Of a stretch of 64,000 bases of DNA, positions 1 to 64,000 are shown in pieces. Position 1 is the first letter of the stretch; each line of letters opens with the position of its first letter. The position numbers and the translations under genes were made by a program. Under the pieces are notes generated by a model. The model was not told where the DNA came from. It did no database searches and saw only the letters and a list, made by a program, of their open reading frames with translations. The stretch is from an uncultured Poribacteria bacterium (GTDB taxonomy: Bacteria; Poribacteria; WGA-4E; WGA-3G), in NCBI GenBank assembly GCA_951812525.1, contig OX638316.1, forward strand, positions 3,156,506 through 3,220,505. The letters are read 5' to 3'.

Positions 1-1
1 C

Positions 2-514
2 GGGCGGACCGCAATCGAGGGCGTATCTGTTGAAGGAGAGGAAGCCGTTTGGGCATACCTCGTTGACGAAGTTCAGAAGGTCTATGGTGAAGGCACTATC
101 AACGATAAACACGTTGAGGCAATAGTGCGGCAGATGTTGACCAAGATCCGAATCATTGAACCTGGTGATACAAATTTCTATCCGAATGATGAAGTCCAGC
201 GCAAAGAGTTTCAACGCGTCAATAACGAAGTTGAGGTAGAAGGCGGTTCCCCTGCTACGGGTGAACCTATTCTCCAGAGTATTAGTAAGGCTTCCTTGAG
301 TACAGATAGCTTCATCTCCGCCGCTTCCTTCCAGCAGACGACGAAAGTCCTGACGGATGCAGCCGTTAGCGGACAAACCGATAAACTCTACGGATTGAAA
401 GAGAATGTCATCCTCGGACGACTCATTCCAGTCGGTAGTGGATTTTCCGGTTTCCGAAACTTAGATGTTGATCCTGATGACTCAGAGCTTGCGGAAGCCA
501 GTGATGACGATTAA
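2..514 (+). CDS. rpoC: DNA-directed RNA polymerase subunit beta' (C-terminal part)
   Basis: This is the last 170 residues of RpoC, the beta' subunit of RNA polymerase; the reading frame is open from base 2 and the rest lies upstream of the window. The recognisable conserved C-terminal blocks are NDKHVEAIVRQML, the KASLSTDSFISAASFQ stretch, TKVLTDAAVSG and LKENVILGRLIPVGSG, all characteristic of the region near the end of beta'. The chain ends in an acidic tail (DSELAEASDDD). A strong terminator follows 47 bases downstream, so this is the end of a transcription unit, presumably the rpoBC operon. The partial state is due only to the window edge. Confidence 0.97.
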   Translation, partial: GRTAIEGVSVEGEEAVWAYLVDEVQKVYGEGTINDKHVEAIVRQMLTKIRIIEPGDTNFYPNDEVQRKEFQRVNNEVEVEGGSPATGEPILQSISKASLSTDSFISAASFQQTTKVLTDAAVSGQTDKLYGLKENVILGRLIPVGSGFSGFRNLDVDPDDSELAEASDDD

Positions 515-560
515 ATTTTCGGTCTGTCTTTAAAATTTCTGGATAGATTGATGGAATACA

Positions 561-600
561 AAAGGGTGGGAGTGCTAATGCACTTCCACCCTTTCTTTTT
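561..600 (+). terminator. Rho-independent terminator after rpoC
   Basis: A 15-bp stem with one G.U pair (arms 561-575 and 580-594) closes a TAAT loop and is followed by CTTTTT. This is a textbook intrinsic terminator placed 47 bases after the rpoC stop. fumC converges from the other side. Confidence 0.93.
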
Positions 601-655
601 AGATGACCAAGCTAATAGAAGGGATTTCTATTCTTCTTTGTAGTGAACCTAAAAT

Positions 656-2047
656 CTAACCCAAATTCGGTTTTGTCATATCCCCCGGCACAACGAGCTC
701 GTCAAACGCCTCTCCTGTCAAGGCATCTAAAGCGATAGATGCCTCGCGAAGCGTGCATCCATGTTCATGGGCGTGTTGTGCTACCTTTGCTGCCCTATCG
801 TATCCGATATGTGGGGTCAATGCTGTTACAAGCATTAGAGATTCCGACAAGTGTCGCTCAATCATTTCCGTGTTTGGGACAATGTCTACAACACAATTCG
901 AGCGGAATGATTCACACGCGTCACCAAGGAGTTGTATGGATTGCAAGGCGTTATAGGCGATCACGGGCATGAACACATTCAATTGCAACGCCCCGTTCGC
1001 ACCCGCGAAAGCCAATGTGGTATCATTCCCGATAACCTGTGCGCATACCATCGTAACGGCTTCGCATTGGGTCGGGTTCACCTTTCCCGGCATGATAGAG
1101 CTTCCAGGCTCCATCTCCGGTAACTGCAATTCACCAAGTCCACACCTCGGTCCCGAAGCGAGCCATCGGATGTCGTTTGCTATCTTAAACAAGCTGACAG
1201 CGAGCGTCTTCAATGCGCCACTGGCACTCACGACAGCATCCCTTGATGCCAATGCTTCAAATGCGTTCGGCGCGCGTTTGAGTTGAGGGTGACCTGTCGT
1301 CTCCGAAAGTTTTGCCACAACGCGCCCTGTATAATCAGGATGCGTATTCAAACCTGTCCCGACAGCTGTGCCACCGATAGGGAGTTCGCAGAGGTATGGA
1401 AGCGCAGCCTTGATGCGTTGTTCTGCGGCAGTAAGTTGTTGGACGTAAGCACTAAATTCCTGCCCGAGTGTCAGTGGTGTTGCGTCCATCAGATGCGTTC
1501 GTCCAATTTTAACGATCTCTGCAAATTCGGATACCTTCTCTGAAAACGCTTCTTTCAGGGTAGTCAGTCGTGGTAACAGATGTGCATGAATTTGTCGGAC
1601 CATTGCCAAATGGATGGATGTTGGGAAGACATCGTTTGTCGATTGCGATTTATTAACGTGGTCGTTCGGATGAATGGGATCTTTGCTGCCCATTTCGCCA
1701 CCAAGCATCTCAATCGCCCGATTCGAGATAACCTCGTTGACGTTCATATTCGTCTGTGTGCCGCTACCTGTCTGCCAGATGCGGAGTGGAAAATGATCAT
1801 CCAAAGTACCGTCAATAACTTCTTGTGCTGCGTCGCTAATTGCTTCCGCAAGTTGAGGTTCCAGCAGACCAAGATCAGCGTTGACTTGAGCGACCGCCTG
1901 TTTAATAGTGCCGAGCGCCCATATAGCAGCGCGTGGTAGTCGTTCATCACCAATCTTGAAATTCTGGAGTGCGCGCTGGGTCTGTGCACCCCAATATCGA
2001 TCGTCGGGGACCTGAAGTGCCCCCATACTGTCTGTTTCAGTTCGCAT
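656..2047 (-). CDS. fumC: Class II fumarate hydratase
   Basis: Fumarase C interconverts fumarate and (S)-malate in the cytosolic TCA cycle and needs no iron-sulfur cluster. The 463-residue length is normal for FumC. The signature loop of the fumarase/aspartase superfamily, [15 protein letters not shown], lies near residues 312-326 and contains the catalytic serine; other family blocks are [25 protein letters not shown] and [20 protein letters not shown] 2047 is preceded by a weak AAAGG. The gene stands alone, convergent with rpoC. Aspartate ammonia-lyase belongs to the same superfamily, but the TGLNTHP and GSGTQTNMN blocks and the length favour fumarase. Confidence 0.96.
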
Positions 2048-2221
2048 TATGTATTTATGCCTTTCGTTACATGGAATTTTTGGTCACCTGTAGTCCGGTT
2101 ACGACTTGTCGTATTGACAAATTTTACCATACTTCCGACAGATATTTCAACCTGTTGTGTTAAACGTATCGGGAGAAGTTGAGTGATCTTGCTCTGTGCT
2201 TTTTCTTTTGGGTTGGGTTTG

Positions 2222-2262
2222 AGAATTAAAAGCCCCGCAGAATATCGGAACTACAGGGCTTT
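2222..2262 (-). terminator. Terminator after the 95-residue hypothetical
   Basis: On the minus strand a 12-bp stem (plus-strand arms 2229-2240 and 2251-2262, two G.T pairs) with a 10-base loop is followed by TTAATT. It lies 18 bases past the stop of the small minus-strand gene. Confidence 0.75.
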
Positions 2263-2279
2263 CTCGTTTTAAGTAGAAA

Positions 2280-2567
2280 TTATGATAACGTTTTAAAGTT
2301 TTGAGAAATCAGTCTCAGCTCGCAAAGGGCGCTTTTGAATAATTCAAGTTCGCTTTTTACAAGTTTATCGTCCCTCTCTCTCATTGACTCAAGCATACTG
2401 GTGATTGATTCGTAAGCTACAGCCGGCGGAACATTATCCTCGGGTTGGAAAATAATTTGCTGATTGTTCTTCATAGTTATAACAACCTTTTCCTCGTCTT
2501 CCTGTAGCAATGTTACTGTGGAGATCTCTCTTAAATCCAGACTCATGTTTCCGGATTTAAACCACAT
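2280..2567 (-). CDS. Small hypothetical protein
   Basis: I do not recognise this 95-residue protein. It has no signal peptide or membrane segment. The first half looks beta-rich (MSLDLREISTVTLLQ, then KVVITMKNNQQIIFQ). The second half looks like an amphipathic helix (SMLESMRERDDKLVKSELEL). The gene is well supported: a near-perfect AGGAGGTG sits about seven bases before ATG 2567 and a terminator follows directly. An inner ATG (MSLDLR) is possible, but the ribosome site favours the outer one. It is monocistronic and divergent from the next gene. Confidence 0.7.
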   Translation of the reverse strand: MWFKSGNMSLDLREISTVTLLQEDEEKVVITMKNNQQIIFQPEDNVPPAVAYESITSMLESMRERDDKLVKSELELFKSALCELRLISQNFKTLS

Positions 2568-2719
2568 AACTTTTCACCTCCTCTCCTTGTATTTAGTGTG
2601 TTCAGTCTCGATTATACTATACTCTTGGGGTAGTCGATCGGGGTAGTCTAACCCTCTGAACTGGCAATTAGATTATATCACAAATGCCATGTAAGTCAAT
2701 CAGATTTTTCCGATAAAAT

Positions 2720-2748
2720 TTGCTATTTTCTCTTAGACATGTTATAGT
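2720..2748 (+). promoter_or_regulatory. Putative sigma-70 promoter for the aldolase-like gene
   Basis: TTGCTA at 2720-2725 and TATAGT at 2743-2748 are separated by 17 bases, in the intergenic region upstream of the GTG at 2833. This is a match by eye to the housekeeping consensus only. Confidence 0.5.
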
Positions 2749-2832
2749 TAAAAGATAGAGGAGTGTCGTGGAAATCGTTGTACTACAACAAGCTAAACTG
2801 TAATTCTATCTAACTGAGGAGCCGTATCACGA

Positions 2833-3885
2833 GTGGATTCAACATTAGCCAATCCCTATCTAACGGGTGCCTTGACCTCACCACCGCCACAGACCTATCG
2901 CTATAAGTGCTGGCAAGATCGGGGTTACCATCCCAACCTACGTCCAATTTCGCCTGACAGCGAATGCGGGACCTTGATAGGTCAGATGGGCTGGGTAGGC
3001 GCACATGCACATGCACATGAATATTTGTGGGCGACTGCTGGAAACATGGGAGCGGTTTTAACCGAAGCCATTGAGGACGCATGCCTGATGCCTTATGAGG
3101 TATCGCCACGGTACCAATTACCGCCACAAATTGTTGTTAAAGGATTGGCTGGCAGACACGTCCTACTGACAAAATCGGGTTCGCGTTTAGACATGATTGG
3201 TATTGAACATCCTGCTCTCAATTTAACACTGATTGAAGTTGAACCCGATGGTGTGCATTATCGGATGCGGTTCGGAACGCCAGATCAGACGACTTTGAAT
3301 ATGAATCAAGACAGCATCGCACCGCCGGCACCAACAAGCGAGATGTTCCACTATCTTCTCATTTTTGAGCAATTGGAAAGCCAAGGGTTTAATGCACTTG
3401 TCCACTTGCAACCGAAATTCTTGAACCTGATTTCTCGCACGGAGCATGGCGCCCCAGAGCGATTTTACAACTTCCTCAGAGGCTATGAGCCAGAAACTCC
3501 GATTATATACGATCCGTCCAGCGGTATTGGATTTGTGGAAGAACGCGCACCCGGCATTCCAGAATTGTCCTACGAGAGTCTGCGCCTCTTTCAGAATGGA
3601 GGTAGTCCTGAACGATACATTCTCTACTGGGTCGGACACGGCACATTTTCACGAGGCAGCGATCTTCTTGATGCTTATAAACATGCGGAGTACTTTGAAG
3701 CCGCTGCACGGATGGCTTGGGAAGCGAATCAGCAGACTGTTAAGGCGCAAGCGTATACCGAGGAGATTGTTAGTTGTATCTTACGTGAATTCAACGCCAA
3801 CCGTGAAGTTAATCAACACTCGGATGGCGATTTCCAGGATTCAGATACACCAGTGCGATCTGAAAACATCTATAATTATCCGTAA
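2833..3885 (+). CDS. Class II aldolase/adducin-like protein (RhaD-like)
   Basis: This 350-residue cytosolic protein resembles the class II aldolase/adducin fold, closest in feel to rhamnulose-1-phosphate aldolase. Visible blocks are HVLLTKSGSRLDMI (about 109-122), the FNALVHLQPKFLNLI helix (186-200), PGIPELSY (240-247) and YWVGHGTFSRGSDLLDAY (265-282), which carries the distal zinc histidine, His269. The usual first HxH metal pair is His191-Leu-Gln193 here, so one ligand is replaced. If this is a true aldolase its metal site is altered, and another role is possible. The start is GTG, with TGAGGAG about 11 bases upstream. The C-terminal 40 residues are extra and polar. Function is inferred from fold motifs only. 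Confidence 0.65.
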   Translation: MDSTLANPYLTGALTSPPPQTYRYKCWQDRGYHPNLRPISPDSECGTLIGQMGWVGAHAHAHEYLWATAGNMGAVLTEAIEDACLMPYEVSPRYQLPPQIVVKGLAGRHVLLTKSGSRLDMIGIEHPALNLTLIEVEPDGVHYRMRFGTPDQTTLNMNQDSIAPPAPTSEMFHYLLIFEQLESQGFNALVHLQPKFLNLISRTEHGAPERFYNFLRGYEPETPIIYDPSSGIGFVEERAPGIPELSYESLRLFQNGGSPERYILYWVGHGTFSRGSDLLDAYKHAEYFEAAARMAWEANQQTVKAQAYTEEIVSCILREFNANREVNQHSDGDFQDSDTPVRSENIYNYP

Positions 3886-3965
3886 ATATATTTTCATGAT
3901 GAGGTATTCACCTCGCCGATACCGTAGACAGAACCGGCATATCCTTAAGCGGAGGAACAACATAC

Positions 3966-4637
3966 ATGCAAGACCCGATGGATGTCCAAGACTCAGGGTA
4001 TGATAGTATGGAAACTGAAGTAGAACCGACACGAGAGCAACTGGAGGCACATCTCCGGGACAGCATAGTTGGACGGTATATCAGGAATTATAACAAGCGC
4101 TTACGCACTCTCAGTCAAGAATTGGAGGAGATGCGGCAGCAGGTTGATGACAAACTCACTGGTATAGACCAACGCGTTACTCAGGAGATATCAGAGGTTA
4201 AAACTGAGATTCGCAGCCTTTCCGCCAAGCTTGGAAATGAAGATATGGGGGTAACGTTGGACAAAATTGAAGGGCTCATTGATGTCAAGATTGATGCTAG
4301 ACTTGATGGGGTTACTGCGCGTGGCGAGGCGGATCTCCAGAAATTGTCGACCTTGGTGAACGAGTTCGCTCATGAGTTCCAAACAGAAATCGATCGGCTC
4401 AGCGATGAAACGAAACTCCTCCGGGAACAGGCGCGCCGGAATCAAGAGTCTCTACGCACGGAATTAATCTCTGAAACCGAAACGCTTGAAACCACGAAAG
4501 TTGATCGGCTAACTTTAGCCGAAACCCTCATTATGCTCGGAATGAAATTGAAAGATGCCAGTTTGCTGGATGACTTCGGCATAGATCTGGATTTCGATGA
4601 AGCCTTAGATGGAAACTCAGATAATGACGAAAGTTAG
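3966..4637 (+). CDS. Coiled-coil hypothetical protein
   Basis: This 223-residue soluble protein has no recognised family. From about residue 40 to 170 it is a nearly continuous heptad-rich helix (RLRTLSQELEEMRQQVDDKL, then EIDRLSDETKLLREQARRNQ), predicting a long coiled coil. Both ends are acidic (DPMDVQDSGYDSMETEVE at the start, DGNSDNDES at the end). There is no signal peptide. GCGGAGGAAC lies about 10 bases before ATG 3966. The stop codon overlaps the start of the downstream CapA-like gene, indicating translational coupling. A structural or scaffold role is a guess from shape alone. Confidence 0.7.
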   Translation: MQDPMDVQDSGYDSMETEVEPTREQLEAHLRDSIVGRYIRNYNKRLRTLSQELEEMRQQVDDKLTGIDQRVTQEISEVKTEIRSLSAKLGNEDMGVTLDKIEGLIDVKIDARLDGVTARGEADLQKLSTLVNEFAHEFQTEIDRLSDETKLLREQARRNQESLRTELISETETLETTKVDRLTLAETLIMLGMKLKDASLLDDFGIDLDFDEALDGNSDNDES

Positions 4638-5787
4638 ATGCTCTGGAGGTTCCGTAAGCGTTGAACAATACCGAAAATTTCAAGGATGCTTCCTGATTGG
4701 CAGTCTTTTCTTGTGCATAGTGATTTTGGGTGGCATTTCCGAGAATGTGATAGCGAATGAAGCCGCTGCCTCAGGTGAGATTTCGGTTCTTGCTGTCGGT
4801 GATATTACCGTTAGTAGCCGCATGACACCATTGATTGAAAGGAATGGTGCCGGTGTGTTCTTTGAAGGCACCGCCGCATTGATTCAATCTGCAGATATTG
4901 CTACAGCCTCACTAAATACAAGCATCTCAGAAAGAGGTGAACCACGATACGGCATCGAAAACCCGTTTCGGGCAGCACCCGGACTCGGAAGGGCAATCGC
5001 AAATGCCGGGTTTGACGCTGTCTCTTTAGCCACGCCACATATGATGGACTTCGGATTTGAGGCACTGGCAGACACAATCGCTGAATTGGAGTGGTATAAT
5101 GTCAAACCCGTCGGTGCTGGCACAAATGCTGAAACAGCAAAACTTCCCGCATGGGTCTCTGTCAATGTCGGGACAGAATCCGCACAGGTCGGATTACTGG
5201 GCTACTATCGCGTAAATGAGTTCGCACGGTACACCGGGGATCCACTCGCTTACGCCGTTTATAGTGAAATGATAGCGGCAGTTAAGAAGACGCGAGCGAA
5301 AGCGGAACTCGTGATTGTCTGGTTGCACTGGGGGAGTCAGGGACGTTCTGCGGATGAAGCGATTGGACGACAGCGGATTTTTGCACATGCACTGATTGAT
5401 GCTGGCGCCGATATGATATTATGTCAGCAGATGCATACCTTTGGCGGTATTGAGTTGTATCGGGACAAACCCATCGTCTATAGTCTTACGGATTTCATCT
5501 ATGATACCTATGATAAGCAGCACTCATATATTGTTATTCCGAAGGCAACATTTGGATCTGGCGTGCTGAAATCGATTGAATTAATTCCAATTTTGACCGA
5601 TCCGCCGAAGACACCCGTACGACCTGGAAAGCCTGCGGAAACACCAGACACAGCCCAAAATGTGAATCAGTTTCCGAGTATCCTCATAGGAGAGCCAGCG
5701 ATAAGAACCCTACAGGACTATCAGCGGCGCTGCGCGAAATTTGAAACGGAGGTTATCATTGAAGGCGAACGCGGATGGATTCGATGA
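4624..5787 (+). CDS. CapA family protein (PGA_cap metallophosphoesterase-like)
   Basis: This 387-residue protein belongs to the CapA/poly-gamma-glutamate biosynthesis family, a calcineurin-like phosphoesterase fold held outside the membrane. An N-terminal hydrophobic segment (about residues 23-40) is a signal anchor. Family blocks follow in order: VLAVGDITVSSRM (metal loop), ASLNTSISERG, NAGFDAVSLATPHMMDFGFE, LVIVWLHWGSQ, ALIDAGADMIL and GIELYRDKPIVYSLTDFIYD. The usual GxHPHV-type loop reads QQMHTF, so the active site is slightly divergent. ATG 4624 overlaps the upstream coiled-coil gene; ATG 4609, five codons earlier, is the alternative. No other capsule genes (capB, capC) are nearby, so a polyglutamate role is not supported by context. 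Confidence 0.85.
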   Translation: MTKVRCSGGSVSVEQYRKFQGCFLIGSLFLCIVILGGISENVIANEAAASGEISVLAVGDITVSSRMTPLIERNGAGVFFEGTAALIQSADIATASLNTSISERGEPRYGIENPFRAAPGLGRAIANAGFDAVSLATPHMMDFGFEALADTIAELEWYNVKPVGAGTNAETAKLPAWVSVNVGTESAQVGLLGYYRVNEFARYTGDPLAYAVYSEMIAAVKKTRAKAELVIVWLHWGSQGRSADEAIGRQRIFAHALIDAGADMILCQQMHTFGGIELYRDKPIVYSLTDFIYDTYDKQHSYIVIPKATFGSGVLKSIELIPILTDPPKTPVRPGKPAETPDTAQNVNQFPSILIGEPAIRTLQDYQRRCAKFETEVIIEGERGWIR

Positions 5788-5845
5788 GTAAGAGGAACAG
5801 AAAAAACTTGATCGCGACGCTTCGGTAAGGGTAAAAGGGAGAAAT

Positions 5846-7819
5846 ATGAGCAGCAATACGGAGCAGGTAGAAGACATCTCCCGGTCGCGACTCGACTTCA
5901 GAGGTGAACGCGGTTTAACGCCTAAGGCGTTTATCATCGCCATGCTTCTGATTCCTCTTAACGTTTTCTGGATTATCGAACTGGAGGTAGTCCGTTATAC
6001 ACATCCGACCTTAATCCATCCACTGTCCAACGTCATTTTTATCATTTTTTGGCTCTTGGTATTCAGCGCAGTATTAGGAAAATTTTCATCGAAGCTGCGG
6101 TTGACACCTGCGGAATTATTGACCATCTATGTCATGTTGTGCATCGTTTCTTCGCTCTGCTCGCACGATATGATGGAAATTTTGGTCACTATCCTTGGGC
6201 ATCCGTTCCGGTTTGCCACATCCGAGAATGAGTGGCAGCAGCTTTTTTGGAAAGAACTACCGACATGGCTAACCGTTCAAGATCCGAGTGTCTTGTCTGG
6301 GTATTACGAGGGACAATCGAGCCTTTACCGTGAAGCGCATCTCCTGGCTTGGGCAGGGCCTGCTGCATGGTGGATAGTTTTTATCCTTGTGTTGATGTTC
6401 GTCATGTTGTGTATCAACACACTGCTGCGTATCCAGTGGACTGAGCGTGAGCGGCTAACCTATCCGATTATCCAACTGCCCCTTGCGATGACGGAAACGA
6501 ATACGAGTTTTTTCAAGAATAAACTCATGTGGTTGGGCTTCGGGATCGCAGCGGCTATTAGTATCCTGAATTTACTGAATTCAATTTATCCGACAGTGCC
6601 GTACCTGCCAGTCAAACGGCAGAATATTAATCAGTATTTTACGGGGCGCCCTTGGAACGCTATGGGCGGCATGCGACTCTCGTTTTATCCGTTCGCGATT
6701 GGTATAAGTTTTCTTATCCCGTTAGATCTGCTCTTTTCATGCTGGGCGTTCTATTGGGTATACAAATTTGAGTTGATGGCAGGTAGTATCCTCGGCGTGC
6801 GAAATTTGCCGGGGTATCCTTATGCTGATGCCCAAAGTTTCGGGGCATATATGGTGCTCCTTGGTGCTGCTGCTTGGGTTGGTAGGACCCATTTCAAGCG
6901 AATTTTCGCTGGCGTCGTAGATGGGCTTCGCGGTACATCGCAGATAGATATGCGGCGTGAACCGATGCCTTATCACATTGCCTTCCTCGGCATTGTCGGT
7001 GGGCTGCTGTTTTTGGCGGCGTTCTCCTATAAGGCGGGCATGTCGCTATGGGTAATACCCATCTTTTTCGGTTTATATTTTTTGCTGGCGATAATGGTTG
7101 CACGCCTTCGGGCAGAATTGGGGTTCTTAGTCCACGATTTGCACAGAGTTGATCCCCACGGGTTAATTGTAACAGCGTTGGGGACACAGCGGTTGACGAC
7201 GAGCACAAAAGCGGTATTCTCGCTGTATATGTTCTTTAACCGGGCGTATCGAGCGCATCCGATGCCGCAGGAATTGGAGGCACTGAAGATTTCAGAGCGG
7301 CGGCAGATACATCCACAACACATCGCTGCTGCTATTCTTATCGCAACTTTCGTCGGTGCGATCGTTATATTCTGGCTACTTTTGGATAGTTACTACCGAC
7401 ATGGTGCTGAAACCGGTTATTATGGTCCTTGGGCACTCGGCTTTGGCAGAGGCGTTTATAGACAACTTGAAAACTGGCTGAATTACCCACAGGGGACTGA
7501 TGTTCCTGCACTCGCCTTTATGGGAGGCGGTGCGGGTGTCGCTCTTGGGTTAACGTTTCTACGCACCCGATTTCTATGGTGGCCCCTGCATCCGCTCGGA
7601 TATGCCATGGCGAACAGTTGGGGTATGTACAACCTCTGGAGTTGTCTCTTCACCGCATGGGTGGCGAAGGCACTGGTATTGCATCAAGGTGGACTCAAAG
7701 CCTATAGGCGCACTGTTCCGTTCTTTCTCGGACTTGCTCTCGGAGACTACTTATGCGGAAGTCTGTGGAGCATAGGCAGTGTGCTCGCAAATACCACGTT
7801 GTACCAATTTTGGCCCTAA
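5846..7819 (+). CDS. Large polytopic membrane protein (DUF6785/DUF6784-like)
   Basis: This 657-residue integral membrane protein has roughly a dozen hydrophobic segments, the first at about residues 28-46. It resembles the DUF6785/DUF6784 proteins common in Planctomycetes and Poribacteria, which look vaguely like oligopeptide transporters; the match is from memory. Landmarks are the LTPAELLTIYVMLCIVSS segment and a cytosolic RIQWTERERLTYPIIQLPLAM loop. Near the C-terminus is a WWPLHPLGYAMANSWGMY block, which I regard as the most diagnostic part. The start is ATG 5846 behind GGGAG. It follows the CapA-like gene by 58 bases and precedes lon by 82, so a shared operon is plausible. The transported substrate is unknown. 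Confidence 0.7.
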   Translation: MSSNTEQVEDISRSRLDFRGERGLTPKAFIIAMLLIPLNVFWIIELEVVRYTHPTLIHPLSNVIFIIFWLLVFSAVLGKFSSKLRLTPAELLTIYVMLCIVSSLCSHDMMEILVTILGHPFRFATSENEWQQLFWKELPTWLTVQDPSVLSGYYEGQSSLYREAHLLAWAGPAAWWIVFILVLMFVMLCINTLLRIQWTERERLTYPIIQLPLAMTETNTSFFKNKLMWLGFGIAAAISILNLLNSIYPTVPYLPVKRQNINQYFTGRPWNAMGGMRLSFYPFAIGISFLIPLDLLFSCWAFYWVYKFELMAGSILGVRNLPGYPYADAQSFGAYMVLLGAAAWVGRTHFKRIFAGVVDGLRGTSQIDMRREPMPYHIAFLGIVGGLLFLAAFSYKAGMSLWVIPIFFGLYFLLAIMVARLRAELGFLVHDLHRVDPHGLIVTALGTQRLTTSTKAVFSLYMFFNRAYRAHPMPQELEALKISERRQIHPQHIAAAILIATFVGAIVIFWLLLDSYYRHGAETGYYGPWALGFGRGVYRQLENWLNYPQGTDVPALAFMGGGAGVALGLTFLRTRFLWWPLHPLGYAMANSWGMYNLWSCLFTAWVAKALVLHQGGLKAYRRTVPFFLGLALGDYLCGSLWSIGSVLANTTLYQFWP

Positions 7820-7901
7820 TTATAGGAAATCGTCAATCTGCGAGAAGGCGTGGGTTATCACCTTCAGATGAGAACTGAGAATATAAGATAGGAGAAAAAA
7901 T

Positions 7902-10307
7902 ATGGAAACCAAAGAGAAAGAAAACGAAAACTTGGAAGATAGCATCGATCAACAGGAACTCATCCAGGACCTACCAGTTCTTCCACTGGATGATCTTGTC
8001 GTTTTTCCCTACATGCCGCCTGTACCGCCCTTTCCGCCACATCATGTTGCGCTCTCAGGCAAGATGGCGACCGAAGCTGTTCAGAATGCTATGGACGACG
8101 AGAGGATGCTTTGCATCTTTCGTCCGAAAAAGGATGATTTCAAGAACATTACCGCCGATGATTTGAGTCCAATTGGGAGTTTGGTTCATATCCTTCGTTA
8201 TAAAACTGATGATAATGATGTCCTCTTTCTCGCACACGGTCGCGAACGCGTTCGGATTGAAGAGATTTTGCACACCGAGCCTTTCATCAAAGCTCGAGTT
8301 AATATCATTAAAAACGATGAAGAAGAACCTGACGTGGGCGAAGACCAGAATTTAGAGATTGAGGCACTTGTCCGCAGCAATGATGAAATATTCCAACGCA
8401 TCGTTCAAATGTCATCGCGCTACCAAGAAGAATACGGCAGTATCACAAAAACGATGCTTGACGAACCGGGACGCTTTGCCGATTATATCACCGCCGTCTT
8501 GGACTTAAAACCTCACGACAAACAACGCATTTTAGAGGCTGTATCTGTCTATGAACGGCTGAGCGCACTCGCTGTTATTCTCGCTAAAGAACTTGACCTG
8601 CACGAATTAGAAAGCAAAATCCAAAACAGCGCACAAGCGGTTATTAACAAAGGGCAGCGCGAATATTATCTCAGAGAACAACTCAAAGCTATTCAGATCG
8701 AACTCGGTGAAGCGGATGATCTCGGACTTGAAATTGATGAGATGCGGGAGCAACTGCGTAAGACTGAAATGCCAGACAAAGCAAAGCAGGCAGCTGAAAA
8801 AGAATTAAAACGACTCGCCAAAATGCAGTCTTTTTCGCCTGAATCAACTGTTTCTCGGAATTACTTAGACTGGTTGCTTAATCTCCCGTGGTCTGTTAGT
8901 ACCGAAGATGTTTTAGATTTAGTGGCTGCGCAAAAGATTTTGGATGCAGATCACTATGATCTGGAAAAGGTCAAGGAGCGTATCCTGGAGTACCTTGCTG
9001 TGTGTATGCTGAAAACCGAGATGAAAGGACCTATCTTCTGTTTTGTTGGACCGCCAGGTGTTGGGAAAACCTCGCTCGGTAGATCTATCGCGCGGTCGAT
9101 GAACAGGAAGTTTGTCCGTATCTCGTTGGGTGGTATGCACGATGAGGCAGAAATCCGAGGGCACCGGCGTACCTACATCGGCTCCATGCCCGGCAGAATC
9201 GTCAAAGGCATCCGCCAAGCAGAGTCTAATAACCCGGTTTTTATGCTTGATGAAATTGACAAACTCGGATCTGATTTCCGAGGCGATCCGGCTGCCGCGC
9301 TTCTGGAGGTCCTGGATCCAGAGCAGAATCACTCGTTCACCGACAACTATCTTGACGTGCCTTTCGATCTATCGAAGGTAATGTTCGTCACGACAGCGAA
9401 CCAACTCCATACGATTCCGCCACCCTTGCGTGACCGCATGGAGACCATAGAACTTCCCGGCTACACCGCCAATGAGAAATTGATTATCGCCAAACAATAC
9501 CTGATTCCACGGCAGTTGGAGGCGAATGGACTGAAAAAGAAACTGATAAACATCAGGGATACAGCTATTAACAGAGTGGTTGGTGAGTATACACGCGAGG
9601 CAGGTGTGCGGAATTTGGAGCGTGAACTCGGTACCGTCTGCCGAAAGGTCGCACGCCGTGTTGCTGAAGGGCGCACGAAGCCAACAAACATTCCCGCAAA
9701 AGATGTCCCGTCGTATTTAGGCCCCCCGAAGTTCGATTCTGAAATTGCGAGTCGTAAAGCCGATGTCGGGGTCGCAACGGGGCTATCTGTTACGCCTGCT
9801 GGTGGCGAGATCCTCTTTATTGAGGTTGCCACTACTCACAAGACAGATACCCGTGCCCAACTTCGTATCACTGGACAGATTGGTGAGGTCATGCAGGAAT
9901 CCGCACAAACGGCACTCAGTTATGTAAAATCCCAATCCAACGCTCTGAAATTTGACCCAAGCGTATTAGAAAACGATATCCATATCCACGTGCCTGCGGG
10001 GGCGATTCCGAAGGACGGTCCTTCAGCAGGTATTACAATCGCGACTGCCCTCGCTTCTATTGCAACGCAGCAAAGGATCAGTCCTAAGATCGCTATGACA
10101 GGTGAGCTGACCCTCAGAGGGAGGGTGCTCCCTATCGGCGGTGTCAAGGAGAAAATCCTCGCTGCGAAGCAGGCAGGCATCAAGAAAGTTATCATACCGC
10201 AAGGCAACGAAAAGCACTTTATTGAAGTGCCTGAGGACATTCAAGCAGGTGTTGAATTTCTATTTGTAGAACATGTCACTGAAGTTTTCTCGGAGATCTT
10301 TGCATGA
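7902..10307 (+). CDS. lon: ATP-dependent protease Lon
   Basis: Lon is a homo-oligomeric cytosolic AAA+ protease that degrades misfolded and regulatory proteins. This 801-residue chain has the usual order. The N-terminal LON substrate domain begins with LPVLPLDDLVVFPYM and runs to about residue 220. A coiled-coil linker follows, with REYYLREQLKAIQIELGE. The ATPase has Walker A GPPGVGKTS (383-391) and Walker B PVFMLDEIDKL. The C-terminal protease domain has Ser708 in PKDGPSAG and Lys751 in GGVKEK, the 43-residue spacing expected for the Ser-Lys dyad. AGGAG precedes ATG 7902. All key residues are present and the length is typical, so it should be active. Confidence 0.97.
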   Translation: METKEKENENLEDSIDQQELIQDLPVLPLDDLVVFPYMPPVPPFPPHHVALSGKMATEAVQNAMDDERMLCIFRPKKDDFKNITADDLSPIGSLVHILRYKTDDNDVLFLAHGRERVRIEEILHTEPFIKARVNIIKNDEEEPDVGEDQNLEIEALVRSNDEIFQRIVQMSSRYQEEYGSITKTMLDEPGRFADYITAVLDLKPHDKQRILEAVSVYERLSALAVILAKELDLHELESKIQNSAQAVINKGQREYYLREQLKAIQIELGEADDLGLEIDEMREQLRKTEMPDKAKQAAEKELKRLAKMQSFSPESTVSRNYLDWLLNLPWSVSTEDVLDLVAAQKILDADHYDLEKVKERILEYLAVCMLKTEMKGPIFCFVGPPGVGKTSLGRSIARSMNRKFVRISLGGMHDEAEIRGHRRTYIGSMPGRIVKGIRQAESNNPVFMLDEIDKLGSDFRGDPAAALLEVLDPEQNHSFTDNYLDVPFDLSKVMFVTTANQLHTIPPPLRDRMETIELPGYTANEKLIIAKQYLIPRQLEANGLKKKLINIRDTAINRVVGEYTREAGVRNLERELGTVCRKVARRVAEGRTKPTNIPAKDVPSYLGPPKFDSEIASRKADVGVATGLSVTPAGGEILFIEVATTHKTDTRAQLRITGQIGEVMQESAQTALSYVKSQSNALKFDPSVLENDIHIHVPAGAIPKDGPSAGITIATALASIATQQRISPKIAMTGELTLRGRVLPIGGVKEKILAAKQAGIKKVIIPQGNEKHFIEVPEDIQAGVEFLFVEHVTEVFSEIFA

Positions 10308-10328
10308 AATACCTACGGAGGAAGGCAC

Positions 10329-12596
10329 ATGAAACACCTATTGAGAATAACGATTGGAAAACGACACGCTCTCGCTTTCTGTCTTAGTCTTTTTGTTATA
10401 TTTGCTGTTGTGTTTCTGTGTACTGCCACATTCGCGCAAGCGAACATGACAGGAAGTACAAGTCCGGCTTCTACATCCACCCCGTATTTCCTTAAAGACA
10501 TCGCGCCTATCCTTGATAAGCAGGGGTGTTCAACCGGTATATGCCACGGGAAATTCGGTGGACAGGGGAGCTTAAACCTCTCTCTGCTAACCCTGAATCC
10601 TGAATCGGATTATGAACCGATCGTCCACCATAGCCGCGGCAGACGTATCAATCTACTTGAACCAGATCGGAGTCTCTTTTTTCTCAAACCCACTGGACAG
10701 GTGCCACATGAAGGCGGTTTGCGATTTGAACCCAATTCAGCTACCGCACTAACGATTCTGCGGTGGATTGAAGCCGGAGCTCCCTTTTCGGATGATGAAC
10801 CGCGCTTGCGGAAACTCGAAATTGACCCCAGTACTATGGTCTTATCCGATGTCGGAGAGACAGCACAACTCAAGGTACTCGCCTATTTTTCTGACGGTTC
10901 TGTTGAAGATGTAACCGAAAAAGCCGTCTATGAGTCTAAGGACACACCTGTTGCTGAAGTGTCCACTACGGGTGAAGTGACAAGCGTCCGTTGGGGCGGC
11001 ACTGCGATTATCGCTCGCTTCTTGGGGGTTGTCGATGCCTCCTTTGTAACAATCCCGCGTGCTTCTGAAACGGACAAGTTGACACAAGCAATTCAATTTA
11101 CACCCCACAACTTCATTGATGAGTTTGTCCTTGCGAAACTCGACAAACTGAATATTCGTCCCTCTGTGTTGACAACTGATGATGTTTTTATTCGTCGAAT
11201 CTATTTGGACACAATCGGGAGGCTGCCGACATCTGATGAGGTGAAAACATTCCTCTCAGATACACATTCTGATAAACGCTCCAAGTTGATTGATATGCTT
11301 CTTGAAACACCCGAATGGGTAGATCTGCGCACGCTGAAATTAGCCGATATGTTGCGGATCCATCCACGGCGGTTGGGAAATGGCGCGTTCGGTGAGCGTG
11401 GGGCAACGCTCTTTCACGAGTGGGTGCGCGAGGCCGTCGCACGGAACAGACCTTATGACGAGGTTGTCCGAGAACTGATCACTGCGCGAGGGAGCACGTA
11501 TCAACACGGACCCACAAATTACTACCGTATCGAACGCCAACCTGCCGGTAGGGCAGAGACAACGGCACAGGTGTTTCTTGGTATTCGGCTGAGTTGCGCG
11601 AGATGCCATAAACATCCGTTCGATCAGTGGACGACTGATGATTATTGGAATTTCGCTGCCTTTACTGGAAAGGTGGGAGTTCGTGGAGGTGAACTCTACA
11701 ACGAGCAGGTTATCTACTATGACCCCACAGGGCGCGTTATAAATCAATCTGTTCAGGGCAATCGTGGCGAGATCGCACAACCGACTTTCCTTGGTGGTGA
11801 GTCGTTCTCTTCAAATTATCAAGGGGATGTCTTGCAAGTACTCGCAGACTGGATGACCGCCTCGACAAATCCGTACTTCGCGAAAGCAACTGTGAATCGT
11901 CTCTGGAGTCAATATTTCGGTAGAGGTATCGTCGATCCGGTGGATGATATGCGGGCAACAACGCCACCGAGTGTTGAAGGGCTTCTGGAGGCGTTGGCGG
12001 ATGACTTTGTGCAAAGTGGTTTTGATACGAAGCACATTATTAGACGGATTCTCAACTCGCGCACGTATCAACTCTCCGCAGTGCCAAACGAGACAAACCA
12101 GTTAGATGATCGGTTCTTCTCGCGCTTCTATCCACGTCCGATGGCCGCTCAGATCTTGTTAGATGTCTTGAACGACGTTACAGGAACGCAAGAAAAATAC
12201 GGACGTTATCCGCTTGGTACGCGTGCTGTGGCACTGCCGCTACCGACGAGTTCGCGCTTCTTGTCGCTTTACGGTCGTTCTGATCGTGAGTTTCTTGGCG
12301 ATTTAGATCCAAAACTTGAGCCGACACTTACCCAGGCACTCCACATGATTAATTCTAATTACGTCAATAAAAAGTTGAGAAGCTCCAGCGGCGCACTCAC
12401 ACGTTTGATAAAGACGAAGCTTAGTAATCGCGAACTCATTACCGAGTTGTATCTCAGCACATTGAGTCGGCTTCCGAGTGATACGGAGGTTGAGATGGCT
12501 GAAGCGTACATCACAGAAAGTCCGAAGTATCGCAACGGATGCGAAGATCTCCTATGGGCACTCATCTCGTCGCGGTCATTTCTCTTTGTCCACTAA
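10329..12596 (+). CDS. Secreted DUF1549/DUF1553 protein with cytochrome-like N-terminus
   Basis: This 755-residue exported protein carries a signal peptide (about 1-38), then a cytochrome-c-like segment with a C-x4-CH motif (Cys67, Cys72, His73). A bacterial Ig-like segment follows (LKVLAYFSDGSVEDVTEKA, about 175-245), then DUF1549 (from DEFVLAKLDKLNIRPS) and DUF1553 at the C-terminus (KATVNRLWSQYFGRGIVDP). A second heme-type CxxCH (CARCHKHP) lies in the DUF1549 part. Such proteins abound in Planctomycetes and relatives, usually beside DUF1501 proteins, and are suspected to act in extracellular carbohydrate oxidation; the exact reaction is unknown. It begins 21 bases after lon behind GGAGG, but unlike the gene at 41552 it has no adjacent DUF1501 partner. 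Confidence 0.88.
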   Translation: MKHLLRITIGKRHALAFCLSLFVIFAVVFLCTATFAQANMTGSTSPASTSTPYFLKDIAPILDKQGCSTGICHGKFGGQGSLNLSLLTLNPESDYEPIVHHSRGRRINLLEPDRSLFFLKPTGQVPHEGGLRFEPNSATALTILRWIEAGAPFSDDEPRLRKLEIDPSTMVLSDVGETAQLKVLAYFSDGSVEDVTEKAVYESKDTPVAEVSTTGEVTSVRWGGTAIIARFLGVVDASFVTIPRASETDKLTQAIQFTPHNFIDEFVLAKLDKLNIRPSVLTTDDVFIRRIYLDTIGRLPTSDEVKTFLSDTHSDKRSKLIDMLLETPEWVDLRTLKLADMLRIHPRRLGNGAFGERGATLFHEWVREAVARNRPYDEVVRELITARGSTYQHGPTNYYRIERQPAGRAETTAQVFLGIRLSCARCHKHPFDQWTTDDYWNFAAFTGKVGVRGGELYNEQVIYYDPTGRVINQSVQGNRGEIAQPTFLGGESFSSNYQGDVLQVLADWMTASTNPYFAKATVNRLWSQYFGRGIVDPVDDMRATTPPSVEGLLEALADDFVQSGFDTKHIIRRILNSRTYQLSAVPNETNQLDDRFFSRFYPRPMAAQILLDVLNDVTGTQEKYGRYPLGTRAVALPLPTSSRFLSLYGRSDREFLGDLDPKLEPTLTQALHMINSNYVNKKLRSSSGALTRLIKTKLSNRELITELYLSTLSRLPSDTEVEMAEAYITESPKYRNGCEDLLWALISSRSFLFVH

Positions 12597-12749
12597 ACTA
12601 ACCTTCGATAACGCTGCGGAAGGTCCTTGTGCTTGACCATATCTATTCCGTATATTGCAAACCTTTGCTGGTGAGGTTGGAGTCTTGCCAGTGATTTTCT
12701 CTACCATTAAGAAGACCGAGAATTCATTTCGACAGTGGAGGATACAGTC

Positions 12750-13541
12750 ATGAAGCATTTAGAACGCTATTTCATATTCAGTCTCTCCTTACTGCTTTTG
12801 CTCGGAAACTTAGTTATGCCAGCATTGGGACAAGGAGAAAAAAAGGCAGATCTGATTGGGCATTGGACCTTTGAGAAAGGTGTCGAATTGGAAGACCAAA
12901 CAGGGCATTTTAGCGAGATTGATCTCTTGGGTGCTGATGTGAAGGATGGGAAGTTGCGCATCGGCAGTAATGAGTGGGCAATGACTTCAGGCTATAAAGG
13001 ACCTGACATCGGGCCCGATAAGACTTTGGTAACGTGGATCTATTTAGACGATCTAAACGTTACAAGAGGTGCCACGCTCGCAGTAAATAAAAGTAGCGGA
13101 GATACGTTTGATGCAATAGTCTATGCCGAACGTCAGCCGAAACGTTGGATGGCGGGTAGCAGCTTCTTCAGACGCACACAGGATGCGATTCCCGGATTTG
13201 AGGAAAAAGAGACGGGGAAGTTGATTCAGTTAGCGATTTCGTATGAAGACGAAGGTGGAAACGCCAAGATTACAATATATAGGAACGGTGAACGCATCGG
13301 TGGTTATACGATGGGACCGATTGTCTCTTGGGAAGCCGGCGACGTGGAAGCACTTTTTGGACCCCGCGCCCTCATTGGCGGTACGGCATACGGTTGGGTC
13401 GTCGCTCGGATAGAGGATGCAAGAATTTATAACGCCGTTCTTAGTAAAAACGAGATTAATAGTTTGGTTGAGAACACATTGGATGTTGAAGCGCGTGGTA
13501 AACTCGCTACGCTGTGGGGAAGGCTAAAGTATACCAAGTAG
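12750..13541 (+). CDS. Secreted LamG-like protein with C-terminal WG tag
   Basis: This 263-residue exported protein has a signal peptide (MKHLERYFIFSLSLLLLLGN, cut near GQG) and one concanavalin/LamG-like jelly roll. LIGHWTFEKGVELEDQTGH opens the domain, and a late block (VARIEDARIYNAVLSKNEI) is the typical LamG ending. The last 17 residues carry the short motif VEARGKLATLWGRLKYTK, shared with three other secreted proteins here (17403, 25182, 27998). ATG 12750 is chosen because GGAGG lies about eight bases before it; a GTG five codons upstream is less likely. LamG domains bind carbohydrate or protein; the ligand is not inferable. Confidence 0.82.
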   Translation: MKHLERYFIFSLSLLLLLGNLVMPALGQGEKKADLIGHWTFEKGVELEDQTGHFSEIDLLGADVKDGKLRIGSNEWAMTSGYKGPDIGPDKTLVTWIYLDDLNVTRGATLAVNKSSGDTFDAIVYAERQPKRWMAGSSFFRRTQDAIPGFEEKETGKLIQLAISYEDEGGNAKITIYRNGERIGGYTMGPIVSWEAGDVEALFGPRALIGGTAYGWVVARIEDARIYNAVLSKNEINSLVENTLDVEARGKLATLWGRLKYTK

Positions 13542-13552
13542 CAGTTGGACAG

Positions 13553-14020
13553 ATGCTTATCCGTTTCAAGAAGGGCAAACATCAGTGGAAACACAAACCC
13601 GATACACTCACCTGTGTTCGGGACGATGGGAGTGTCACTTGGACGCATCTCCATAGTGGATTTGTGCATCACGACTTTGCGCACTACGTCGTCGAGACAA
13701 CTCTCGGTTTTGAAAACGCCTTTTTCGGACTTGTAGCGAAGGGATATAACATCCTCGATTTCAACGAACCTAAAGCGACACGTCCTTTTGAAATTCCGAG
13801 AGAAGCAATGAATACTGAGCCGATTGTGTCCCTGTTACAGTCGGAAGTATTGGATGGTGAGGCTGATCGTGAAGGGCTATTTCGGGATCACAGCGCGTCC
13901 TTGTCGGTAAGCGTGACAGACGCGCAGCTGGAGATAATGCGACAGAAAATGCGAGAACTGTTAGGACGGTGGCATAATCTGCAACCCGGAGAGTCAATGA
14001 CATTGCATTTTAAAATATAA
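13553..14020 (+). CDS. Conserved hypothetical protein with HHDFAHY motif
   Basis: This 155-residue cytosolic protein belongs to a conserved bacterial family that I recognise by pattern but cannot name. The core is TLTCVRDDGSVTWTHLHSGF, then VHHDFAHYVVETTLGFENAFFGLVAKGYNI. Its invariant-looking histidines and acid (HHDFAHY...E) could form a metal site, although nothing is proven. The C-terminal half is a helical region ending in GESMTLHFKI. I place the start at ATG 13553, eleven bases after the upstream stop, because family similarity begins there; the frame is open back to a GTG at 13514. It converges on the minus-strand selenoprotein gene across a shared terminator. Confidence 0.68.
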   Translation: MLIRFKKGKHQWKHKPDTLTCVRDDGSVTWTHLHSGFVHHDFAHYVVETTLGFENAFFGLVAKGYNILDFNEPKATRPFEIPREAMNTEPIVSLLQSEVLDGEADREGLFRDHSASLSVSVTDAQLEIMRQKMRELLGRWHNLQPGESMTLHFKI

Positions 14021-14090
14021 AACGCCATAGGATAAAGTAGTAGGCACACTCCGCTGTGCCGTAACTCCAATATTCTACGGCGTTTTATCA
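14016..14090. terminator. Bidirectional terminator enclosing a palindromic repeat
   Basis: Two distant arms (ATAAAACGCCATAG ending at 14030, CTACGGCGTTTTAT at 14075-14088) pair over 14 bp with one mismatch. They lie between convergent genes and flank a repeat at 14036-14066 that folds its own GGCACA/TGTGCC stem. The A-rich and T-rich ends suit termination in both directions. Confidence 0.6.
14036..14066. repeat. Short palindromic intergenic repeat, copy 1
   Basis: This 31-base element reads TAGTAGGCACACTCCGCTGT and then GCCGTAACT. It recurs at 19430-19460 and 37142-37170, with arms GGCACA/TGTGCC here, GGTATA/TATGCC and GGCATA/TATGCC in the others. Confidence 0.75.
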
Positions 14091-14103
14091 GTTTTCGTGA
14101 GGA

Positions 14104-14643
14104 TTAGGATTCACCGTTCTTGGTCAACCGCTCAACGATTTGTTCAACAGCACCCTCTGCGCGCTCCCGAATCTGGTCTGGTGTTAGACTCTGAATCGGA
14201 TGTGGGACGGTGAGAGGTTCTAAGTCGCTATGACCCAGAACACGCGCTTGTACTTTGCCTGCCGCGAAGAAAACTTCTGTACAGACCGCAACGCTTGGGA
14301 CACCACGTTCTTCTAAAGCAGTTCCATCGTGCATACTGCACGATATACATGACCCTCAGTCGGCAAGCCCTTCAATAACGAAGTCTACCTGCTCTGCCAT
14401 TTCAACGAGTAGTTCCGTCGGTGCCGGACGCGAGAACGTCGGTTTTTTGACGTGAACCACTTCGGCAAGGTCAAACCGTTCTTGCATTAATTCAGCAATG
14501 CGATCGAGAAAAATGTCGCTACCGTTCTTCGTGATATTCAGTAGACCCATCACTTTTCCATCAAGGCTATCGAGCCGCGGTGAGAGAAATTTCGCCGGGG
14601 CATCGCCTTGAGAGGTCGGATCAAGTAAAGTCGTATTTGGCAT
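14104..14643 (-). CDS. UGSC family selenoprotein (in-frame UGA at codon 96)
   Basis: Read as one gene this encodes 179 residues with an in-frame TGA at 14358-14356, codon 96. Upstream the frame ends ...VDFVIEGLAD; downstream it continues in frame with GSCISCSMHDGTALEERGVP. The result, D-U-G-S-C followed by a CxxC-like pair and a VHD/MHD-ELE-RG-P block, is the defining core of the UGSC (seleno)protein family. UGA is therefore read as selenocysteine; in other members a cysteine occupies this position. The family role is unknown, but a redox or reductase function is likely. A GAGGT site precedes ATG 14643. A hairpin just after the UGA is a candidate bacterial SECIS. The genome must encode SelA, SelB, SelC and SelD, none of which is in the window. 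Confidence 0.85.
14326..14346 (-). promoter_or_regulatory. Candidate bacterial SECIS hairpin
   Basis: On the minus strand, ATCGTGCA and TGCACGAT (14344-14337 and 14333-14326) form a perfect 8-bp stem with a three-base GTA loop. It starts 11 bases after the selenocysteine UGA, so the apical loop lies about 20 bases downstream, within the range known for bSECIS elements, which have a G in the loop. Confidence 0.6.
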
Positions 14644-14668
14644 TATGGAAACCTCAGCTTTTTAGCCG

Positions 14669-15001
14669 TTATGTGGATGAATGGGATGTTTCCATCTGCA
14701 GCTGCTGCGACTTTGCCATCGCATCTTCTGCTTCTTGGATCATCCCTTTTCGTTGGTAACACACAGATAAACTGGTGTAGGCAAGCGGATCCTTCGGATT
14801 GATTTCTATTGCCTTCTGGACCGCCTCAATGGCTTCGTCGTATAGACTCAGCCGTTCATAGGCGTGTCCTAACCCAAGGAATCCTTCGATATAGTCTGGG
14901 TAAGTGTGAGTTAATTTTTTGAAAGCGTTAACAGCTGCTTGGAGATCGTTTTCCGCAAAATGAGTGAGTGCAGTGTCGTAAAGTTCTGCTGCGGTTGGCA
15001 T
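14669..15001 (-). CDS. Small TPR protein
   Basis: This 110-residue soluble protein consists of about three tetratricopeptide repeats. Residues 6-38 read ELYDTALTHFAENDLQAAVN and onward; the next unit is GFLGLGHAYERLSLYDEAIE; the third is AYTSLSVCYQRKGMIQEAED. TPRs make helical protein-binding surfaces, so an adaptor role is likely with the partner unknown. AAAGGA precedes ATG 15001. The gene lies 25 bases upstream of the UGSC selenoprotein on the same strand, so the two are probably co-transcribed. Confidence 0.88.
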   Translation of the reverse strand: MPTAAELYDTALTHFAENDLQAAVNAFKKLTHTYPDYIEGFLGLGHAYERLSLYDEAIEAVQKAIEINPKDPLAYTSLSVCYQRKGMIQEAEDAMAKSQQLQMETSHSST

Positions 15002-15086
15002 CTTTTGCGTCCTTTGAGATACAAGTTTAACAAAATTCTATCAGAAAATATCGTAAATGTCAAACATAAAATGAACAGAAAACCAG

Positions 15087-15115
15087 TTGCGCATCAAACT
15101 AATTTACAGTATGCT
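15087..15115 (+). promoter_or_regulatory. Putative sigma-70 promoter
   Basis: TTGCGC (15087-15092) and TATGCT (15110-15115) are 17 bases apart, 43 bases upstream of the TTG start at 15158. Consensus match by eye only. Confidence 0.45.
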
Positions 15116-15157
15116 ATAGATGAAATTTTTGCCAATCCCCTTAAGGAGTTTTGAAGT

Positions 15158-15883
15158 TTGCGGAATTACACGGAGATCACTGAACGCCTAAAACATTTGG
15201 ATGTACCAATAGAACTGATCGGTACCGCCCACGGCTATCCGATACATCAAATCCGCTTAGCATCTTCGGCAGATACGTCGAGACATATCCTCCTCACTGG
15301 TGGCATGCATGGCGATGAACCCGCCGGTGTTGAGGCGGTTTTACAGTTCCTTGAACGGGATAATACCATACTCCTGAAAAAGTTTTCCTTTCTGGTGATT
15401 CCATGCATTAACCCCTACGGTTATGTGCATGACACACGTGAGACTCGGAACGGCATAGACATCAACCGTGCTTTTGAAGCGGACGATATTGCCGAGGTCG
15501 CTATCATCAAGAAAGCCCTTGCGCAAACCCAATTCTCACTGGCGATAGACTTCCACGAAGATTACGATGCCACCGGGTTTTACCTCTACGAAGGCAAACG
15601 TGACGGGAAATACATTGGACCCGATCTCGCCACCGCTGCCAAAGCAATCGCTCCAATAGATCCAGACGACCCGGGTGAAGATGCACCGGATCTTGCCGAA
15701 GGCGTATACAAAGTTGCTACCTCATGGGGCACCCAAGGATTGACCCCTTACCTCTTGCACTTTCATAGTGAGCATGTTATCATCTCTGAGACCCCAACAG
15801 TCTGGAAACTTCAACAACGCGTAGCACTCCATTTAACGATACTGGATGCTGCGCTGAACACTCTATCGGAAAAGGATGTATAA
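15158..15883 (+). CDS. M14-like zinc carboxypeptidase/aspartoacylase family protein
   Basis: This 241-residue cytosolic protein fits the succinylglutamate desuccinylase/aspartoacylase branch of M14 metallopeptidases. The zinc motif HxxE is GGMHGDEPAG (about residues 49-58). PCINPYGYVHDTRETRNGIDINRAF matches the family's N-P-x-R-x-x-N-x-D-x-N region, and AIDFHEDYD likely holds the third zinc ligand. The start is a TTG at 15158 with AAGGAG nine bases upstream. Its stop abuts the ATG of the next gene, an enolase-superfamily protein, so the two are translationally coupled. The substrate, an N-acyl amino acid or a peptide, is unknown. Confidence 0.8.
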   Translation: MRNYTEITERLKHLDVPIELIGTAHGYPIHQIRLASSADTSRHILLTGGMHGDEPAGVEAVLQFLERDNTILLKKFSFLVIPCINPYGYVHDTRETRNGIDINRAFEADDIAEVAIIKKALAQTQFSLAIDFHEDYDATGFYLYEGKRDGKYIGPDLATAAKAIAPIDPDDPGEDAPDLAEGVYKVATSWGTQGLTPYLLHFHSEHVIISETPTVWKLQQRVALHLTILDAALNTLSEKDV

Positions 15884-17143
15884 ATGGAAGATCAACAGAT
15901 ATTATCAAACGTCAATACTGCTTCTCAGCCTTCAGCACTAAAAATCACTGACATGCGTATCGTTCGGACCCAAACAGGCGGTCCCGTCCTGAAGTTGGAC
16001 ACAAACCAAGGTATTTACGGTCTCGGCGAGGTCCGCGATGGTGCGAGTCCGACGTATGCCTTGATGCTCAAGAGTCGCATTATCGGTGAAAATCCCTGTA
16101 GTGTTGATAAGATCTTTCGGCAGATTAAACAGTTCGGGCACCATGCCCGGCAAGGCGGTGGTGTTTGTGGGATTGAGATGGCACTGATGGATTTGGCTGG
16201 CAAGGCGTACGGTGTGCCGTGTTACCAACTCGCTGGCGGCAAGTTCCGAGATAAAATCCGATGCTATAGTGATACCCCTTCCCTCAGAGATCCTGAAGAG
16301 ATGGGTAAAGTGCTCCAAGATCGTATGGACAGAGGGTTTACTTTCCTGAAGATGGACATCGGCGTTGGACTGCTGCGTGGTACCCCCGGCACGGTCTCTG
16401 CACCAGCAGGACATTTGGAGACTTCTAACCTAATGCACCCATTTACTGGCATCCGCTTGACCGAAAAGGGCATTTCTATATTGTGCGAATACGTAGAAAC
16501 GGTCCGCAGCATTATCGGTTATGAGATACCGCTCTCGGTCGATCATTTTGGGCATATCGGTATTGAGGACTGTATTCGCATAGCGAGGGCATTAGAGAAA
16601 TACAATCTCGCTTGGTTGGAGGATATGGTGCCGTGGCAATACACTGATCAGTATGTCCGTCTCTCTAATTCCTGTGCGACTCCTATTTGCACAGGTGAGG
16701 ACATCTATTGCAAAGAGGACTTTATGCCGCTGTTTGAGAGTCGAGGGATTGCCATAGCGCACCCCGATATTGCGACATCGGGTGGGATTTTAGAAACAAA
16801 GAAAATCGGTGATCTGGCAGAGGATTATGGTATCGCAATGGCACTCCACATGGCAGGCACACCTGTCGCTGCAATGGCGAGTGTCCACTGTGCCGCAGCG
16901 ACATCGAACTTCTTGGTATTAGAGAACCATTCTGTTGACAATCCGTGGTGGGATGAGATGGTGACAGGCTTGCCAAACCCGATTATCGAAGACGGTTATA
17001 TCAATGTTCCAGATACACCCGGGTTAGGTATTGACCTCAATGAGGAGGTTATCCGCCAGCATCTCCATTCGACGGAGACAGACTACTTCGCGCCCACGAC
17101 AGAGTGGGATTCTGAGCGTTCACACGATAGGCTGTGGAGTTAG
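15884..17143 (+). CDS. Mandelate racemase/muconate lactonizing enzyme family protein
   Basis: This 419-residue member of the enolase superfamily abstracts a proton alpha to a carboxylate, usually on sugar acids. The N-terminal capping domain covers about 20-130. In the barrel, the catalytic lysine lies in FLKMD (Lys156), the magnesium ligands are Asp220 (SVDHFGH), Glu246 (WLEDMVP) and Glu272 (TGEDIY), and the catalytic His322 lies in LHMAGTP. All key residues are present, so it should be active as a dehydratase or racemase of an acid sugar; the substrate cannot be read from sequence. It is fused by adjacency (TAA immediately followed by ATG) to the M14-like gene. Confidence 0.9.
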   Translation: MEDQQILSNVNTASQPSALKITDMRIVRTQTGGPVLKLDTNQGIYGLGEVRDGASPTYALMLKSRIIGENPCSVDKIFRQIKQFGHHARQGGGVCGIEMALMDLAGKAYGVPCYQLAGGKFRDKIRCYSDTPSLRDPEEMGKVLQDRMDRGFTFLKMDIGVGLLRGTPGTVSAPAGHLETSNLMHPFTGIRLTEKGISILCEYVETVRSIIGYEIPLSVDHFGHIGIEDCIRIARALEKYNLAWLEDMVPWQYTDQYVRLSNSCATPICTGEDIYCKEDFMPLFESRGIAIAHPDIATSGGILETKKIGDLAEDYGIAMALHMAGTPVAAMASVHCAAATSNFLVLENHSVDNPWWDEMVTGLPNPIIEDGYINVPDTPGLGIDLNEEVIRQHLHSTETDYFAPTTEWDSERSHDRLWS

Positions 17144-17156
17144 AGTTTTGTAATAA

Positions 17157-17178
17157 GGGCGGATTCTCGTATCCGCCC
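17157..17178. repeat. Variable-arm palindrome
   Basis: GGGCGGAT and ATCCGCCC pair perfectly over 8 bp around TCTCGT, 13 bases after the enolase-superfamily stop. The architecture resembles palindromes at 29875, 35016, 39181 and 49688, although the arm sequence differs. Confidence 0.6.
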
Positions 17179-17226
17179 TACCTCAAATACAGGATCATTT
17201 AGTTTTCCGATAATTTATATCCGGAC

Positions 17227-17275
17227 GCCCGAACTTGTTCGGGACAATGCACGCAACCCGAATAAATTCGGGCAT
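17227..17275. repeat. CCCGAAC-TTG-TTCGGG palindromes
   Basis: GCCCGAACTTGTTCGGG at 17227-17243 and a related CCCGAATAAATTCGGG just after it form two small hairpins. The first 17-mer recurs exactly at 47123-47139 and 47190-47206. The rest of the 17144-17402 gap shows no gene. Confidence 0.75.
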
Positions 17276-17402
17276 CCATCAACAGAAATTCTTCACATAA
17301 GTAAACTTATTTCTTAAAACTAAATGCCGCTACCTCAAACAAGTTGCAGCATCCGATAGATCGTTGAAAATCTGGATGTTACAATAACGCCTAAGATTCC
17401 AT

Positions 17403-18179
17403 CTACCACGTTTTCAGATTCGCCCACATTGTTGAGAGTTTACCATCTATTTCAATAGCGGCAAATTCTTCAACATGGAACAATAAATTCTCCATGAAAA
17501 GTTTTGCCATGTCTTTCGTATTATCATCGTTACCTGCGATATAGTATTTATCAGGTGCAATTGCCATCATCAGGAACTTACCTTTCCCGAATTCCGCTTC
17601 CATAATAACAGGTTGTCCCAAACTTTCCATCAGCACGTCAAAGCCCTTTTGAGAAGCGATGACTTCCCAAACAGTAGGCCAGCCCTGATGTCCCCAACCT
17701 TCAAACGTTTTTTGATCCATACGGTTTGGTTCGTTAAAGAGTTGATGGTCGGCTTGCAGTATTTCAAAAACTGGACTATCGCGGTCACTCCGAACACAAC
17801 TCAATCCAGACGGCAACCAATCCACATTCGCTTCGTTTTGATCAGCTTGGGTCGGTTCCCAGACGATACCACCATTTTCGACGAAATCCTGAATCACTTT
17901 TGCATTCTTGTCGAGATTTTGATGCAATTCAGCATTGTTGGTCAGCATGCTACCAATTAAAAAAATTTTATTTTCTGCTTTAAGGGATAATTTACCACCT
18001 TCAAGTGCCTTTGTCAGATCATCGTACTCAACTTTGAACTCATCCAGTGTCTGACGTAACGCATCGACCTTTGTCCACTCATCAGCAAAATCAATAACAG
18101 CAATTTTAGCAGCTTCTACAACCATTACACTCAGAACGAGATTCAAAATACAGAGCCATGCAAACAAACGGGAATACAT
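17403..18179 (-). CDS. Secreted ThuA/GATase-like protein with C-terminal WG tag
   Basis: This 258-residue exported protein has a signal peptide (cut near VVEAA, residue 23). The body resembles a glutamine-amidotransferase-like or ThuA-like fold: KIAVIDFADEW at the start, a NKIFLIGSML strand, a VIQDFVENGGIVWEP loop and a late GKFLMMAIAPDKYY block. I see no catalytic cysteine in the expected elbow, so it is probably non-enzymatic or divergent. The C-terminus reads IEIDGKLSTMWANLKTW, matching the tag of three other secreted proteins, with Ala in place of Gly after Trp. GGGAG precedes ATG 18179. Confidence 0.7.
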   Translation of the reverse strand: MYSRLFAWLCILNLVLSVMVVEAAKIAVIDFADEWTKVDALRQTLDEFKVEYDDLTKALEGGKLSLKAENKIFLIGSMLTNNAELHQNLDKNAKVIQDFVENGGIVWEPTQADQNEANVDWLPSGLSCVRSDRDSPVFEILQADHQLFNEPNRMDQKTFEGWGHQGWPTVWEVIASQKGFDVLMESLGQPVIMEAEFGKGKFLMMAIAPDKYYIAGNDDNTKDMAKLFMENLLFHVEEFAAIEIDGKLSTMWANLKTW

Positions 18180-18269
18180 AAGTTAATCTCCCTACACGGG
18201 ACACGTGTTTTCATGAACATGATTTGATGAGTTCTGCTAAATTGGTCTCACCAAGCCTGACACCCGACC

Positions 18270-19397
18270 TCACGGAATCACAGCAACATAAATTTGCGAA
18301 TGCCCCGAAACATCCGATGTATACACAACAGCCGTCTCATCAGGACTAAACGATGGATGCGGATGTGTCCACTGCGGTCCATAGACCGTATCCACCTTCA
18401 TCTCCATCCAACTGAGGGCCTTTTCTCTGTCACCTGATTGTTGCGCAGCTGCCCAATCCTCAGCAAGCGCATAACGAGCAGTTTTCCACTGACTTCCACT
18501 CGATGAGCTTTGTGGGTAGCAGATAGGCGTATGCTCGCCTGTCTCCACATCAACGAGTCGTAAACCGATATCGGGGTGAACGGTATCGCATAGTACCTTC
18601 GTTCCATCGCGATTGCTGGCGATGTGCCACGCATTAAAATCGGCGATTGTTTCCATCTGTAGCGTTTCCAAAGACATCCGTCGCAACGCATAAGGCCAAT
18701 GCGTCACAATCAGTTCATCCAGAGCACCGAGGAAGGTCTCGTGGACAAGAAACTCGTTATTGTCGTGTTGATAGAGACTTAGGTTCTCTGAGCCGTCGCG
18801 TCGGATCGTCCACATCCGAGGTGCGGGATCGCCTGAATACGCGATGAGGTCAGGGTGTTTTGGGTGGAACTGCGGATGGATGATCGTCTGATCTGGAGAG
18901 GTATAGATAACCTCACCACCGCTGCCATCGGTGGCGGTCACAGTAATATGCGATTTGTCGTCGCGTTTCATTGCTGTTACGATAAAACGTTCATCCGCAC
19001 TAACACTACATTCACCGAGACTTCCACCAGGAAATTCTGCCAGCACACGTTCTTCCAGCGTCCCAAGATGGATCGCTTTTATAGAGTCTGCTTGCGTGTA
19101 AAAGAGTTCTGTCCCATCTTTGGAAATCACGCCAGAGTAGCCGTGGATGTCGTCGGCATCCGTCAGTTGCACAATATCACCCCTCGGAAATTCCATTTTG
19201 AAAAAATTCGGCTTTCCTGAACGGTAGGAGGTAAAGACCAGATGTTCTTGGTCGGGAGTGAACGAAGATGTTAGAAAGTAGAGATTGTGGTTGATAGAGG
19301 TATCGTTTGTGAGTTGATAGATATGTGCGCCCGTTTGGTCGTCTTGAAATTCACGTAGTTCTGAAGGATGAACGGACGCTTTGGCGTAATTCGTCAT
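18270..19397 (-). CDS. Oligogalacturonate lyase-like beta-propeller protein
   Basis: This 375-residue protein is a WD40/TolB-like seven-bladed propeller resembling oligogalacturonate lyase (PL22), which cleaves pectin-derived oligogalacturonides. Blade motifs include SFTPDQEHLVFTS, GVISKDGTELFYT and SVSADERFIVTAM. HPQFHPKHPDLIAYSGD and RMWTIRRDG correspond to the PL22 active-site region, but the usual histidine-rich CHEGPWH part is SGDPAP here, so activity is uncertain. There is no signal peptide, consistent with cytosolic lyases. AAGGAG precedes ATG 19397. It could instead be a non-catalytic propeller. Confidence 0.75.
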   Translation of the reverse strand: MTNYAKASVHPSELREFQDDQTGAHIYQLTNDTSINHNLYFLTSSFTPDQEHLVFTSYRSGKPNFFKMEFPRGDIVQLTDADDIHGYSGVISKDGTELFYTQADSIKAIHLGTLEERVLAEFPGGSLGECSVSADERFIVTAMKRDDKSHITVTATDGSGGEVIYTSPDQTIIHPQFHPKHPDLIAYSGDPAPRMWTIRRDGSENLSLYQHDNNEFLVHETFLGALDELIVTHWPYALRRMSLETLQMETIADFNAWHIASNRDGTKVLCDTVHPDIGLRLVDVETGEHTPICYPQSSSSGSQWKTARYALAEDWAAAQQSGDREKALSWMEMKVDTVYGPQWTHPHPSFSPDETAVVYTSDVSGHSQIYVAVIP

Positions 19398-19429
19398 AGA
19401 GTGCTCCTTGTGAATCTATTTATGAGAAA

Positions 19430-19460
19430 AGTAGTAGGTATACTCCGTTATGCCGTAACT
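19430..19460. repeat. Short palindromic intergenic repeat, copy 2
   Basis: This is the same 31-base element as at 14036 and 37142, here reading TAGTAGGTATACTCCGTTAT and then GCCGTAACT. The arm changes GGTATA and TATGCC keep pairing possible with one G.T. Confidence 0.75.
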
Positions 19461-19465
19461 ATAGT

Positions 19466-20299
19466 CTATGGATTAAATAAATAGTCCAGCAGCAGCTTGC
19501 CTTCACGGAAATCAGGAATGATAATATCGGCACCAGCACGGATAAGGCGTTCCCGTTTATCGGCGTTCATGTTGTACATATTATCTTCTACAGATGCGAC
19601 ACCGACAGCGATTGCTCCCACTTCTTTGGCGTTTTCTATTTCCACGTACCCGTCCCCGATGATGAGCAATTCGCTTCCACTCAGTTGGAAATCTGCGATG
19701 ATCTTCTGGATAACTATCGCCTTAGAAAACTTCTTATATTCCCGCAACGCCCCGAAAATCCCGCCATCAAAATGCTCAGCAACACCGAGGAGTTCCGCCT
19801 CGTTTTTGACGAATTCGACATCCGTTCCGCTGGCAAGATAGCAGCTTATCTCCATCTTACGTAGGCTTTGGAGAAACTCAAGCGACATCGGCACACGAAG
19901 CGGATCAGCAGGCAATGTCCCTGCAGCAAGTCCAGCAATCCGTTCCTCAACGACGGGCAGTAATCGACGGTTGTATTCATCTTTATAAGCGAGTGGTGCT
20001 TTCGGTGTTCCACCGCGTTTTTCGATCTCTTCACTCAGCTGGATCATCTGATAGATAGTCTGTTTGCCGGTCAATTTATCGACAAAATCAACAACGAGTG
20101 ATTCAAGTGCTTCCTGTGTTTCGGTGGTGTTCGTTTCGGTTTGGAGACATTCAACCATCATCGGGACCATCACATTCTGCCAACCGTCTCGGATGAGAGA
20201 GATTGTGCCGTCAAAATCGAAGACAACATGACGGATGTTTCCTGTTTGAATCTTACGATGGATCTCAATTGCGGTGTTGTCCAAAGAAATATTTTGCAT
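19466..20299 (-). CDS. HAD family hydrolase
   Basis: This 277-residue cytosolic protein belongs to the haloacid dehalogenase superfamily, close to phosphoglycolate-phosphatase-like members. Motif I is VVFDFDGTIS (about 26-35, nucleophile and acid Asp), motif II lies near CYLASGTDVEF, the motif III lysine is near KKFSKAIVI, and motif IV is ELLIIGDGYVEI. A helical cap lies between motifs I and II. All four catalytic motifs are present, so it is probably an active phosphatase; the substrate is unknown. AGGATA precedes ATG 20299. It stands between other minus-strand genes with no obvious partner. Confidence 0.88.
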   Translation of the reverse strand: MQNISLDNTAIEIHRKIQTGNIRHVVFDFDGTISLIRDGWQNVMVPMMVECLQTETNTTETQEALESLVVDFVDKLTGKQTIYQMIQLSEEIEKRGGTPKAPLAYKDEYNRRLLPVVEERIAGLAAGTLPADPLRVPMSLEFLQSLRKMEISCYLASGTDVEFVKNEAELLGVAEHFDGGIFGALREYKKFSKAIVIQKIIADFQLSGSELLIIGDGYVEIENAKEVGAIAVGVASVEDNMYNMNADKRERLIRAGADIIIPDFREGKLLLDYLFNP

Positions 20300-20423
20300 A
20301 GTTATCCTGAATTGGCTATTGGTTTTCAGAGACTGAGTTATCTAAATCTTCTAGCTTCAGTGGAAGGCATGTCTTAAAAACTGACCGCTGACTGCTAACC
20401 GCCGACAGCCATTAAAAAATCTA

Positions 20424-20453
20424 TTGCTCTCTGCGCTTTCCTGATAGTATAAT
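20424..20453 (+). promoter_or_regulatory. Putative sigma-70 promoter for the DUF58/ABC pair
   Basis: TTGCTC (20424-20429) and a perfect TATAAT (20448-20453) are separated by 18 bases, about 50 bases before ATG 20504. Confidence 0.6.
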
Positions 20454-20503
20454 AACGTTGAGAGAGTTAAGCAAGCACTTTATGATTAGGCGAAACAGAA
20501 CTG

Positions 20504-21379
20504 ATGAATGAAAAAGAGATTCTCAAAAAAATTCAACGTATCGAAATATTTACCGACCGTTTGGTCAACACTGTCTTTGCTGGCGAATATGAAAGCGTCT
20601 TCAAAGGGCAGGGGATTACCTTCGACGAGGTCCGCGAATATCAAGTAGGCGATGAAATCCGTACGATCGATTGGAACGTCACCGCTCGCATGGGACAAGC
20701 CTACATCAAAAAATACGTGGAAGAACGCGAGCTTGTCATGATGTTGGTTGTGGATATGAGTGCCTCGACCAGTTTTGGAAGTATTGCTGAGACGAAAGCG
20801 GAGATTGCTGCCGAAATTGCCGCACTCCTTGCCTTTTCTGCCATCAAAAATAACGACAAAGTCGGACTTATCTGCTTCACTGACACCGTTGAGCACTTCG
20901 TCACACCTAGGAAGGGAAGAAGACACGTCTTACGCGTCGTTCGGGATATTCTACATTTTCAACCGAAGCAGTCCGGCACGAACATTGAAACAGCATTGTC
21001 ATTCGCTGATCGCGTGCTAAAACCACACAGTGTTGTATTTCTCATCTCGGATTTCAAGGATACAGGGTATGAGAAACAATTACGCTTGAGCAGTAAGCAA
21101 CATTCGCTCATTGCTATAACCTTACAGGATAGGCGCGAGGTGGAATTGCCGGATGTTGGACTCATAGAGCTGGCGGATGCCGAAAGTGGAGAGATGATAG
21201 TTCTTGATACCCGTTCGGAGGAAGCACGGCAACTGTATAGAGAACATAATCAGCGCGCCGACGCCGAACGTAGACAGATTTTCCGATCAAATCAGATCGA
21301 TTCTATTCACATTAGAACGGATGAGCCGTATGTAAAACCACTTATCCGTTTCTTCCGGCAACGTGCTTCCCGAGGTTGA
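20504..21379 (+). CDS. DUF58 domain protein
   Basis: This 291-residue protein belongs to the DUF58 family (vWA-like), usually encoded beside a MoxR-type AAA+ ATPase. Family hallmarks are VFKGQGITFDEVREYQVGDEIRTIDWNVTAR (residues about 27-57), then the MIDAS-like DMSASTSFGS and SDFKDTGYEKQL. There is no membrane segment, so this is the short soluble form. No MoxR partner or BatA-like gene is next to it here; instead an ABC ATPase follows after 12 bases, which is unusual. It probably acts as an assembly or chaperone factor with its ATPase encoded elsewhere. Confidence 0.92.
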   Translation: MNEKEILKKIQRIEIFTDRLVNTVFAGEYESVFKGQGITFDEVREYQVGDEIRTIDWNVTARMGQAYIKKYVEERELVMMLVVDMSASTSFGSIAETKAEIAAEIAALLAFSAIKNNDKVGLICFTDTVEHFVTPRKGRRHVLRVVRDILHFQPKQSGTNIETALSFADRVLKPHSVVFLISDFKDTGYEKQLRLSSKQHSLIAITLQDRREVELPDVGLIELADAESGEMIVLDTRSEEARQLYREHNQRADAERRQIFRSNQIDSIHIRTDEPYVKPLIRFFRQRASRG

Positions 21380-21391
21380 ATCCATGAGCCT

Positions 21392-22144
21392 ATGAATAGA
21401 TTAGAGGTTCGGAATCTAACGCAGACCTTTGTTCAGGAAGGTGCTCAATTGCAGGTGCTGGAGGGTTTAAACTTCTCCGTCGATGAGGGACAGTTCGTCG
21501 CCTTATTGGGTCCTTCCGGTTGTGGCAAAAGCACGCTCTTTAATATCATCTCTGGGCTTCTGGTGCCAGACACCGGAGAAATTTATCTCAATAGCAGGCG
21601 CATATATGGCAACACTGGCGACTTCGCCTATATGCAACAGAAAGATCTCCTGTTACCGTGGCGAACTGTACTCAAGAATGTTCTCATCGGTCCAGAAATT
21701 CACAACGAACCACTTGACTTCGCAAAGGCGGAGGCAGAAAAGCGTTTGGCGCAGCTCGGATTAGGCGGGTTTGAGAATAGCTATCCCATGCAGCTCTCAG
21801 GAGGGATGCGCCAGCGCGTCGCACTCGTCCGAACGCTCCTGTTTCGGAAGGAAATTCTGCTTTTAGATGAACCGTTCGGGGCATTAGATGCGATGACACG
21901 CACCGTCATGCAATCTATCCTGCTCGACATCTGGGCAGAAGATAAGCAGACCGTTCTGCTCATCACCCACGATGTTGAGGAAGCGTTACTACTCGCAGAT
22001 AAGATTTATCTACTGACAGCCCGACCCGCAACACTCAAAGCAGAGATCCCTGTCTCTTTGCCACGACCGCGGAACATCACGGATGCTTCTCTAATTCGTA
22101 TGAAAAGTGAACTCTTAGCATTGTTACAGGTCGAAACCCTGTAG
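21392..22144 (+). CDS. ABC transporter ATP-binding protein (NitT/TauT type)
   Basis: This 250-residue nucleotide-binding subunit resembles SsuB/TauB, which energise uptake of sulfonates, nitrate or other small anions. It has Walker A GPSGCGKST (40-48), a Q-loop near YMQQKDLLLPWRT, the signature LSGGMRQR, Walker B ILLLDEPFGALD and the H-loop LLITHDVEEAL. All ATPase motifs are intact. No permease or substrate-binding gene lies adjacent: upstream is DUF58 and downstream a convergent gene. The transporter partners must be elsewhere, or it serves a different complex. Confidence 0.93.
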   Translation: MNRLEVRNLTQTFVQEGAQLQVLEGLNFSVDEGQFVALLGPSGCGKSTLFNIISGLLVPDTGEIYLNSRRIYGNTGDFAYMQQKDLLLPWRTVLKNVLIGPEIHNEPLDFAKAEAEKRLAQLGLGGFENSYPMQLSGGMRQRVALVRTLLFRKEILLLDEPFGALDAMTRTVMQSILLDIWAEDKQTVLLITHDVEEALLLADKIYLLTARPATLKAEIPVSLPRPRNITDASLIRMKSELLALLQVETL

Positions 22145-22181
22145 GATGGATTTCTAATCCCGACCCTCTGACTCTTCTCAC

Positions 22182-23072
22182 CTATTCCTTATCCGAATCC
22201 TTCGTCAAGGTCCGCCAAAATGAACGCGCAGGACGATTCATGTTGTCAAGCATCTCGTAATTCTCGTTCTTACAAAATTCATAAAGTGCTTCGGTCAACG
22301 GAATTTCAAATCCAGAAGCTTCTGCCGCTGCGAGAAAATAGGGTAGTTCAGGATACTTAACGACGAGATTTCCGCCTTCTCCGTCGATGATGCGTCTGGC
22401 AATCCTATCAAACTGACCACGCCACCCATCACCCATACCGACCGCTTCTCGGATTGCCACTGGGTCTACGCCCGCGCATACTCCGAATGCCATTGCCTCC
22501 ATGAATGCTGCGTCGCCGAGCCCCATAGCCAGTTGATTCACACCCTTGACAATCTGACCGGAGCCGCTCGGACCGCAATGAACCACATATTTCGGTTCCC
22601 CGATGACTTCTAAAATCGGACGGCACTTTTCAACGACCTTCGCATCGCCGCCGACAAAAATACGAAGCGTTCCTGTTTCGGACCCCTGAGGTCCACCGCT
22701 CACGGGTGCGTCTATCAGTGTAGCCCCTTTTTCGGTGAGTGCTACTCCTATGTCTCGCGTCTCCTCTACCTTGGTCGTACCTAAATCAATAAAGACCTGA
22801 CCATCGCCGGCATTGGGTATTAGGTATTCTTCTGCGACACTGCAAAAAATATCGGAGGACCGCAAACTGGTCATGATGACATCACTATTTCTGATGGTTT
22901 CAGTAGTATCTGCTCCTACCGTTGCCCCAATCGCAGCGAGTGCCTCACATTTTGCGGAATCAATATCATATCCAATGAGCGGATACCCAGCGTTATGTAG
23001 ATTCTTCGCCATCCTTCCGCCCATATTTCCGAGTCCAATAAAACCGATTGTGGGAAGTTGTTGAGATTTCAT
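22182..23072 (-). CDS. NAD(P)-dependent beta-hydroxyacid dehydrogenase
   Basis: This 296-residue oxidoreductase belongs to the 3-hydroxyisobutyrate dehydrogenase/tartronate semialdehyde reductase family. The N-terminal Rossmann motif is IGFIGLGNMGGRMAKNL (about 9-25). The substrate-binding DAPVSGGPQGSETGTL (about 121-136) and the catalytic-lysine segment SGQIVKGVNQLAMG are clear. It reversibly oxidises a small beta-hydroxyacid using NAD(P); which one is not evident. It is on the same strand as the GH32 gene, 40 bases downstream of it, so the two may be co-transcribed. Confidence 0.92.
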   Translation of the reverse strand: MKSQQLPTIGFIGLGNMGGRMAKNLHNAGYPLIGYDIDSAKCEALAAIGATVGADTTETIRNSDVIMTSLRSSDIFCSVAEEYLIPNAGDGQVFIDLGTTKVEETRDIGVALTEKGATLIDAPVSGGPQGSETGTLRIFVGGDAKVVEKCRPILEVIGEPKYVVHCGPSGSGQIVKGVNQLAMGLGDAAFMEAMAFGVCAGVDPVAIREAVGMGDGWRGQFDRIARRIIDGEGGNLVVKYPELPYFLAAAEASGFEIPLTEALYEFCKNENYEMLDNMNRPARSFWRTLTKDSDKE

Positions 23073-23112
23073 AATGTTCCTGTGATTTAGTTTTTGAGGG
23101 TTGTTGACGCAA

Positions 23113-24627
23113 TCACGCCACAGTTGGTGTCATTGTCCACGCGTCCAAACTGTTTAAAATTGCCTCACCACCACTGGCAAGAATTGAGACACCGAGGCTA
23201 TCCGCTCGCGTCGGGTAGATGCGCTGCGTTAGACACAATCTGCTGTTGACAAAAACTTCCACTACAGATTTATCTAAGAAGATGTGCAATTTCAGAGATT
23301 CCCCTTCAACCAGTTTAAAGGGAGCTTCCTGCGAATTTGTGTAGCGGTCTCCACCGTCTTCGTCCTGTGGTGTCAGGCGCGTGTATTTTACTTCGTCGTC
23401 TGAAGTTGATTTCGTGAGATCGATTTTGAGTATCTCGGTGGTCGGCGAATAGACAATAGCAGTCTCCTCTTCGCCATCCGGGGACCGGCGAATCTTCACA
23501 TCGACTGCTGTCGCACCCTTTGGATCAATTTCCACCTTTAGTTCGAGACAGTCGCCGTGCACCCCTTCAATATTGCGTTCTATATCAGCCTTGAGTTGGG
23601 TTGTTTCTTGGTGGTGATGCTTGGTCCGAAGTTTTTCGAGTTCTGGAACGGGTTCGATACGGAGACTCCCATCTTCATTCAACGATAGCAATCGCGGCAG
23701 TGTCATTACAGATGCCCAACCGTATTGCTCCCACGGACGGGCTTCGCGAATCCAACCGAAGAAGATACGCCGTCCCTTGTCGTCGAGGAGCGATTCGGGT
23801 CCAGAGAGTTGTCCACCTTGCCAGTTCATACGTCCGTGTGTTTCTGGATAGAACTGCTCATCTTCATAACGCCCAAGATAATAGTGCGCCATACCATACG
23901 GGCGGTGTCCGTGCATCAGAAGCATATATTTATCGCCGAGTGGGAAGAAATCTGGACATGCGCAATCTTCGACCTCATCCGTCCAGCGGCGTGAGGATTT
24001 GTAGAATGGTCCGCGATATTCCCAGTGAATGCAATCGTTTGAACGGAAAAGACTGGTGGCATCGCCTTCATATCCCGGTCGGCTGTTTTTGTTGCCTATG
24101 AGAGCGTAGTAGGTGCCGTTTTCGTACCAAGCGCACGGATCAAAAACGATATATTCTTGCGGTTCGTCTGGCATTGGAATGACCGGATTTGCAGGCGAAG
24201 GTGTCCAGTGAATCAAATCATCATCGTCGCTGGTTGCAATACAGGTGCCTTGATTCGGCACGTGGTAGATCATGGTCGGAATCGGTGCATTTTCAATCGC
24301 ATCGCCGCTGTATATCCCGCGCGGCATTGACCCATCGGTAGCAGGTTTTATCGCAGGTGGATGGTGTATCCAATGCACCAAGTCGCAGCTGGAAGAGTGG
24401 TCGAGGACTGGCAGCCATTCGCCTCCGTTTGGGTTTGGCATACGTCCAAGGTAGAAAACGTGGTGCCGTCCATTCCAAAAAATGGTACAGTTTGCGTCAT
24501 TAAAAAACCCATCAGGTGGAAGTAAATGATAGCGTGGACGGTGCGGGTCCGCCGAGAGATATTCTCGCAGTTCACGAGCATTGCCGATGTATTCGTGGAG
24601 TTTTTCTATTGTTATTCCTGAATCCAT
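23113..24627 (-). CDS. Glycoside hydrolase family 32 protein
   Basis: This 504-residue protein belongs to GH32 (invertase, levanase, inulinase), which hydrolyses fructosides. The five-bladed propeller motifs are visible: DGFFNDANCTIFWNG with nucleophile Asp44, where the canonical form is WMNDPNG; VFDPCAWYENG for the RDP transition-state stabiliser, whose Arg is replaced by Phe; and EDCACPDFFP for the EC acid/base. A C-terminal beta-sandwich carries LHIFLDKSVVEVFVNSR. There is no signal peptide, so it may act on imported sugar. Divergence in the NDPN and RDP motifs suggests an unusual substrate. The ribosome site before ATG 24627 is weak. Confidence 0.85.
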   Translation of the reverse strand: MDSGITIEKLHEYIGNARELREYLSADPHRPRYHLLPPDGFFNDANCTIFWNGRHHVFYLGRMPNPNGGEWLPVLDHSSSCDLVHWIHHPPAIKPATDGSMPRGIYSGDAIENAPIPTMIYHVPNQGTCIATSDDDDLIHWTPSPANPVIPMPDEPQEYIVFDPCAWYENGTYYALIGNKNSRPGYEGDATSLFRSNDCIHWEYRGPFYKSSRRWTDEVEDCACPDFFPLGDKYMLLMHGHRPYGMAHYYLGRYEDEQFYPETHGRMNWQGGQLSGPESLLDDKGRRIFFGWIREARPWEQYGWASVMTLPRLLSLNEDGSLRIEPVPELEKLRTKHHHQETTQLKADIERNIEGVHGDCLELKVEIDPKGATAVDVKIRRSPDGEEETAIVYSPTTEILKIDLTKSTSDDEVKYTRLTPQDEDGGDRYTNSQEAPFKLVEGESLKLHIFLDKSVVEVFVNSRLCLTQRIYPTRADSLGVSILASGGEAILNSLDAWTMTPTVA

Positions 24628-24742
24628 TTGCTATAAAATCCTCTCATACTCTTTGTTGTTGCTCTGTTTTATAGTTCCAGAGTATAGCATGTTAGGAAAG
24701 AGGCATCAAGAGAAATCAGGAACCCAAGATCATTGGTTCTTC

Positions 24743-24846
24743 TGTAGGAGGGAACTCCGATTCCCGACTATATTTTCTAAGAATATCTTTATCACCCACC
24801 AAAACATCCATCCGTTCATGGCAATGGAACTCCGATTCCCGACTAT
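24743..24846. repeat. Direct repeat GGAACTCCGATTCCCGACTAT
   Basis: The 21-mer named in the call, of which GGAACTCCGATTCCCGACTA is the first 20 bases, occurs at 24751-24771 and again at 24826-24846. The first copy is led by TGTAGGAG, which recurs before a related GGGACCTCCCC at 49735-49752. No gene is seen in 24628-25181 beyond these repeats and the promoter. Confidence 0.7.
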
Positions 24847-24897
24847 TTTTTGTAAAAGTATCTCCGGATAGTGACTGTTGCTCTCCAACAGCCAACA

Positions 24898-24992
24898 AAT
24901 CCTGAAAATCTTCTAATCCTGCAAATCCTGATTCAGACAAAAATATCCCAATCCGCGCAATCTGCGTAATCCGTGTAATCCGCGATTCAGAC
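24898..24992. repeat. Two arrays of AATCCNNNN nonamers ending in TTCAGAC
   Basis: At 24898-24938 and 24950-24992, four loosely conserved 8-9-base units (such as AATCCGCGC, AATCTGCGT, AATCCGTGT, AATCCGCGA) end in GATTCAGAC. A third array lies at 40791-40840. A reading frame over it on the minus strand is a repeat artefact. Confidence 0.7.
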
Positions 24993-25074
24993 AATTTTAT
25001 CCACTAAACCAACTCCTAACCGCTGATGACTGCTTACTATAAACTAAATGACCCTAGTGTAAAACAGGTTAATA

Positions 25075-25103
25075 TTGCCTTTAATTTGGTTTTTTTATAA
25101 AAT
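25075..25103 (+). promoter_or_regulatory. Putative sigma-70 promoter
   Basis: TTGCCT (25075-25080) and TAAAAT (25098-25103) lie 17 bases apart, about 80 bases before the LamG gene. Confidence 0.5.
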
Positions 25104-25181
25104 AACACTGTTTAGTAAAGCGGTCTACATTTTACGCGTTCGTATAAAGACGCACATAACAACATCGGGAGGTATATTTCG

Positions 25182-26015
25182 ATGAAGATTTTGACCATAA
25201 GCTTACTATCAATCTGTTTAATCGTGATATTAGGAACCGTTGGAGAAGCTGTCCGAGAGGACGATTTGGCACTCTATCTTTCCTTCGATGAAGCGAAAGG
25301 TGATACAGCCAAAGATAAGACTAAACATAAAAATGATGGAACAATCCACAAAGGGAAGCGGGTAAAGGGTAAAATTGGCCAGGCAGTCGAACTGAGTGGC
25401 GAAGGTGGCGGCTGGATTGAAGTGCCAGATTCTCCCTCTTTGGATATTACCGATGAAATCACCTTGATGTGTTGGATGTATCCGACCCAGTTCACGGATG
25501 AGTGGTTCCGCATTATTGTGAAGACTTGGGCAGGTGATACCGCGCCATGGATGGTCTACGGGTTCTATGAGTTTGGCGGTAATAATGGAAAGACCGGTTT
25601 TATTATCTCTGTTAATAAGGGGACAGAAAAACGGGTCGGTGATGCTGAGACTTCGAACTTGCCCGCGAAGGAGTGGACACATGTAACCGCTACCTACGAT
25701 GGGAGCGAGATGAAAATGTACTATGATGGTGAAGTAGAAGTGGAAGGGGATGCCAAAGGTAAGATTGATACCAACGATGTTCCTGTGTCAATTGGACGCA
25801 ACAGCGAAGGGAATCGGGAGCATTACATTGGACTCGTCGATGAGGTGGCAATTTGGAGTGTTGCGCTTGATCAAAACGAAATCCAGAAGGCGATGGATCG
25901 AGTGTATGCCATCGAGCCAGAAGGTAAGTTGCCTACGAGATGGGGTCGGGTAAAAGACAAGTATTATAGAGTGCCTAAATCGTTTACCCCGCGAGAACCG
26001 AGAAGTTGGCAGTAG
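25182..26015 (+). CDS. Secreted LamG-domain protein with C-terminal WG tag
   Basis: This 277-residue exported protein has a signal peptide (cut near GEAVRE) and one LamG/concanavalin-like domain. ALYLSFDEAKGDTAKDKT opens it, followed by GGWIEVPDSPSLDITDEITL, then WTHVTATYDGSEMKMYYDG and the closing GLVDEVAIWSVALDQNEI. After the domain comes YAIEPEGKLPTRWGRVK, the tag shared with three other proteins, here followed by a unique 18-residue tail. GGGAGG precedes ATG 25182. A terminator lies 30 bases after the stop. LamG domains bind carbohydrate or protein, so a surface-associated binding role is likely. Confidence 0.9.
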   Translation: MKILTISLLSICLIVILGTVGEAVREDDLALYLSFDEAKGDTAKDKTKHKNDGTIHKGKRVKGKIGQAVELSGEGGGWIEVPDSPSLDITDEITLMCWMYPTQFTDEWFRIIVKTWAGDTAPWMVYGFYEFGGNNGKTGFIISVNKGTEKRVGDAETSNLPAKEWTHVTATYDGSEMKMYYDGEVEVEGDAKGKIDTNDVPVSIGRNSEGNREHYIGLVDEVAIWSVALDQNEIQKAMDRVYAIEPEGKLPTRWGRVKDKYYRVPKSFTPREPRSWQ

Positions 26016-26044
26016 GTACTGCGCCAGAACCAAAGGGATAAAAA

Positions 26045-26077
26045 ATGGGCATCGTGAATATGATGCCCATATTTTTT
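26045..26077. terminator. Terminator between convergent genes
   Basis: ATGGGCATC and GATGCCCAT pair perfectly over 9 bp around an 8-base loop and are followed by ATTTTTT; an A-run on the left side would serve the minus-strand TPR gene. Confidence 0.88.
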
Positions 26078-26080
26078 AAA

Positions 26081-27670
26081 TTAGCGTAGGAGTCGTTCGA
26101 GCATTTCGCGAGCGTTTTGGTTCCCTGGATTCAAACGTAACACCTCTCGGAATTCATGAATAGCAGGATCTTTTTCTCCCAACTTATAGTAGGCGGTTCC
26201 CAAAGCCCCATGCGTTAGCACGTTATCTGGATTAGTTTGAAGCACTTTTTGAAAACAGGATACCGCTTCATGGTATTCCTGTTTCGACAGCAAAATCAAG
26301 CCGAGGTGGTGCAGCGCATTTTCATCTGAAGGGTTCAACTCAAGGATAATCCGATACCCCACTGCCGCTGCATCGTACATCCCCTTCTGCCAATAAATCC
26401 GGGTCAAATTTTTATGAAACTCAATGTTTTCCGGGGCAATCTTAATCGCTTTTTGGCTGTGACGAATCGCGTCATTAAGGTTCCCACTTCGCCAGTATAT
26501 AATCCCAAGCCCACCGTATGCCTCAGCAAAATTCGGTTCAAGTTCGATCGCTTTCTGATAAGCCGCAATCGCTTTCTCAATCTGACCACTATGGTAGTAA
26601 GCGAGTCCTAAATTATAGTGACTTTGAACATTTAAATCAGCAAGTCCCTTCGAATTCCGTGTTATTTTCTCGTTATCCTGGATAACAATCAATGTGTTCT
26701 CTAAAACAGCGATAGCTTTGCTATATTGCTTGTTAAGGAGCACCGCGATTCCATAATTTAGCCAGAGGTGCGCATCCTTATCAAGTCCTGTGACTGCCAC
26801 TTCCAACTCACTGACAGCGCGTTTGAAGTCCCCTTGTTGCAGGTATATGTTTCCACGTTCAGCATACCGTTGTGCTGTTACACCAAGTTTTAGCACATCC
26901 CACCACAGCGGATCGTGCATCTGTGTGTATTTTGTTCGTTTTCGCGATGCTTGTGCATGCTGAGTGGCAGCATCCATTTCTCCGAGTACCATCGCAACCT
27001 GTGCCATTGTTGCGTGTGCCTCGCTCTGTTCTGGGTTCAGTTTTAAAGCCTGTCGCAAATGGCTTCGCGCCGTTTCAAACTGTTGCTCAGCGAACGCAAG
27101 TTCACCGAGCCATAAAGACGCATACGGATTCCGAGAATCCAATTCATTAGCAGTTTTCAGGTGTGTTTTCGCTTGCCCAAGATGTCCGAGGCTTCGGAGT
27201 GCCGCTGCGCGATAAACATGGGCAGGTGCATATTGAGCGTCGAGTTTGATGGCATCGGCAAGCGTATGGGAGGCCGCTTGTGGATCGGTCCTATAAGTGA
27301 TCATTCCGAGGTAGTATAACCAGCGGAATTCGTTAGGCGCAATCTCAATCGCGCCTCGGTAACACTCGGCTGCCTCTACTTCCCAACCATGAACAAAATA
27401 GATGTTCCCCAACTCTCCCCAAGCGTTTGCCTCTTTCGGTGCTTCAACCAGTCTTTGCTGTGCTGTTTCAACCACCGCTAACAGTCGCTGTTCTTCAACG
27501 TGTTCTATATCGCTCGGCTGCGGCACCCAATTAGGTGTAAGCGCATTTTGCTTGTTTCCAGCCGATCCAACCTGTTGAGAAGGATCGTCCGCAAGGGCAA
27601 GTACTCCTGCTTCGGTACAGAGGAACAGTATGCAGCAAACCAGAAGCAGCGCACAGTAGGTTCCTTTCAT
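26081..27670 (-). CDS. Secreted TPR protein
   Basis: This 529-residue exported protein has a signal peptide (cut near LCTEAGVLA) and at least ten tetratricopeptide repeats spanning about 50-525. Clear units are AWGELGNIYFVHGWEVEAAE, HYNLGLAYYHSGQIEKAIAA, AYGGLGIIYWRSGNLNDAIR and LHHLGLILLSKQEYHEAVSC. The repeats probably form a superhelical scaffold binding partner proteins in the periplasm. AAGGAG precedes ATG 27670. It is monocistronic, converging on the LamG gene. No catalytic domain is attached. Confidence 0.92.
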   Translation of the reverse strand: MKGTYCALLLVCCILFLCTEAGVLALADDPSQQVGSAGNKQNALTPNWVPQPSDIEHVEEQRLLAVVETAQQRLVEAPKEANAWGELGNIYFVHGWEVEAAECYRGAIEIAPNEFRWLYYLGMITYRTDPQAASHTLADAIKLDAQYAPAHVYRAAALRSLGHLGQAKTHLKTANELDSRNPYASLWLGELAFAEQQFETARSHLRQALKLNPEQSEAHATMAQVAMVLGEMDAATQHAQASRKRTKYTQMHDPLWWDVLKLGVTAQRYAERGNIYLQQGDFKRAVSELEVAVTGLDKDAHLWLNYGIAVLLNKQYSKAIAVLENTLIVIQDNEKITRNSKGLADLNVQSHYNLGLAYYHSGQIEKAIAAYQKAIELEPNFAEAYGGLGIIYWRSGNLNDAIRHSQKAIKIAPENIEFHKNLTRIYWQKGMYDAAAVGYRIILELNPSDENALHHLGLILLSKQEYHEAVSCFQKVLQTNPDNVLTHGALGTAYYKLGEKDPAIHEFREVLRLNPGNQNAREMLERLLR

Positions 27671-27997
27671 TTGATTCTCCTTGGATTGTCAAAAAATGAA
27701 TTGCGTTTGGGAAGCCGCAACACAAGGCATGCCGTTTGAGGTTAAACCTTCACGCCATCATAGGATATAGACGTATCGGTGTCAACCAAAAAGAGCAGAG
27801 GCATTCAGTTTTCTCTTGAGATATTTTATCGTGTCTGGTATACTCCCTTGATGAGTCTCAACATCGCTTGGCTAGGCGGGTTTCGCCTCGCCTCCGTAGG
27901 ATTGTCACTAAGGCTAATTGTGTTCTTAACCCGCAATTAGTTTCAATTTCCTAACATGACCGACCCAGATGTTTCCTAACAAAGGAGCTTGGGAAAA
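27671..27997. other. Intergenic region between divergent genes
   Basis: This 327-base gap separates the divergent TPR gene and the secreted protein at 27998. It holds an imperfect palindrome, AGGCG-GGTTT-CGCCT, near 27874-27888 and AAAGGAG before the downstream start. I see no gene. Promoters for both neighbours must lie here but none is convincing. Confidence 0.5.
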
Positions 27998-28756
27998 ATG
28001 ATACATGCTATTAGATGTCTCTTGATTCTAATGATTCTTGCTTTTGTAGCGTTTAATGTGTCAGCAGAAATCTTGTTACAGGAAGATTTTGAAGGCGATC
28101 TGGATTTAACCACGAAATGGCGGACAAGTTACCAGAAATTTGTCTATATTAAAGACGGTATCCTCTATCTGGACCAAGGGAAATCGGGTGGCGACTACGT
28201 GAGTCTTGTGTCTGCTCAAAACTTCAACGATATCATCGTCTATTACGAATGGTTCATCATTGAATGGAGCGGACAGGGAGATGGTGGTGGTGCGCTGCGG
28301 CAGACGCCAGATGGTTCTTATTGGATGCGCTGGTGGGGACGCAATAGCGTCAAAGTCACAACGAATAAAGCTGGACCTGTTGCTGCTTGGCAACCTTTTC
28401 CAGCGAAGGGCGGTCCAGCGTCATCTAACTACGATGCAGCATCTGAGCATTTCATATTGAAAGCGGCGTTAATGACCGAGGAAAAGCGCGTGACCATTCA
28501 TATATGGGATGTGACGGATAAAAAGAAGAAGATACAGGTCGCTGAATGGGAAGTTAAGGACGATACCTATAAGTCGGGAAATATGAGTTTCGACTGCTGG
28601 AAATTCGGTATTTACGGCGTTGATAATGTTGTTGTTGCCACACCTGAACACGAAGCAGAAATCTTCGACGACAACTTTGATCCTCTAAAGTTGCCTGTCG
28701 AACCTGAAGGAAAGCTTGCTATTACGTGGGGACACCTGAAATCGAATAATCGGTAA
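27998..28756 (+). CDS. Secreted jelly-roll-like protein with C-terminal WG tag
   Basis: This 252-residue exported protein has a signal peptide (MIHAIRCLLILMILAFVAFN, cut after VSA). The body opens with LLQEDFEGDLDLTTKWR and resembles a concanavalin-like or 3-keto-disaccharide-hydrolase-like jelly roll with many tryptophans; I see no catalytic residues. The C-terminus is VEPEGKLAITWGHLKSNNR, the tag shared with genes at 12750, 17403 and 25182. ATG 27998 is chosen over the in-frame TTG at 27989 because AAGGAG would lie only three bases from the TTG. The oxidoreductase downstream starts 17 bases later, suggesting co-transcription. Confidence 0.8.
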   Translation: MIHAIRCLLILMILAFVAFNVSAEILLQEDFEGDLDLTTKWRTSYQKFVYIKDGILYLDQGKSGGDYVSLVSAQNFNDIIVYYEWFIIEWSGQGDGGGALRQTPDGSYWMRWWGRNSVKVTTNKAGPVAAWQPFPAKGGPASSNYDAASEHFILKAALMTEEKRVTIHIWDVTDKKKKIQVAEWEVKDDTYKSGNMSFDCWKFGIYGVDNVVVATPEHEAEIFDDNFDPLKLPVEPEGKLAITWGHLKSNNR

Positions 28757-28773
28757 GCAGAAAGGAATTAGCC

Positions 28774-29754
28774 ATGACAAGATGTGCGCTTATCAGCGGT
28801 AGAGGTATGGGGTTGATGCACGGTGGGAACTTCCATAGCCATCCAGACGCAGAGGTCGTAGCCGTGTGCGATATGGACCCGGAACTGCTCGCGAAGGCAG
28901 AGGAGCAATTTGGGGCACCCGGGTATGCATCGATTGAGGAGCTCTTGGCGAATTGTGACGCCGAACTCGTGCTTCTCATCGTCAATGAAACTCGGCGTAT
29001 CCCGCCGTTACGGCAATTGCTTGAAGCCGGACGCAATGTCTTCACAGAGAAACCGCTCTGTGGATTGCACGGGCAACACCGGTTACGCGAGGAGGATCTC
29101 GGAATTGCGGCACCCGCTATCGCAACATGGCGTGAGTCTAATCTTAAATTCGGGATCGATTTCAACTATCGGTTTATGCACCATTTCCGTAAGCTTCATG
29201 ATGATGTCGCTGATAATCGGTTGGGTAAGATTCGGATGGTACACGCACGGGCACACTTCAATTGCTGGTCGCACGTCATTGACCAAATCCTCTGGACAAT
29301 GGGCATGCCAGAGTGGGTGAGCGTCATTGGCGATCCGAATGAGGACCGCGATTGGGAACGTTTAATTCATATCGGTTGGGAAAATGGTGTGATTGGTTCC
29401 CTGAGTGGCACGAACTTATGGGGCTACGATGATCATCCGCTCCGCGTCAAAGTCCTTGGCGATGAATTTTACGCTGAAGCGCGAGGGTTAGAGGGATGGT
29501 ATTGCAGACGGAAAGCGAATAGTTCTGAGCATGAGGAACTGTGGGAAGCCGAAACTGACACTCCAGAAATGCCAGAGTCCTTCAAGCGGATGGCTGATGG
29601 TGTAATCAAAGCGATGCATGCCGACATACCTTTTCCCGCTGATGGTGAAGCGGCGTGGAATGAACTCGTGTTTGAGGCGGCAGTCCACAGGTCAGCTTTG
29701 CAAAACAACGCTCGCGTCTTTTTGGCAGAGGTAGAAGCAGACGCGTCTAAGTAA
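28774..29754 (+). CDS. Gfo/Idh/MocA family oxidoreductase
   Basis: This 326-residue NAD(P)-dependent dehydrogenase of the Gfo/Idh/MocA family acts on sugars or inositols. The Rossmann start (RCALISGRGMGLMHGGNFHSHPD) is atypical: the usual GxGxxG reads GRGMG. VVAVCDMDPELLAKAEEQFG follows. The catalytic EKP motif is present (GRNVFTEKPLCG, about 87-98), and a C-terminal alpha/beta domain includes DHPLRVKVLGDEFYAEARG. The substrate is unknown. AAAGGA precedes ATG 28774. It follows a tagged secreted protein by 17 bases. Confidence 0.88.
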   Translation: MTRCALISGRGMGLMHGGNFHSHPDAEVVAVCDMDPELLAKAEEQFGAPGYASIEELLANCDAELVLLIVNETRRIPPLRQLLEAGRNVFTEKPLCGLHGQHRLREEDLGIAAPAIATWRESNLKFGIDFNYRFMHHFRKLHDDVADNRLGKIRMVHARAHFNCWSHVIDQILWTMGMPEWVSVIGDPNEDRDWERLIHIGWENGVIGSLSGTNLWGYDDHPLRVKVLGDEFYAEARGLEGWYCRRKANSSEHEELWEAETDTPEMPESFKRMADGVIKAMHADIPFPADGEAAWNELVFEAAVHRSALQNNARVFLAEVEADASK

Positions 29755-29783
29755 GAGAGCTCATTATTCGCGATGCCACTGTA

Positions 29784-29804
29784 CCGCAAACTGTTAGTTT
29801 GCGG
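29784..29804. repeat. CCGCAAACT-GTT-AGTTTGCGG palindrome
   Basis: A perfect 9-bp hairpin with a GTT loop. The core AAACTGTTAGTTTG recurs at 36126-36139 and 36185-36198, and inverted near 36226-36243. Confidence 0.75.
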
Positions 29805-29874
29805 GCTGCGATGGACAATATAACAGATTCTGGTACAGGCGGAATTCTGTCGCCGCTTTATGGTAGGTACGGAA

Positions 29875-29903
29875 GATAGGCGCGGTTAAAAACCGCGCCT
29901 ATC
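29875..29903. repeat. Variable-arm palindrome GATAGGCGCGGTT
   Basis: GATAGGCGCGGTT and AACCGCGCCTATC pair perfectly over 13 bp around AAA, between convergent genes. The same core appears at 35016-35043 and 39181-39202. It may also terminate transcription, but it lacks a T-run. Confidence 0.75.
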
Positions 29904-29925
29904 TTTCAAAGAACAGTAGAATGTT

Positions 29926-30978
29926 TTAGGCAGCACCGCCTTCAACAGCAATCTTAATCGCGTCTTTGCCCTCTAAGTGATAGCTGCCGTGAAGTGCATC
30001 GAAGCCTTTAGATACATCTTCTAACGGAAGGATGTGACTAACAAACCCGTCAAAGAGTGAGGCGTGTTTCTCAAGCATTGGAATCGCACGTAGGAAATGT
30101 TTTCTCTCAAATCCCCATCCGGCTTCCAATCGAAGGTTCTTGCGCATTAACATCTGATTCGGATTACAATCAAAAGAGCCGACATCCACGAAATGCCCAT
30201 ATACAACGTAAGTTCCGCTATGCCTGATATAGTCCAAGCCTTCGGGAATAGCGGCGAGAAAACCAGTGCATTCATAGACAACATCCGCACCGATGCCTTG
30301 TGGTGTATTTTCCCGGACAATCTGTTTCCGTTCTTCTGGGTCGGGCACTTCGGCGATGTCGATGGTGAGATCCGCTCCCAGTCTCTTTGCCATTTCAAGC
30401 CTTCCCGGAGGCCCGCCGACAACAATAAGCCGTCCGGCACCAGAGACTCTTGCCCAATTGAGCGCAAGTAGACCGATCGGACCGGTTCCTTGAATTACAA
30501 CCGTGTCGCCGAATTCGATTTTACCGCGTGACACACAGTGCGCCGCACACGAAGCGGGTTCAGCAAGCACGGCGATTTCTGGCGGTAGATCGGTTTTGAG
30601 AAACATATTTGTTTCCGGGTTTGAAAGATAGATGTACTCACTGAAACCACCGCGCAGATACGGTGCTTCTTCCGATGGAGAAAAACCGAGTCCACCACTC
30701 GGAGAGAGTGCTATCCTATCTCCTTCTTTAACTGGATTTCCCAGATAGTCCGTTTCAACGCCTTCTCCTAAAGTTTCGATCACGCCGACATTCTCGTGTC
30801 CGAGGATAATATCGTGTTTGATGTGCTGATATTCCCAGTTGTGGAGATCGGTGCCGCAAATGCCACCTAACTCTTGACGTACAAGAACCGTACCGGGTTC
30901 TGGGTCAACTATTGGATACTCTCGGATTTCAAAATCTTTGCCACTCATCACAGTGGCACGTGAGGTTCTGGTTGCCAT
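29926..30978 (-). CDS. Zinc-binding alcohol dehydrogenase family protein
   Basis: This 350-residue medium-chain dehydrogenase resembles threonine/sorbitol dehydrogenases. The catalytic zinc site shows GGICGTDLHNWE (Cys, about residue 41) and GHENVGVIETLGEG (His-Glu, about 60). The coenzyme domain has TVVIQGTGPIGLLALNWAR. The structural-zinc cysteine cluster usual between residues 95 and 115 is absent, as in some subfamilies. It oxidises or reduces an alcohol or polyol with NAD(P); the substrate is not known. AAAAGGAG precedes ATG 30978. It is followed on the same strand, in the upstream direction, by the NADP-dependent reductase at 31091-32077, 112 bases away. Confidence 0.92.
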   Translation of the reverse strand: MATRTSRATVMSGKDFEIREYPIVDPEPGTVLVRQELGGICGTDLHNWEYQHIKHDIILGHENVGVIETLGEGVETDYLGNPVKEGDRIALSPSGGLGFSPSEEAPYLRGGFSEYIYLSNPETNMFLKTDLPPEIAVLAEPASCAAHCVSRGKIEFGDTVVIQGTGPIGLLALNWARVSGAGRLIVVGGPPGRLEMAKRLGADLTIDIAEVPDPEERKQIVRENTPQGIGADVVYECTGFLAAIPEGLDYIRHSGTYVVYGHFVDVGSFDCNPNQMLMRKNLRLEAGWGFERKHFLRAIPMLEKHASLFDGFVSHILPLEDVSKGFDALHGSYHLEGKDAIKIAVEGGAA

Positions 30979-31090
30979 TGTAAAACTCCTTTTAGAAACT
31001 TAGCCACGGTGTGTAATCACAACAACGGCTGTATTGAAATATCGCGTGCTGCAGCTTTGCTGATACATCCTCAACAAACCGTTAAAAACA

Positions 31091-32077
31091 TTAGACTTTG
31101 ACGACTATTTTACCGAGTTTCTCACCCGTGAAAAGTGCCATAAAAGCCTTTGGCGCGTTCTCTAAACCTTCTACAATCGTCTCTTCCCACTGTATTTTCC
31201 CTTCGCCTATCCACTCCCGCATGTCGCTGTAAAATTCAGCGTTCCGTTCCATAAAGTCAGTGACAATAAACCCTTGCAGTTTAATCCGTTTACCGATAGC
31301 AGAACTGAGGTTTGTCGGACCTGGAGTGGGTTCAATATCGTTGTATTGAGAGATCATACCACACAGCGGGATACGTCCATGCATATTCATCACAGCAAGT
31401 GCCGCTTGGAGGTGTCTGCCGCCTACGTTCTCAAAGTAGATGTCAAGTCCATCTGGACAGTGGGTCCTGAGTTCAGCTTCCAAGTCATCAACGTTTTTGT
31501 AATTAAAAGCCGCATCAACACCTGCTTTCTCCAGTAGCCACGAGACTTTCTGGTCGGAACCGGCACTTGCGATCACTCGGCACCCTTTGATTTTAGCGAT
31601 TTGACACACAATTGAGCCAACCGCTCCGGCTGCTGCGGAGACGAAAACCGTTTCGCCTGCTTGGGGTTGACCTATCTCCAGAAATCCGAAATAGGCAGTG
31701 CGTCCAGGCATACCGACAGCACCTAAAAATGACTGCAGTGAAGCAATTGTTAAATCAACAGCGGTTACGCTTTCTGCCGATGCAACGTAGTGGTCCCGCC
31801 ACCCAAGCATACCCGTCACATAATCCCCGACCTGAAACTGATCGCTGTTTGATTGAACAATCTTACCTGCGCATCTGCCTTCCAGAGGTTGACCGAGTTC
31901 AACACCTCGCATGGCACCGCGCATATACGGGTCTACTGATGTGTAAAGATTTTCGACTAATACCTCTCCGGCGGCGGGATCAGGAAGAGAAACCTCTACA
32001 ATTTCAAAATCACTTTCCTTCGGCATTCCAACAATCCGGTTCTTAAGACGAATTTGCCGACTTACAAGATTCGACAT
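31091..32077 (-). CDS. NADP-dependent oxidoreductase (PTGR/CurA-like)
   Basis: This 328-residue zinc-independent medium-chain reductase belongs to the leukotriene B4 dehydrogenase/CurA/YncB family, which reduces alpha,beta-unsaturated carbonyls. Landmarks are LYTSVDPYMRGAMRG (about 45-59), YVTGMLGWRDH, the nucleotide motif ETVFVSAAAGAVGSIVCQIAKIKG (142-165), and YFENVGGRHLQAALAVMN. The length and motifs are typical and there are no zinc ligands. It probably detoxifies reactive carbonyls. GAGGAG precedes ATG 32077. Confidence 0.94.
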   Translation of the reverse strand: MSNLVSRQIRLKNRIVGMPKESDFEIVEVSLPDPAAGEVLVENLYTSVDPYMRGAMRGVELGQPLEGRCAGKIVQSNSDQFQVGDYVTGMLGWRDHYVASAESVTAVDLTIASLQSFLGAVGMPGRTAYFGFLEIGQPQAGETVFVSAAAGAVGSIVCQIAKIKGCRVIASAGSDQKVSWLLEKAGVDAAFNYKNVDDLEAELRTHCPDGLDIYFENVGGRHLQAALAVMNMHGRIPLCGMISQYNDIEPTPGPTNLSSAIGKRIKLQGFIVTDFMERNAEFYSDMREWIGEGKIQWEETIVEGLENAPKAFMALFTGEKLGKIVVKV

Positions 32078-32533
32078 TCTTTTCTCCTCTCGACTGGTAA
32101 CTTAATTTGCTTAATCGGTTTTGATGTAATGATAGCATATCTGAGAAAAAAGTCAAGATTAGAGAGATTTAGTTTTCGGAAAAAGTGTTCTCAATTTATG
32201 TTCTGTGTTCTCAATTTATGTGCTTTTATTTATTGCCCTTAGATTTAATAGGTCAACCTTACTCGGTTGTTTATCGTTTTTGGGGTTAGATTGGTAAGTT
32301 TCTGTGGGTTCTTACATTTTTCGGTAGGCAACCCTGCACATTAATGCGCATGGGCTATTATTTAAACTCCAACTTATCAATCCTGGGGCGCGTAACGCAC
32401 TTTGGAAGATTCTTCAAAACAAAGCGTGATTTATAACGCGCAACAACAAACTCCATATTTTAAATCGAGTTTTAATAAATATAATAAAAAACAACAGTTT
32501 CCCACTGAAAGAAATCTAGAAACGGAGTTTATC
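32078..32533. other. Intergenic region upstream of the cadherin/LRR gene
   Basis: This 456-base AT-rich gap contains a near-direct repeat, GTGTTCTCAATTTATGTTCT and GTGTTCTCAATTTATGTGCT (about 32183-32224). A TATAAT-like site lies near 32480 without a clear -35. A frame open from 32402 joins the downstream gene, but its peptide (SKQSVIYNAQQQTPYFKSS) does not look like a protein start. I see no gene or known riboswitch. Confidence 0.5.
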
Positions 32534-34837
32534 ATGAAACGGCAAGTTTCAAATCAAAAAATCAGCGTGGCTATTTTCACAGCATTATTGTTCATTCATA
32601 TTATACACGGTGTGGCTTATGGACAGTTGGAGTTTGCAGAAGGTAACGCAACCACTCGTGAAATAGCGGAAAATACACCCGTATGCCGAGATATTGGGTC
32701 GCCATTGAGATATTCCGCGGAGGAAGCCGAGGACTGCATTGACATCTGGCTACGTGGTCCCGATGCGAAATCATTCGCTATTGCTCTCCCTTTTCGTGGC
32801 GGTGTGCAGTTGAAAACTAAGTCCCGATTGAACTATGAAAAAAAGAACTTCTATGAAGTTACTCTCTCCATCATAGACATGGAAAACCCAGAAAACGCAG
32901 ACAGAATCACGGTGAACATTATCGTGACGAATGTTAATGAAGTCCCTGTTTTTTCCGAGGAGATGGATGAGGCAGCGGTGAACCGTGTCCACCGCTCGAT
33001 TCCAGAAAATACACCGGTCGACATAGACATTGGTCCGCCGGTGTCAGCGACAGATCCTGACGGTGCTGAGGTCGTCTTAACATACAGTGTGCGCGGGTTT
33101 GACGCCGAGATGTTTGAGATTGATAATCGGACAGGTCAGTTAAGAACCAAGATGCCCCTTGACTATGAAGCTTTTGAGCATGAACCGCGCACGTATTTTG
33201 TAGAGGTTGAGGTGTCCGATGGTAGTGCATCTACTAAAACTGAAGTTTGGATTGATGTCGAGCCCGTAAATGAATTCGCACCGATGTTCATAGAAGGAGA
33301 CGCGGCGACACGCGAGATAGACGAAATAACAGGGGTCGGCGTGAATATCGGTGAGCCTGTGACAGCGACGGATATGGACGCTGGTGAGACTTTAGAATAC
33401 AGTCTTGGTGATGCTGGAGTGTTTGAGATTGATAGTCGGACAGGTCAGTTGCGAACCGGTTCTGAACTGGATTATGAAACCAAGCCATCCCATGTTGTGA
33501 AAGTTATAGTCTCAGACGGTGATCGCATAGACAGCATTATTGTCACGATACAGATCTTAAGTGATATTGTGGAAATACCCGATTCCAGTTTGGCATGGGC
33601 GATCCGTAGGGCACTTGGCTTGAGAAATAGTGCTGACATCACAAAAAGCGCAATGGCACAGTTAACGACGCTACGTGCTGACAGCGAGCTTTTTAGAGGA
33701 CGTTCTGTGCCACGTGATCTCACTGGATTGGGGCATGCAACGAACCTAACGCATTTAAATCTCAGTGGTGATAGGATAGCTGACCTCACCCCGATTGCCG
33801 GATTAACGAACCTGATATCGTTGAGGCTCTACAGTAATGAATTCTCTTCTCTTACCTCACTTGAAGGCTTGACGAGCCTCAAAAGTCTCGATCTCTCGTA
33901 TAATCGGATAAGCGATATAACTTCGCTCAAAGGTTTGACGAACCTTGTTGAATTGTTTATCCAACTCAATGAAATACAGGATATTACGCCACTCAAGGAC
34001 ATGACGAACCTCAAGACGTTATATCTTTCAGAGAATAATGTAGAAGATATTACAGCTCTTGAAGGTTTGACGAACCTAACTCGATTGTTTCTCAGCGCCA
34101 ACAGTATACAGGACATTACACCACTCAGCGGCATGACGAACCTCGAGACGTTATATCTTTCAGAGAATAATGTAGAAGATATTACAGCTCTTGAAGGTTT
34201 GACAAACCTCAAGTATCTACATCTCAGTTACAATCGTAGCCTTACGGATGTCAGTCCCCTCGCTGGATTAGTCAATCTTGAGATATTATATCTCTTCGGG
34301 TGTCCGATTGAGGATCTCACACCGCTGGCTGATCTCACAGCCTCTATTGATGTTGTGAGAGGATCTGCTCCACCAGTAAATGGAGACGCAATTGATTCCG
34401 TTTTGGATCCAGCGATGCTTCAGACGTTAGACAGAGAAATGCTACAGGCGCGGCTACAGGAATTGCGTGCTGAGAGCGACGGATCTTTGAAGTATCTACG
34501 AGCAATTGCTATGCTTGAGAGTGCTTTGGCGTCGATGTCTCCAGACCAGACGGTACTACTGTCAAACTATCCGAATCCCTTCAATCCAGAAACATGGATA
34601 CCTTACCACTTGGCGAAGTCTACCGATGTACATGTTACCATCTATGATATGTACGGCACCGTTGTCCGTCATTTAGAGATGGGGCATCAATCAGCAGGTT
34701 ACTACACGAGTCGTAGCCAAGCGGCATATTGGGATGGTTGTAATGATTTCGGAGAACGCGTTGCGAGTGGTGTTTATTTCTACCAGTTGCAGGCGGACGC
34801 TATATCTCCCATGCGGAAAATGGTTATCCTCAAATAA
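32534..34837 (+). CDS. Surface protein with cadherin-like, leucine-rich and FlgD-like domains
   Basis: This 767-residue exported protein has a signal peptide (cut near VAYGQ). It then has three cadherin-like repeats (residues about 30-350; motifs such as ATDPDGAEVVLTYSV and FEIDSRTGQLRTGSELDYE), and internalin-like 22-residue leucine-rich repeats (about 400-605; NLTHLNLSGDRIADLTPIAG). The last 90 residues are a FlgD-like domain starting LLSNYPNPFNPETWIPYHLA and ending GVYFYQLQA...KMVILK. The same end domain closes the 1108-residue protein at 55525 and resembles type IX secretion sorting domains. ATG 32534 has ACGGAG upstream. It probably mediates adhesion or protein recognition at the cell surface. 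Confidence 0.9.
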   Translation: MKRQVSNQKISVAIFTALLFIHIIHGVAYGQLEFAEGNATTREIAENTPVCRDIGSPLRYSAEEAEDCIDIWLRGPDAKSFAIALPFRGGVQLKTKSRLNYEKKNFYEVTLSIIDMENPENADRITVNIIVTNVNEVPVFSEEMDEAAVNRVHRSIPENTPVDIDIGPPVSATDPDGAEVVLTYSVRGFDAEMFEIDNRTGQLRTKMPLDYEAFEHEPRTYFVEVEVSDGSASTKTEVWIDVEPVNEFAPMFIEGDAATREIDEITGVGVNIGEPVTATDMDAGETLEYSLGDAGVFEIDSRTGQLRTGSELDYETKPSHVVKVIVSDGDRIDSIIVTIQILSDIVEIPDSSLAWAIRRALGLRNSADITKSAMAQLTTLRADSELFRGRSVPRDLTGLGHATNLTHLNLSGDRIADLTPIAGLTNLISLRLYSNEFSSLTSLEGLTSLKSLDLSYNRISDITSLKGLTNLVELFIQLNEIQDITPLKDMTNLKTLYLSENNVEDITALEGLTNLTRLFLSANSIQDITPLSGMTNLETLYLSENNVEDITALEGLTNLKYLHLSYNRSLTDVSPLAGLVNLEILYLFGCPIEDLTPLADLTASIDVVRGSAPPVNGDAIDSVLDPAMLQTLDREMLQARLQELRAESDGSLKYLRAIAMLESALASMSPDQTVLLSNYPNPFNPETWIPYHLAKSTDVHVTIYDMYGTVVRHLEMGHQSAGYYTSRSQAAYWDGCNDFGERVASGVYFYQLQADAISPMRKMVILK
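34015..34203 (+). repeat. 57-bp perfect internal duplication in LRR region
   Basis: Bases 34015-34071 and 34147-34203 are identical. The 132-base offset equals two 22-residue LRR units, indicating a recent in-frame duplication of repeat units. Confidence 0.85.
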
Positions 34838-35244
34838 TTATCCAATAATCCGTAGGGCGAGTTTTCGTATTTTTCCATTCTTGCCTGATAAGCGGGGTAA
34901 AATACGAGACTTCGCCCAACATAAAATGTAAACATAACCTAGTCTATTCCCAGACTAAATCCGGCGTTGATTCATGCGATCTGCATTCTAACCTTGCTGC
35001 CTTCACCTATACTTAGTAGGCGCGGTTTCCAACCGCGCCCTACCTATCTTGATATATATACTTTCCTTCCATTTCTTCCGTCTTCCTATTCTCTTCAGGT
35101 AAATCCCGTTTCCACCCACACGCCACCTTGGACCGGGCAACTGAATTTGCTTGAATTTTAATGTGTAATCCTTTACATTTTTAGCGAGGGGTGATAGAAT
35201 AAACAAATGGTTGCATATAAAACCGGTTGTCAAGGAATCTAACT
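34838..35244. other. Intergenic region with two palindromes and a promoter
   Basis: This 407-base gap holds a long imperfect inverted repeat (34854-34917; arms start GGGCGAGTTTTCGTATTTT) that may act as a terminator. It also holds the variable-arm palindrome GTAGGCGCGGTT-TCC-AACCGCGCC at 35016-35043. A possible promoter TTTACA (35172-35177), 17 bases, TAGAAT (35195-35200) precedes the dioxygenase gene. No gene is seen. Confidence 0.6.
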
Positions 35245-36084
35245 ATGAAAGTCGAAAAACCAAAAGAGAAATACGATCAGTTAATCGCTGACGGTTATTG
35301 TGTTATTGAAAATGTCTTGAAGGCAGAAATGCTTACCCAACTTCGGACTGTAACCGACGAACTACTCGATGCACAGACGGACGACCAACTCGCTGCCCAC
35401 CGCTCATCTGGAAGTATGATTAGCGTGTATATGCATTCGCTGTTCGCCGAACTGGTTGTTTACCCACGTGCTTTGCAGGCACTCGAAGCTTTGGGGTTCT
35501 TGAGACCAAAATGGTCGTCAGGATATGTCATCAGCAAGCCACCGCAGAGTCCGCCTCTGTTTTGGCATCAAGACTGGTGGGGATGGAACGATCCGTGCAG
35601 CTACACGGCTTTGCCTCAACAGTTGTTCCTTATGTACTATTTGGTTGACACAATGCCTTATAACGGTTGTCTCCGCGTGGTCAAAGGTTCGCACCTCAAT
35701 CGACACCCACTGCACGATATATTACCCGGTGCACACGGCGCGGATTTGCAACGCGTGGAAGACCCTAATCATCCAGCATACCAGCGCGTCCCTGGTGAAA
35801 TTGACCTACCCGTCAAGGCGGGTGACTTGGTTATTGGTGATTCTCGATTACTACACGCTTCGCATGGCAATCAATCAGGTGAACGCCGAACTGTGATTAC
35901 GCTCTGGTATCATCCGTTTTTTGCGTTATTGCCAGCAGAAATGCAGGCACATATCGGGAGACTTCGGCAGAAACTAGGCTGGTCGGATGCAGATTGGGAA
36001 CGTATTGCTGAACTCGCCCCCGTCTGTAAAGCCAAAGTCGAACCGTTAAAATGGAATCGGAATCCCGGGCCTGAATTAAAATAA
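35245..36084 (+). CDS. Phytanoyl-CoA dioxygenase family protein
   Basis: This 279-residue cytosolic Fe(II)/2-oxoglutarate oxygenase of the PhyH family hydroxylates an organic substrate using oxygen and 2-oxoglutarate. The iron facial triad is His108 and Asp110 (FWHQDWW) with His204 (SRLLHAS), and the 2-oxoglutarate-binding arginine is in SGERRTV (about 214). The N-terminus (DGYCVIENVLKAEML) is the usual family opening. All ligands are intact. PhyH genes are greatly expanded in Poribacteria and their substrates are mostly unknown. AAGGAAT precedes ATG 35245; a TTG six codons upstream is unlikely. Confidence 0.92.
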   Translation: MKVEKPKEKYDQLIADGYCVIENVLKAEMLTQLRTVTDELLDAQTDDQLAAHRSSGSMISVYMHSLFAELVVYPRALQALEALGFLRPKWSSGYVISKPPQSPPLFWHQDWWGWNDPCSYTALPQQLFLMYYLVDTMPYNGCLRVVKGSHLNRHPLHDILPGAHGADLQRVEDPNHPAYQRVPGEIDLPVKAGDLVIGDSRLLHASHGNQSGERRTVITLWYHPFFALLPAEMQAHIGRLRQKLGWSDADWERIAELAPVCKAKVEPLKWNRNPGPELK

Positions 36085-36098
36085 TTGCGTCCTAATAT

Positions 36099-36248
36099 TG
36101 TGTGTTCTGCTGATATATGTAGCATAAACTGTTAGTTTGTGCCGTGCTAAGTAAACGCTCTTGTGTGTTCTGCCGATGTAGCATAAACTGTTAGTTTGTG
36201 CCGTGCTAAGTAAACGCTGAGGTCTCGCAAACTAACAGTTTACGGTAC
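36099..36248. repeat. Tandem 60-bp duplication plus inverted copy
   Basis: A unit running from TGTGTTCTGC to GTAAACGCT occurs twice (about 36099-36159 and 36162-36219), differing by a small indel. Its core AAACTGTTAGTTTGTG is followed by an inverted copy, CGCAAACTAACAGTTTACGG, at about 36226-36245. Confidence 0.8.
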
Positions 36249-36290
36249 AAATCCTTTTGCCGACCTACTGGAATATAAAGAGAATTTGAT

Positions 36291-36319
36291 TTGAAAAAAG
36301 TCCTATTTCGTGATATGCT
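36291..36319 (+). promoter_or_regulatory. Putative sigma-70 promoter
   Basis: TTGAAA (36291-36296) and TATGCT (36314-36319) are separated by 17 bases, about 60 bases before the second dioxygenase gene. Confidence 0.5.
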
Positions 36320-36380
36320 TGCCGTAGATAAGCTTTAAGTTATTTCTATAGCCTTAACGCTTGAACGAAAGGAGTTTTCC

Positions 36381-37139
36381 ATGCCACAACCCCCGATTTT
36401 TCATGACTACACGTTTGGCGAACATGAGCGGAAAAAGTTGGATAGCGACGGGCATTATGTTTTTCCCGGATTGCTCACATCAGATGCCCAGGAAAAACTG
36501 ACGCACTCACTCTCGCATATTCTCGAACTTTCTCGCACGTCAAAGGAAGGACATGAGCCGAACCGATTTTCCGCAGAATACAACAGTTATCTCGAAAGTC
36601 TGATCCCACATCCGCAAATGCTTGAACTCGCACGGAAGGTCTTGGGTGAGGATATTCGATACGATCACTGTGTCAGTCTAAATCGACCGGGCGGTAATCG
36701 TGGCATTGGATGGCACAGCCACGGATACGGCGATGACGATCCGAGTTTAGGATTCGTCCGTATCTTCTTCTATGTCAACGGCTTTGAGCCAGACGATGGT
36801 GGATTGAAGGCTGTTCCGGGGAGCCATCTCTATCGGGATTCTAAAATCCAAGCGCGGACAGATGAGGATCTCCGAAAAGGATGGTTGGTAGGGAAAACGC
36901 ATCCAGAAACAGGTGAACCGTTAGAAATTGAGCCATTGTCGGCACCACCCGGTACGGTCGCATTGATGTGGACGCATGCTGCGCATGCGGTAAGTGAGAG
37001 AAAACCCAATAGTAATACACGGTGGTGTGTCGTCTATGCCTATCGGAACCCCGGAGAACCATCTGGTGCCCGTTGGATTACTCCTGAATTTGAGAAGAAA
37101 CCGATCCCGGGGGCAGAAGGATTGATGTCTCTTTATTAA
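36381..37139 (+). CDS. Phytanoyl-CoA dioxygenase-like protein with HxH motif
   Basis: This 252-residue PhyH-family oxygenase has a conserved fold, but the iron motif reads WHSHGYGDDD, so His112 is followed at +2 by His114, not the usual aspartate. The distal ligand region is MWTHAAHAVSER (His199 or His202, with Arg207 for 2-oxoglutarate). The jelly-roll core IFFYVNGFEPDDGGLKAVPGSH is typical. Either one of the following aspartates (118-120) serves as ligand, or the iron chemistry differs, as in halogenase-type variants. AAAGGAG precedes ATG 36381. A sulfatase follows after 41 bases. Confidence 0.85.
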   Translation: MPQPPIFHDYTFGEHERKKLDSDGHYVFPGLLTSDAQEKLTHSLSHILELSRTSKEGHEPNRFSAEYNSYLESLIPHPQMLELARKVLGEDIRYDHCVSLNRPGGNRGIGWHSHGYGDDDPSLGFVRIFFYVNGFEPDDGGLKAVPGSHLYRDSKIQARTDEDLRKGWLVGKTHPETGEPLEIEPLSAPPGTVALMWTHAAHAVSERKPNSNTRWCVVYAYRNPGEPSGARWITPEFEKKPIPGAEGLMSLY

Positions 37140-37141
37140 GA

Positions 37142-37170
37142 ATAGTAGGCATACGCCGTATGCCGTAACC
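37142..37170. repeat. Short palindromic intergenic repeat, copy 3
   Basis: This is the third copy of the element at 14036 and 19430, reading ATAGTAGGCATACGCCGTAT and then GCCGTAACC; the arms GGCATA/TATGCC pair fully. It sits between the dioxygenase and sulfatase genes. Confidence 0.75.
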
Positions 37171-37180
37171 GAAAGCCGCC

Positions 37181-38599
37181 ATGCCACAAAATAAACCACA
37201 CATTCTTTTTCTCATCAATGACGAACACCGTCCGGATGTCCAGCCAATCGAAGGGGACACGGCAATCCGCATGCCGACACTTTCTCGATTTATGGAGGAA
37301 GGCACCTACTTCCGCAACGCTTATACACCGTCACCGATCTGTGTTCCTGCTCGGCAAAGTTTTCTTTCCGGACTCTATCCACGTAACTGTGGGAGTCTCA
37401 ATTTCGGCGATCCGATGCCCACAGAGGTCAGAACAATTCCAGGGCAGTTAGGAAATTACGGCTACTACAGCTGCTGCGCCGGTAAAATGCACTTTGTTGG
37501 GACGGATGTGATGCACGGCTGGCGTGAGCGACTGGGACGCGACATCGTCGGTAATAATGGTTATCCATATCCGGCTGTTAAGGATGAACACTACGCTCAA
37601 ATTGAGCGGGAACCAGGGACGGGACCGAAGGAAAATAAAGTGATTCAGGAAGTTCGGGATGCTCAACCCGGCTTAGGACGTTGGATGCGTTATGACCAAT
37701 ACAATGTGGATGGCGCGCTGCTGTTCCTTGAGGAGTATTTCGTTGACGCCACCTACGATCGTCCTACGTCTAACCCGCTCTGTATGGCTGTGAGTCTCTT
37801 GGCTCCACACTATCCATACCAGTGTCCGCTCGACCTGTTCGATTACTACATGCAGCGCGTGGAACCGATCGTTGAAGAACCAAACGAGCAGTTTGAATGC
37901 GACGACTTTTTTTCGGTTCGAGTCGGTAAAGACGTTACCTACCGTCAGGCACATCGAGCGACCGCTGCCTACTACGGTATGATCGAGTGGATGGACGCAC
38001 AGTTTGGGCGCGTCATTGAGAAACTCGAACACCTGAACGTCTTAGACGATTTTATCATCGTTTTTCTCTCTGACCACGGTGAAATGCTCGGTACGAAAGG
38101 TGTCTGGGAAAAACAGAGTTTCTTTGAGGCTTCAGCACGCGTGCCACTTTCTATTTGGTCCCCGAAGCGGTTTGGACGAGAGCCAAAAATCGTTGAACAA
38201 AACGTCTCGTTGGTCGATCTCTTTCCGACTATATGTGAGTTGGCAGAGATTCCAGCTCCCGATGAAATTGATGGACACTCGCTCGTACCACTGATCGAAG
38301 GAGATGCAACCGACTGGCACGATACCGTTTACAGCGAACTTTGGCGTGCACAAAATGGACCGTCTGTGATGGTCAAAGAGGGCAGTTTAAAGTATTTCAG
38401 GTTTGATAACGACAAGGGTTGGCCCGAACAACTCTTTGATCTCTCCAAAGACCCCAATGAATGCGAAAACTTGATTGATGTCTCTGCCTATGCCGACGTA
38501 CTTTCAAAACTGCGAGCGAAAGCCACTGCATTACCTCCGCCGCGCCGGAAGGATGAAAATAACTGTTTCATTGACCCGCATCGCTCGATTACTATGTAG
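37181..38599 (+). CDS. Sulfatase
   Basis: This 472-residue arylsulfatase-type enzyme hydrolyses sulfate esters, probably on glycans. The formylglycine motif CxPxR is CVPAR with Cys54, Pro56 and Arg58, so it needs the formylglycine-generating maturase. Metal-binding residues appear in LINDEHRPD (Asn13, Asp14) and LSDHGEMLGTKG. GHSLVPLIEGD and the C-terminal LFDLSKDPNECENL are family hallmarks. There is no signal peptide, so it is probably cytosolic, unlike many polysaccharide sulfatases. It follows a PhyH gene; the pairing of dioxygenases with sulfatases recurs in Poribacteria. No maturase is in the window. Confidence 0.95.
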   Translation: MPQNKPHILFLINDEHRPDVQPIEGDTAIRMPTLSRFMEEGTYFRNAYTPSPICVPARQSFLSGLYPRNCGSLNFGDPMPTEVRTIPGQLGNYGYYSCCAGKMHFVGTDVMHGWRERLGRDIVGNNGYPYPAVKDEHYAQIEREPGTGPKENKVIQEVRDAQPGLGRWMRYDQYNVDGALLFLEEYFVDATYDRPTSNPLCMAVSLLAPHYPYQCPLDLFDYYMQRVEPIVEEPNEQFECDDFFSVRVGKDVTYRQAHRATAAYYGMIEWMDAQFGRVIEKLEHLNVLDDFIIVFLSDHGEMLGTKGVWEKQSFFEASARVPLSIWSPKRFGREPKIVEQNVSLVDLFPTICELAEIPAPDEIDGHSLVPLIEGDATDWHDTVYSELWRAQNGPSVMVKEGSLKYFRFDNDKGWPEQLFDLSKDPNECENLIDVSAYADVLSKLRAKATALPPPRRKDENNCFIDPHRSITM

Positions 38600-38649
38600 C
38601 ATCGGGTTTACATTAAGCCTCAATCACCTTGAGCCGCTTCAAAAGTGTA

Positions 38650-39117
38650 TTATCTGATAAAAGTTGTCGTTTTTCCACTATAGGCATCTTCAATACGTCG
38701 TGCGTGGTTCATAAGCAAATCTAATCCTTGTATCTCTTGGTAGGAAAAGTATCCATATTCGGTTGTTTCGTCACTGAGTCGAAGTTCACCACCCACAATT
38801 TCCGCTTCAAAACACAGTGCCACCAGCTGAATTTTGTTTCCGTCTCGGTACACGATTAACTCGTCTGGAGTTGTATAAACGCCGATTAAGCGTTTGATCG
38901 TGACATGCAAACCCGTTTCTTCTTCGACTTCCCGAACACATGTCTCACTTGCACTTTCGCCTGGCTCCATCCCTCCACCCGGTAAGCACCACTGGTTGTT
39001 ATCTTCGCGTCTCGTTAGTAGAATCTTTTCGCGATCCTCGTCAAAAATAACCGCTGAACACCCGACACGAATTGTGCCATTTTGCCCAACCCGATGTCCT
39101 ACAATAATTTTAGCCAT
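38650..39117 (-). CDS. NUDIX hydrolase
   Basis: This 155-residue protein is a NUDIX hydrolase, which cleaves nucleoside diphosphates linked to another group. The complete Nudix box is GGGMEPGESASETCVREVEEETGL (about 47-70). The N-terminus (IVGHRVGQNGTIRVGCSAVIF) and the following YTTPDELIVYRDGN loop suggest an ADP-ribose or sugar-nucleotide pyrophosphatase. The exact substrate is unknown. GGAG precedes ATG 39117. Confidence 0.95.
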   Translation of the reverse strand: MAKIIVGHRVGQNGTIRVGCSAVIFDEDREKILLTRREDNNQWCLPGGGMEPGESASETCVREVEEETGLHVTIKRLIGVYTTPDELIVYRDGNKIQLVALCFEAEIVGGELRLSDETTEYGYFSYQEIQGLDLLMNHARRIEDAYSGKTTTFIR

Positions 39118-39176
39118 TTCCGTTTCTCCATCTGTTTTTTGTGAGTATTTTTCGTCCTTTTTTACCCACCTAACCC

Positions 39177-39202
39177 GGTAGGCACGGTTTCCTAACCGTG
39201 CC
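39177..39202. repeat. Variable-arm palindrome GGCACGGTT
   Basis: GGCACGGTT and AACCGTGCC (39181-39189, 39194-39202) pair perfectly around TCCT, preceded by GGTA. It matches the pattern of the palindromes at 29875 and 35016 with different arm bases. Confidence 0.75.
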
Positions 39203-39298
39203 GGAAACGAGAAAAAAGGCGTAAAATCTGATAATTTCTTAAAACTAAATGACCCTATCCAGAGGAGTGCTATGTCTATAAAAAGGTGGCAACTTGGG

Positions 39299-40714
39299 TT
39301 ACAATAGATCGTTTGTCTCTATAAGCAATACGCCTTCTTTTTCTGCTCTCCGTTTAAGAGACTTCGTGAAACCATTCGCAGAGAATAGCATGTATCGCGG
39401 ATTACGCTTCCATTGCTCGGAAACTTTCGTAGCGTTTTCGATGAGATGATTTAGGACATTTTCTCCGACTGGCGCGCTCCACCATTTGCACTCGCCAAAC
39501 CAGTGACTATCGTCAACATTTTCTGTTAATACATCAATTTCATACCGTGATTCCCAATGTGATCCAACCCTTTTCGGAGCAACCTTTAGTTTTTCCATCC
39601 AATAGCGTTCGACGTATTGACGACAAATATCCTCAAAGATTTCTCCCATATACTGTGAGAGATTCGGAACTATCATCTGCTGATATACCAGATCTGCGTT
39701 CCCAGATTCGATGAGACTTCGGTTAGGTAAGACAAACCGGAACCAGAATTTGACGTAGTTATCCGCAATTTTATAAAGTCCTTTTCTACTTTTTTGGGGT
39801 GCCTGTTCACAGACAGATGTTTCGCGTTTGATTAACGCCAGTTCTCGAAGCACGCTGAGATATTTATTCGTATCTGTCGAGCGAAGTCCGATCCGTTGAG
39901 AAATTTCATTTAATCTTGTGGCACCGCCAGCGATTGCTTGTAACACGCTTGCATACGTTCTCGGTTCTCTGAGTTCCATGCTTAACAGAAAATTGACCTC
40001 ATCAAAGAGGTAGCTTTGAGGTGTAAGCAGTTCGTCTTTAATATGTTGTTCAAGCGTTCTGTGAGGGGCATTCAATCGATGATTTGAGGGACGCATCGAG
40101 AATCGATTGAGGTATGCCGGAATACCGCCGAGGATGCCATAAGCGATTAGTTTTTCCTGAGTGGAATATTCTGGAAAGAAATGTCCACTGTCGCGGTAAG
40201 ATAGCGATGTGAGTCGAAGTTGACCGGTACGTCGTCCATATAGCGGTGATCGTTCCGCTAGTATCTCCCGTTCCATAAAACTCACCTGCGATCCGCACAG
40301 AATCAAGAAGAGTTTACTATTTTTTCCATGTAGATCCCAGAAGCGTTGAATCAGTGAAGGAAGTGCGGCGTTATCTTCACAGAGATATTGGAACTCATCA
40401 AGTACTAAGACAAGCCGTTCTTTCTGTGCCTGTTGTGCAAAATAGATGAGAGTAGATTCCCAGTCATCAAAGACAAGATTTTGCAGCAGCGGTTCATCGA
40501 TAACATGTCGTGCGGTTTCGGTAAGTTGGCGCAGGTGATCTTGCTCTTTCAGCTGACTAGCGAGAAAATAGATACTTCTTTTGTTTTGGCAGAACTGCAA
40601 TAAGAGTTCTGTTTTCCCAACCCGCCTTCTGCCATATAATACGAAAAATTCCGCTATTTCTGATTGAAACATTCGCTCTAAAGCTGCTAATTCTTGGTGT
40701 CGATTAATGAACAC
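39299..40714 (-). CDS. ATP-binding protein, archaeal-ATPase/DUF234 type
   Basis: This 471-residue cytosolic STAND-like AAA+ ATPase has Walker A YGRRRVGKTELL (about 27-38) and Walker B RLVLVLDEFQYL. A winged-helix region follows (LNEISQRIGLRSTDTNKYLSVL, about 280-300). The C-terminal DUF234 nuclease-like domain has RYEIDVLTENVD and WFGECKWWSAPVGENVL, a pattern like the D-ExK endonuclease fold. Members occur in archaea and mobile regions, and the function is unknown. The start is GTG 40714 with GGAGA upstream. A perfect palindrome and a tandem 15-mer lie just upstream, suggesting autoregulation. It shows no neighbour partners. Confidence 0.9.
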   Translation of the reverse strand: MFINRHQELAALERMFQSEIAEFFVLYGRRRVGKTELLLQFCQNKRSIYFLASQLKEQDHLRQLTETARHVIDEPLLQNLVFDDWESTLIYFAQQAQKERLVLVLDEFQYLCEDNAALPSLIQRFWDLHGKNSKLFLILCGSQVSFMEREILAERSPLYGRRTGQLRLTSLSYRDSGHFFPEYSTQEKLIAYGILGGIPAYLNRFSMRPSNHRLNAPHRTLEQHIKDELLTPQSYLFDEVNFLLSMELREPRTYASVLQAIAGGATRLNEISQRIGLRSTDTNKYLSVLRELALIKRETSVCEQAPQKSRKGLYKIADNYVKFWFRFVLPNRSLIESGNADLVYQQMIVPNLSQYMGEIFEDICRQYVERYWMEKLKVAPKRVGSHWESRYEIDVLTENVDDSHWFGECKWWSAPVGENVLNHLIENATKVSEQWKRNPRYMLFSANGFTKSLKRRAEKEGVLLIETNDLL

Positions 40715-40734
40715 AGATGCTCTCCGTAAATGTA

Positions 40735-40770
40735 TTTAGAGTATTATACTCTAAAGTATTATACTCTAAA
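40735..40770 (-). promoter_or_regulatory. Operator-like palindrome and tandem repeat upstream of the ATPase gene
   Basis: TTTAGAGTA-TTA-TACTCTAAA (40735-40755) is a perfect 9-bp palindrome. GTATTATACTCTAAA is repeated in tandem at 40741-40755 and 40756-40770. On the minus strand this region provides TATAAT 17 bases from TGGACT, so repressor binding over the promoter is plausible. Confidence 0.5.
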
Positions 40771-40790
40771 GTATAATTAAAGTCCAGTAA

Positions 40791-40840
40791 AATCCATGAA
40801 ATCTTGGCAATCCTTGAGTCCCATAAATCACGGTTCAGAC
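40791..40840. repeat. AATCC nonamer array ending in TTCAGAC, copy 3
   Basis: Units AATCCATGA, AATCTTGGC, AATCCTTGA and others end in CGGTTCAGAC, like the arrays at 24898 and 24950. Confidence 0.6.
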
Positions 40841-41083
40841 AACCCACGGAATGCACGCGAGTCCTGGGGAATGCCACACGGCATTCATACCCAGGTGAAG
40901 TCCACATCAACTTCATACCGTTTCCGACTTAATTTTTCCGAATTCACGGAGGCTTCACGGAGGATTTTCTTGTAGTAGGCAGCCATTGACTTCGCAAAAA
41001 TAAAAAAACGCATTCTCCGTGAAACACAATTTTTAGGGGCATCTATTCAAAGGCAATGTGTAAAAAAAGACAGTCGCATTTAT

Positions 41084-41127
41084 GCGTGTGTTGTACCACA
41101 CGCCAAATGCCAGACGCGCATTTGGCG
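41084..41127. repeat. Two mutually exclusive hairpins
   Basis: GCGTGTG/CACACGC (41084-41090, 41097-41103) and CGCCAAATGC/GCATTTGGCG (41101-41110, 41118-41127) share CGC at 41101-41103. The first has a 6-base loop, the second 7. They cannot both form fully. Confidence 0.6.
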
Positions 41128-41176
41128 GACATTGATTTACGCCGAGAACCAAATTTGTCTTAGCTTTACATTTAAA

Positions 41177-41236
41177 CCAGTGCTTTCACCAGTGCTTTCA
41201 CCAGTGCTTTTACCAGTATCTTTATCAGTACTTTCA
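41177..41236. repeat. 12-bp tandem repeat, five copies
   Basis: CCAGTGCTTTCA is repeated five times, two exact and then increasingly degenerate (CCAGTGCTTTTA, CCAGTATCTTTA, TCAGTACTTTCA). Confidence 0.85.
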
Positions 41237-41416
41237 CCTATGAAATTTTCATAGTAACTATAAAACTAACCTTCCGACAAAACCGTCCAAAACCCAGTCA
41301 CCACCTATATGCATAGCCCATTTCAAATCAACCACTTTTTGCAGTTTACTATGAAAACTGTGAAATTCACACACCACATGTACCTCTCATCCCGCAAATC
41401 CTTGAATTAGGTTTGC

Positions 41417-41446
41417 TTGCACATATTTCAATTTATATGGTATACT
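41417..41446 (+). promoter_or_regulatory. Putative sigma-70 promoter for the DUF1549 operon
   Basis: TTGCAC (41417-41422) and TATACT (41441-41446) lie 18 bases apart, about 105 bases before the ATG at 41552. Confidence 0.55.
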
Positions 41447-41551
41447 GCTTGACAACTTTAAAGATGGTAGAACTTGGTTAATATACTGAGCCGAGGACGC
41501 GCTATCACTGTGGCTTCGTGCGTACAGAAGAAATGGAGGAAAGATTCTATA

Positions 41552-44500
41552 ATGTCCCAGACACAGTTATCACATTTAGGTGCTTCGATGTGGTTTCGTA
41601 CCAGTTGTGTGAGTCTTATGATACTCCTGATAGGACTCACTGTCGCACTGCAGCCCGCCGATGCTGAAAAGCTGCGGTTTGACCGAGATATTCGACCGAT
41701 ATTGTCGGATAAATGTTTCGCGTGTCACGGTCCCGATCCAGCGGTACGGCAAGCCAATCTGCGACTTGACACAAAAGAGGGTGCTTTCTCCGCCCCAAGC
41801 GGTTATCCAATTATTGTCCCCGGAGAACCGGAAAACAGCGAACTGGTCCTGCGGATAACACACGCAGATATCGATCAGCGAATGCCGCCGCAGATCTCCA
41901 ACCGACAGCCAACACAAGAACAGATTGACACTCTCATCCAGTGGATTGCTGAAGGTGCTGAATGGGAAGAACATTGGGTGTATAATCTGCCTGAACGGGT
42001 TGATCCGCCAGTCGTCAAGGATGCATCTTGGGTCCGCAATCCTATCGATGCATTTATACTCGGACGATTGGAAACGGAAGGTCTCACGCCGTCGGCGGAA
42101 GCCGACAGACGGACCCTTATCCGTCGTCTGTATTTCGATCTTACGGGGCTGCTGCCTACACCTGCTGAGGTGAATCAGTTCCTAAAGGATGAGAACGCAG
42201 ATGCCTATGAATCGCTTGTCAACAGGCTTCTGTCTAAACCGCAGTACGGTGAGCGGATGGCAATGTACTGGCTTGATCTCGTCCGCTATGCGGATACAAG
42301 CGGATACCACTCTGACGAAAATGTAAGTATCTGGCCCTATCGGGATTACGTGATTCAGGCATTTAATGACAATATGCCGTTTGACCAATTTACATTGGAA
42401 AACCTCGCAGGCGATCTTCTACCGAACCCTACAGTCGCACAAAAGGTTGCCTCCGGCTATAACCGTCTGAATCAGACGACTGCGGAGGGTGGCGCACAGG
42501 CGAAGGAGTATCTTGCAATCTATGCCGCAGACAGAGTCCGAACGACTGCGTCTGTATGGTTAGGCGCGACACTCGGATGTGCACAATGCCACGACCACAA
42601 GTTCGATCCATACACCGCACAGGATTTTTACGGCTTTGCAGCGTTTTTTGCAGATGTGGAGGGACCTGGCGTATATGCAGGCAGAAGCAAGTGGGAACCA
42701 ATTGTGATGCTCCCGACCCCGGCACAAGAATCAATGCTCCAGGATATTGACGACGAATTGGCGAAATTGCAGCAGGTATTCACAGCATCATCCCCCGGAT
42801 TAGAAGCAGAACAAGCTGAATGGGAAGACGAGGTGCTTTCGCTTCTTGGATCAACGGAACCCGCTGATTTCGCGTGGGTAGACGATGTCCAAGCAAACGG
42901 TGGTAGAACTGAAGGTATATGGGAATTCGTCGGTAAAGATGAGGCACCGGTTTTCAGTAAACGCTTATCGCGTCGGCAAACAGCAACACCTGAACAAACA
43001 ATCCAGCACAGTTTCCGCAGCGCAAATCGGACATTCACTATTGCTGAAGGGGATCAGCTGTTTGCCTATGTTTGGCTCGACCCCGAATCACCGCCAGAAA
43101 CGGTCATGCTCCAATGGAACGACGGGACTTGGGATCATCGAGCGTTTTGGGGTGCGGATAAAATTAACTTCGGTGAGATTGGAAGTGATACACCTGCGCA
43201 TAAGCCGATGGGACCACTGCCAGCAACCGGTAAATGGGTGCGTCTTGAGGTAGATCCAGCGGCTGTTGGATTGGAACCGGACAGTGTCTTGAACGGCATG
43301 GCTTTCGTACAGTATGGCGGGACTGCTTATTGGGACCTCGCTGGTGTCGCAACGACCCGTGGTTCGGCAGTAAAGCATACGCATACTGAAGCAGTTATTA
43401 AGGCAATGCAGGTGGATGCTTCCGTCAGGACGACAAGTCAGCGCGAACAGATCGCAGCAGAGTACCGTCGCATCACACCGGCACTTGACGGCATTCGGAA
43501 TCAGATTGCGAATTTGCAGAAACAGAAAACCGAACTTGAAGTAGAGATTCCCTTCTCGCTCACAACCGTATCTACGCTACCGCGAACAACCCGTGTCTTA
43601 CCGAGAGGCAACTGGATGGACGATTCCGGTGAGATTGTCGAGCCGATGATACCGGCTTTCCTTGGCGATCTCGGTATTAAAAACCGCCGTCCCACCCGAT
43701 TGGAACTTGCACACTGGGTAATATCAAGCGATAACCCGTTGACTGCCCGTGCCTTTGTGAATCGTGTCTGGGCACTCTATTTCGGAACGGGATTATCCCG
43801 CGTCTTGGACGACCTCGGCGCACAGGGCGAACCGCCAGTCCATCCTGAACTGCTTGATTGGCTCGCTGTGGAATTTATGGAAAGTGGCTGGAACGTCAAA
43901 CATATCGTGAAACTCATGGTCACCTCAAGCACGTATCGTCAGTCCTCGAAACCGAATGAGGTATTGGACGAAAAGGATGCTTACAATCGCTTACTTGCCC
44001 GTCAATCGCGCTGGAGACTCGATGCAGAGGTAGTTCGCGATAATGCACTGTTCTTGAGTGGACTGCTTGTCCCTAAAATCGGTGGTCCGAGTGTGAGACC
44101 CTACCAGCCGGTGGGATACTACTCTAACCTAAACTTCCCAAAACGGGTCTACGTCCACGATGCTGGAGAAAACCAATATCGCCGCGGACTCTATACGCAC
44201 TGGCAGCGCACTTTCCTGCATCCAAGCATGATGGCATTTGATGCACCGAGTCGTCAGGAGTGTACCGCTGAACGTGCTACCTCCAACACGCCGATGCAAG
44301 CGTTGACGTTGCTCAACGACCCAACTTACGTTGAAGTCGCACGCGTCTTTGCGGCACGGATTATCCAAGAGGGTGGCGAATCCGTCACTGAACGTATCAA
44401 TTGGGCGTACCAGTGGACTTTGTCTCGTCTACCGGAGCCGAAAGAATTAGAGATTATGACGGCTCTCTATGAGAAACATCAAGCCGAGTATACCGCCAAT

Positions 44501-44635
44501 CTTGATGCTGCTGGCGCATTAGTCGCAACAGGCGAAGCTCCGATGTTGGAAGGTGTTGAGCACGATCAATTAGCTGCGTGGACTTCTGTAGCGCGGGTAA
44601 TACTGAATTTGCATGAGACGATTACGCGATATTAG
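41552..44635 (+). CDS. Secreted PSCyt1-DUF1549-DUF1553 protein
   Basis: This 1027-residue exported protein has a signal peptide (cut near DAEK, residue 38), then a Planctomycete cytochrome-c domain with heme motif CFACHG (Cys55, Cys58, His59; RFDRDIRPILSDK precedes). DUF1549 follows with a second CAQCHDHKFDPYT site, a non-conserved middle region with an SNR/lectin-like stretch, and DUF1553 at the C-terminus (WVISSDNPLTARAFVNRVWA). It is usually co-encoded with a DUF1501 protein, found here at 45652. GGAGGA lies 11 bases before ATG 41552. The frame is open to 41474 but that extension lacks features. Probably periplasmic, acting on sugars or other organics. Confidence 0.9.
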   Translation: MSQTQLSHLGASMWFRTSCVSLMILLIGLTVALQPADAEKLRFDRDIRPILSDKCFACHGPDPAVRQANLRLDTKEGAFSAPSGYPIIVPGEPENSELVLRITHADIDQRMPPQISNRQPTQEQIDTLIQWIAEGAEWEEHWVYNLPERVDPPVVKDASWVRNPIDAFILGRLETEGLTPSAEADRRTLIRRLYFDLTGLLPTPAEVNQFLKDENADAYESLVNRLLSKPQYGERMAMYWLDLVRYADTSGYHSDENVSIWPYRDYVIQAFNDNMPFDQFTLENLAGDLLPNPTVAQKVASGYNRLNQTTAEGGAQAKEYLAIYAADRVRTTASVWLGATLGCAQCHDHKFDPYTAQDFYGFAAFFADVEGPGVYAGRSKWEPIVMLPTPAQESMLQDIDDELAKLQQVFTASSPGLEAEQAEWEDEVLSLLGSTEPADFAWVDDVQANGGRTEGIWEFVGKDEAPVFSKRLSRRQTATPEQTIQHSFRSANRTFTIAEGDQLFAYVWLDPESPPETVMLQWNDGTWDHRAFWGADKINFGEIGSDTPAHKPMGPLPATGKWVRLEVDPAAVGLEPDSVLNGMAFVQYGGTAYWDLAGVATTRGSAVKHTHTEAVIKAMQVDASVRTTSQREQIAAEYRRITPALDGIRNQIANLQKQKTELEVEIPFSLTTVSTLPRTTRVLPRGNWMDDSGEIVEPMIPAFLGDLGIKNRRPTRLELAHWVISSDNPLTARAFVNRVWALYFGTGLSRVLDDLGAQGEPPVHPELLDWLAVEFMESGWNVKHIVKLMVTSSTYRQSSKPNEVLDEKDAYNRLLARQSRWRLDAEVVRDNALFLSGLLVPKIGGPSVRPYQPVGYYSNLNFPKRVYVHDAGENQYRRGLYTHWQRTFLHPSMMAFDAPSRQECTAERATSNTPMQALTLLNDPTYVEVARVFAARIIQEGGESVTERINWAYQWTLSRLPEPKELEIMTALYEKHQAEYTANLDAAGALVATGEAPMLEGVEHDQLAAWTSVARVILNLHETITRY

Positions 44636-44659
44636 CATTAGTGTTTGGAGGAGGAAATC

Positions 44660-45025
44660 ATGGGAGCAAACATATTCACTTTACCTGTCAGTCTTGAACA
44701 AGTTGCTGTTTTGATTAAACGGATGAACCCACAAGACCGACAACGGTTGCTGGCAATGGTACCGGAATTAATTATCGATGCTATTGAGCAAGAGAAGTTG
44801 CTTAAAAATGCCGATCAAACCGTAGAGCAACTTAGACAGGAGCTTTTGGAAGAACTTGGAGGGCAGCTGTTATCTCCTGACGAACCTTTCTTAGGCGGAT
44901 TCACGCTTGGGCAGTACCTTGAATTGTCTGAAGTGGAGCGAGCGAAGTTATGGGAGGAATGGGGTGATATTGAACTCGAAGAATCAACCGAACTGGAGGT
45001 GCGTCCGGATGCGCTGCCTGCTTGA
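44660..45025 (+). CDS. Putative antitoxin-like hypothetical protein
   Basis: This 121-residue acidic protein has no recognised family. The first third (SLEQVAVLIKRMNPQDRQRL, about 10-29) and the middle (NADQTVEQLRQELLEELG) look helical; the last part is Asp/Glu-rich and loops around FLGGFTLGQYLELS. It lies between the DUF1549/1553 gene and the PIN-like gene, its last 17 bases overlapping the latter. This arrangement, small acidic protein then PIN-like protein with overlap, is typical of toxin-antitoxin loci, but the assignment is inference. GGAGGAGG precedes ATG 44660. Confidence 0.6.
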   Translation: MGANIFTLPVSLEQVAVLIKRMNPQDRQRLLAMVPELIIDAIEQEKLLKNADQTVEQLRQELLEELGGQLLSPDEPFLGGFTLGQYLELSEVERAKLWEEWGDIELEESTELEVRPDALPA

Positions 45026-45533
45026 TAAAGTTACAGCACGCCGTATTATGGAAGGAATGCTAAAGCTCGTTGAAGGACGCGAGGTAACATCCACTGAGTT
45101 GTTTGCACTCTATTTCTACCGACGTTCTCCTTCCAATGGTATTGCCTTGTTTATCCTTCCACAGACCCATAATTTGCTAAAACGTTTAGAGCACTTGTCG
45201 CGTTATGTTGTGCTCATTCGTTCTTTCTTGGCAGTAACACAAGTTATTCACCTCGCCCGATACTTCAAACGGTGGGCGAGACGTTTGCGCGAATATGGTT
45301 TTACAAAAGAAGATGCGGAAGTACTTGCACTAGCGACATTTGGAACGACTCTGAACAGAGACATTTTGGGTATGCACTTGATAGCAACATTTGATCAACC
45401 GATGATTAACCAATGGATCGCACAACGAGTTGGAATTCAAAAGCGGTTGTTAAATATGCAACGAAATTTTGCCGCTCCCTATTGCCACGCGTCTTTACCG
45501 ACTGTTGAAAGTCCCGAGCGCATTGGAGCTTAG
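45009..45533 (+). CDS. PIN-domain-like protein, possible toxin
   Basis: This 174-residue basic protein begins MRCLLDKVTARRIMEGMLKL, like the PIN-domain opening with its first Asp (Asp6). A later EYGFTKEDAEVLALATFG block (Glu/Asp near 119-121) resembles the helix with the central acidic residues, and HLIATFDQPMI resembles the final T-x-D segment. This points to a PIN-like RNase, although motif spacing is not exact and I give it as likely, not certain. The start is ATG 45009, overlapping the upstream gene by 17 bases. The pair is inserted in an operon that is otherwise contiguous in relatives. Confidence 0.6.
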   Translation: MRCLLDKVTARRIMEGMLKLVEGREVTSTELFALYFYRRSPSNGIALFILPQTHNLLKRLEHLSRYVVLIRSFLAVTQVIHLARYFKRWARRLREYGFTKEDAEVLALATFGTTLNRDILGMHLIATFDQPMINQWIAQRVGIQKRLLNMQRNFAAPYCHASLPTVESPERIGA

Positions 45534-45651
45534 AGAGGGGTGCTCATAATAATCGGAGTAAGGTGTTTTTTAGAAAGGAGAGTTCAAACGATTGTATGTG
45601 GACTATCCAACTTTTCTATCGTGATAATTAAACAAACACGAGGTATCAGGT

Positions 45652-47091
45652 ATGGCTATAGATCTTCATGAAGAGACCAATCTTCGTCTTACAAGGCGCA
45701 CATTTCTGGGAAAAACCGTGCGGAGTGTCGGGTCGCTTGCACTTGCATCTTTGCTAAGCCCGTCAATTATCAATGCCGCAACTGAAATAGAGCAGTGGCC
45801 CGGAATTATTACCACACCGCATGTGCCACCGAAAGCAAAATGCATTATCCATCTCTGCATGGCGGGTGGTCCCTCACATCTGGAGACTTTGGATTACAAG
45901 CCAAAACTCGCAGAACTGCACGGACAACCGATGCCGAAGTCTTTCACCGAAGGACAACCGATTGCTCAACTCCAAGGACAAGCAGATTCGCTTAAATGCC
46001 TCGGTCCCACACATACGTTCAAGAAGTGGGGACAATCAGGGCAGGAGATGAGTACAGCGTTTCCGCACATCGGCAGTCTCGCTGACGACATCTGTATCGT
46101 ACGTTCCCTAAAAACCGAGCAGATTAATCACGATCCGGCACATACCTTCATGAACACCGGCACTGCAATCGCAGGCAGACCGAGCATGGGGTCGTGGCTC
46201 CTCTATGGACTCGGCAGTGAAAATGAGAATCTACCGGGTTACGTCGTGCTTACCTCTTCCGGGGGTGGTCAGGACCAACCGATCGCAACGCGGCAGTGGC
46301 ACAGTGGGTTTCTCCCTGGTCAGTTTCAAGGTGTCCAGTTCCACTCGGCCGGTGATCCCGTTCACTACGTCGCCAACCCTGACGGCGTGAGCACAGGACA
46401 ACAGCGAGATGTTGTGGATACTGTACAAACCCTAAACGGTATGTTCAACGAAACCGTAGACGATCCCTCAATCTCGACGCGTATTAGCCAGTACGAGATG
46501 GCGTTCCGAATGCAGACAAGCGTTCCAGAGTTAACGGACATCTCGAAAGAACCACAACACGTTCTCGATATGTACGGTGCAGAACCGGGAGATGGATCCT
46601 ATGCCTCAAACTGTCTACTTGCGCGACGGTTAGCGGAACGCGGTGTTCGGTTTATCCAACTTTACCATCGCGGTTGGGATCATCACGGCGGCATTGAGGA
46701 TGCTATTAAGACGACCGCTGGCTATGTTGATAAAGCGACCGCTGCACTCGTCAACGATTTGAAACAGCGCGGCATGTTAGACGAGACCCTAGTGATTTGG
46801 GGCGGCGAATTTGGTCGAACACCGATGGCACAAGGCACCGGACGCGACCATCACATCAAGGGATTCTCGATGTGGATGGCGGGTGGTGGAGTCAAAGGCG
46901 GGATTAGTTACGGCAACACCGATGAGTTGGGATATAATTCCGTTGAAAATATCGTGCATGTCCACGACTTCCACGCCACAATGCTCCACCTCTTCGGGAT
47001 AAACCACGAAAAACTGGTCTACCGCTTCCAAGGACGAGACTTCCGCCTCACCGATGTCCACGGACATGTCGTTCGCGACATCTTGGCTTAA
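45652..47091 (+). CDS. DUF1501 domain protein with Tat signal
   Basis: This 479-residue protein belongs to DUF1501, a sulfatase-fold family encoded next to DUF1549/DUF1553 genes across Planctomycetes and relatives. It has a twin-arginine signal (LTRRTFLGK, Arg15-Arg16, then SLALASLLSPSIINAA), so it is exported folded. Core blocks are IIHLCMAGGPSHLETLDYKP, LARRLAERGVRFIQLYHRGWDHHG, LVIWGGEFGRTPMAQG and DHHIKGFSMWMAGGGVKGG. Its partner is the gene at 41552, from which it is separated by the PIN-like pair. The biochemical role is unknown; joint action on an extracellular substrate is likely. Confidence 0.94.
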   Translation: MAIDLHEETNLRLTRRTFLGKTVRSVGSLALASLLSPSIINAATEIEQWPGIITTPHVPPKAKCIIHLCMAGGPSHLETLDYKPKLAELHGQPMPKSFTEGQPIAQLQGQADSLKCLGPTHTFKKWGQSGQEMSTAFPHIGSLADDICIVRSLKTEQINHDPAHTFMNTGTAIAGRPSMGSWLLYGLGSENENLPGYVVLTSSGGGQDQPIATRQWHSGFLPGQFQGVQFHSAGDPVHYVANPDGVSTGQQRDVVDTVQTLNGMFNETVDDPSISTRISQYEMAFRMQTSVPELTDISKEPQHVLDMYGAEPGDGSYASNCLLARRLAERGVRFIQLYHRGWDHHGGIEDAIKTTAGYVDKATAALVNDLKQRGMLDETLVIWGGEFGRTPMAQGTGRDHHIKGFSMWMAGGGVKGGISYGNTDELGYNSVENIVHVHDFHATMLHLFGINHEKLVYRFQGRDFRLTDVHGHVVRDILA

Positions 47092-47096
47092 AGGTA

Positions 47097-47222
47097 GTAG
47101 GCACACATATTTTTCTCTGGATGCCCGAACTTGTTCGGGAGAGTATGTCGTCAACCAAAGTAGTAGCGACACATATTTTTGTGCCGGACGCCCGAACTTG
47201 TTCGGGAGTGTATGTCGTCAAC
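47097..47222. repeat. Tandem repeat unit with CCCGAACTTGTTCGGG palindrome
   Basis: Two units (about 47097-47155 and 47160-47222) each contain ACACATATTTTT, then GCCCGAACTTGTTCGGG, then GTATGTCGTCAAC. The 17-mer palindrome is identical to that at 17227. The first unit starts with AGTAGGCACAC, shared with the element at 14036. Confidence 0.85.
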
Positions 47223-47248
47223 AATGGTAGGATTGTAGAGTGATTTAT

Positions 47249-48532
47249 ATGAAAAGAACAGTCAGGATTTTAGTACACCTCTCATTCTTGTTGGTTCTGA
47301 CGGTATCTACCTTCAGCCACGGGCTACCTTTAGTCGAGCCTGAGGAAGTTGGGCTTTCTACCGAAAGGCTCTCAAGAATTGATAAGGTAATGAAAACACA
47401 CGTCACTCAGCAGAAAATCGCTGGCGGCGTTACATTGCTTGCGAGACACGGGAAGATCGCACATCTCGGCGTTTACGGTATGATGGATGTCGAAGCAGAA
47501 AAGCAGATGGCACCCGACACAATTTTTCGTATTGCGTCGATGACGAAGCCAATCACAAGTGTTGCTGTGATGATGCTCTATGAAGAAGGACATTTTCGGT
47601 TAAATGAGCCGGTCTCAAAGTTCATTCCGGTTTTCAAGGAGATGCTTGTGTTGCCGCCAGAATCTGCTGAAGATTCAACGCAACCCGTACCGGCAACAGA
47701 GCAGATTACAATTTGGAACCTACTTACCCATACGTCTGGTCTGACGTACCATTGGAATGATCGTCTGGGTGCGCAATACGCTGATGCGAGTATCACACAC
47801 GGGCTGCTTCAAGATGAGAGCACTCTCGCTGAAAAAATGAAAGTCTTGGCGACTATTCCGTTGTTGCATCAGCCGGATGGCGAATTTCATTACGGGCTGT
47901 CAATAGACGTGCTCGGTTACCTCGTCGAAGTCGTATCAGGGATGTCGCTTGATCAGTTTTTCTCCGAGCGTATCTTCAAACCGCTTGGCATGAAAGACAC
48001 GCACTTTTTTATCCCTGATGAGAAACGCGAACGAATCGCAACAGTCTATGAGCGAACCGAAGATGGCCCCATAACGCGAAAGTCCCAAGAGCCGACGGTG
48101 GATGGGTCGCTGATCTACTCGACTGACTATCCATACAACGGTCCGCGAACCTATTTCTCTGGTGGCGGTGGATTAGTATCCACTGTTTCTGATTACGTTC
48201 GCTTTGCGCAAATGATGCTCAACGGTGGGAAACTTGACGGCGTCCGGTTGTTGAGCCGAAAAACCGTTGAATTGATGACTACGAATCGGCTCGCCAAGAT
48301 GGATGTTGACTTCGGATTCGGTTTAGGTTTTAGCGTTGTCCGAGACGGATCAGACCTTAATGAAGTCGGATCGGTTGGGACATTTGGTTGGGGCGGTTTC
48401 TTCTTTACCAGTTTCTTCATTGATCCGCAAGAACAAATGATTGGCATCTTCATGTGCCAATTGCATCCGAGTGGTGGCTTGGATCTCGGAGAGAAAATTC
48501 GCATCCTCTGCTACCAAGCGATCGCCGATTGA
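47249..48532 (+). CDS. Serine hydrolase, beta-lactamase family
   Basis: This 427-residue exported protein has a signal peptide (cut near STFSHG) and a class-C beta-lactamase-like/esterase domain. The catalytic SxxK is ASMTKPITS (Ser-Met-Thr-Lys, near residue 96). The YxN-like element may be YHWND or YGLS (both present); the GWGGFFFTSFF end provides the KTG-like beta strand. It is probably an esterase or D-aminopeptidase-like enzyme acting outside the cytoplasm, not a true antibiotic resistance enzyme. ATG 47249 is three codons inside the longer GTG frame from 47240; neither has a good ribosome site. Confidence 0.9.
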   Translation: MKRTVRILVHLSFLLVLTVSTFSHGLPLVEPEEVGLSTERLSRIDKVMKTHVTQQKIAGGVTLLARHGKIAHLGVYGMMDVEAEKQMAPDTIFRIASMTKPITSVAVMMLYEEGHFRLNEPVSKFIPVFKEMLVLPPESAEDSTQPVPATEQITIWNLLTHTSGLTYHWNDRLGAQYADASITHGLLQDESTLAEKMKVLATIPLLHQPDGEFHYGLSIDVLGYLVEVVSGMSLDQFFSERIFKPLGMKDTHFFIPDEKRERIATVYERTEDGPITRKSQEPTVDGSLIYSTDYPYNGPRTYFSGGGGLVSTVSDYVRFAQMMLNGGKLDGVRLLSRKTVELMTTNRLAKMDVDFGFGLGFSVVRDGSDLNEVGSVGTFGWGGFFFTSFFIDPQEQMIGIFMCQLHPSGGLDLGEKIRILCYQAIAD

Positions 48533-48604
48533 AATTGAGACTGTCAACTAGAAACGACTTATAGTAAAATCTACAGCAAAAACGCAGGAAGGGAATTAAC
48601 CAAT

Positions 48605-49636
48605 ATGCTAAGAGAACTCATCGCACCAGCCCAAGAACAGGTCGCTTTCCGGGAATATGAAAGCCCACCGTTGCAAGCGAATGAAATTCGGGTCAAAAGC
48701 CAATTTGGTGCCGCCAAACACGGGTCAGAGATGGCATCATATAAGGGTTATGCGGGTCCACGCGGTGCATACGATTCGGAATATAAGATTTTCCGAGAAA
48801 ACGGCACCGGAATGGTGAGTTATCCCTCGGGGCTTGGTAACATGTGTGTCGGCGAGGTAACAGAGGTTGGAGCGGACGTTACTGGATTTAAAATTGGAGA
48901 ACGTGTTTTTCGACACAGCTCCTTCCGCGAAGAAAATGTTTGGGATGCAGCCGGTGTACGGAAACTTCCTGATGGTGTGCCTTGGCAAGCAGCCGTCTGT
49001 CTGGATCCAACAGATTTTGCCTTAGGTGCAGTGCGCGACGGTCATATCCGTATTGGTGATGCCGTGGCAGTCTTTGGACTCGGTGGCATCGGACTGATGG
49101 CGTTGCAACTTGCCAAGTTGGCGGGTGCATACCCTGTGATTGGTGTCGATCCACTCGAATTGCGCCGCAGTGTCGCCCTCGAATGCGGTGCTGATCTCGT
49201 CATTGACTCGGCGGCAGATGATGCTGGTTTGGAAATTAAAAAGGCTACCAACAAGCGTGGTGCCGATGTTTGCATTGAATACAGCGGTCATCACATGGCA
49301 CTACAAGCGGCTATCCGCGGTGTGACTTATTTAGGAACGGTTGTCGCAGGTGCATGGCCCGGTATCTACCCGACAGGATTAGATCTCGGTGCCGAGGCGC
49401 ATTTCAATCGACCCACTATTATCTTCTCACGCGCTTGTAGCGAACCGAATCCTGAATATCCAAACTGGAATGAGGGTAGACTCTTTGAAATCAGTTGGCG
49501 GCTACTTTGCGATGGCAGCCTAAAATCTGAGCCGGTTATACATCCTGTTGTCGATTTTGACGATCTGTTGAGTGAGTATCCGAAGATCGCGACGCACCCA
49601 GGTGAGAATGTGAAGTTAGGCGTTCGATTCGCATAA
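48605..49636 (+). CDS. Zinc-binding dehydrogenase family protein
   Basis: This 343-residue medium-chain dehydrogenase/reductase has a divergent zinc site: the usual Cys-Gly loop near residue 40 reads GAAKHGSEMASY. A nucleotide-binding motif lies at AVFGLGGIGLMALQLAKLAG (about 153-172), with VIGVDPLELRRSVALECGADLVID following. CIEYSGHHMALQAAIRG is typical of the second half. It may be zinc-independent. The substrate is unknown. AGGAAGGGAA precedes ATG 48605. The next gene, a Gfo/Idh/MocA protein, is convergent. Confidence 0.88.
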   Translation: MLRELIAPAQEQVAFREYESPPLQANEIRVKSQFGAAKHGSEMASYKGYAGPRGAYDSEYKIFRENGTGMVSYPSGLGNMCVGEVTEVGADVTGFKIGERVFRHSSFREENVWDAAGVRKLPDGVPWQAAVCLDPTDFALGAVRDGHIRIGDAVAVFGLGGIGLMALQLAKLAGAYPVIGVDPLELRRSVALECGADLVIDSAADDAGLEIKKATNKRGADVCIEYSGHHMALQAAIRGVTYLGTVVAGAWPGIYPTGLDLGAEAHFNRPTIIFSRACSEPNPEYPNWNEGRLFEISWRLLCDGSLKSEPVIHPVVDFDDLLSEYPKIATHPGENVKLGVRFA

Positions 49637-49687
49637 TCACGGTTTTCAGAGAGTGCGAAATTTGTCTTTGGCTTCCCAATACTTTGC

Positions 49688-49711
49688 GGGCGAGGTTAGG
49701 AAACCTCGCCC
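49688..49711. repeat. Variable-arm palindrome GGGCGAGGTT
   Basis: GGGCGAGGTT and AACCTCGCCC pair perfectly over 10 bp around AGGA, after the dehydrogenase gene. A second imperfect element starting TGTAGGAGGGACCTCCCC at 49735 follows. Confidence 0.75.
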
Positions 49712-49870
49712 GATTTCCGTTAAAAACTTCTTCGTGTAGGAGGGACCTCCCCGTCACGACTGCCTACCTCAAGTTATGCCTCTTCAAGCAAAATAGCCCA
49801 TATATTCGTTTTCGCTGGAATGGTCTCAGTTATCTTTTTCTGCATGCGGCTGCTTTAGCTGGAGTATATA

Positions 49871-50860
49871 CTAACATAGTCCCGCTGCCCGCAGCACCGT
49901 TTCCTGAACTGCGAACTCATGGTCGAGTGAACGATCCGGGGATTTCTCGCCCCGAATATCAGCGACAAACGCTCTAAGGCTTTCAACGTAGCGCGGCCTC
50001 GGCTCGACAGGCACTGTCTGCCAGCCTTTAGCGTATCCATCCCGTTCTTCATCAAGACACAACCGCAACGCTGGCGGTTCAAGCGGTTCAAGAATTGCGC
50101 TCCCACGTGTTCCATACACTTCCAATCGCCTTGATTTGCCCGAATCCACTTCCAACGCCGTAGACTCAAGAATCGCTAATGCTCTCGGATATTCAAATAC
50201 AGCCGCTGTATTGTTCCGATACCACGGTACGTCATGTCCGTCATGCCTCGAAAATGGTGTTACTCGTGTTGGTTGCCCTAACAGCGCGACAATAATATCG
50301 GTGAGATGGCAGGCGAGGATAAACATAATGCCCCCTGAGTGTTCACCAAGTGAATCCCAGCGTTGCCAATGGGCATCACTTGAAGGTCCTGATGAGATCC
50401 GTCCCCGAACAGAAAAAATATCACCCAGTTTGCCGGAGTGCACCCAATCCAAGATAAACTGGAAGCCAGCGTTGTATCGGAACATATAGCCGAGTTGAAC
50501 GAGCAATTTTCTGTCTCGAGCAAGATCCAAAACTTCTCGAAACGTATCAAGGTTATCACCGGCAGGTTTATCAAACCAAACATGCTTGCCGTGTTCAAGA
50601 ATCTCCCGTGCAAAGGTGAGGTTCTGCGACACACGACCCTGCGCCGCAACACCAACAATTGTTTCATCTTCGAGTATTTCTTCTTTGGACGAAAACCAGT
50701 GAACGCCTTCGTATGCTGGAGTTTGTCCGAGCGTCTCTCGAACTTCTATGGATGGCTCAAAGACACCGACAAACTCAATTTCATCACTTTCCTTCATTAC
50801 ACGGGCTTTTCCCGAAGCGTGGTCATGGGAAATACCGTATTGTGCAAGTCTCAATTTCAC
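49871..50860 (-). CDS. Gfo/Idh/MocA family oxidoreductase
   Basis: This 329-residue NAD(P)-dependent sugar dehydrogenase family member starts GTG 50860 (KLRLAQYGISHDHASGKARV) with AAGGAG upstream. The catalytic DKP (VWFDKPAGDNLDTF) lies at about 95-108, where EKP is the more common form. The C-terminal part is a GFO_IDH_MocA domain (SGGIMFILACHLTDIIVALLG, about 176-196). The nucleotide loop is atypical. The substrate is unknown. Confidence 0.88.
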   Translation of the reverse strand: MKLRLAQYGISHDHASGKARVMKESDEIEFVGVFEPSIEVRETLGQTPAYEGVHWFSSKEEILEDETIVGVAAQGRVSQNLTFAREILEHGKHVWFDKPAGDNLDTFREVLDLARDRKLLVQLGYMFRYNAGFQFILDWVHSGKLGDIFSVRGRISSGPSSDAHWQRWDSLGEHSGGIMFILACHLTDIIVALLGQPTRVTPFSRHDGHDVPWYRNNTAAVFEYPRALAILESTALEVDSGKSRRLEVYGTRGSAILEPLEPPALRLCLDEERDGYAKGWQTVPVEPRPRYVESLRAFVADIRGEKSPDRSLDHEFAVQETVLRAAGLC

Positions 50861-51009
50861 GTCTGTTTCTCCTTAGATAGTATCGTCTTTAAAAATCTGT
50901 AGTTGTGAAAAGAATAAGATAAATTCTAACAGGATTATATCATAGAATCCGCATTGCCTCATCTAAAAAGTGAGTGCGATTTTTGGCGACTTGTGCTAAA
51001 CTCTGGCGT

Positions 51010-51294
51010 ATGGATTTCCCAATGCAACTTCAATTCTACACGAAACCAGATTGCCCACTCTGTGACAAGGCAAAGGTAGTGCTGCAAAGCATCAAAGCAA
51101 AGGTGTCGTTTGTTGTAATTGAGGAGATCGACATCACCAAAAATCTGGGTTTATTCACGAGATATAAGCATCTGATTCCTGTACTTGAATTAGATGGACA
51201 ACGGCTTTTTGTCCATCATGCCACTTATTGGAAGTTAATATGGCAGCTACGGTGGCACTGGGTTCGGAAGTTTATAACCCAAATAGGTAGGTAA
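51010..51294 (+). CDS. Glutaredoxin-like protein
   Basis: This 94-residue thioredoxin-fold protein has the redox motif CPLC (KPDCPLCDKAKVVLQ), and continues with DITKNLGLFTRYKHLIPVLELDG, which contains the cis-proline. It belongs to the glutaredoxin-like/DUF836 family and probably reduces disulfides. ATG 51010 is chosen, with ATG 51022 possible; the frame is open to a GTG at 50974. No clear ribosome site is visible. It is upstream of GGT by 71 bases, which fits a thiol or glutathione theme but is not proof of it. Confidence 0.88.
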   Translation: MDFPMQLQFYTKPDCPLCDKAKVVLQSIKAKVSFVVIEEIDITKNLGLFTRYKHLIPVLELDGQRLFVHHATYWKLIWQLRWHWVRKFITQIGR

Positions 51295-51365
51295 GTGAGG
51301 TATGTAACCTCGCCAATTCTTAAAACTGCCAAAAACTTGCTGTAGATAGGGACAAGGAGGTAAGC

Positions 51366-52985
51366 ATGGCTTTTCCATCACACGGCACAACACACCGAAC
51401 CACTGTAACCGGTACACGCGGAATGGCGACGAGTGCACACCCGCTTGCAAGTCTTGCTGGGGCACGCATGTTGCTTGCAGGGGGCAACGCGTTTGATGCA
51501 GCGGTCGCAGTGGCTTCGACACTCAACGTTGTTGAGCCTTATATGTCCGGTATTGCTGGCAACGGGTATATGTTGCTCTATAGTGCAAAAGAAAAAACAC
51601 ACCGCGTGATAGATTATCTGGGCACCGCACCCTACGCCGCGACGCTGGATGTCTATCCAACACTCGAAAGTCAGCAGATTGGCATTCGTGCCGGTATGGT
51701 CCCCGGTGGATGTGGTGGGTGGTTGGCTGCGCTGGACCGGTATGGCAGCATGTCGCGTGCCGATGTTTTTGCACCGGCGATTGAATTAGCAGAAAATGGA
51801 TACGCTGTCACCGTCAAGAATGCAGAATTCATGGCGGGGGCATACCACTACTTCTCAGAAAGGGCTGCGGAGGTTATTGCCTCACGAGGTAGAACACCAC
51901 ATCCTGGTGAGGTTTTGGTGCAAAAAGATCTTGCCCAAACGTTCCGCACGGTTGCCGAAGGTGGTGCGGAAGCGTTCTATCGCGGCGACATTGCCAAAGA
52001 AATTGTCCGTTTTTCCGAAGAGACTGGCGGATTAATAACTGAAAAGGATTTGACTGATTTTGAGGTGTTGTGGCAGGAACCTATCTCAGTTACTTACAAA
52101 GATTACGAAGTTTACTGTCCAGCACCGCCGTGTTCAGGTTTTCAGTATCTTGAAACATTGAATATCTTGGAGAACGATGACCTCGGTGAACTCGGACATA
52201 ATACGCCGGAATACTTGCATCTACTGATTGAAGCGATTAAATTAGCAAGTGCCGATAGAGCAGAACACGCGCCCCGTCCCGATCCGCCGATTGAACGCTT
52301 ATTATCGAAAGAATATGCGAGCGAACAACGCAAACGTATCGGTGAACAGGCAGCAGTCAGTGGCGGTGAACGCTGGTCAAAAGACAAACTACCCGGTGAA
52401 ATTATCGCTAACGATTGGACGACCGAATGCACAACCCATTTTGACACCGCTGATGCAGAGGGAAATATCGTTGCGGTAACGCAGAGCCTCGGTCAGCCGT
52501 TCGGCACAGGCGTAATTCTCGGTTCAACGGGAATGTTCCTCAACAATTTCATGAACTGGTTTGATAGAATTCCAGAGAGCCCGAATGCTGTTGGACCCCA
52601 TAAGCGGATAGAGATGTGTATGTCCCCGTGCCAAGTCTGGAAAGGTGATAATCCCTTTGCGGCGATCGGCACGCCGGGAAGCCACGGGATCCTCCAGACG
52701 ACACTACAAATGGTGTTGAATCTGATTGAACACGGAATGAACGTTCAAGCAGCGATTGAGGCACCACGTGTTCGCTTAGTTGATCCTGGGACGCATGTGA
52801 GTATGGAAGGACGTATTCCGGTTGCAGTGCGCGCAGCATTAGAAGCACGTGGACATGACGTAGAGGTGTTGCCAGATTGGACAGCAGCCGTCGGTGGCGG
52901 TCACGGTATCGCCTTTGATACAGAAGAGGGCAGTTTCATGGGCGGGGCTGATCCACGTCGCGATGGGTATGCGATAGGCGTATAA
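51366..52985 (+). CDS. ggt: Gamma-glutamyltransferase
   Basis: This 539-residue GGT-family enzyme self-cleaves and transfers or hydrolyses gamma-glutamyl groups, such as those from glutathione. The autoproteolytic Thr356 lies in TTHFDTADAEGN and is the N-terminal nucleophile of the small subunit. The upstream GMVPGGCGGWLAALDRYG and downstream SLGQPFGTGVIL (oxyanion region) are conserved. IGTPGSHGILQT is the usual late block. There is no obvious signal peptide, so this may be a cytosolic form. AAGGAGG precedes ATG 51366. A NUDIX gene follows. Confidence 0.93.
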   Translation: MAFPSHGTTHRTTVTGTRGMATSAHPLASLAGARMLLAGGNAFDAAVAVASTLNVVEPYMSGIAGNGYMLLYSAKEKTHRVIDYLGTAPYAATLDVYPTLESQQIGIRAGMVPGGCGGWLAALDRYGSMSRADVFAPAIELAENGYAVTVKNAEFMAGAYHYFSERAAEVIASRGRTPHPGEVLVQKDLAQTFRTVAEGGAEAFYRGDIAKEIVRFSEETGGLITEKDLTDFEVLWQEPISVTYKDYEVYCPAPPCSGFQYLETLNILENDDLGELGHNTPEYLHLLIEAIKLASADRAEHAPRPDPPIERLLSKEYASEQRKRIGEQAAVSGGERWSKDKLPGEIIANDWTTECTTHFDTADAEGNIVAVTQSLGQPFGTGVILGSTGMFLNNFMNWFDRIPESPNAVGPHKRIEMCMSPCQVWKGDNPFAAIGTPGSHGILQTTLQMVLNLIEHGMNVQAAIEAPRVRLVDPGTHVSMEGRIPVAVRAALEARGHDVEVLPDWTAAVGGGHGIAFDTEEGSFMGGADPRRDGYAIGV

Positions 52986-52990
52986 CTTGT

Positions 52991-53015
52991 AGAGGTAGGT
53001 CTTGTGCCTACCTCT
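52991..53015. terminator. Palindrome after ggt, possible terminator
   Basis: AGAGGTAG and CTACCTCT pair perfectly over 8 bp around a 9-base loop, six bases after the ggt stop. There is no T-run, so termination is uncertain. Confidence 0.4.
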
Positions 53016-53035
53016 GGGACGCAATTGAGGTTTAA

Positions 53036-53485
53036 ATGATTCATCCGAAACACATTGTTGCCGTCTCTGGATTGGTCCGTCATTCCAATGGTGAAATCTT
53101 ATTGATACGAAGTCCGCGCCGCGGCTGGGAATTTCCAGGTGGTCAGGTCGAAGAAGGTGAAAACCTTATTGAAGCGTTACAACGTGAAATCCAAGAGGAA
53201 TCTGGTGTCACTGTATCAATTGGATCGCTGGTCGGTGTTTACTCAAATATCAAGTCGCCTACGAAAGTAGCGTTCGGTTACTTAGCAGACTACGTCTGTG
53301 GTGAATTAAAGACGAGCGATGAGAGTTTAGAAACTGAGTGGGTTGCGCGTGATTTAGTTTTACAGCGTATATCAAATCCGGTTATTTACGACCGAATGAA
53401 AGATATGCTCGATTTTTCAGGGCGTGTTATTTATCGCGTTTACACTAATAATCCATATCATATTTGTGAACAACGTTTTCTGTAA
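53036..53485 (+). CDS. NUDIX hydrolase
   Basis: This 149-residue NUDIX hydrolase has an intact Nudix box, GGQVEEGENLIEALQREIQEESGV (about 38-61). The N-terminus is AVSGLVRHSNGEILLIRSPRRGWEFPGGQVEEG. It cleaves nucleoside-diphosphate-linked compounds, probably as a housecleaning enzyme; the substrate is unknown. It is distinct from the NUDIX at 38650. ATG 53036 follows ggt by 50 bases across a palindrome. Confidence 0.95.
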   Translation: MIHPKHIVAVSGLVRHSNGEILLIRSPRRGWEFPGGQVEEGENLIEALQREIQEESGVTVSIGSLVGVYSNIKSPTKVAFGYLADYVCGELKTSDESLETEWVARDLVLQRISNPVIYDRMKDMLDFSGRVIYRVYTNNPYHICEQRFL

Positions 53486-53551
53486 AATCGAATTGAGAGG
53501 GCTACTGAAAATGCCTCTTATATAATAAATAAAATCATTTAAGGAGGAATT

Positions 53552-54601
53552 GTGAGAAATTTTAATACCATGCCTAAATACTTTTTATTATTATTGGCAC
53601 TAATTTTCATCTGTGGTTGCGACGCGATTCAGGACGTAGTTCTTACCGAACCACCAAGCGAGATGGTCACTACACCACTTCGCGTAACAATGATATATCC
53701 AAGTGATTGCGTTGATTCAGCGGCTTACTGTGAAGCCTTCCATATCGGTGTAAGGACTGCACAGGCAGAACTTGGAATTACCCTAACTGAAGTAAACGGT
53801 TTGGAAAACGATCCTGTAGCCACGGAGGTGCTTATAAGGGATGCAGCACAAAATTCAGAACTCGTTTTGACAGCAGGTTATCAGATGGGAGACGTGCTTG
53901 CTCGTGTAGCTCCAGAATTTCCTGATGTCAAATTTGCAATTTTTGATGTCGTTCTTGATATTTCAAATGTGGCTTCTGTGAACTATAAATCCAATGAAGG
54001 ATCCTTTCTGGTGGGGGCAATTGCAGCTTTGAAATCCGAAAGTAACAAAATCGGCTATATCGGAGGCGCAGATGTTCCTCTATTACAAGAATTTGAGGCA
54101 GGCTATGTTGCTGGGATTCACACAGTTAATCCAGACGCCGAAGTCACTGTAGAGTATATTAGCAAAGATGCGGCAGGTTTCGGTCAACCTGAAAGAGCAA
54201 AAGAACTGGCTTTAGCACAATATGAGAGCGGTGTCGATGTCGTTTATGTCGCTGCTGGCGGATCCGGTCAAGGCGTTCTCGAAGCTGCACAAGAACAGCA
54301 ACAGTTTATCATTTGGGTTGACGCCAATGGTAACCATCTTGCGCCAGGACTTGTCTTGACCAGTATGACAAAAGAAATTCCCGCTTCTGTGCAGCGCATC
54401 ATTCAAGAAACTGCTGAAGGCAATTTTATGGCGGGGGTTCGATACTTTGGTATAGCAGATGGTGGTGTCAGTTATGCCGTTGACGAACACAACCAACCAT
54501 TGCTTTCCGACGATATCATAGCATCAGTCGAATCGCTAAGGGCAAAAATCATTTCTGGTGAGATTGTTGTGCCCAACACAGTTTCGCTGCCACGCGAATA
54601 G
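53552..54601 (+). CDS. BMP family lipoprotein (ABC-type substrate-binding)
   Basis: This 349-residue lipoprotein belongs to the basic membrane protein (Bmp/PnrA-like) family, periplasmic binding components of ABC importers, often for nucleosides. The lipobox is FICGC with Cys23 lipidated. Blocks such as LVLTAGYQMGDVLARVAPEFPD, NEGSFLVGAIAALKSESNKIGYIGG, VDVVYVAAGGSGQGVLEAA and VLTSMTKEIPASVQRI are typical. No ABC permease genes are adjacent. The start is GTG 53552 with AAGGAGG. Confidence 0.94.
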   Translation: MRNFNTMPKYFLLLLALIFICGCDAIQDVVLTEPPSEMVTTPLRVTMIYPSDCVDSAAYCEAFHIGVRTAQAELGITLTEVNGLENDPVATEVLIRDAAQNSELVLTAGYQMGDVLARVAPEFPDVKFAIFDVVLDISNVASVNYKSNEGSFLVGAIAALKSESNKIGYIGGADVPLLQEFEAGYVAGIHTVNPDAEVTVEYISKDAAGFGQPERAKELALAQYESGVDVVYVAAGGSGQGVLEAAQEQQQFIIWVDANGNHLAPGLVLTSMTKEIPASVQRIIQETAEGNFMAGVRYFGIADGGVSYAVDEHNQPLLSDDIIASVESLRAKIISGEIVVPNTVSLPRE

Positions 54602-54730
54602 TACTTATCGTAACATCGTTGTAGCACAGACAGTGCAGCCTGTCTTTACGGCAGCAAAGAATCAGAATAGTGGGTTTGAGAAAAATAATAACTGACAAGC
54701 TTTGTGTCTTCTTTCACTATGGAGAATTTT

Positions 54731-55099
54731 ATGCTTAATCAATACCCTTATCCTGAGTCCCAAGGTAGGCGGAGTATTGTGATTGGAATTTTACTGACCT
54801 TAATCACTTGCGGTATCTATGGGCTTTATTGGCAATATAAGCAGATGGCTACGCTTAATGCTTGGATGGGAAGAAATGAATACTCATTTTTCCTCTGGTT
54901 TTTTGTTTCGATTATCACTTGCGGCATCTACGCTATCTATTATGAGTACAAGATGGCAATTGGTATCAATAGCGTACAGGCTGACAATGACTTGATGTTC
55001 GATTCCAGTCTACCGATCATCTGTGTTCTATTAGCAATTTTTAGTTTTGGTATTGCTTCACTTGCTATTCAACAGCACCAGATTAACAGACTCTACTAG
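54731..55099 (+). CDS. DUF4234-like membrane protein
   Basis: This 122-residue integral membrane protein resembles DUF4234. It has three hydrophobic segments; the first two share the pattern TLITCGIYGLYWQYKQM and SIITCGIYAIYYEYKMA, a duplicated helix-loop motif. The function is unknown. ATG 54731 is chosen because GGAG lies six bases upstream; in-frame ATG 54719 also exists. The DUF2752 gene follows at 55143, a pair often seen together. Confidence 0.85.
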   Translation: MLNQYPYPESQGRRSIVIGILLTLITCGIYGLYWQYKQMATLNAWMGRNEYSFFLWFFVSIITCGIYAIYYEYKMAIGINSVQADNDLMFDSSLPIICVLLAIFSFGIASLAIQQHQINRLY

Positions 55100-55142
55100 A
55101 ATACCTAATCACTAGATTAACAGGCACTAAGGATAACTTCTT

Positions 55143-55517
55143 ATGCTTAACCATACGGTTCTCGCACGTCTATTTCTTATCGGGTTAGGCATAGTTGGAC
55201 TCTATACTGCAGCATCTGAGATATCGCCCGAAGGGGTTTCATTGATTCCCTGTGTATTTCACGCAGTGACCGATGTTCCTTGTCCTGGGTGTGGGATGAC
55301 ACGAGCGTGCCTTGCCTTAATACATGGACATTTCGCAGACGCATGGCGTTACCATCCATTCTCTTTTTTAATTATCGGACTGGCTGTTGGGATGGCATTC
55401 TTTCCAATATGGTTAAAAAGTGCTTGGACCCGTTGTTCGCCGTACACTCGAAATGTAATTACTATTGGCGGTATTATGCTATGCCTCTCCCTTTGGATTC
55501 ATCAATTATTTACGTAG
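55143..55517 (+). CDS. DUF2752 membrane protein
   Basis: This 124-residue membrane protein is a DUF2752 member: the hallmark is FHAVTDVPCPGCGMTRACLA (about 39-58) with the CPGCGxTR motif, flanked by hydrophobic segments (LFLIGLGIVGLYTA and SFLIIGLAVGMAF). The cysteines may bind metal or act in redox. The function is unknown. It follows DUF4234 by 43 bases and converges on the large surface protein gene, with only seven bases between them. Confidence 0.92.
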   Translation: MLNHTVLARLFLIGLGIVGLYTAASEISPEGVSLIPCVFHAVTDVPCPGCGMTRACLALIHGHFADAWRYHPFSFLIIGLAVGMAFFPIWLKSAWTRCSPYTRNVITIGGIMLCLSLWIHQLFT

Positions 55518-55524
55518 TGCACAG

Positions 55525-58500
55525 TCACTTCACTATCAGCATCTTTTGTATAACTGGTAGTGGTGTACCGTCTGTGACAAGTTCGTAAAAGTAAATACCG
55601 CTCGCAACCCGTTCACCGTTTTCATTCCTGCCATCCCAGTGTGCAGCTCTGTGCTGGGTGAGATAATAACCACTCGTTTGATAACCCAGTAACAACCTAC
55701 GGACAAGGATGCCTCCTGTGGAATAGATGTTAATTTGAACGTTCGCTGCCTCCCTCAGTTGATATGGGATCCATGTCTCCGGATTGAACGGATTGGGATA
55801 ATTAGGCAGTAGAACCGTTTCACTCGCAGCTGTCGGAGCAGGTGGCGCAGCTCCTGCCTCCAAATCATTGATGACAGCAAGCAGATCGCTAATTCCAACC
55901 TTACCATCACCGTCCACATCGGTGCGTCGGTTGGAAGGAGGGCTCTCTCCGAATGCCCTAGCAACTAATTGCAGATCTGTGGTATCCACTGCGCCGTCTT
56001 TATTAATGTCGCTATTGGCATAGTTTTCGGAAGGTTTGGGTGATGTGGCAGTAACTACGCTAACAGCAATTGTTGATGGCATCCCCAAACCCTCTACAAT
56101 TTTATGAATGCGCGAACCGTTGAGGTTGGCTCTCAGTATACGTCCGCTTGGATTAGTCCAATAGAGTTTACGGGCTGATGGATCAACAGCAATGCCTACC
56201 GGAGTGCTATATGTTAACTGGCGTAACACTTCCGCACCACTGCCGTTGAGGTTCGCCCACATGATATTGCCCCGTGTCTCATTTATCTGCTCTGTCCAGT
56301 AGATTTTCCCATTCGCCATCGCAATGCCACCGATTGGGTTTGAAGCGGCTGCGACGACTTGTCTGTTCCTGCCATCAAAATTTGCGCGTCGAATCCGGCC
56401 GGATTCTGACCAGTAAAACCGCTGGTCCGTAACATCAAGTGCAATATGAGTAGGGGTGTTTAACTGCGTGATCACATTCTGTAGACCAGTGCCATTGGTG
56501 TTAGTCCGTTGGATTTGTCCCCTTGAGTTAGTCCAGTAGATTTTACTGTTTTCAGAATCAACTGCGATACCACGCGGAACACCTGTCAAAGATCTGATTT
56601 CCTGAACGTTAGTGCCGTCAAGATTAGCACGGCGTAGACGACTTGAGCGATCGTTTAACTGCTCTCCCCAATAAACTTTTTCTTCGGCAATGGTAAGACA
56701 CGTTACATTACGCACATTTTCTCTAAATTGCGCTACTTCGGTATCAACTAACTTAGAGATTTGACCACCGGCATCAAGCCAGTAAAGAGGTGGTCTATTC
56801 GCCGGTGCCACAAATACTTGAGTCGTAGGTTGTGCGATGAAGGTTACCTCTTGGGAAATTCCAGAGATGCTCACCACGACCCGGTTTTCGACCCTTGTAT
56901 TCCCTAGTGTGAGATAGGCTTGTGCTCTACCGCTCGGGTTACTACGCCCTGTGGTTGGTGATAAACGTCCACCACCGGCTGCGACTTCAAAACCTACGGC
57001 AATACCGGATACTGGGTCACCCGCATCATCTCGCACTTCAACAACAAAGGGCTTCGCCAAACGGCGATTCAGTTTGCCATTTTGGTTGTTCCCGGATATC
57101 AGAATGAGCCGAGACGGCGCAATTTTGACATTCGCTGTAAAACGAACTATTGTATTTAATTCATCTGCTGTCGCTTCTACGCGTACAGATTCAGTTGAAG
57201 TCGGTGTAAGATGGGTTTCGGCATATCCATCGGCGTCGGTCTTGGTGTTGGCATTAGACAAACGACCAACCCCGCGCGTGATGCTGAACTTAACTGTGAC
57301 ATCAGCGATGCCATCTCTGTTCACATCTGTAACTTGAATTCGCAATGGATCGTCCGTCTGAACGTTTTTATAGGCTGTCTGGTTATTGCCTGATATGAGC
57401 GTAATCCGAGATGGGGCAGACTCACTCTGTGCAGTGAATAACGCAGGTGTTAGATCGTCTAAACGAGCCTCAACTGTGGTAGTTTCAACCCTATTTCCCA
57501 GTCTCAAAAGTGTCTGAGCAATGCCATCTGAGTCTGTTCTGGGGGTGGTATCTGAAAGGCTGCCGCCGCCTTGCGTTATAACAAAAGTCACCGCTTGATT
57601 TACGACGTTGTTCCCTCTTGTGTCTATCACCTTGATCTTAAATGGATCGTCCAGATTTGCTCCAATGTCTCCAGTCTGATTGTTTCCAGAGATAAGTTCA
57701 AGTCTATCTGGAACGGGGACTGTTGCCGTTGCTCGGAAAACGACATTTTGTGCCCCATCCATGTGCGCGACAATGGTGTGGGGAACAGAGGTTACCGCGT
57801 TAGATGAGCGATCTGCCAATTGCAACGTTACCTCTGCAACGCCACTGGAGTTTGTTGGGATAGTAAGTCTGTAGTTCGGTGTTTGAGAATATGTTGAAAA
57901 TAGCCGTGCTTCCCGGGTGCTGCCAGTTGTTGATGGTGATGTAATCTCAAACGTTACATTTTGATCCGATACCGAGCGTCCATTGCCATCTTCTACTTTA
58001 ACCCCAAGCGGATTGCGCAATTTCGTCCCGAAGTAGTCAACTTGGTCATTACCAGAAGCCAGTTTCAGGCGAATATCTCGATAAAAATAGGTCACAGTAT
58101 ATCGCTCACGGGTGTATCGTATATGGGCAGTAATCTTGCCAGTCCCACCACCCGGACGGTATTCTACCTCCGCAACGCCATTTGCATCAGTGGGAAAATG
58201 GAGAGAATTTACAAGCTTATTTCCTGAGTCAACAAGATGTCCAGAACCATCTAAGGAGAAAATAACAGATACAAAACCTTGTGGTGCTGCATTGGCATCT
58301 ACCACTTTTATCCCTAGATAGTAGTATCCAAGCGTATCATCATAGACGATCTGTGGTGTTGAAGTCGAAGCGGACACATCAATATTATAATCTGCCACCG
58401 CTTGTGCGGTTTGTATTGCGTATGCAGTGAATGTTGCCAGCCTATTACCGCTGTTATCGTTACCTTCGTAAATGTTCAATGTATATTTGTTCGCTGCACC

Positions 58501-58851
58501 GAGCGTGCAATAAACCTTGACTATATTGCGTCCGGCTTGCAACTTGAGTCGGGTGTCTTGATTCGCGACATCGCTCAACATCACAAGGGTATCCGTGGCA
58601 GCCGGTTGATACCGAGCGTTTGTCCCAACCTGAATTTCATCGATAATACTTCCCGTATCCTCTATGGTAATGAGATTCGGGGCAGTGTTATCCGTAACAT
58701 CCACACGAAATACAATCGGCTCGGTTAACGATGCATTTTCCCATCGCGTCTGATTATCACCACTTTCTTTCCTCAGTGTTAGTGCGTCAGAAATATTAAC
58801 GATACTGAATGCTGCTAAAATCGTAAGGAGGAAGGTCATTCTTGTTTTCAT
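55525..58851 (-). CDS. Mosaic surface protein: Ig-like, YWTD propeller, dockerin, FlgD-like end
   Basis: This 1108-residue exported protein has a signal peptide (cut near SDALTL). Five or so Ig-like group-1 (invasin/intimin-like) repeats follow (about 150-670); each ends near SGNNQTAYKNVQTDDPLRIQV or similar. Next is an LDL-receptor-type YWTD beta-propeller (GIAVDSENSKIYWTNSRGQI, about 690-950), then a dockerin-type calcium motif (DINKDGAVDTTDL and DVDGDGKVGISDL, about 965-1010), and a C-terminal FlgD-like domain starting LLPNYPNPFNPETWIPYQLR. GGGAGAAA precedes ATG 58851; the frame is open nine codons further. Likely a cell-surface or extracellular adhesin/scaffold. Confidence 0.9.
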   Translation of the reverse strand: MKTRMTFLLTILAAFSIVNISDALTLRKESGDNQTRWENASLTEPIVFRVDVTDNTAPNLITIEDTGSIIDEIQVGTNARYQPAATDTLVMLSDVANQDTRLKLQAGRNIVKVYCTLGAANKYTLNIYEGNDNSGNRLATFTAYAIQTAQAVADYNIDVSASTSTPQIVYDDTLGYYYLGIKVVDANAAPQGFVSVIFSLDGSGHLVDSGNKLVNSLHFPTDANGVAEVEYRPGGGTGKITAHIRYTRERYTVTYFYRDIRLKLASGNDQVDYFGTKLRNPLGVKVEDGNGRSVSDQNVTFEITSPSTTGSTREARLFSTYSQTPNYRLTIPTNSSGVAEVTLQLADRSSNAVTSVPHTIVAHMDGAQNVVFRATATVPVPDRLELISGNNQTGDIGANLDDPFKIKVIDTRGNNVVNQAVTFVITQGGGSLSDTTPRTDSDGIAQTLLRLGNRVETTTVEARLDDLTPALFTAQSESAPSRITLISGNNQTAYKNVQTDDPLRIQVTDVNRDGIADVTVKFSITRGVGRLSNANTKTDADGYAETHLTPTSTESVRVEATADELNTIVRFTANVKIAPSRLILISGNNQNGKLNRRLAKPFVVEVRDDAGDPVSGIAVGFEVAAGGGRLSPTTGRSNPSGRAQAYLTLGNTRVENRVVVSISGISQEVTFIAQPTTQVFVAPANRPPLYWLDAGGQISKLVDTEVAQFRENVRNVTCLTIAEEKVYWGEQLNDRSSRLRRANLDGTNVQEIRSLTGVPRGIAVDSENSKIYWTNSRGQIQRTNTNGTGLQNVITQLNTPTHIALDVTDQRFYWSESGRIRRANFDGRNRQVVAAASNPIGGIAMANGKIYWTEQINETRGNIMWANLNGSGAEVLRQLTYSTPVGIAVDPSARKLYWTNPSGRILRANLNGSRIHKIVEGLGMPSTIAVSVVTATSPKPSENYANSDINKDGAVDTTDLQLVARAFGESPPSNRRTDVDGDGKVGISDLLAVINDLEAGAAPPAPTAASETVLLPNYPNPFNPETWIPYQLREAANVQINIYSTGGILVRRLLLGYQTSGYYLTQHRAAHWDGRNENGERVASGIYFYELVTDGTPLPVIQKMLIVK

Positions 58852-59029
58852 CTTTAATTTCTCCCAGATTAGTGACACTATGTATTTTCGGAGCTGTAGG
58901 GCTAATTGATGCCAATTTGTGTTGTTTTTCAGAGTAGAGGCTTAGGGTAGACCCTAAACTCTATTTCACAGGTAGGCTTTGTAGGTGTGCAGGTTAATGG
59001 TTGGCTTTACTATAATGCGTTTTGAAACC

Positions 59030-59971
59030 TTAATAACTTCGTAGAACTGTTCCCTTTGCACCGACGATCCAACCGGCATTTTTGTTGAGATAAATGTCTT
59101 GTAAATTATATTGTGCTGGTGAGGGATAGCGGTTCCATGTGTTACCGCCATCTGTTGTGTGAAGAATTAGCCCTTTTTCGCCGATTGCCCAACCGCGTTT
59201 CTCGTCATGGAATGCGACATCTCGTAGGCTTTGATTGGCAGGACTCTTCTGCCGAATCCATGTTCTCCCGCCGTCACTTGTGTGGAGGATCAGCCCATTC
59301 GTGCCTACAATCCACCCATGCGTCGGGTTTGCGAAATGGACGGCAAATAGTGGCTGTTCAGCATTGCTCCTCTGGCGAACCCATCGTTTTCCGCCATCTT
59401 GGGTATGAAGCACTTCGCCTTCTTCTCCAACAATCCAGCCGTTTTCTGGGTCGACGAAATGGACTCCCCATAGGTGTTTATCTGACAGATCCCGAAAATT
59501 TTCCCAATGCCCGCCACCGTTTTCTGTCCAGAGAACCGTTCCTTTTCCGCCGACTGCCCAGCCTTCTGTTTTACTGACGAAATAGAGATCTAGGATACCT
59601 GGAGGCTTATTACTTTGACTGCGTATTTGGTGTTGTACGTTCCACGTAGAGCCACCGCTTGCGGTGTAATGCACCTGTCCCTTAGTGGCAAGCCAACCGT
59701 TATTCGGGGTCGTGAAATTAACTTGCGTCAGCGTGTCTTTAGAAATAGAGGATTCAGTCCAAGTTGTGCCACCATCAGCAGTAGATAATACCGTTCCTGC
59801 GGTGCCGACTGCCCAACCGTGCTTGGCATCAACGAAATGGATGCCGTAAAGATGTGTATTTGTGCCGCTTTCAACTTGTCGCCACTCGAATTGTGCTGTA
59901 TCTTCGGAGCAACCGAAATACACAAGGCTGCCACATAAAAGGATAAGCATGAGGTAGTTCTTTTTCTGCAT
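59030..59971 (-). CDS. Ycf48-like beta-propeller lipoprotein
   Basis: This 313-residue lipoprotein (lipobox VYFGC, Cys21) consists of about seven repeats of the BNR/Ycf48 type: GWAVGTAGTVLSTADGGTTW, GWIVGEEGEVLHTQDGGKRW, GWIVGTNGLILHTSDGGRTW and similar. In oxygenic phototrophs Ycf48 assembles photosystem II, but this lineage is not photosynthetic by any sign here; in other bacteria such proteins are thought to be structural or glycan-binding. A G-rich stretch precedes ATG 59971. Confidence 0.93.
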   Translation of the reverse strand: MQKKNYLMLILLCGSLVYFGCSEDTAQFEWRQVESGTNTHLYGIHFVDAKHGWAVGTAGTVLSTADGGTTWTESSISKDTLTQVNFTTPNNGWLATKGQVHYTASGGSTWNVQHQIRSQSNKPPGILDLYFVSKTEGWAVGGKGTVLWTENGGGHWENFRDLSDKHLWGVHFVDPENGWIVGEEGEVLHTQDGGKRWVRQRSNAEQPLFAVHFANPTHGWIVGTNGLILHTSDGGRTWIRQKSPANQSLRDVAFHDEKRGWAIGEKGLILHTTDGGNTWNRYPSPAQYNLQDIYLNKNAGWIVGAKGTVLRSY

Positions 59972-60116
59972 TTCAGGACCCCTTTTCGGAACAAAATTTT
60001 TATTGCATCTATTTTTATTGCATCTATTTCTGAATCGTGATAGACTATATTATTATCTATTATAAGGCATCTGCTGTGAGTTGTCAAGTGCTTTAGAGGT
60101 AGCATACTGGCGTATC

Positions 60117-61022
60117 ATGTACATCATCGGAATTGATGGCGGCGGCACAAAAACCGTTGGCGTCCTAACGACAGAAACGGGGCAACACCTCGCACAAGCG
60201 CAATCGGGACCTGCAAACTATCACGTAGTTGGTGAAACACAGACGCAAGCAGTTTTGGAAAGCGTCGTCAGAGAACTTTGTGAAAAAGTCCATATTTCAA
60301 GAACAAGCCCTATTCGGTTCTGTTTGGGAATGGCAGGCTTGGGGCGCGCCGCAGATCAAGAAGTAATTGGGCGGATTTGTGATGAAATCGGTGTCCGTGA
60401 AAATCGTATCCTGACGCACGATGCACATATCGCACTCGTTGGGGGGACGGAGAGCTACGAGGGTGTGATCATCATTTCCGGGACCGGTGCTATCGTTTAC
60501 GGTATTGATACTAATGGCAGAGAAGCGCGTGCAAGTGGATGGGGGTATCTGCTCGGTGATGAAGGCAGCGGCTACGATATTGCTATAAAAGGACTTCGAG
60601 CGGTCGTCCGTGCTGCTGATGGTAGAGATGATCCAACTGAATTGACAAATCGAATTCTCAATAGGCTTGAATTGAATGCGCCAAGTGAATTGATTCATTG
60701 GGTCCATGCTGCAAGTCGAGACGCTATTGCCCACTTAGCAGAGATAGTATTTGATACCGCCCGAACAACCGACAGGGTCGCAGAGCGGATTATTGACGAT
60801 GCCGCTGATGAACTGGTGTGTGCCGCCGATAGTGTAATTGGACAGTTAGAATTTGAGGGCGCGTTTGATGTTGTGCTCAGTGGCGGTAATCTTATGCATC
60901 AACCGATGTTTGCGGATAAAATTCGCTACCGATTTGCCGAGATGCAACCAGAAACGTCAGTGCTACTCCCAAAACATGAACCTGCTTACGGTGCAGTGTT
61001 ATTAGCACAAGCCGAATTGTAG
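60117..61022 (+). CDS. BadF-type amino sugar kinase (GlcNAc/MurNAc kinase-like)
   Basis: This 301-residue ASKHA kinase belongs to the BadF/BadG family, to which N-acetylglucosamine kinase and MurK belong. The phosphate loop GIDGGGTKTVGVL (about 4-16) is at the N-terminus. LGMAGLGRAADQEVIG, VIIISGTGAIVYGID and the adenosine motif VVLSGGNLMHQP follow. The next gene, nine bases on, is murQ, so the likely job is phosphorylating GlcNAc or MurNAc from peptidoglycan turnover. The start is ATG 60117; the frame extends 12 codons upstream. Confidence 0.9.
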   Translation: MYIIGIDGGGTKTVGVLTTETGQHLAQAQSGPANYHVVGETQTQAVLESVVRELCEKVHISRTSPIRFCLGMAGLGRAADQEVIGRICDEIGVRENRILTHDAHIALVGGTESYEGVIIISGTGAIVYGIDTNGREARASGWGYLLGDEGSGYDIAIKGLRAVVRAADGRDDPTELTNRILNRLELNAPSELIHWVHAASRDAIAHLAEIVFDTARTTDRVAERIIDDAADELVCAADSVIGQLEFEGAFDVVLSGGNLMHQPMFADKIRYRFAEMQPETSVLLPKHEPAYGAVLLAQAEL

Positions 61023-61031
61023 CTGGAAATT

Positions 61032-61943
61032 GTGTCAGCAAAGGAATGCATGCACGCCACAACAGAACAGCGAAACCTGAGTTCTACCGGCATTGATTTG
61101 AGGTCGACTTCAGAAGTCGTCCAGATTTTTCACGAAGAAGACCGAAAAGCAGTCGCGGCGGTAGAGGCGGAATCTGATGCAATCGCACGAGCGATTGACC
61201 TGTGTGTTGATGCGTTTCGCGCCGGAGGTAGGCTGTTTTATGTTGGGGCAGGCACAAGTGGCAGGCTTGGGGTGTTAGATGCTTCCGAATGCCCACCGAC
61301 CTTCAGCACACCTCCTGAGATGGTACAGGGAATTATTGCTGGCGGCGATGTCGCTTTACGTCGCTCTGTGGAAGGTGAAGAGGACAAACCCGAACGCGGG
61401 GCACAAGCCATTCGTGAGTTGCAACTTATATCACAAGATGTACTCGTCGGAATAGCGAGTAGTGGACGAACGCCTTATGTCATGGGTGCTTTGAAGGAAG
61501 CACACATTATCGGGGCAACGACAATATTTCTCTGTTGTGTCCAACCCCCTGAGCAACTTAAGGAGTGGGTGACGCATTTCATCACGCCGATTGTCGGTCC
61601 TGAAATCATTACTGGTTCAACCCGATTGAAAGCAGGAACTGCAACGAAACTGGTCTTGAACATGCTGACGACCGTTTCTATGATAAAATTGGGTAAAGTT
61701 TACGATAATCTGATGGTTGATGTTCATGCTTCTAACGCCAAGTTGGTCACACGTAGCACTCGGATCGTTCAAGCGGTCACCGGCGTTGACGCTGCGGTGG
61801 CTGAGGCAACATTAGCACGGGCGGGCGGACGCGCAAAATTGGCTATTGTAATGCTCGCAAAAGGATTGAACCCGACAGAGGCAGACGCACTATTGGAAAG
61901 ACACGCTGGATTTCTAAGAAAAGTTCTTGATACCGAACATTAA
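61032..61943 (+). CDS. murQ: N-acetylmuramic acid 6-phosphate etherase
   Basis: MurQ cleaves the lactyl ether of MurNAc-6-phosphate to give GlcNAc-6-phosphate and D-lactate, in cytosolic cell-wall recycling. The 303-residue length is typical. The SIS-domain motifs are GGRLFYVGAGTSGRLGVLDASE (about 63-84), VGIASSGRTPYVMGAL, and a helix with TATKLVLNMLTT. Conserved glutamates are in ASECPPTF. A GTG at 61032 is used; ATG 61050 is an alternative. It is nine bases downstream of the kinase, forming a likely operon. Confidence 0.95.
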   Translation: MSAKECMHATTEQRNLSSTGIDLRSTSEVVQIFHEEDRKAVAAVEAESDAIARAIDLCVDAFRAGGRLFYVGAGTSGRLGVLDASECPPTFSTPPEMVQGIIAGGDVALRRSVEGEEDKPERGAQAIRELQLISQDVLVGIASSGRTPYVMGALKEAHIIGATTIFLCCVQPPEQLKEWVTHFITPIVGPEIITGSTRLKAGTATKLVLNMLTTVSMIKLGKVYDNLMVDVHASNAKLVTRSTRIVQAVTGVDAAVAEATLARAGGRAKLAIVMLAKGLNPTEADALLERHAGFLRKVLDTEH

Positions 61944-61993
61944 TCTATCCTTACAAGGCGTTTTTCAAGCGCGCAATCTATAAGGAGAACTCT

Positions 61994-62944
61994 ATGGGCA
62001 CGAAAGTTGGGCTTGCCAAAACCGGCAGGCGACGTTCTAACGTTTTTCAGGCACTGGACAATATACGCGAGGTGCTTACACCGAAGGTCCGTGAGCAGGT
62101 GCTGTTGAAACCGAATTTTCTTTCCAGTACAAATCAGCTCGCTTCGTCGCATCCAGATGCGATGCGCGGTGCTCTTGATTTCTTACTGAGTACGCCACAG
62201 CCGCCTAAAGAGGTGATCATCGCCGAAGGTGCCAATGAGAAATTTTCTGGTGAGGCATTTCAGGTTTTCGGCTATGAGGCACTCCAAGCCGAGTACGATC
62301 TACCAATCCGACTCGTGGATTTACATCAAGAAACCGAGTGGGTAGAAACCACGGTTTTTCTTGCTGAACGTAATGAAGATACAGTCAGGATGCCGAAAAT
62401 AGTCCTAGATTGTCCCTGCACGATCTCTGTTGCTATCGCTAAAACGCATGACGCTGGTGTTGTTACGCTTGCAATGAAGAATATGATTATGGGCACCCTG
62501 CACAAGGATGACCGGATTAAAATGCACGGCTATCACAGCCACGCTGATCGAGTCCTTCCGCGCGAAGCACAGACGCTCAATATCAACTTGCTCCGTCTCT
62601 CACGCCACCTTAAACCCGATATTGCTATCGTTGATGGCACTCTTGGATTACAAGGCAATGGACCCGGTGGCACGGATTCTGTCCCGCTCGGTATTGCAAT
62701 TGCCAGTGATGATGTGTTCGCAGCCGACGCTGTCACGACCAAGGCGATGGGATTTGAACCGTTGGGGATTGGACTTTTCCATTACGCAAATGAAATGGGT
62801 TACGGCATTGCAGATCTGAATAACATTGATGTCGTCGGACCCGCTGTTGAAACAGTTGCGACATCGTTTAAGCCGCATGAGACGGCTGAACTTCAATTCC
62901 AGTGGCAGGAAACAAGTCCTGCAGAATATCTGGCAGCAGACTAA
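61994..62944 (+). CDS. DUF362 domain protein
   Basis: This 316-residue cytosolic DUF362 protein has the hallmarks VLLKPNFLSSTNQLASSHPD, EVIIAEGANEKFSG, KTHDAGVVTLAMKNMIMGTL and DIAIVDGTLGLQGNGPGGT. DUF362 proteins often carry iron-sulfur clusters, but no ferredoxin CxxCxxC motif is visible here. The function is unknown. It is downstream of murQ by 50 bases, with AAGGAG before ATG 61994. Confidence 0.93.
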   Translation: MGTKVGLAKTGRRRSNVFQALDNIREVLTPKVREQVLLKPNFLSSTNQLASSHPDAMRGALDFLLSTPQPPKEVIIAEGANEKFSGEAFQVFGYEALQAEYDLPIRLVDLHQETEWVETTVFLAERNEDTVRMPKIVLDCPCTISVAIAKTHDAGVVTLAMKNMIMGTLHKDDRIKMHGYHSHADRVLPREAQTLNINLLRLSRHLKPDIAIVDGTLGLQGNGPGGTDSVPLGIAIASDDVFAADAVTTKAMGFEPLGIGLFHYANEMGYGIADLNNIDVVGPAVETVATSFKPHETAELQFQWQETSPAEYLAAD

Positions 62945-62957
62945 CATAAGGAGAGTT

Positions 62958-63848
62958 ATGAAACGTTTCTATAATATCATTATTCTGTTTTCGATGCTTC
63001 TCACCGTGCCTGCGTGGGCTTGGTGGGGCGGTGGACACGATATCCTCACACAGGCAGCCGTCAAAGCACTTCCCGAAGAGATGCCTGAATTTTTTCGATC
63101 CGCCGAAAAAATGATTGCCCATTGCGTCTACGACCCAGACATATCGAAGGAGCGTGGCACACCACACGCACGACAAGCTGAATACGGTGAACACTACATT
63201 GACATAGAACTCCTAAAAGATCATCCCATTCCAGAGGGGCGAGAGGCACATATTAAGTTGTGTGCGGAGTTAGGACTTGCACCACGAGCGGTCGGCACAC
63301 TACCTTATGCCCTGGCAGAGTGGACTGAACGGCTCGCTGTCGCGTTCGCAGAGTATCGCAAATGGCCCGACAACCCAATGATTCAGAATAAATGCTATCT
63401 CTATGCCGGATTCCTTTCACATTATGCCCAGGATATGTGTCAACCCTTGCACCTAACCATTCATTTCGACGGTATGGTTCAGGAGGACGGGACGCGCTTG
63501 CATCGCGGTATCCATGAGAAGGTCGATTCGGCGGTGGAAATCTTGAAACTGGATCCGACAGAGCTCGCGAAAGCGCAACAGGTTGAAGCCGTTGACGATT
63601 TAATGCCAGCGATAATAGAACAGATTAAAGCAGGACACAGCTTGCTTGATAACGTTTACTCGCTCGCAGACGACTGGCAAAACTTGAAAAACCCGACACC
63701 CGAATTGGTCGATTTCACAAATGGTCGAGCGCGCGAATCGGTGCGTTGGACCGCATCACTCTATTTAACTGCGTGGAAACTTTCCGAGAATATTAAAATA
63801 CCGGGTTGGCTTGACCGCGCACAAAACGACGCAGATATGTCACATTAA
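62958..63848 (+). CDS. Secreted S1/P1 nuclease- or phospholipase C-like protein
   Basis: This 296-residue exported protein has a signal peptide (MKRFYNIIILFSMLLTVPAW, cut before WWGGGHD). The mature N-terminal Trp and the HDILTQAAV histidine-aspartate motif match the zinc-dependent S1/P1 nuclease and phospholipase C superfamily, as do HYIDIELL and FLSHYAQDMCQPLHLTIHF and HRGIHEKVD. These would form the trinuclear zinc site. Substrate (nucleic acid or phospholipid) is uncertain. AAGGAG precedes ATG 62958. Confidence 0.9.
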   Translation: MKRFYNIIILFSMLLTVPAWAWWGGGHDILTQAAVKALPEEMPEFFRSAEKMIAHCVYDPDISKERGTPHARQAEYGEHYIDIELLKDHPIPEGREAHIKLCAELGLAPRAVGTLPYALAEWTERLAVAFAEYRKWPDNPMIQNKCYLYAGFLSHYAQDMCQPLHLTIHFDGMVQEDGTRLHRGIHEKVDSAVEILKLDPTELAKAQQVEAVDDLMPAIIEQIKAGHSLLDNVYSLADDWQNLKNPTPELVDFTNGRARESVRWTASLYLTAWKLSENIKIPGWLDRAQNDADMSH

Positions 63849-63877
63849 GATATATCATATTAAAAGGAGAAATAACT

Positions 63878-64000
63878 TTGCTACAACAATGGAAACCCGA
63901 TCCGACTTTTTACCCTTCCCCCAAGATGGCGATTGAAGCACCTGCTGAAGAGGTTGCTTATGTTGCGGCACCCCGGGATGACGGCAAACCCGATGCTATG
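63878..64000 (+). CDS. Selenium-binding protein (SBP56) family, N-terminal part
   Basis: The first 41 codons of a gene cut by the window edge. The peptide starts LLQQWKPDPTFYPSPKMAIE and continues APAEEVAYVA, with GKPDAM later, matching the N-terminus of the SBP56/methanethiol oxidase family. Its start is TTG 63878 with AAAAGGAGA eight bases upstream. The family oxidises methanethiol or binds selenium; the subgroup cannot be settled from this part. Confidence 0.75.
   Translation, partial: MLQQWKPDPTFYPSPKMAIEAPAEEVAYVAAPRDDGKPDAM

Follow-up and report, generated by a model that had tools for sequence, protein, structure and literature searches.

The question raised by this locus is whether two apparent open reading frames (ORFs) on the minus strand, at 14643-14356 (95 amino acids) and 14334-14104 (76 amino acids), are two truncated genes or a single gene in which an in-frame TGA is translated as selenocysteine (Sec) and, if the latter, what its product may do. 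The window, the whole 64,000-nucleotide stretch analyzed, derives from a Candidatus Poribacteria genome assembled as a single contig of 5.06 Mb. Mechanical ORF calling split the gene into the two frames given above, as the preliminary description had anticipated for a standard caller. The TGA was found where it had been placed, in frame after VIEGLAD at 14358-14356; when it is read as U, the stretch 14104-14643 (minus strand) becomes a single 179-residue protein, MPNTTLLDPT...VIEGLADUGSCISCSMHDG...KNGES, with Sec as residue 96 and a TAA stop at 14106-14104.

The joined protein matched PF24696 over positions 2-171/172 (E=4e-51; 174.1 bits against a cut-off of 25) and NF041046, the "UGSC family (seleno)protein," at 160 bits (cut-off, 125). 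Each half alone matched adjoining parts of NF041046 (profile positions 2-68 and 77-147), which bears out the proposal that the two frames are one gene. The D-U-G-S-C core assigned to it was likewise confirmed, as alignment with Cys-bearing UGSC proteins placed the TGA on the U/C column of the family's U/C-G-S-C motif. Across 17 diverse UGSC sequences C/U96, G97, S98, and C99 were invariant, the last encoded at 14347-14349 (minus strand) and kept in distant relatives; the third Cys of UGSCISC was not invariant.

The UGSC gene was identified in 63 of 85 genomes of the Poribacteria phylum, and each full-length copy carried a single in-frame TGA; two listed matches that lack an in-frame stop are fragments, and all copies spanning the site have the TGA. 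Loci carrying the gene at 64 to 96% identity were all from Candidatus Poribacteria, and one scan of genome contigs with UGSC gave Poribacteria only among its matches, while scans of viral contigs with UGSC and a phage scan with the DNA returned no matches. In homologs from haloarchaea, Embleya, Arthrobacter (Actinomycetota), and Roseovarius the aligned residue is Cys, so that the gene shares with other bacterial selenoproteins the presence of Cys at the same column in homologs. A TGA at the UGSC column was also present in Acidovorax and Paracoccus, and in Paracoccus ferrooxidans the TGA-containing gene lies on a plasmid between selA and selB. The codon that precedes the UGA (14359-14361, minus strand) was GAC in 60 of 60 genes and never GAT, and Asp codons vary elsewhere; this fixed GAC possibly reflects an upstream context requirement for C before UGA.

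Just past the UGA, at a distance of 12 to 30 nucleotides, a hairpin of the bacterial SECIS type (AUCGUGC-AGUAU-GCACGAU; 14326-14344, minus strand) was recognized from its fold, from conservation at synonymous sites, and from its pairing and compensatory changes. Its position and its small apical loop containing G (AGUAU) match published bacterial SECIS elements (PMC1088965). Among 60 distinct genes the hairpin codons were nearly fixed, with TCG at +5 in 59 of 59, TGC at +6 in 59 of 60, and AGT at +7 and CAC at +9 in 60 of 60 each, unlike the Ser, Cys, and His codons elsewhere in the gene, which vary. Mean relative codon entropy was 0.25 in the hairpin versus 0.79 at 62 other conserved sites. 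The seven-pair stem was paired in 94% of cells, compared with 3 to 58% when one arm was slid, and the innermost stem pair changed in a compensatory manner, being C-G, G-C, or U-A. Only 34 of 5,000 synonymous recodings folded as stably as the hairpin; the global folding energy of the UGA region was unremarkable (z of -1.2 and -1.7). In Acidovorax and Paracoccus the hairpin is kept, with the loop AGUGU and exchanged pairs. A SECIS hairpin under synonymous-site constraint gives independent support for reading the UGA as Sec.

The claim that this lineage uses selenocysteine was examined by a search of the host genome for selA, selB, selC, and selD, and all four were found with scores above curated cut-offs: selA at 594 bits, selB at 336 bits, selC (tRNA-Sec) at 78 bits, and selD at 358 bits. 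The tRNA-Sec was confirmed by ARAGORN (anticodon tca), and the stop codon of selB lies approximately 20 bases before its gene. A tRNA-Sec was present in 73 of the 85 phylum genomes. The selD gene (G000:C1:3914052-3914975; locus L174) likewise contains an in-frame TGA (...KCAGUASK...), and SelD would therefore also be cut short by standard callers.

A further split selenoprotein gene, PrdB/GrdB-like, was observed in the host genome outside the window (L172:7719-8462, minus strand, corresponding to G000:C1:935269-936012). It reads FLTPV-TGA and then PMCNQSVGLIQRAVE (...FLTPV-U-PMCNQSVG...), with a hairpin after the TGA, and the same arrangement was seen in the ten relatives that were read, giving 11 genomes including the host. 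Matches to PF07355 above the cut-off were obtained in 66 phylum genomes; the Pfam model ends just before the Sec. SelD and the PrdB-like gene are thus the in-frame-TGA genes found beside UGSC in the host genome and, together with the machinery, they uphold the view that the lineage uses selenocysteine and indicate that UGSC is not its sole Sec gene. SelA and SelB have been recorded in bins of sponge symbionts from various phyla (PMC5649159), and no paper joining Poribacteria with selenoproteins was found in the literature searched.

Two other accounts of the TGA were weighed. A pseudogene or a sequencing error, with the TGA a real stop, would account for the two truncated ORFs given by a standard caller, but the full-length copies make this account extremely improbable: they come from independently assembled genomes of many species in several families, and each has a single TGA, always at the same codon. 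Coding conservation also continues past the TGA, with 71 profile positions matched by the 3' piece on its own. A lineage-wide reassignment of UGA, for example to Trp or Gly, would likewise leave the frame open, as would any code that reads TGA. It deserves equally little credence: several relatives (loci L028, L033, L036, L040, L044, and L051) end this very gene with TGA, and UGA is thus not generally reassigned; moreover, the aligned residue is Cys and not Trp or Gly, and a complete Sec machinery and a SECIS element are present. The internal "stop" of the UGSC gene is almost certainly read as selenocysteine and, judged from sequence, the stretch 14643-14104 very probably encodes an intact UGSC selenoprotein.

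What this protein does was approached through its predicted fold and its gene company. An AlphaFold2 model (pLDDT 83.7; pTM 0.81) has five strand-helix units, with strands at 31-36, 61-66, 88-94, 117-122, and 144-146 alternating with helices, and Sec96 is placed in the loop that joins strand 88-94 to helix 98-112. The PDB structures matching the model were generic Rossmann/flavodoxin-like domains with TM scores near 0.4 to 0.5; no thioredoxin was among the structure matches listed, and a profile search of PDB sequences with UGSC gave nothing significant. The model speaks for a Rossmann/flavodoxin-like topology over that of thioredoxin, although matches as generic as these leave room for other folds.

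On plasmids of haloarchaea, Paracoccus, Roseovarius, Arthrobacter, Acidovorax, Variovorax, and others, UGSC is adjacent or fused to a gene for an unclassified protein of approximately 315 to 370 amino acids, termed here the partner. It has no Pfam or NCBIfam match, and its alignment has an invariant Cys (MAGC, MxxC) and the motifs DGLPVVPPT and SPWxPLHVERG; weak matches to repeat proteins among PDB sequences were dismissed as compositional. A search with one haloarchaeal partner protein identified the partner in 63 of the 85 phylum genomes, and a viral-contig scan with the partner gave no matches. It was present in 61 of 63 UGSC-positive genomes versus 2 of 22 UGSC-negative genomes (Fisher 4e-15, with the tree ignored), a co-occurrence that, being inside one phylum, is partly due to shared ancestry. 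In all, 61 genomes had both genes, 20 had neither, and four were discordant, the discordant ones being drafts in many contigs. Within the single genus g4 the corresponding numbers were 11, 6, and 1 (p=4e-4), and joint loss of UGSC and partner is argued for by the recurrence of their joint absence inside several genera.

In the host genome the partner gene is located outside the window, approximately 1.6 Mb from UGSC (G000:C1:4754237-4755178; L171:7884-8825, minus strand). In a relative of the same order (locus L077) the UGSC and partner genes overlap, while in a relative of the same class they are fused in one 562-amino-acid frame with one TGA and the motif USTC (L078:534-2222, plus strand); UGSC is also fused with the partner in Variovorax. 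In several Poribacteria two CBS-domain genes and genes for 2-oxoacid:ferredoxin oxidoreductase come after the partner gene, an arrangement with no clear meaning.

A link with thioredoxin was encountered in two settings. The partner at L077 has an N-terminal thioredoxin-like CPTC domain (YDCPTCRLVKP...VPTLIR), seen in this one relative, which has a weak sequence match to PDB thioredoxins (E=0.002) and no Pfam match. Beside the UGSC-partner pair, trxA/trxB are found in Arthrobacter and trxB in Roseovarius and Variovorax. This company with partner and thioredoxin suggests how UGSC might work. Other plasmid neighbors of UGSC encode CoA-transferases, TRAP or tripartite transporters, PEP-mutase-like lyases, and DUF6282, a neighborhood that, though nonspecific, suggests that small organic acids are catabolized. 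In the window, a gene for a small TPR-repeat protein (14669-15001, minus strand) immediately precedes UGSC, 25 bp ahead of its start codon; neighborhood comparison found this pair kept within the host's family and absent from other families of the order, and the other UGSC neighbors in Poribacteria change between families.

From these observations a mechanism can be proposed. SelB very probably delivers Sec-tRNA(Sec) to the UGA, guided by the downstream hairpin, to give a product whose Sec96 lies within the redox motif Sec-Gly-Ser-Cys. Sec96, in a loop at the N terminus of a helix in the Rossmann-like domain, may act as the nucleophile that attacks the substrate, and Cys99 as the resolving residue that forms a selenenylsulfide with it, which the thioredoxin system would re-reduce. 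The partner would form or complete the substrate site as a substrate-binding subunit. By analogy, such an arrangement would resemble the thioredoxin-linked Sec subunits of glycine and D-proline reductases (GrdB/PrdB) while lying outside those families. That UGSC could be the catalytic selenol subunit of a thioredoxin-fed two-component reductase has, on the gene and residue patterns given above, about an even chance of being correct. The fuller reading, which we hold tentatively and at slightly less than an even chance, is that UGSC and its partner may constitute a two-subunit selenoenzyme, dependent on thioredoxin and so far undescribed, with a small organic acid or amine as the substrate that it reductively transforms, and that this enzyme would span Poribacteria, Pseudomonadota, Actinomycetota, and haloarchaea.

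Two other views of its function were considered. UGSC may instead be a stand-alone thiol/selenol oxidoreductase of thioredoxin-like fold, with an antioxidant role, of which the partner is merely a frequent neighbor; many marine bacterial Sec proteins are of this kind, and the two genes are apart in the host genome. The predicted alternating strand-helix topology of Rossmann/flavodoxin type, with only generic Rossmannoid matches in PDB, and the finding that the partner is lost or kept together with UGSC and is fused to it in some organisms speak against this view, which is rather unlikely. The other possibility, somewhat more doubtful still, is that UGSC is a true divergent homolog of the GrdB/PrdB Sec domain that reductively cleaves a C-N (or similar) bond in an amino acid or betaine. 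UGSC residues 82-162 matched TIGR01917 at 333-407, and hhalign paired D-C-G-S-C with P-V-C-P-x-C and the next helix in register (E=0.045), but the TIGR01917 match reached 19.1 bits against a cut-off of 602.2 (E=5e-4), which does not place UGSC in that family; UGSC had no match to PF07355, and the partner has no Pfam or NCBIfam match. Distant kinship of UGSC with GrdB/PrdB is, on this marginal in-register match, suggestive only.

If the reading of UGSC and partner as a thioredoxin-dependent selenoenzyme is true, it would provide the first function for one of the commonest selenoprotein families of aquatic metagenomes. The tie of UGSC to one partner family and to thioredoxin is what is added here, and it gives a concrete enzyme to reconstitute. 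Across this phylum of uncultured sponge symbionts UGSC is fixed in its Sec form, and wherever it occurs there the gene is broken in two by standard annotation.

The UGSC-containing selenoprotein family has been known since the GOS work of 2008 (PMC2398784; also PMC13188914) and is one of the most abundant of its kind in marine and freshwater metagenomes, its function being uncharacterized (PMC2398784, PMC13188914). The Poribacteria gene belongs to this known family, whose Sec form has also been known since 2008. It shares with the family as published (PMC2398784; NF041046; PF24696) the full-length match, Sec in U-G-S-C, a downstream bacterial SECIS, and Cys homologs elsewhere, and differs in its host phylum and in its predicted fold, which is Rossmann/flavodoxin-like here, against the Trx-like fold suggested in the literature. 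Figure S1A of the GOS report includes a fusion of UGSC with a conserved domain, "Unknown_1" (PMC2398784), which resembles the partner in being fused to UGSC; the two are probably the same. Compared with the fusion as figured there, the link described here comes also from joint absence across the phylum, from adjacency in archaea and bacteria, and from the fusion of a thioredoxin-like domain. With GrdB (PF07355) and PrdB (TIGR04483), UGSC would share U-x-x-C at the start of a helix, a thioredoxin-linked context, and a second subunit, while its sequence similarity to them is marginal and its host genome has a separate PrdB-like selenoprotein.
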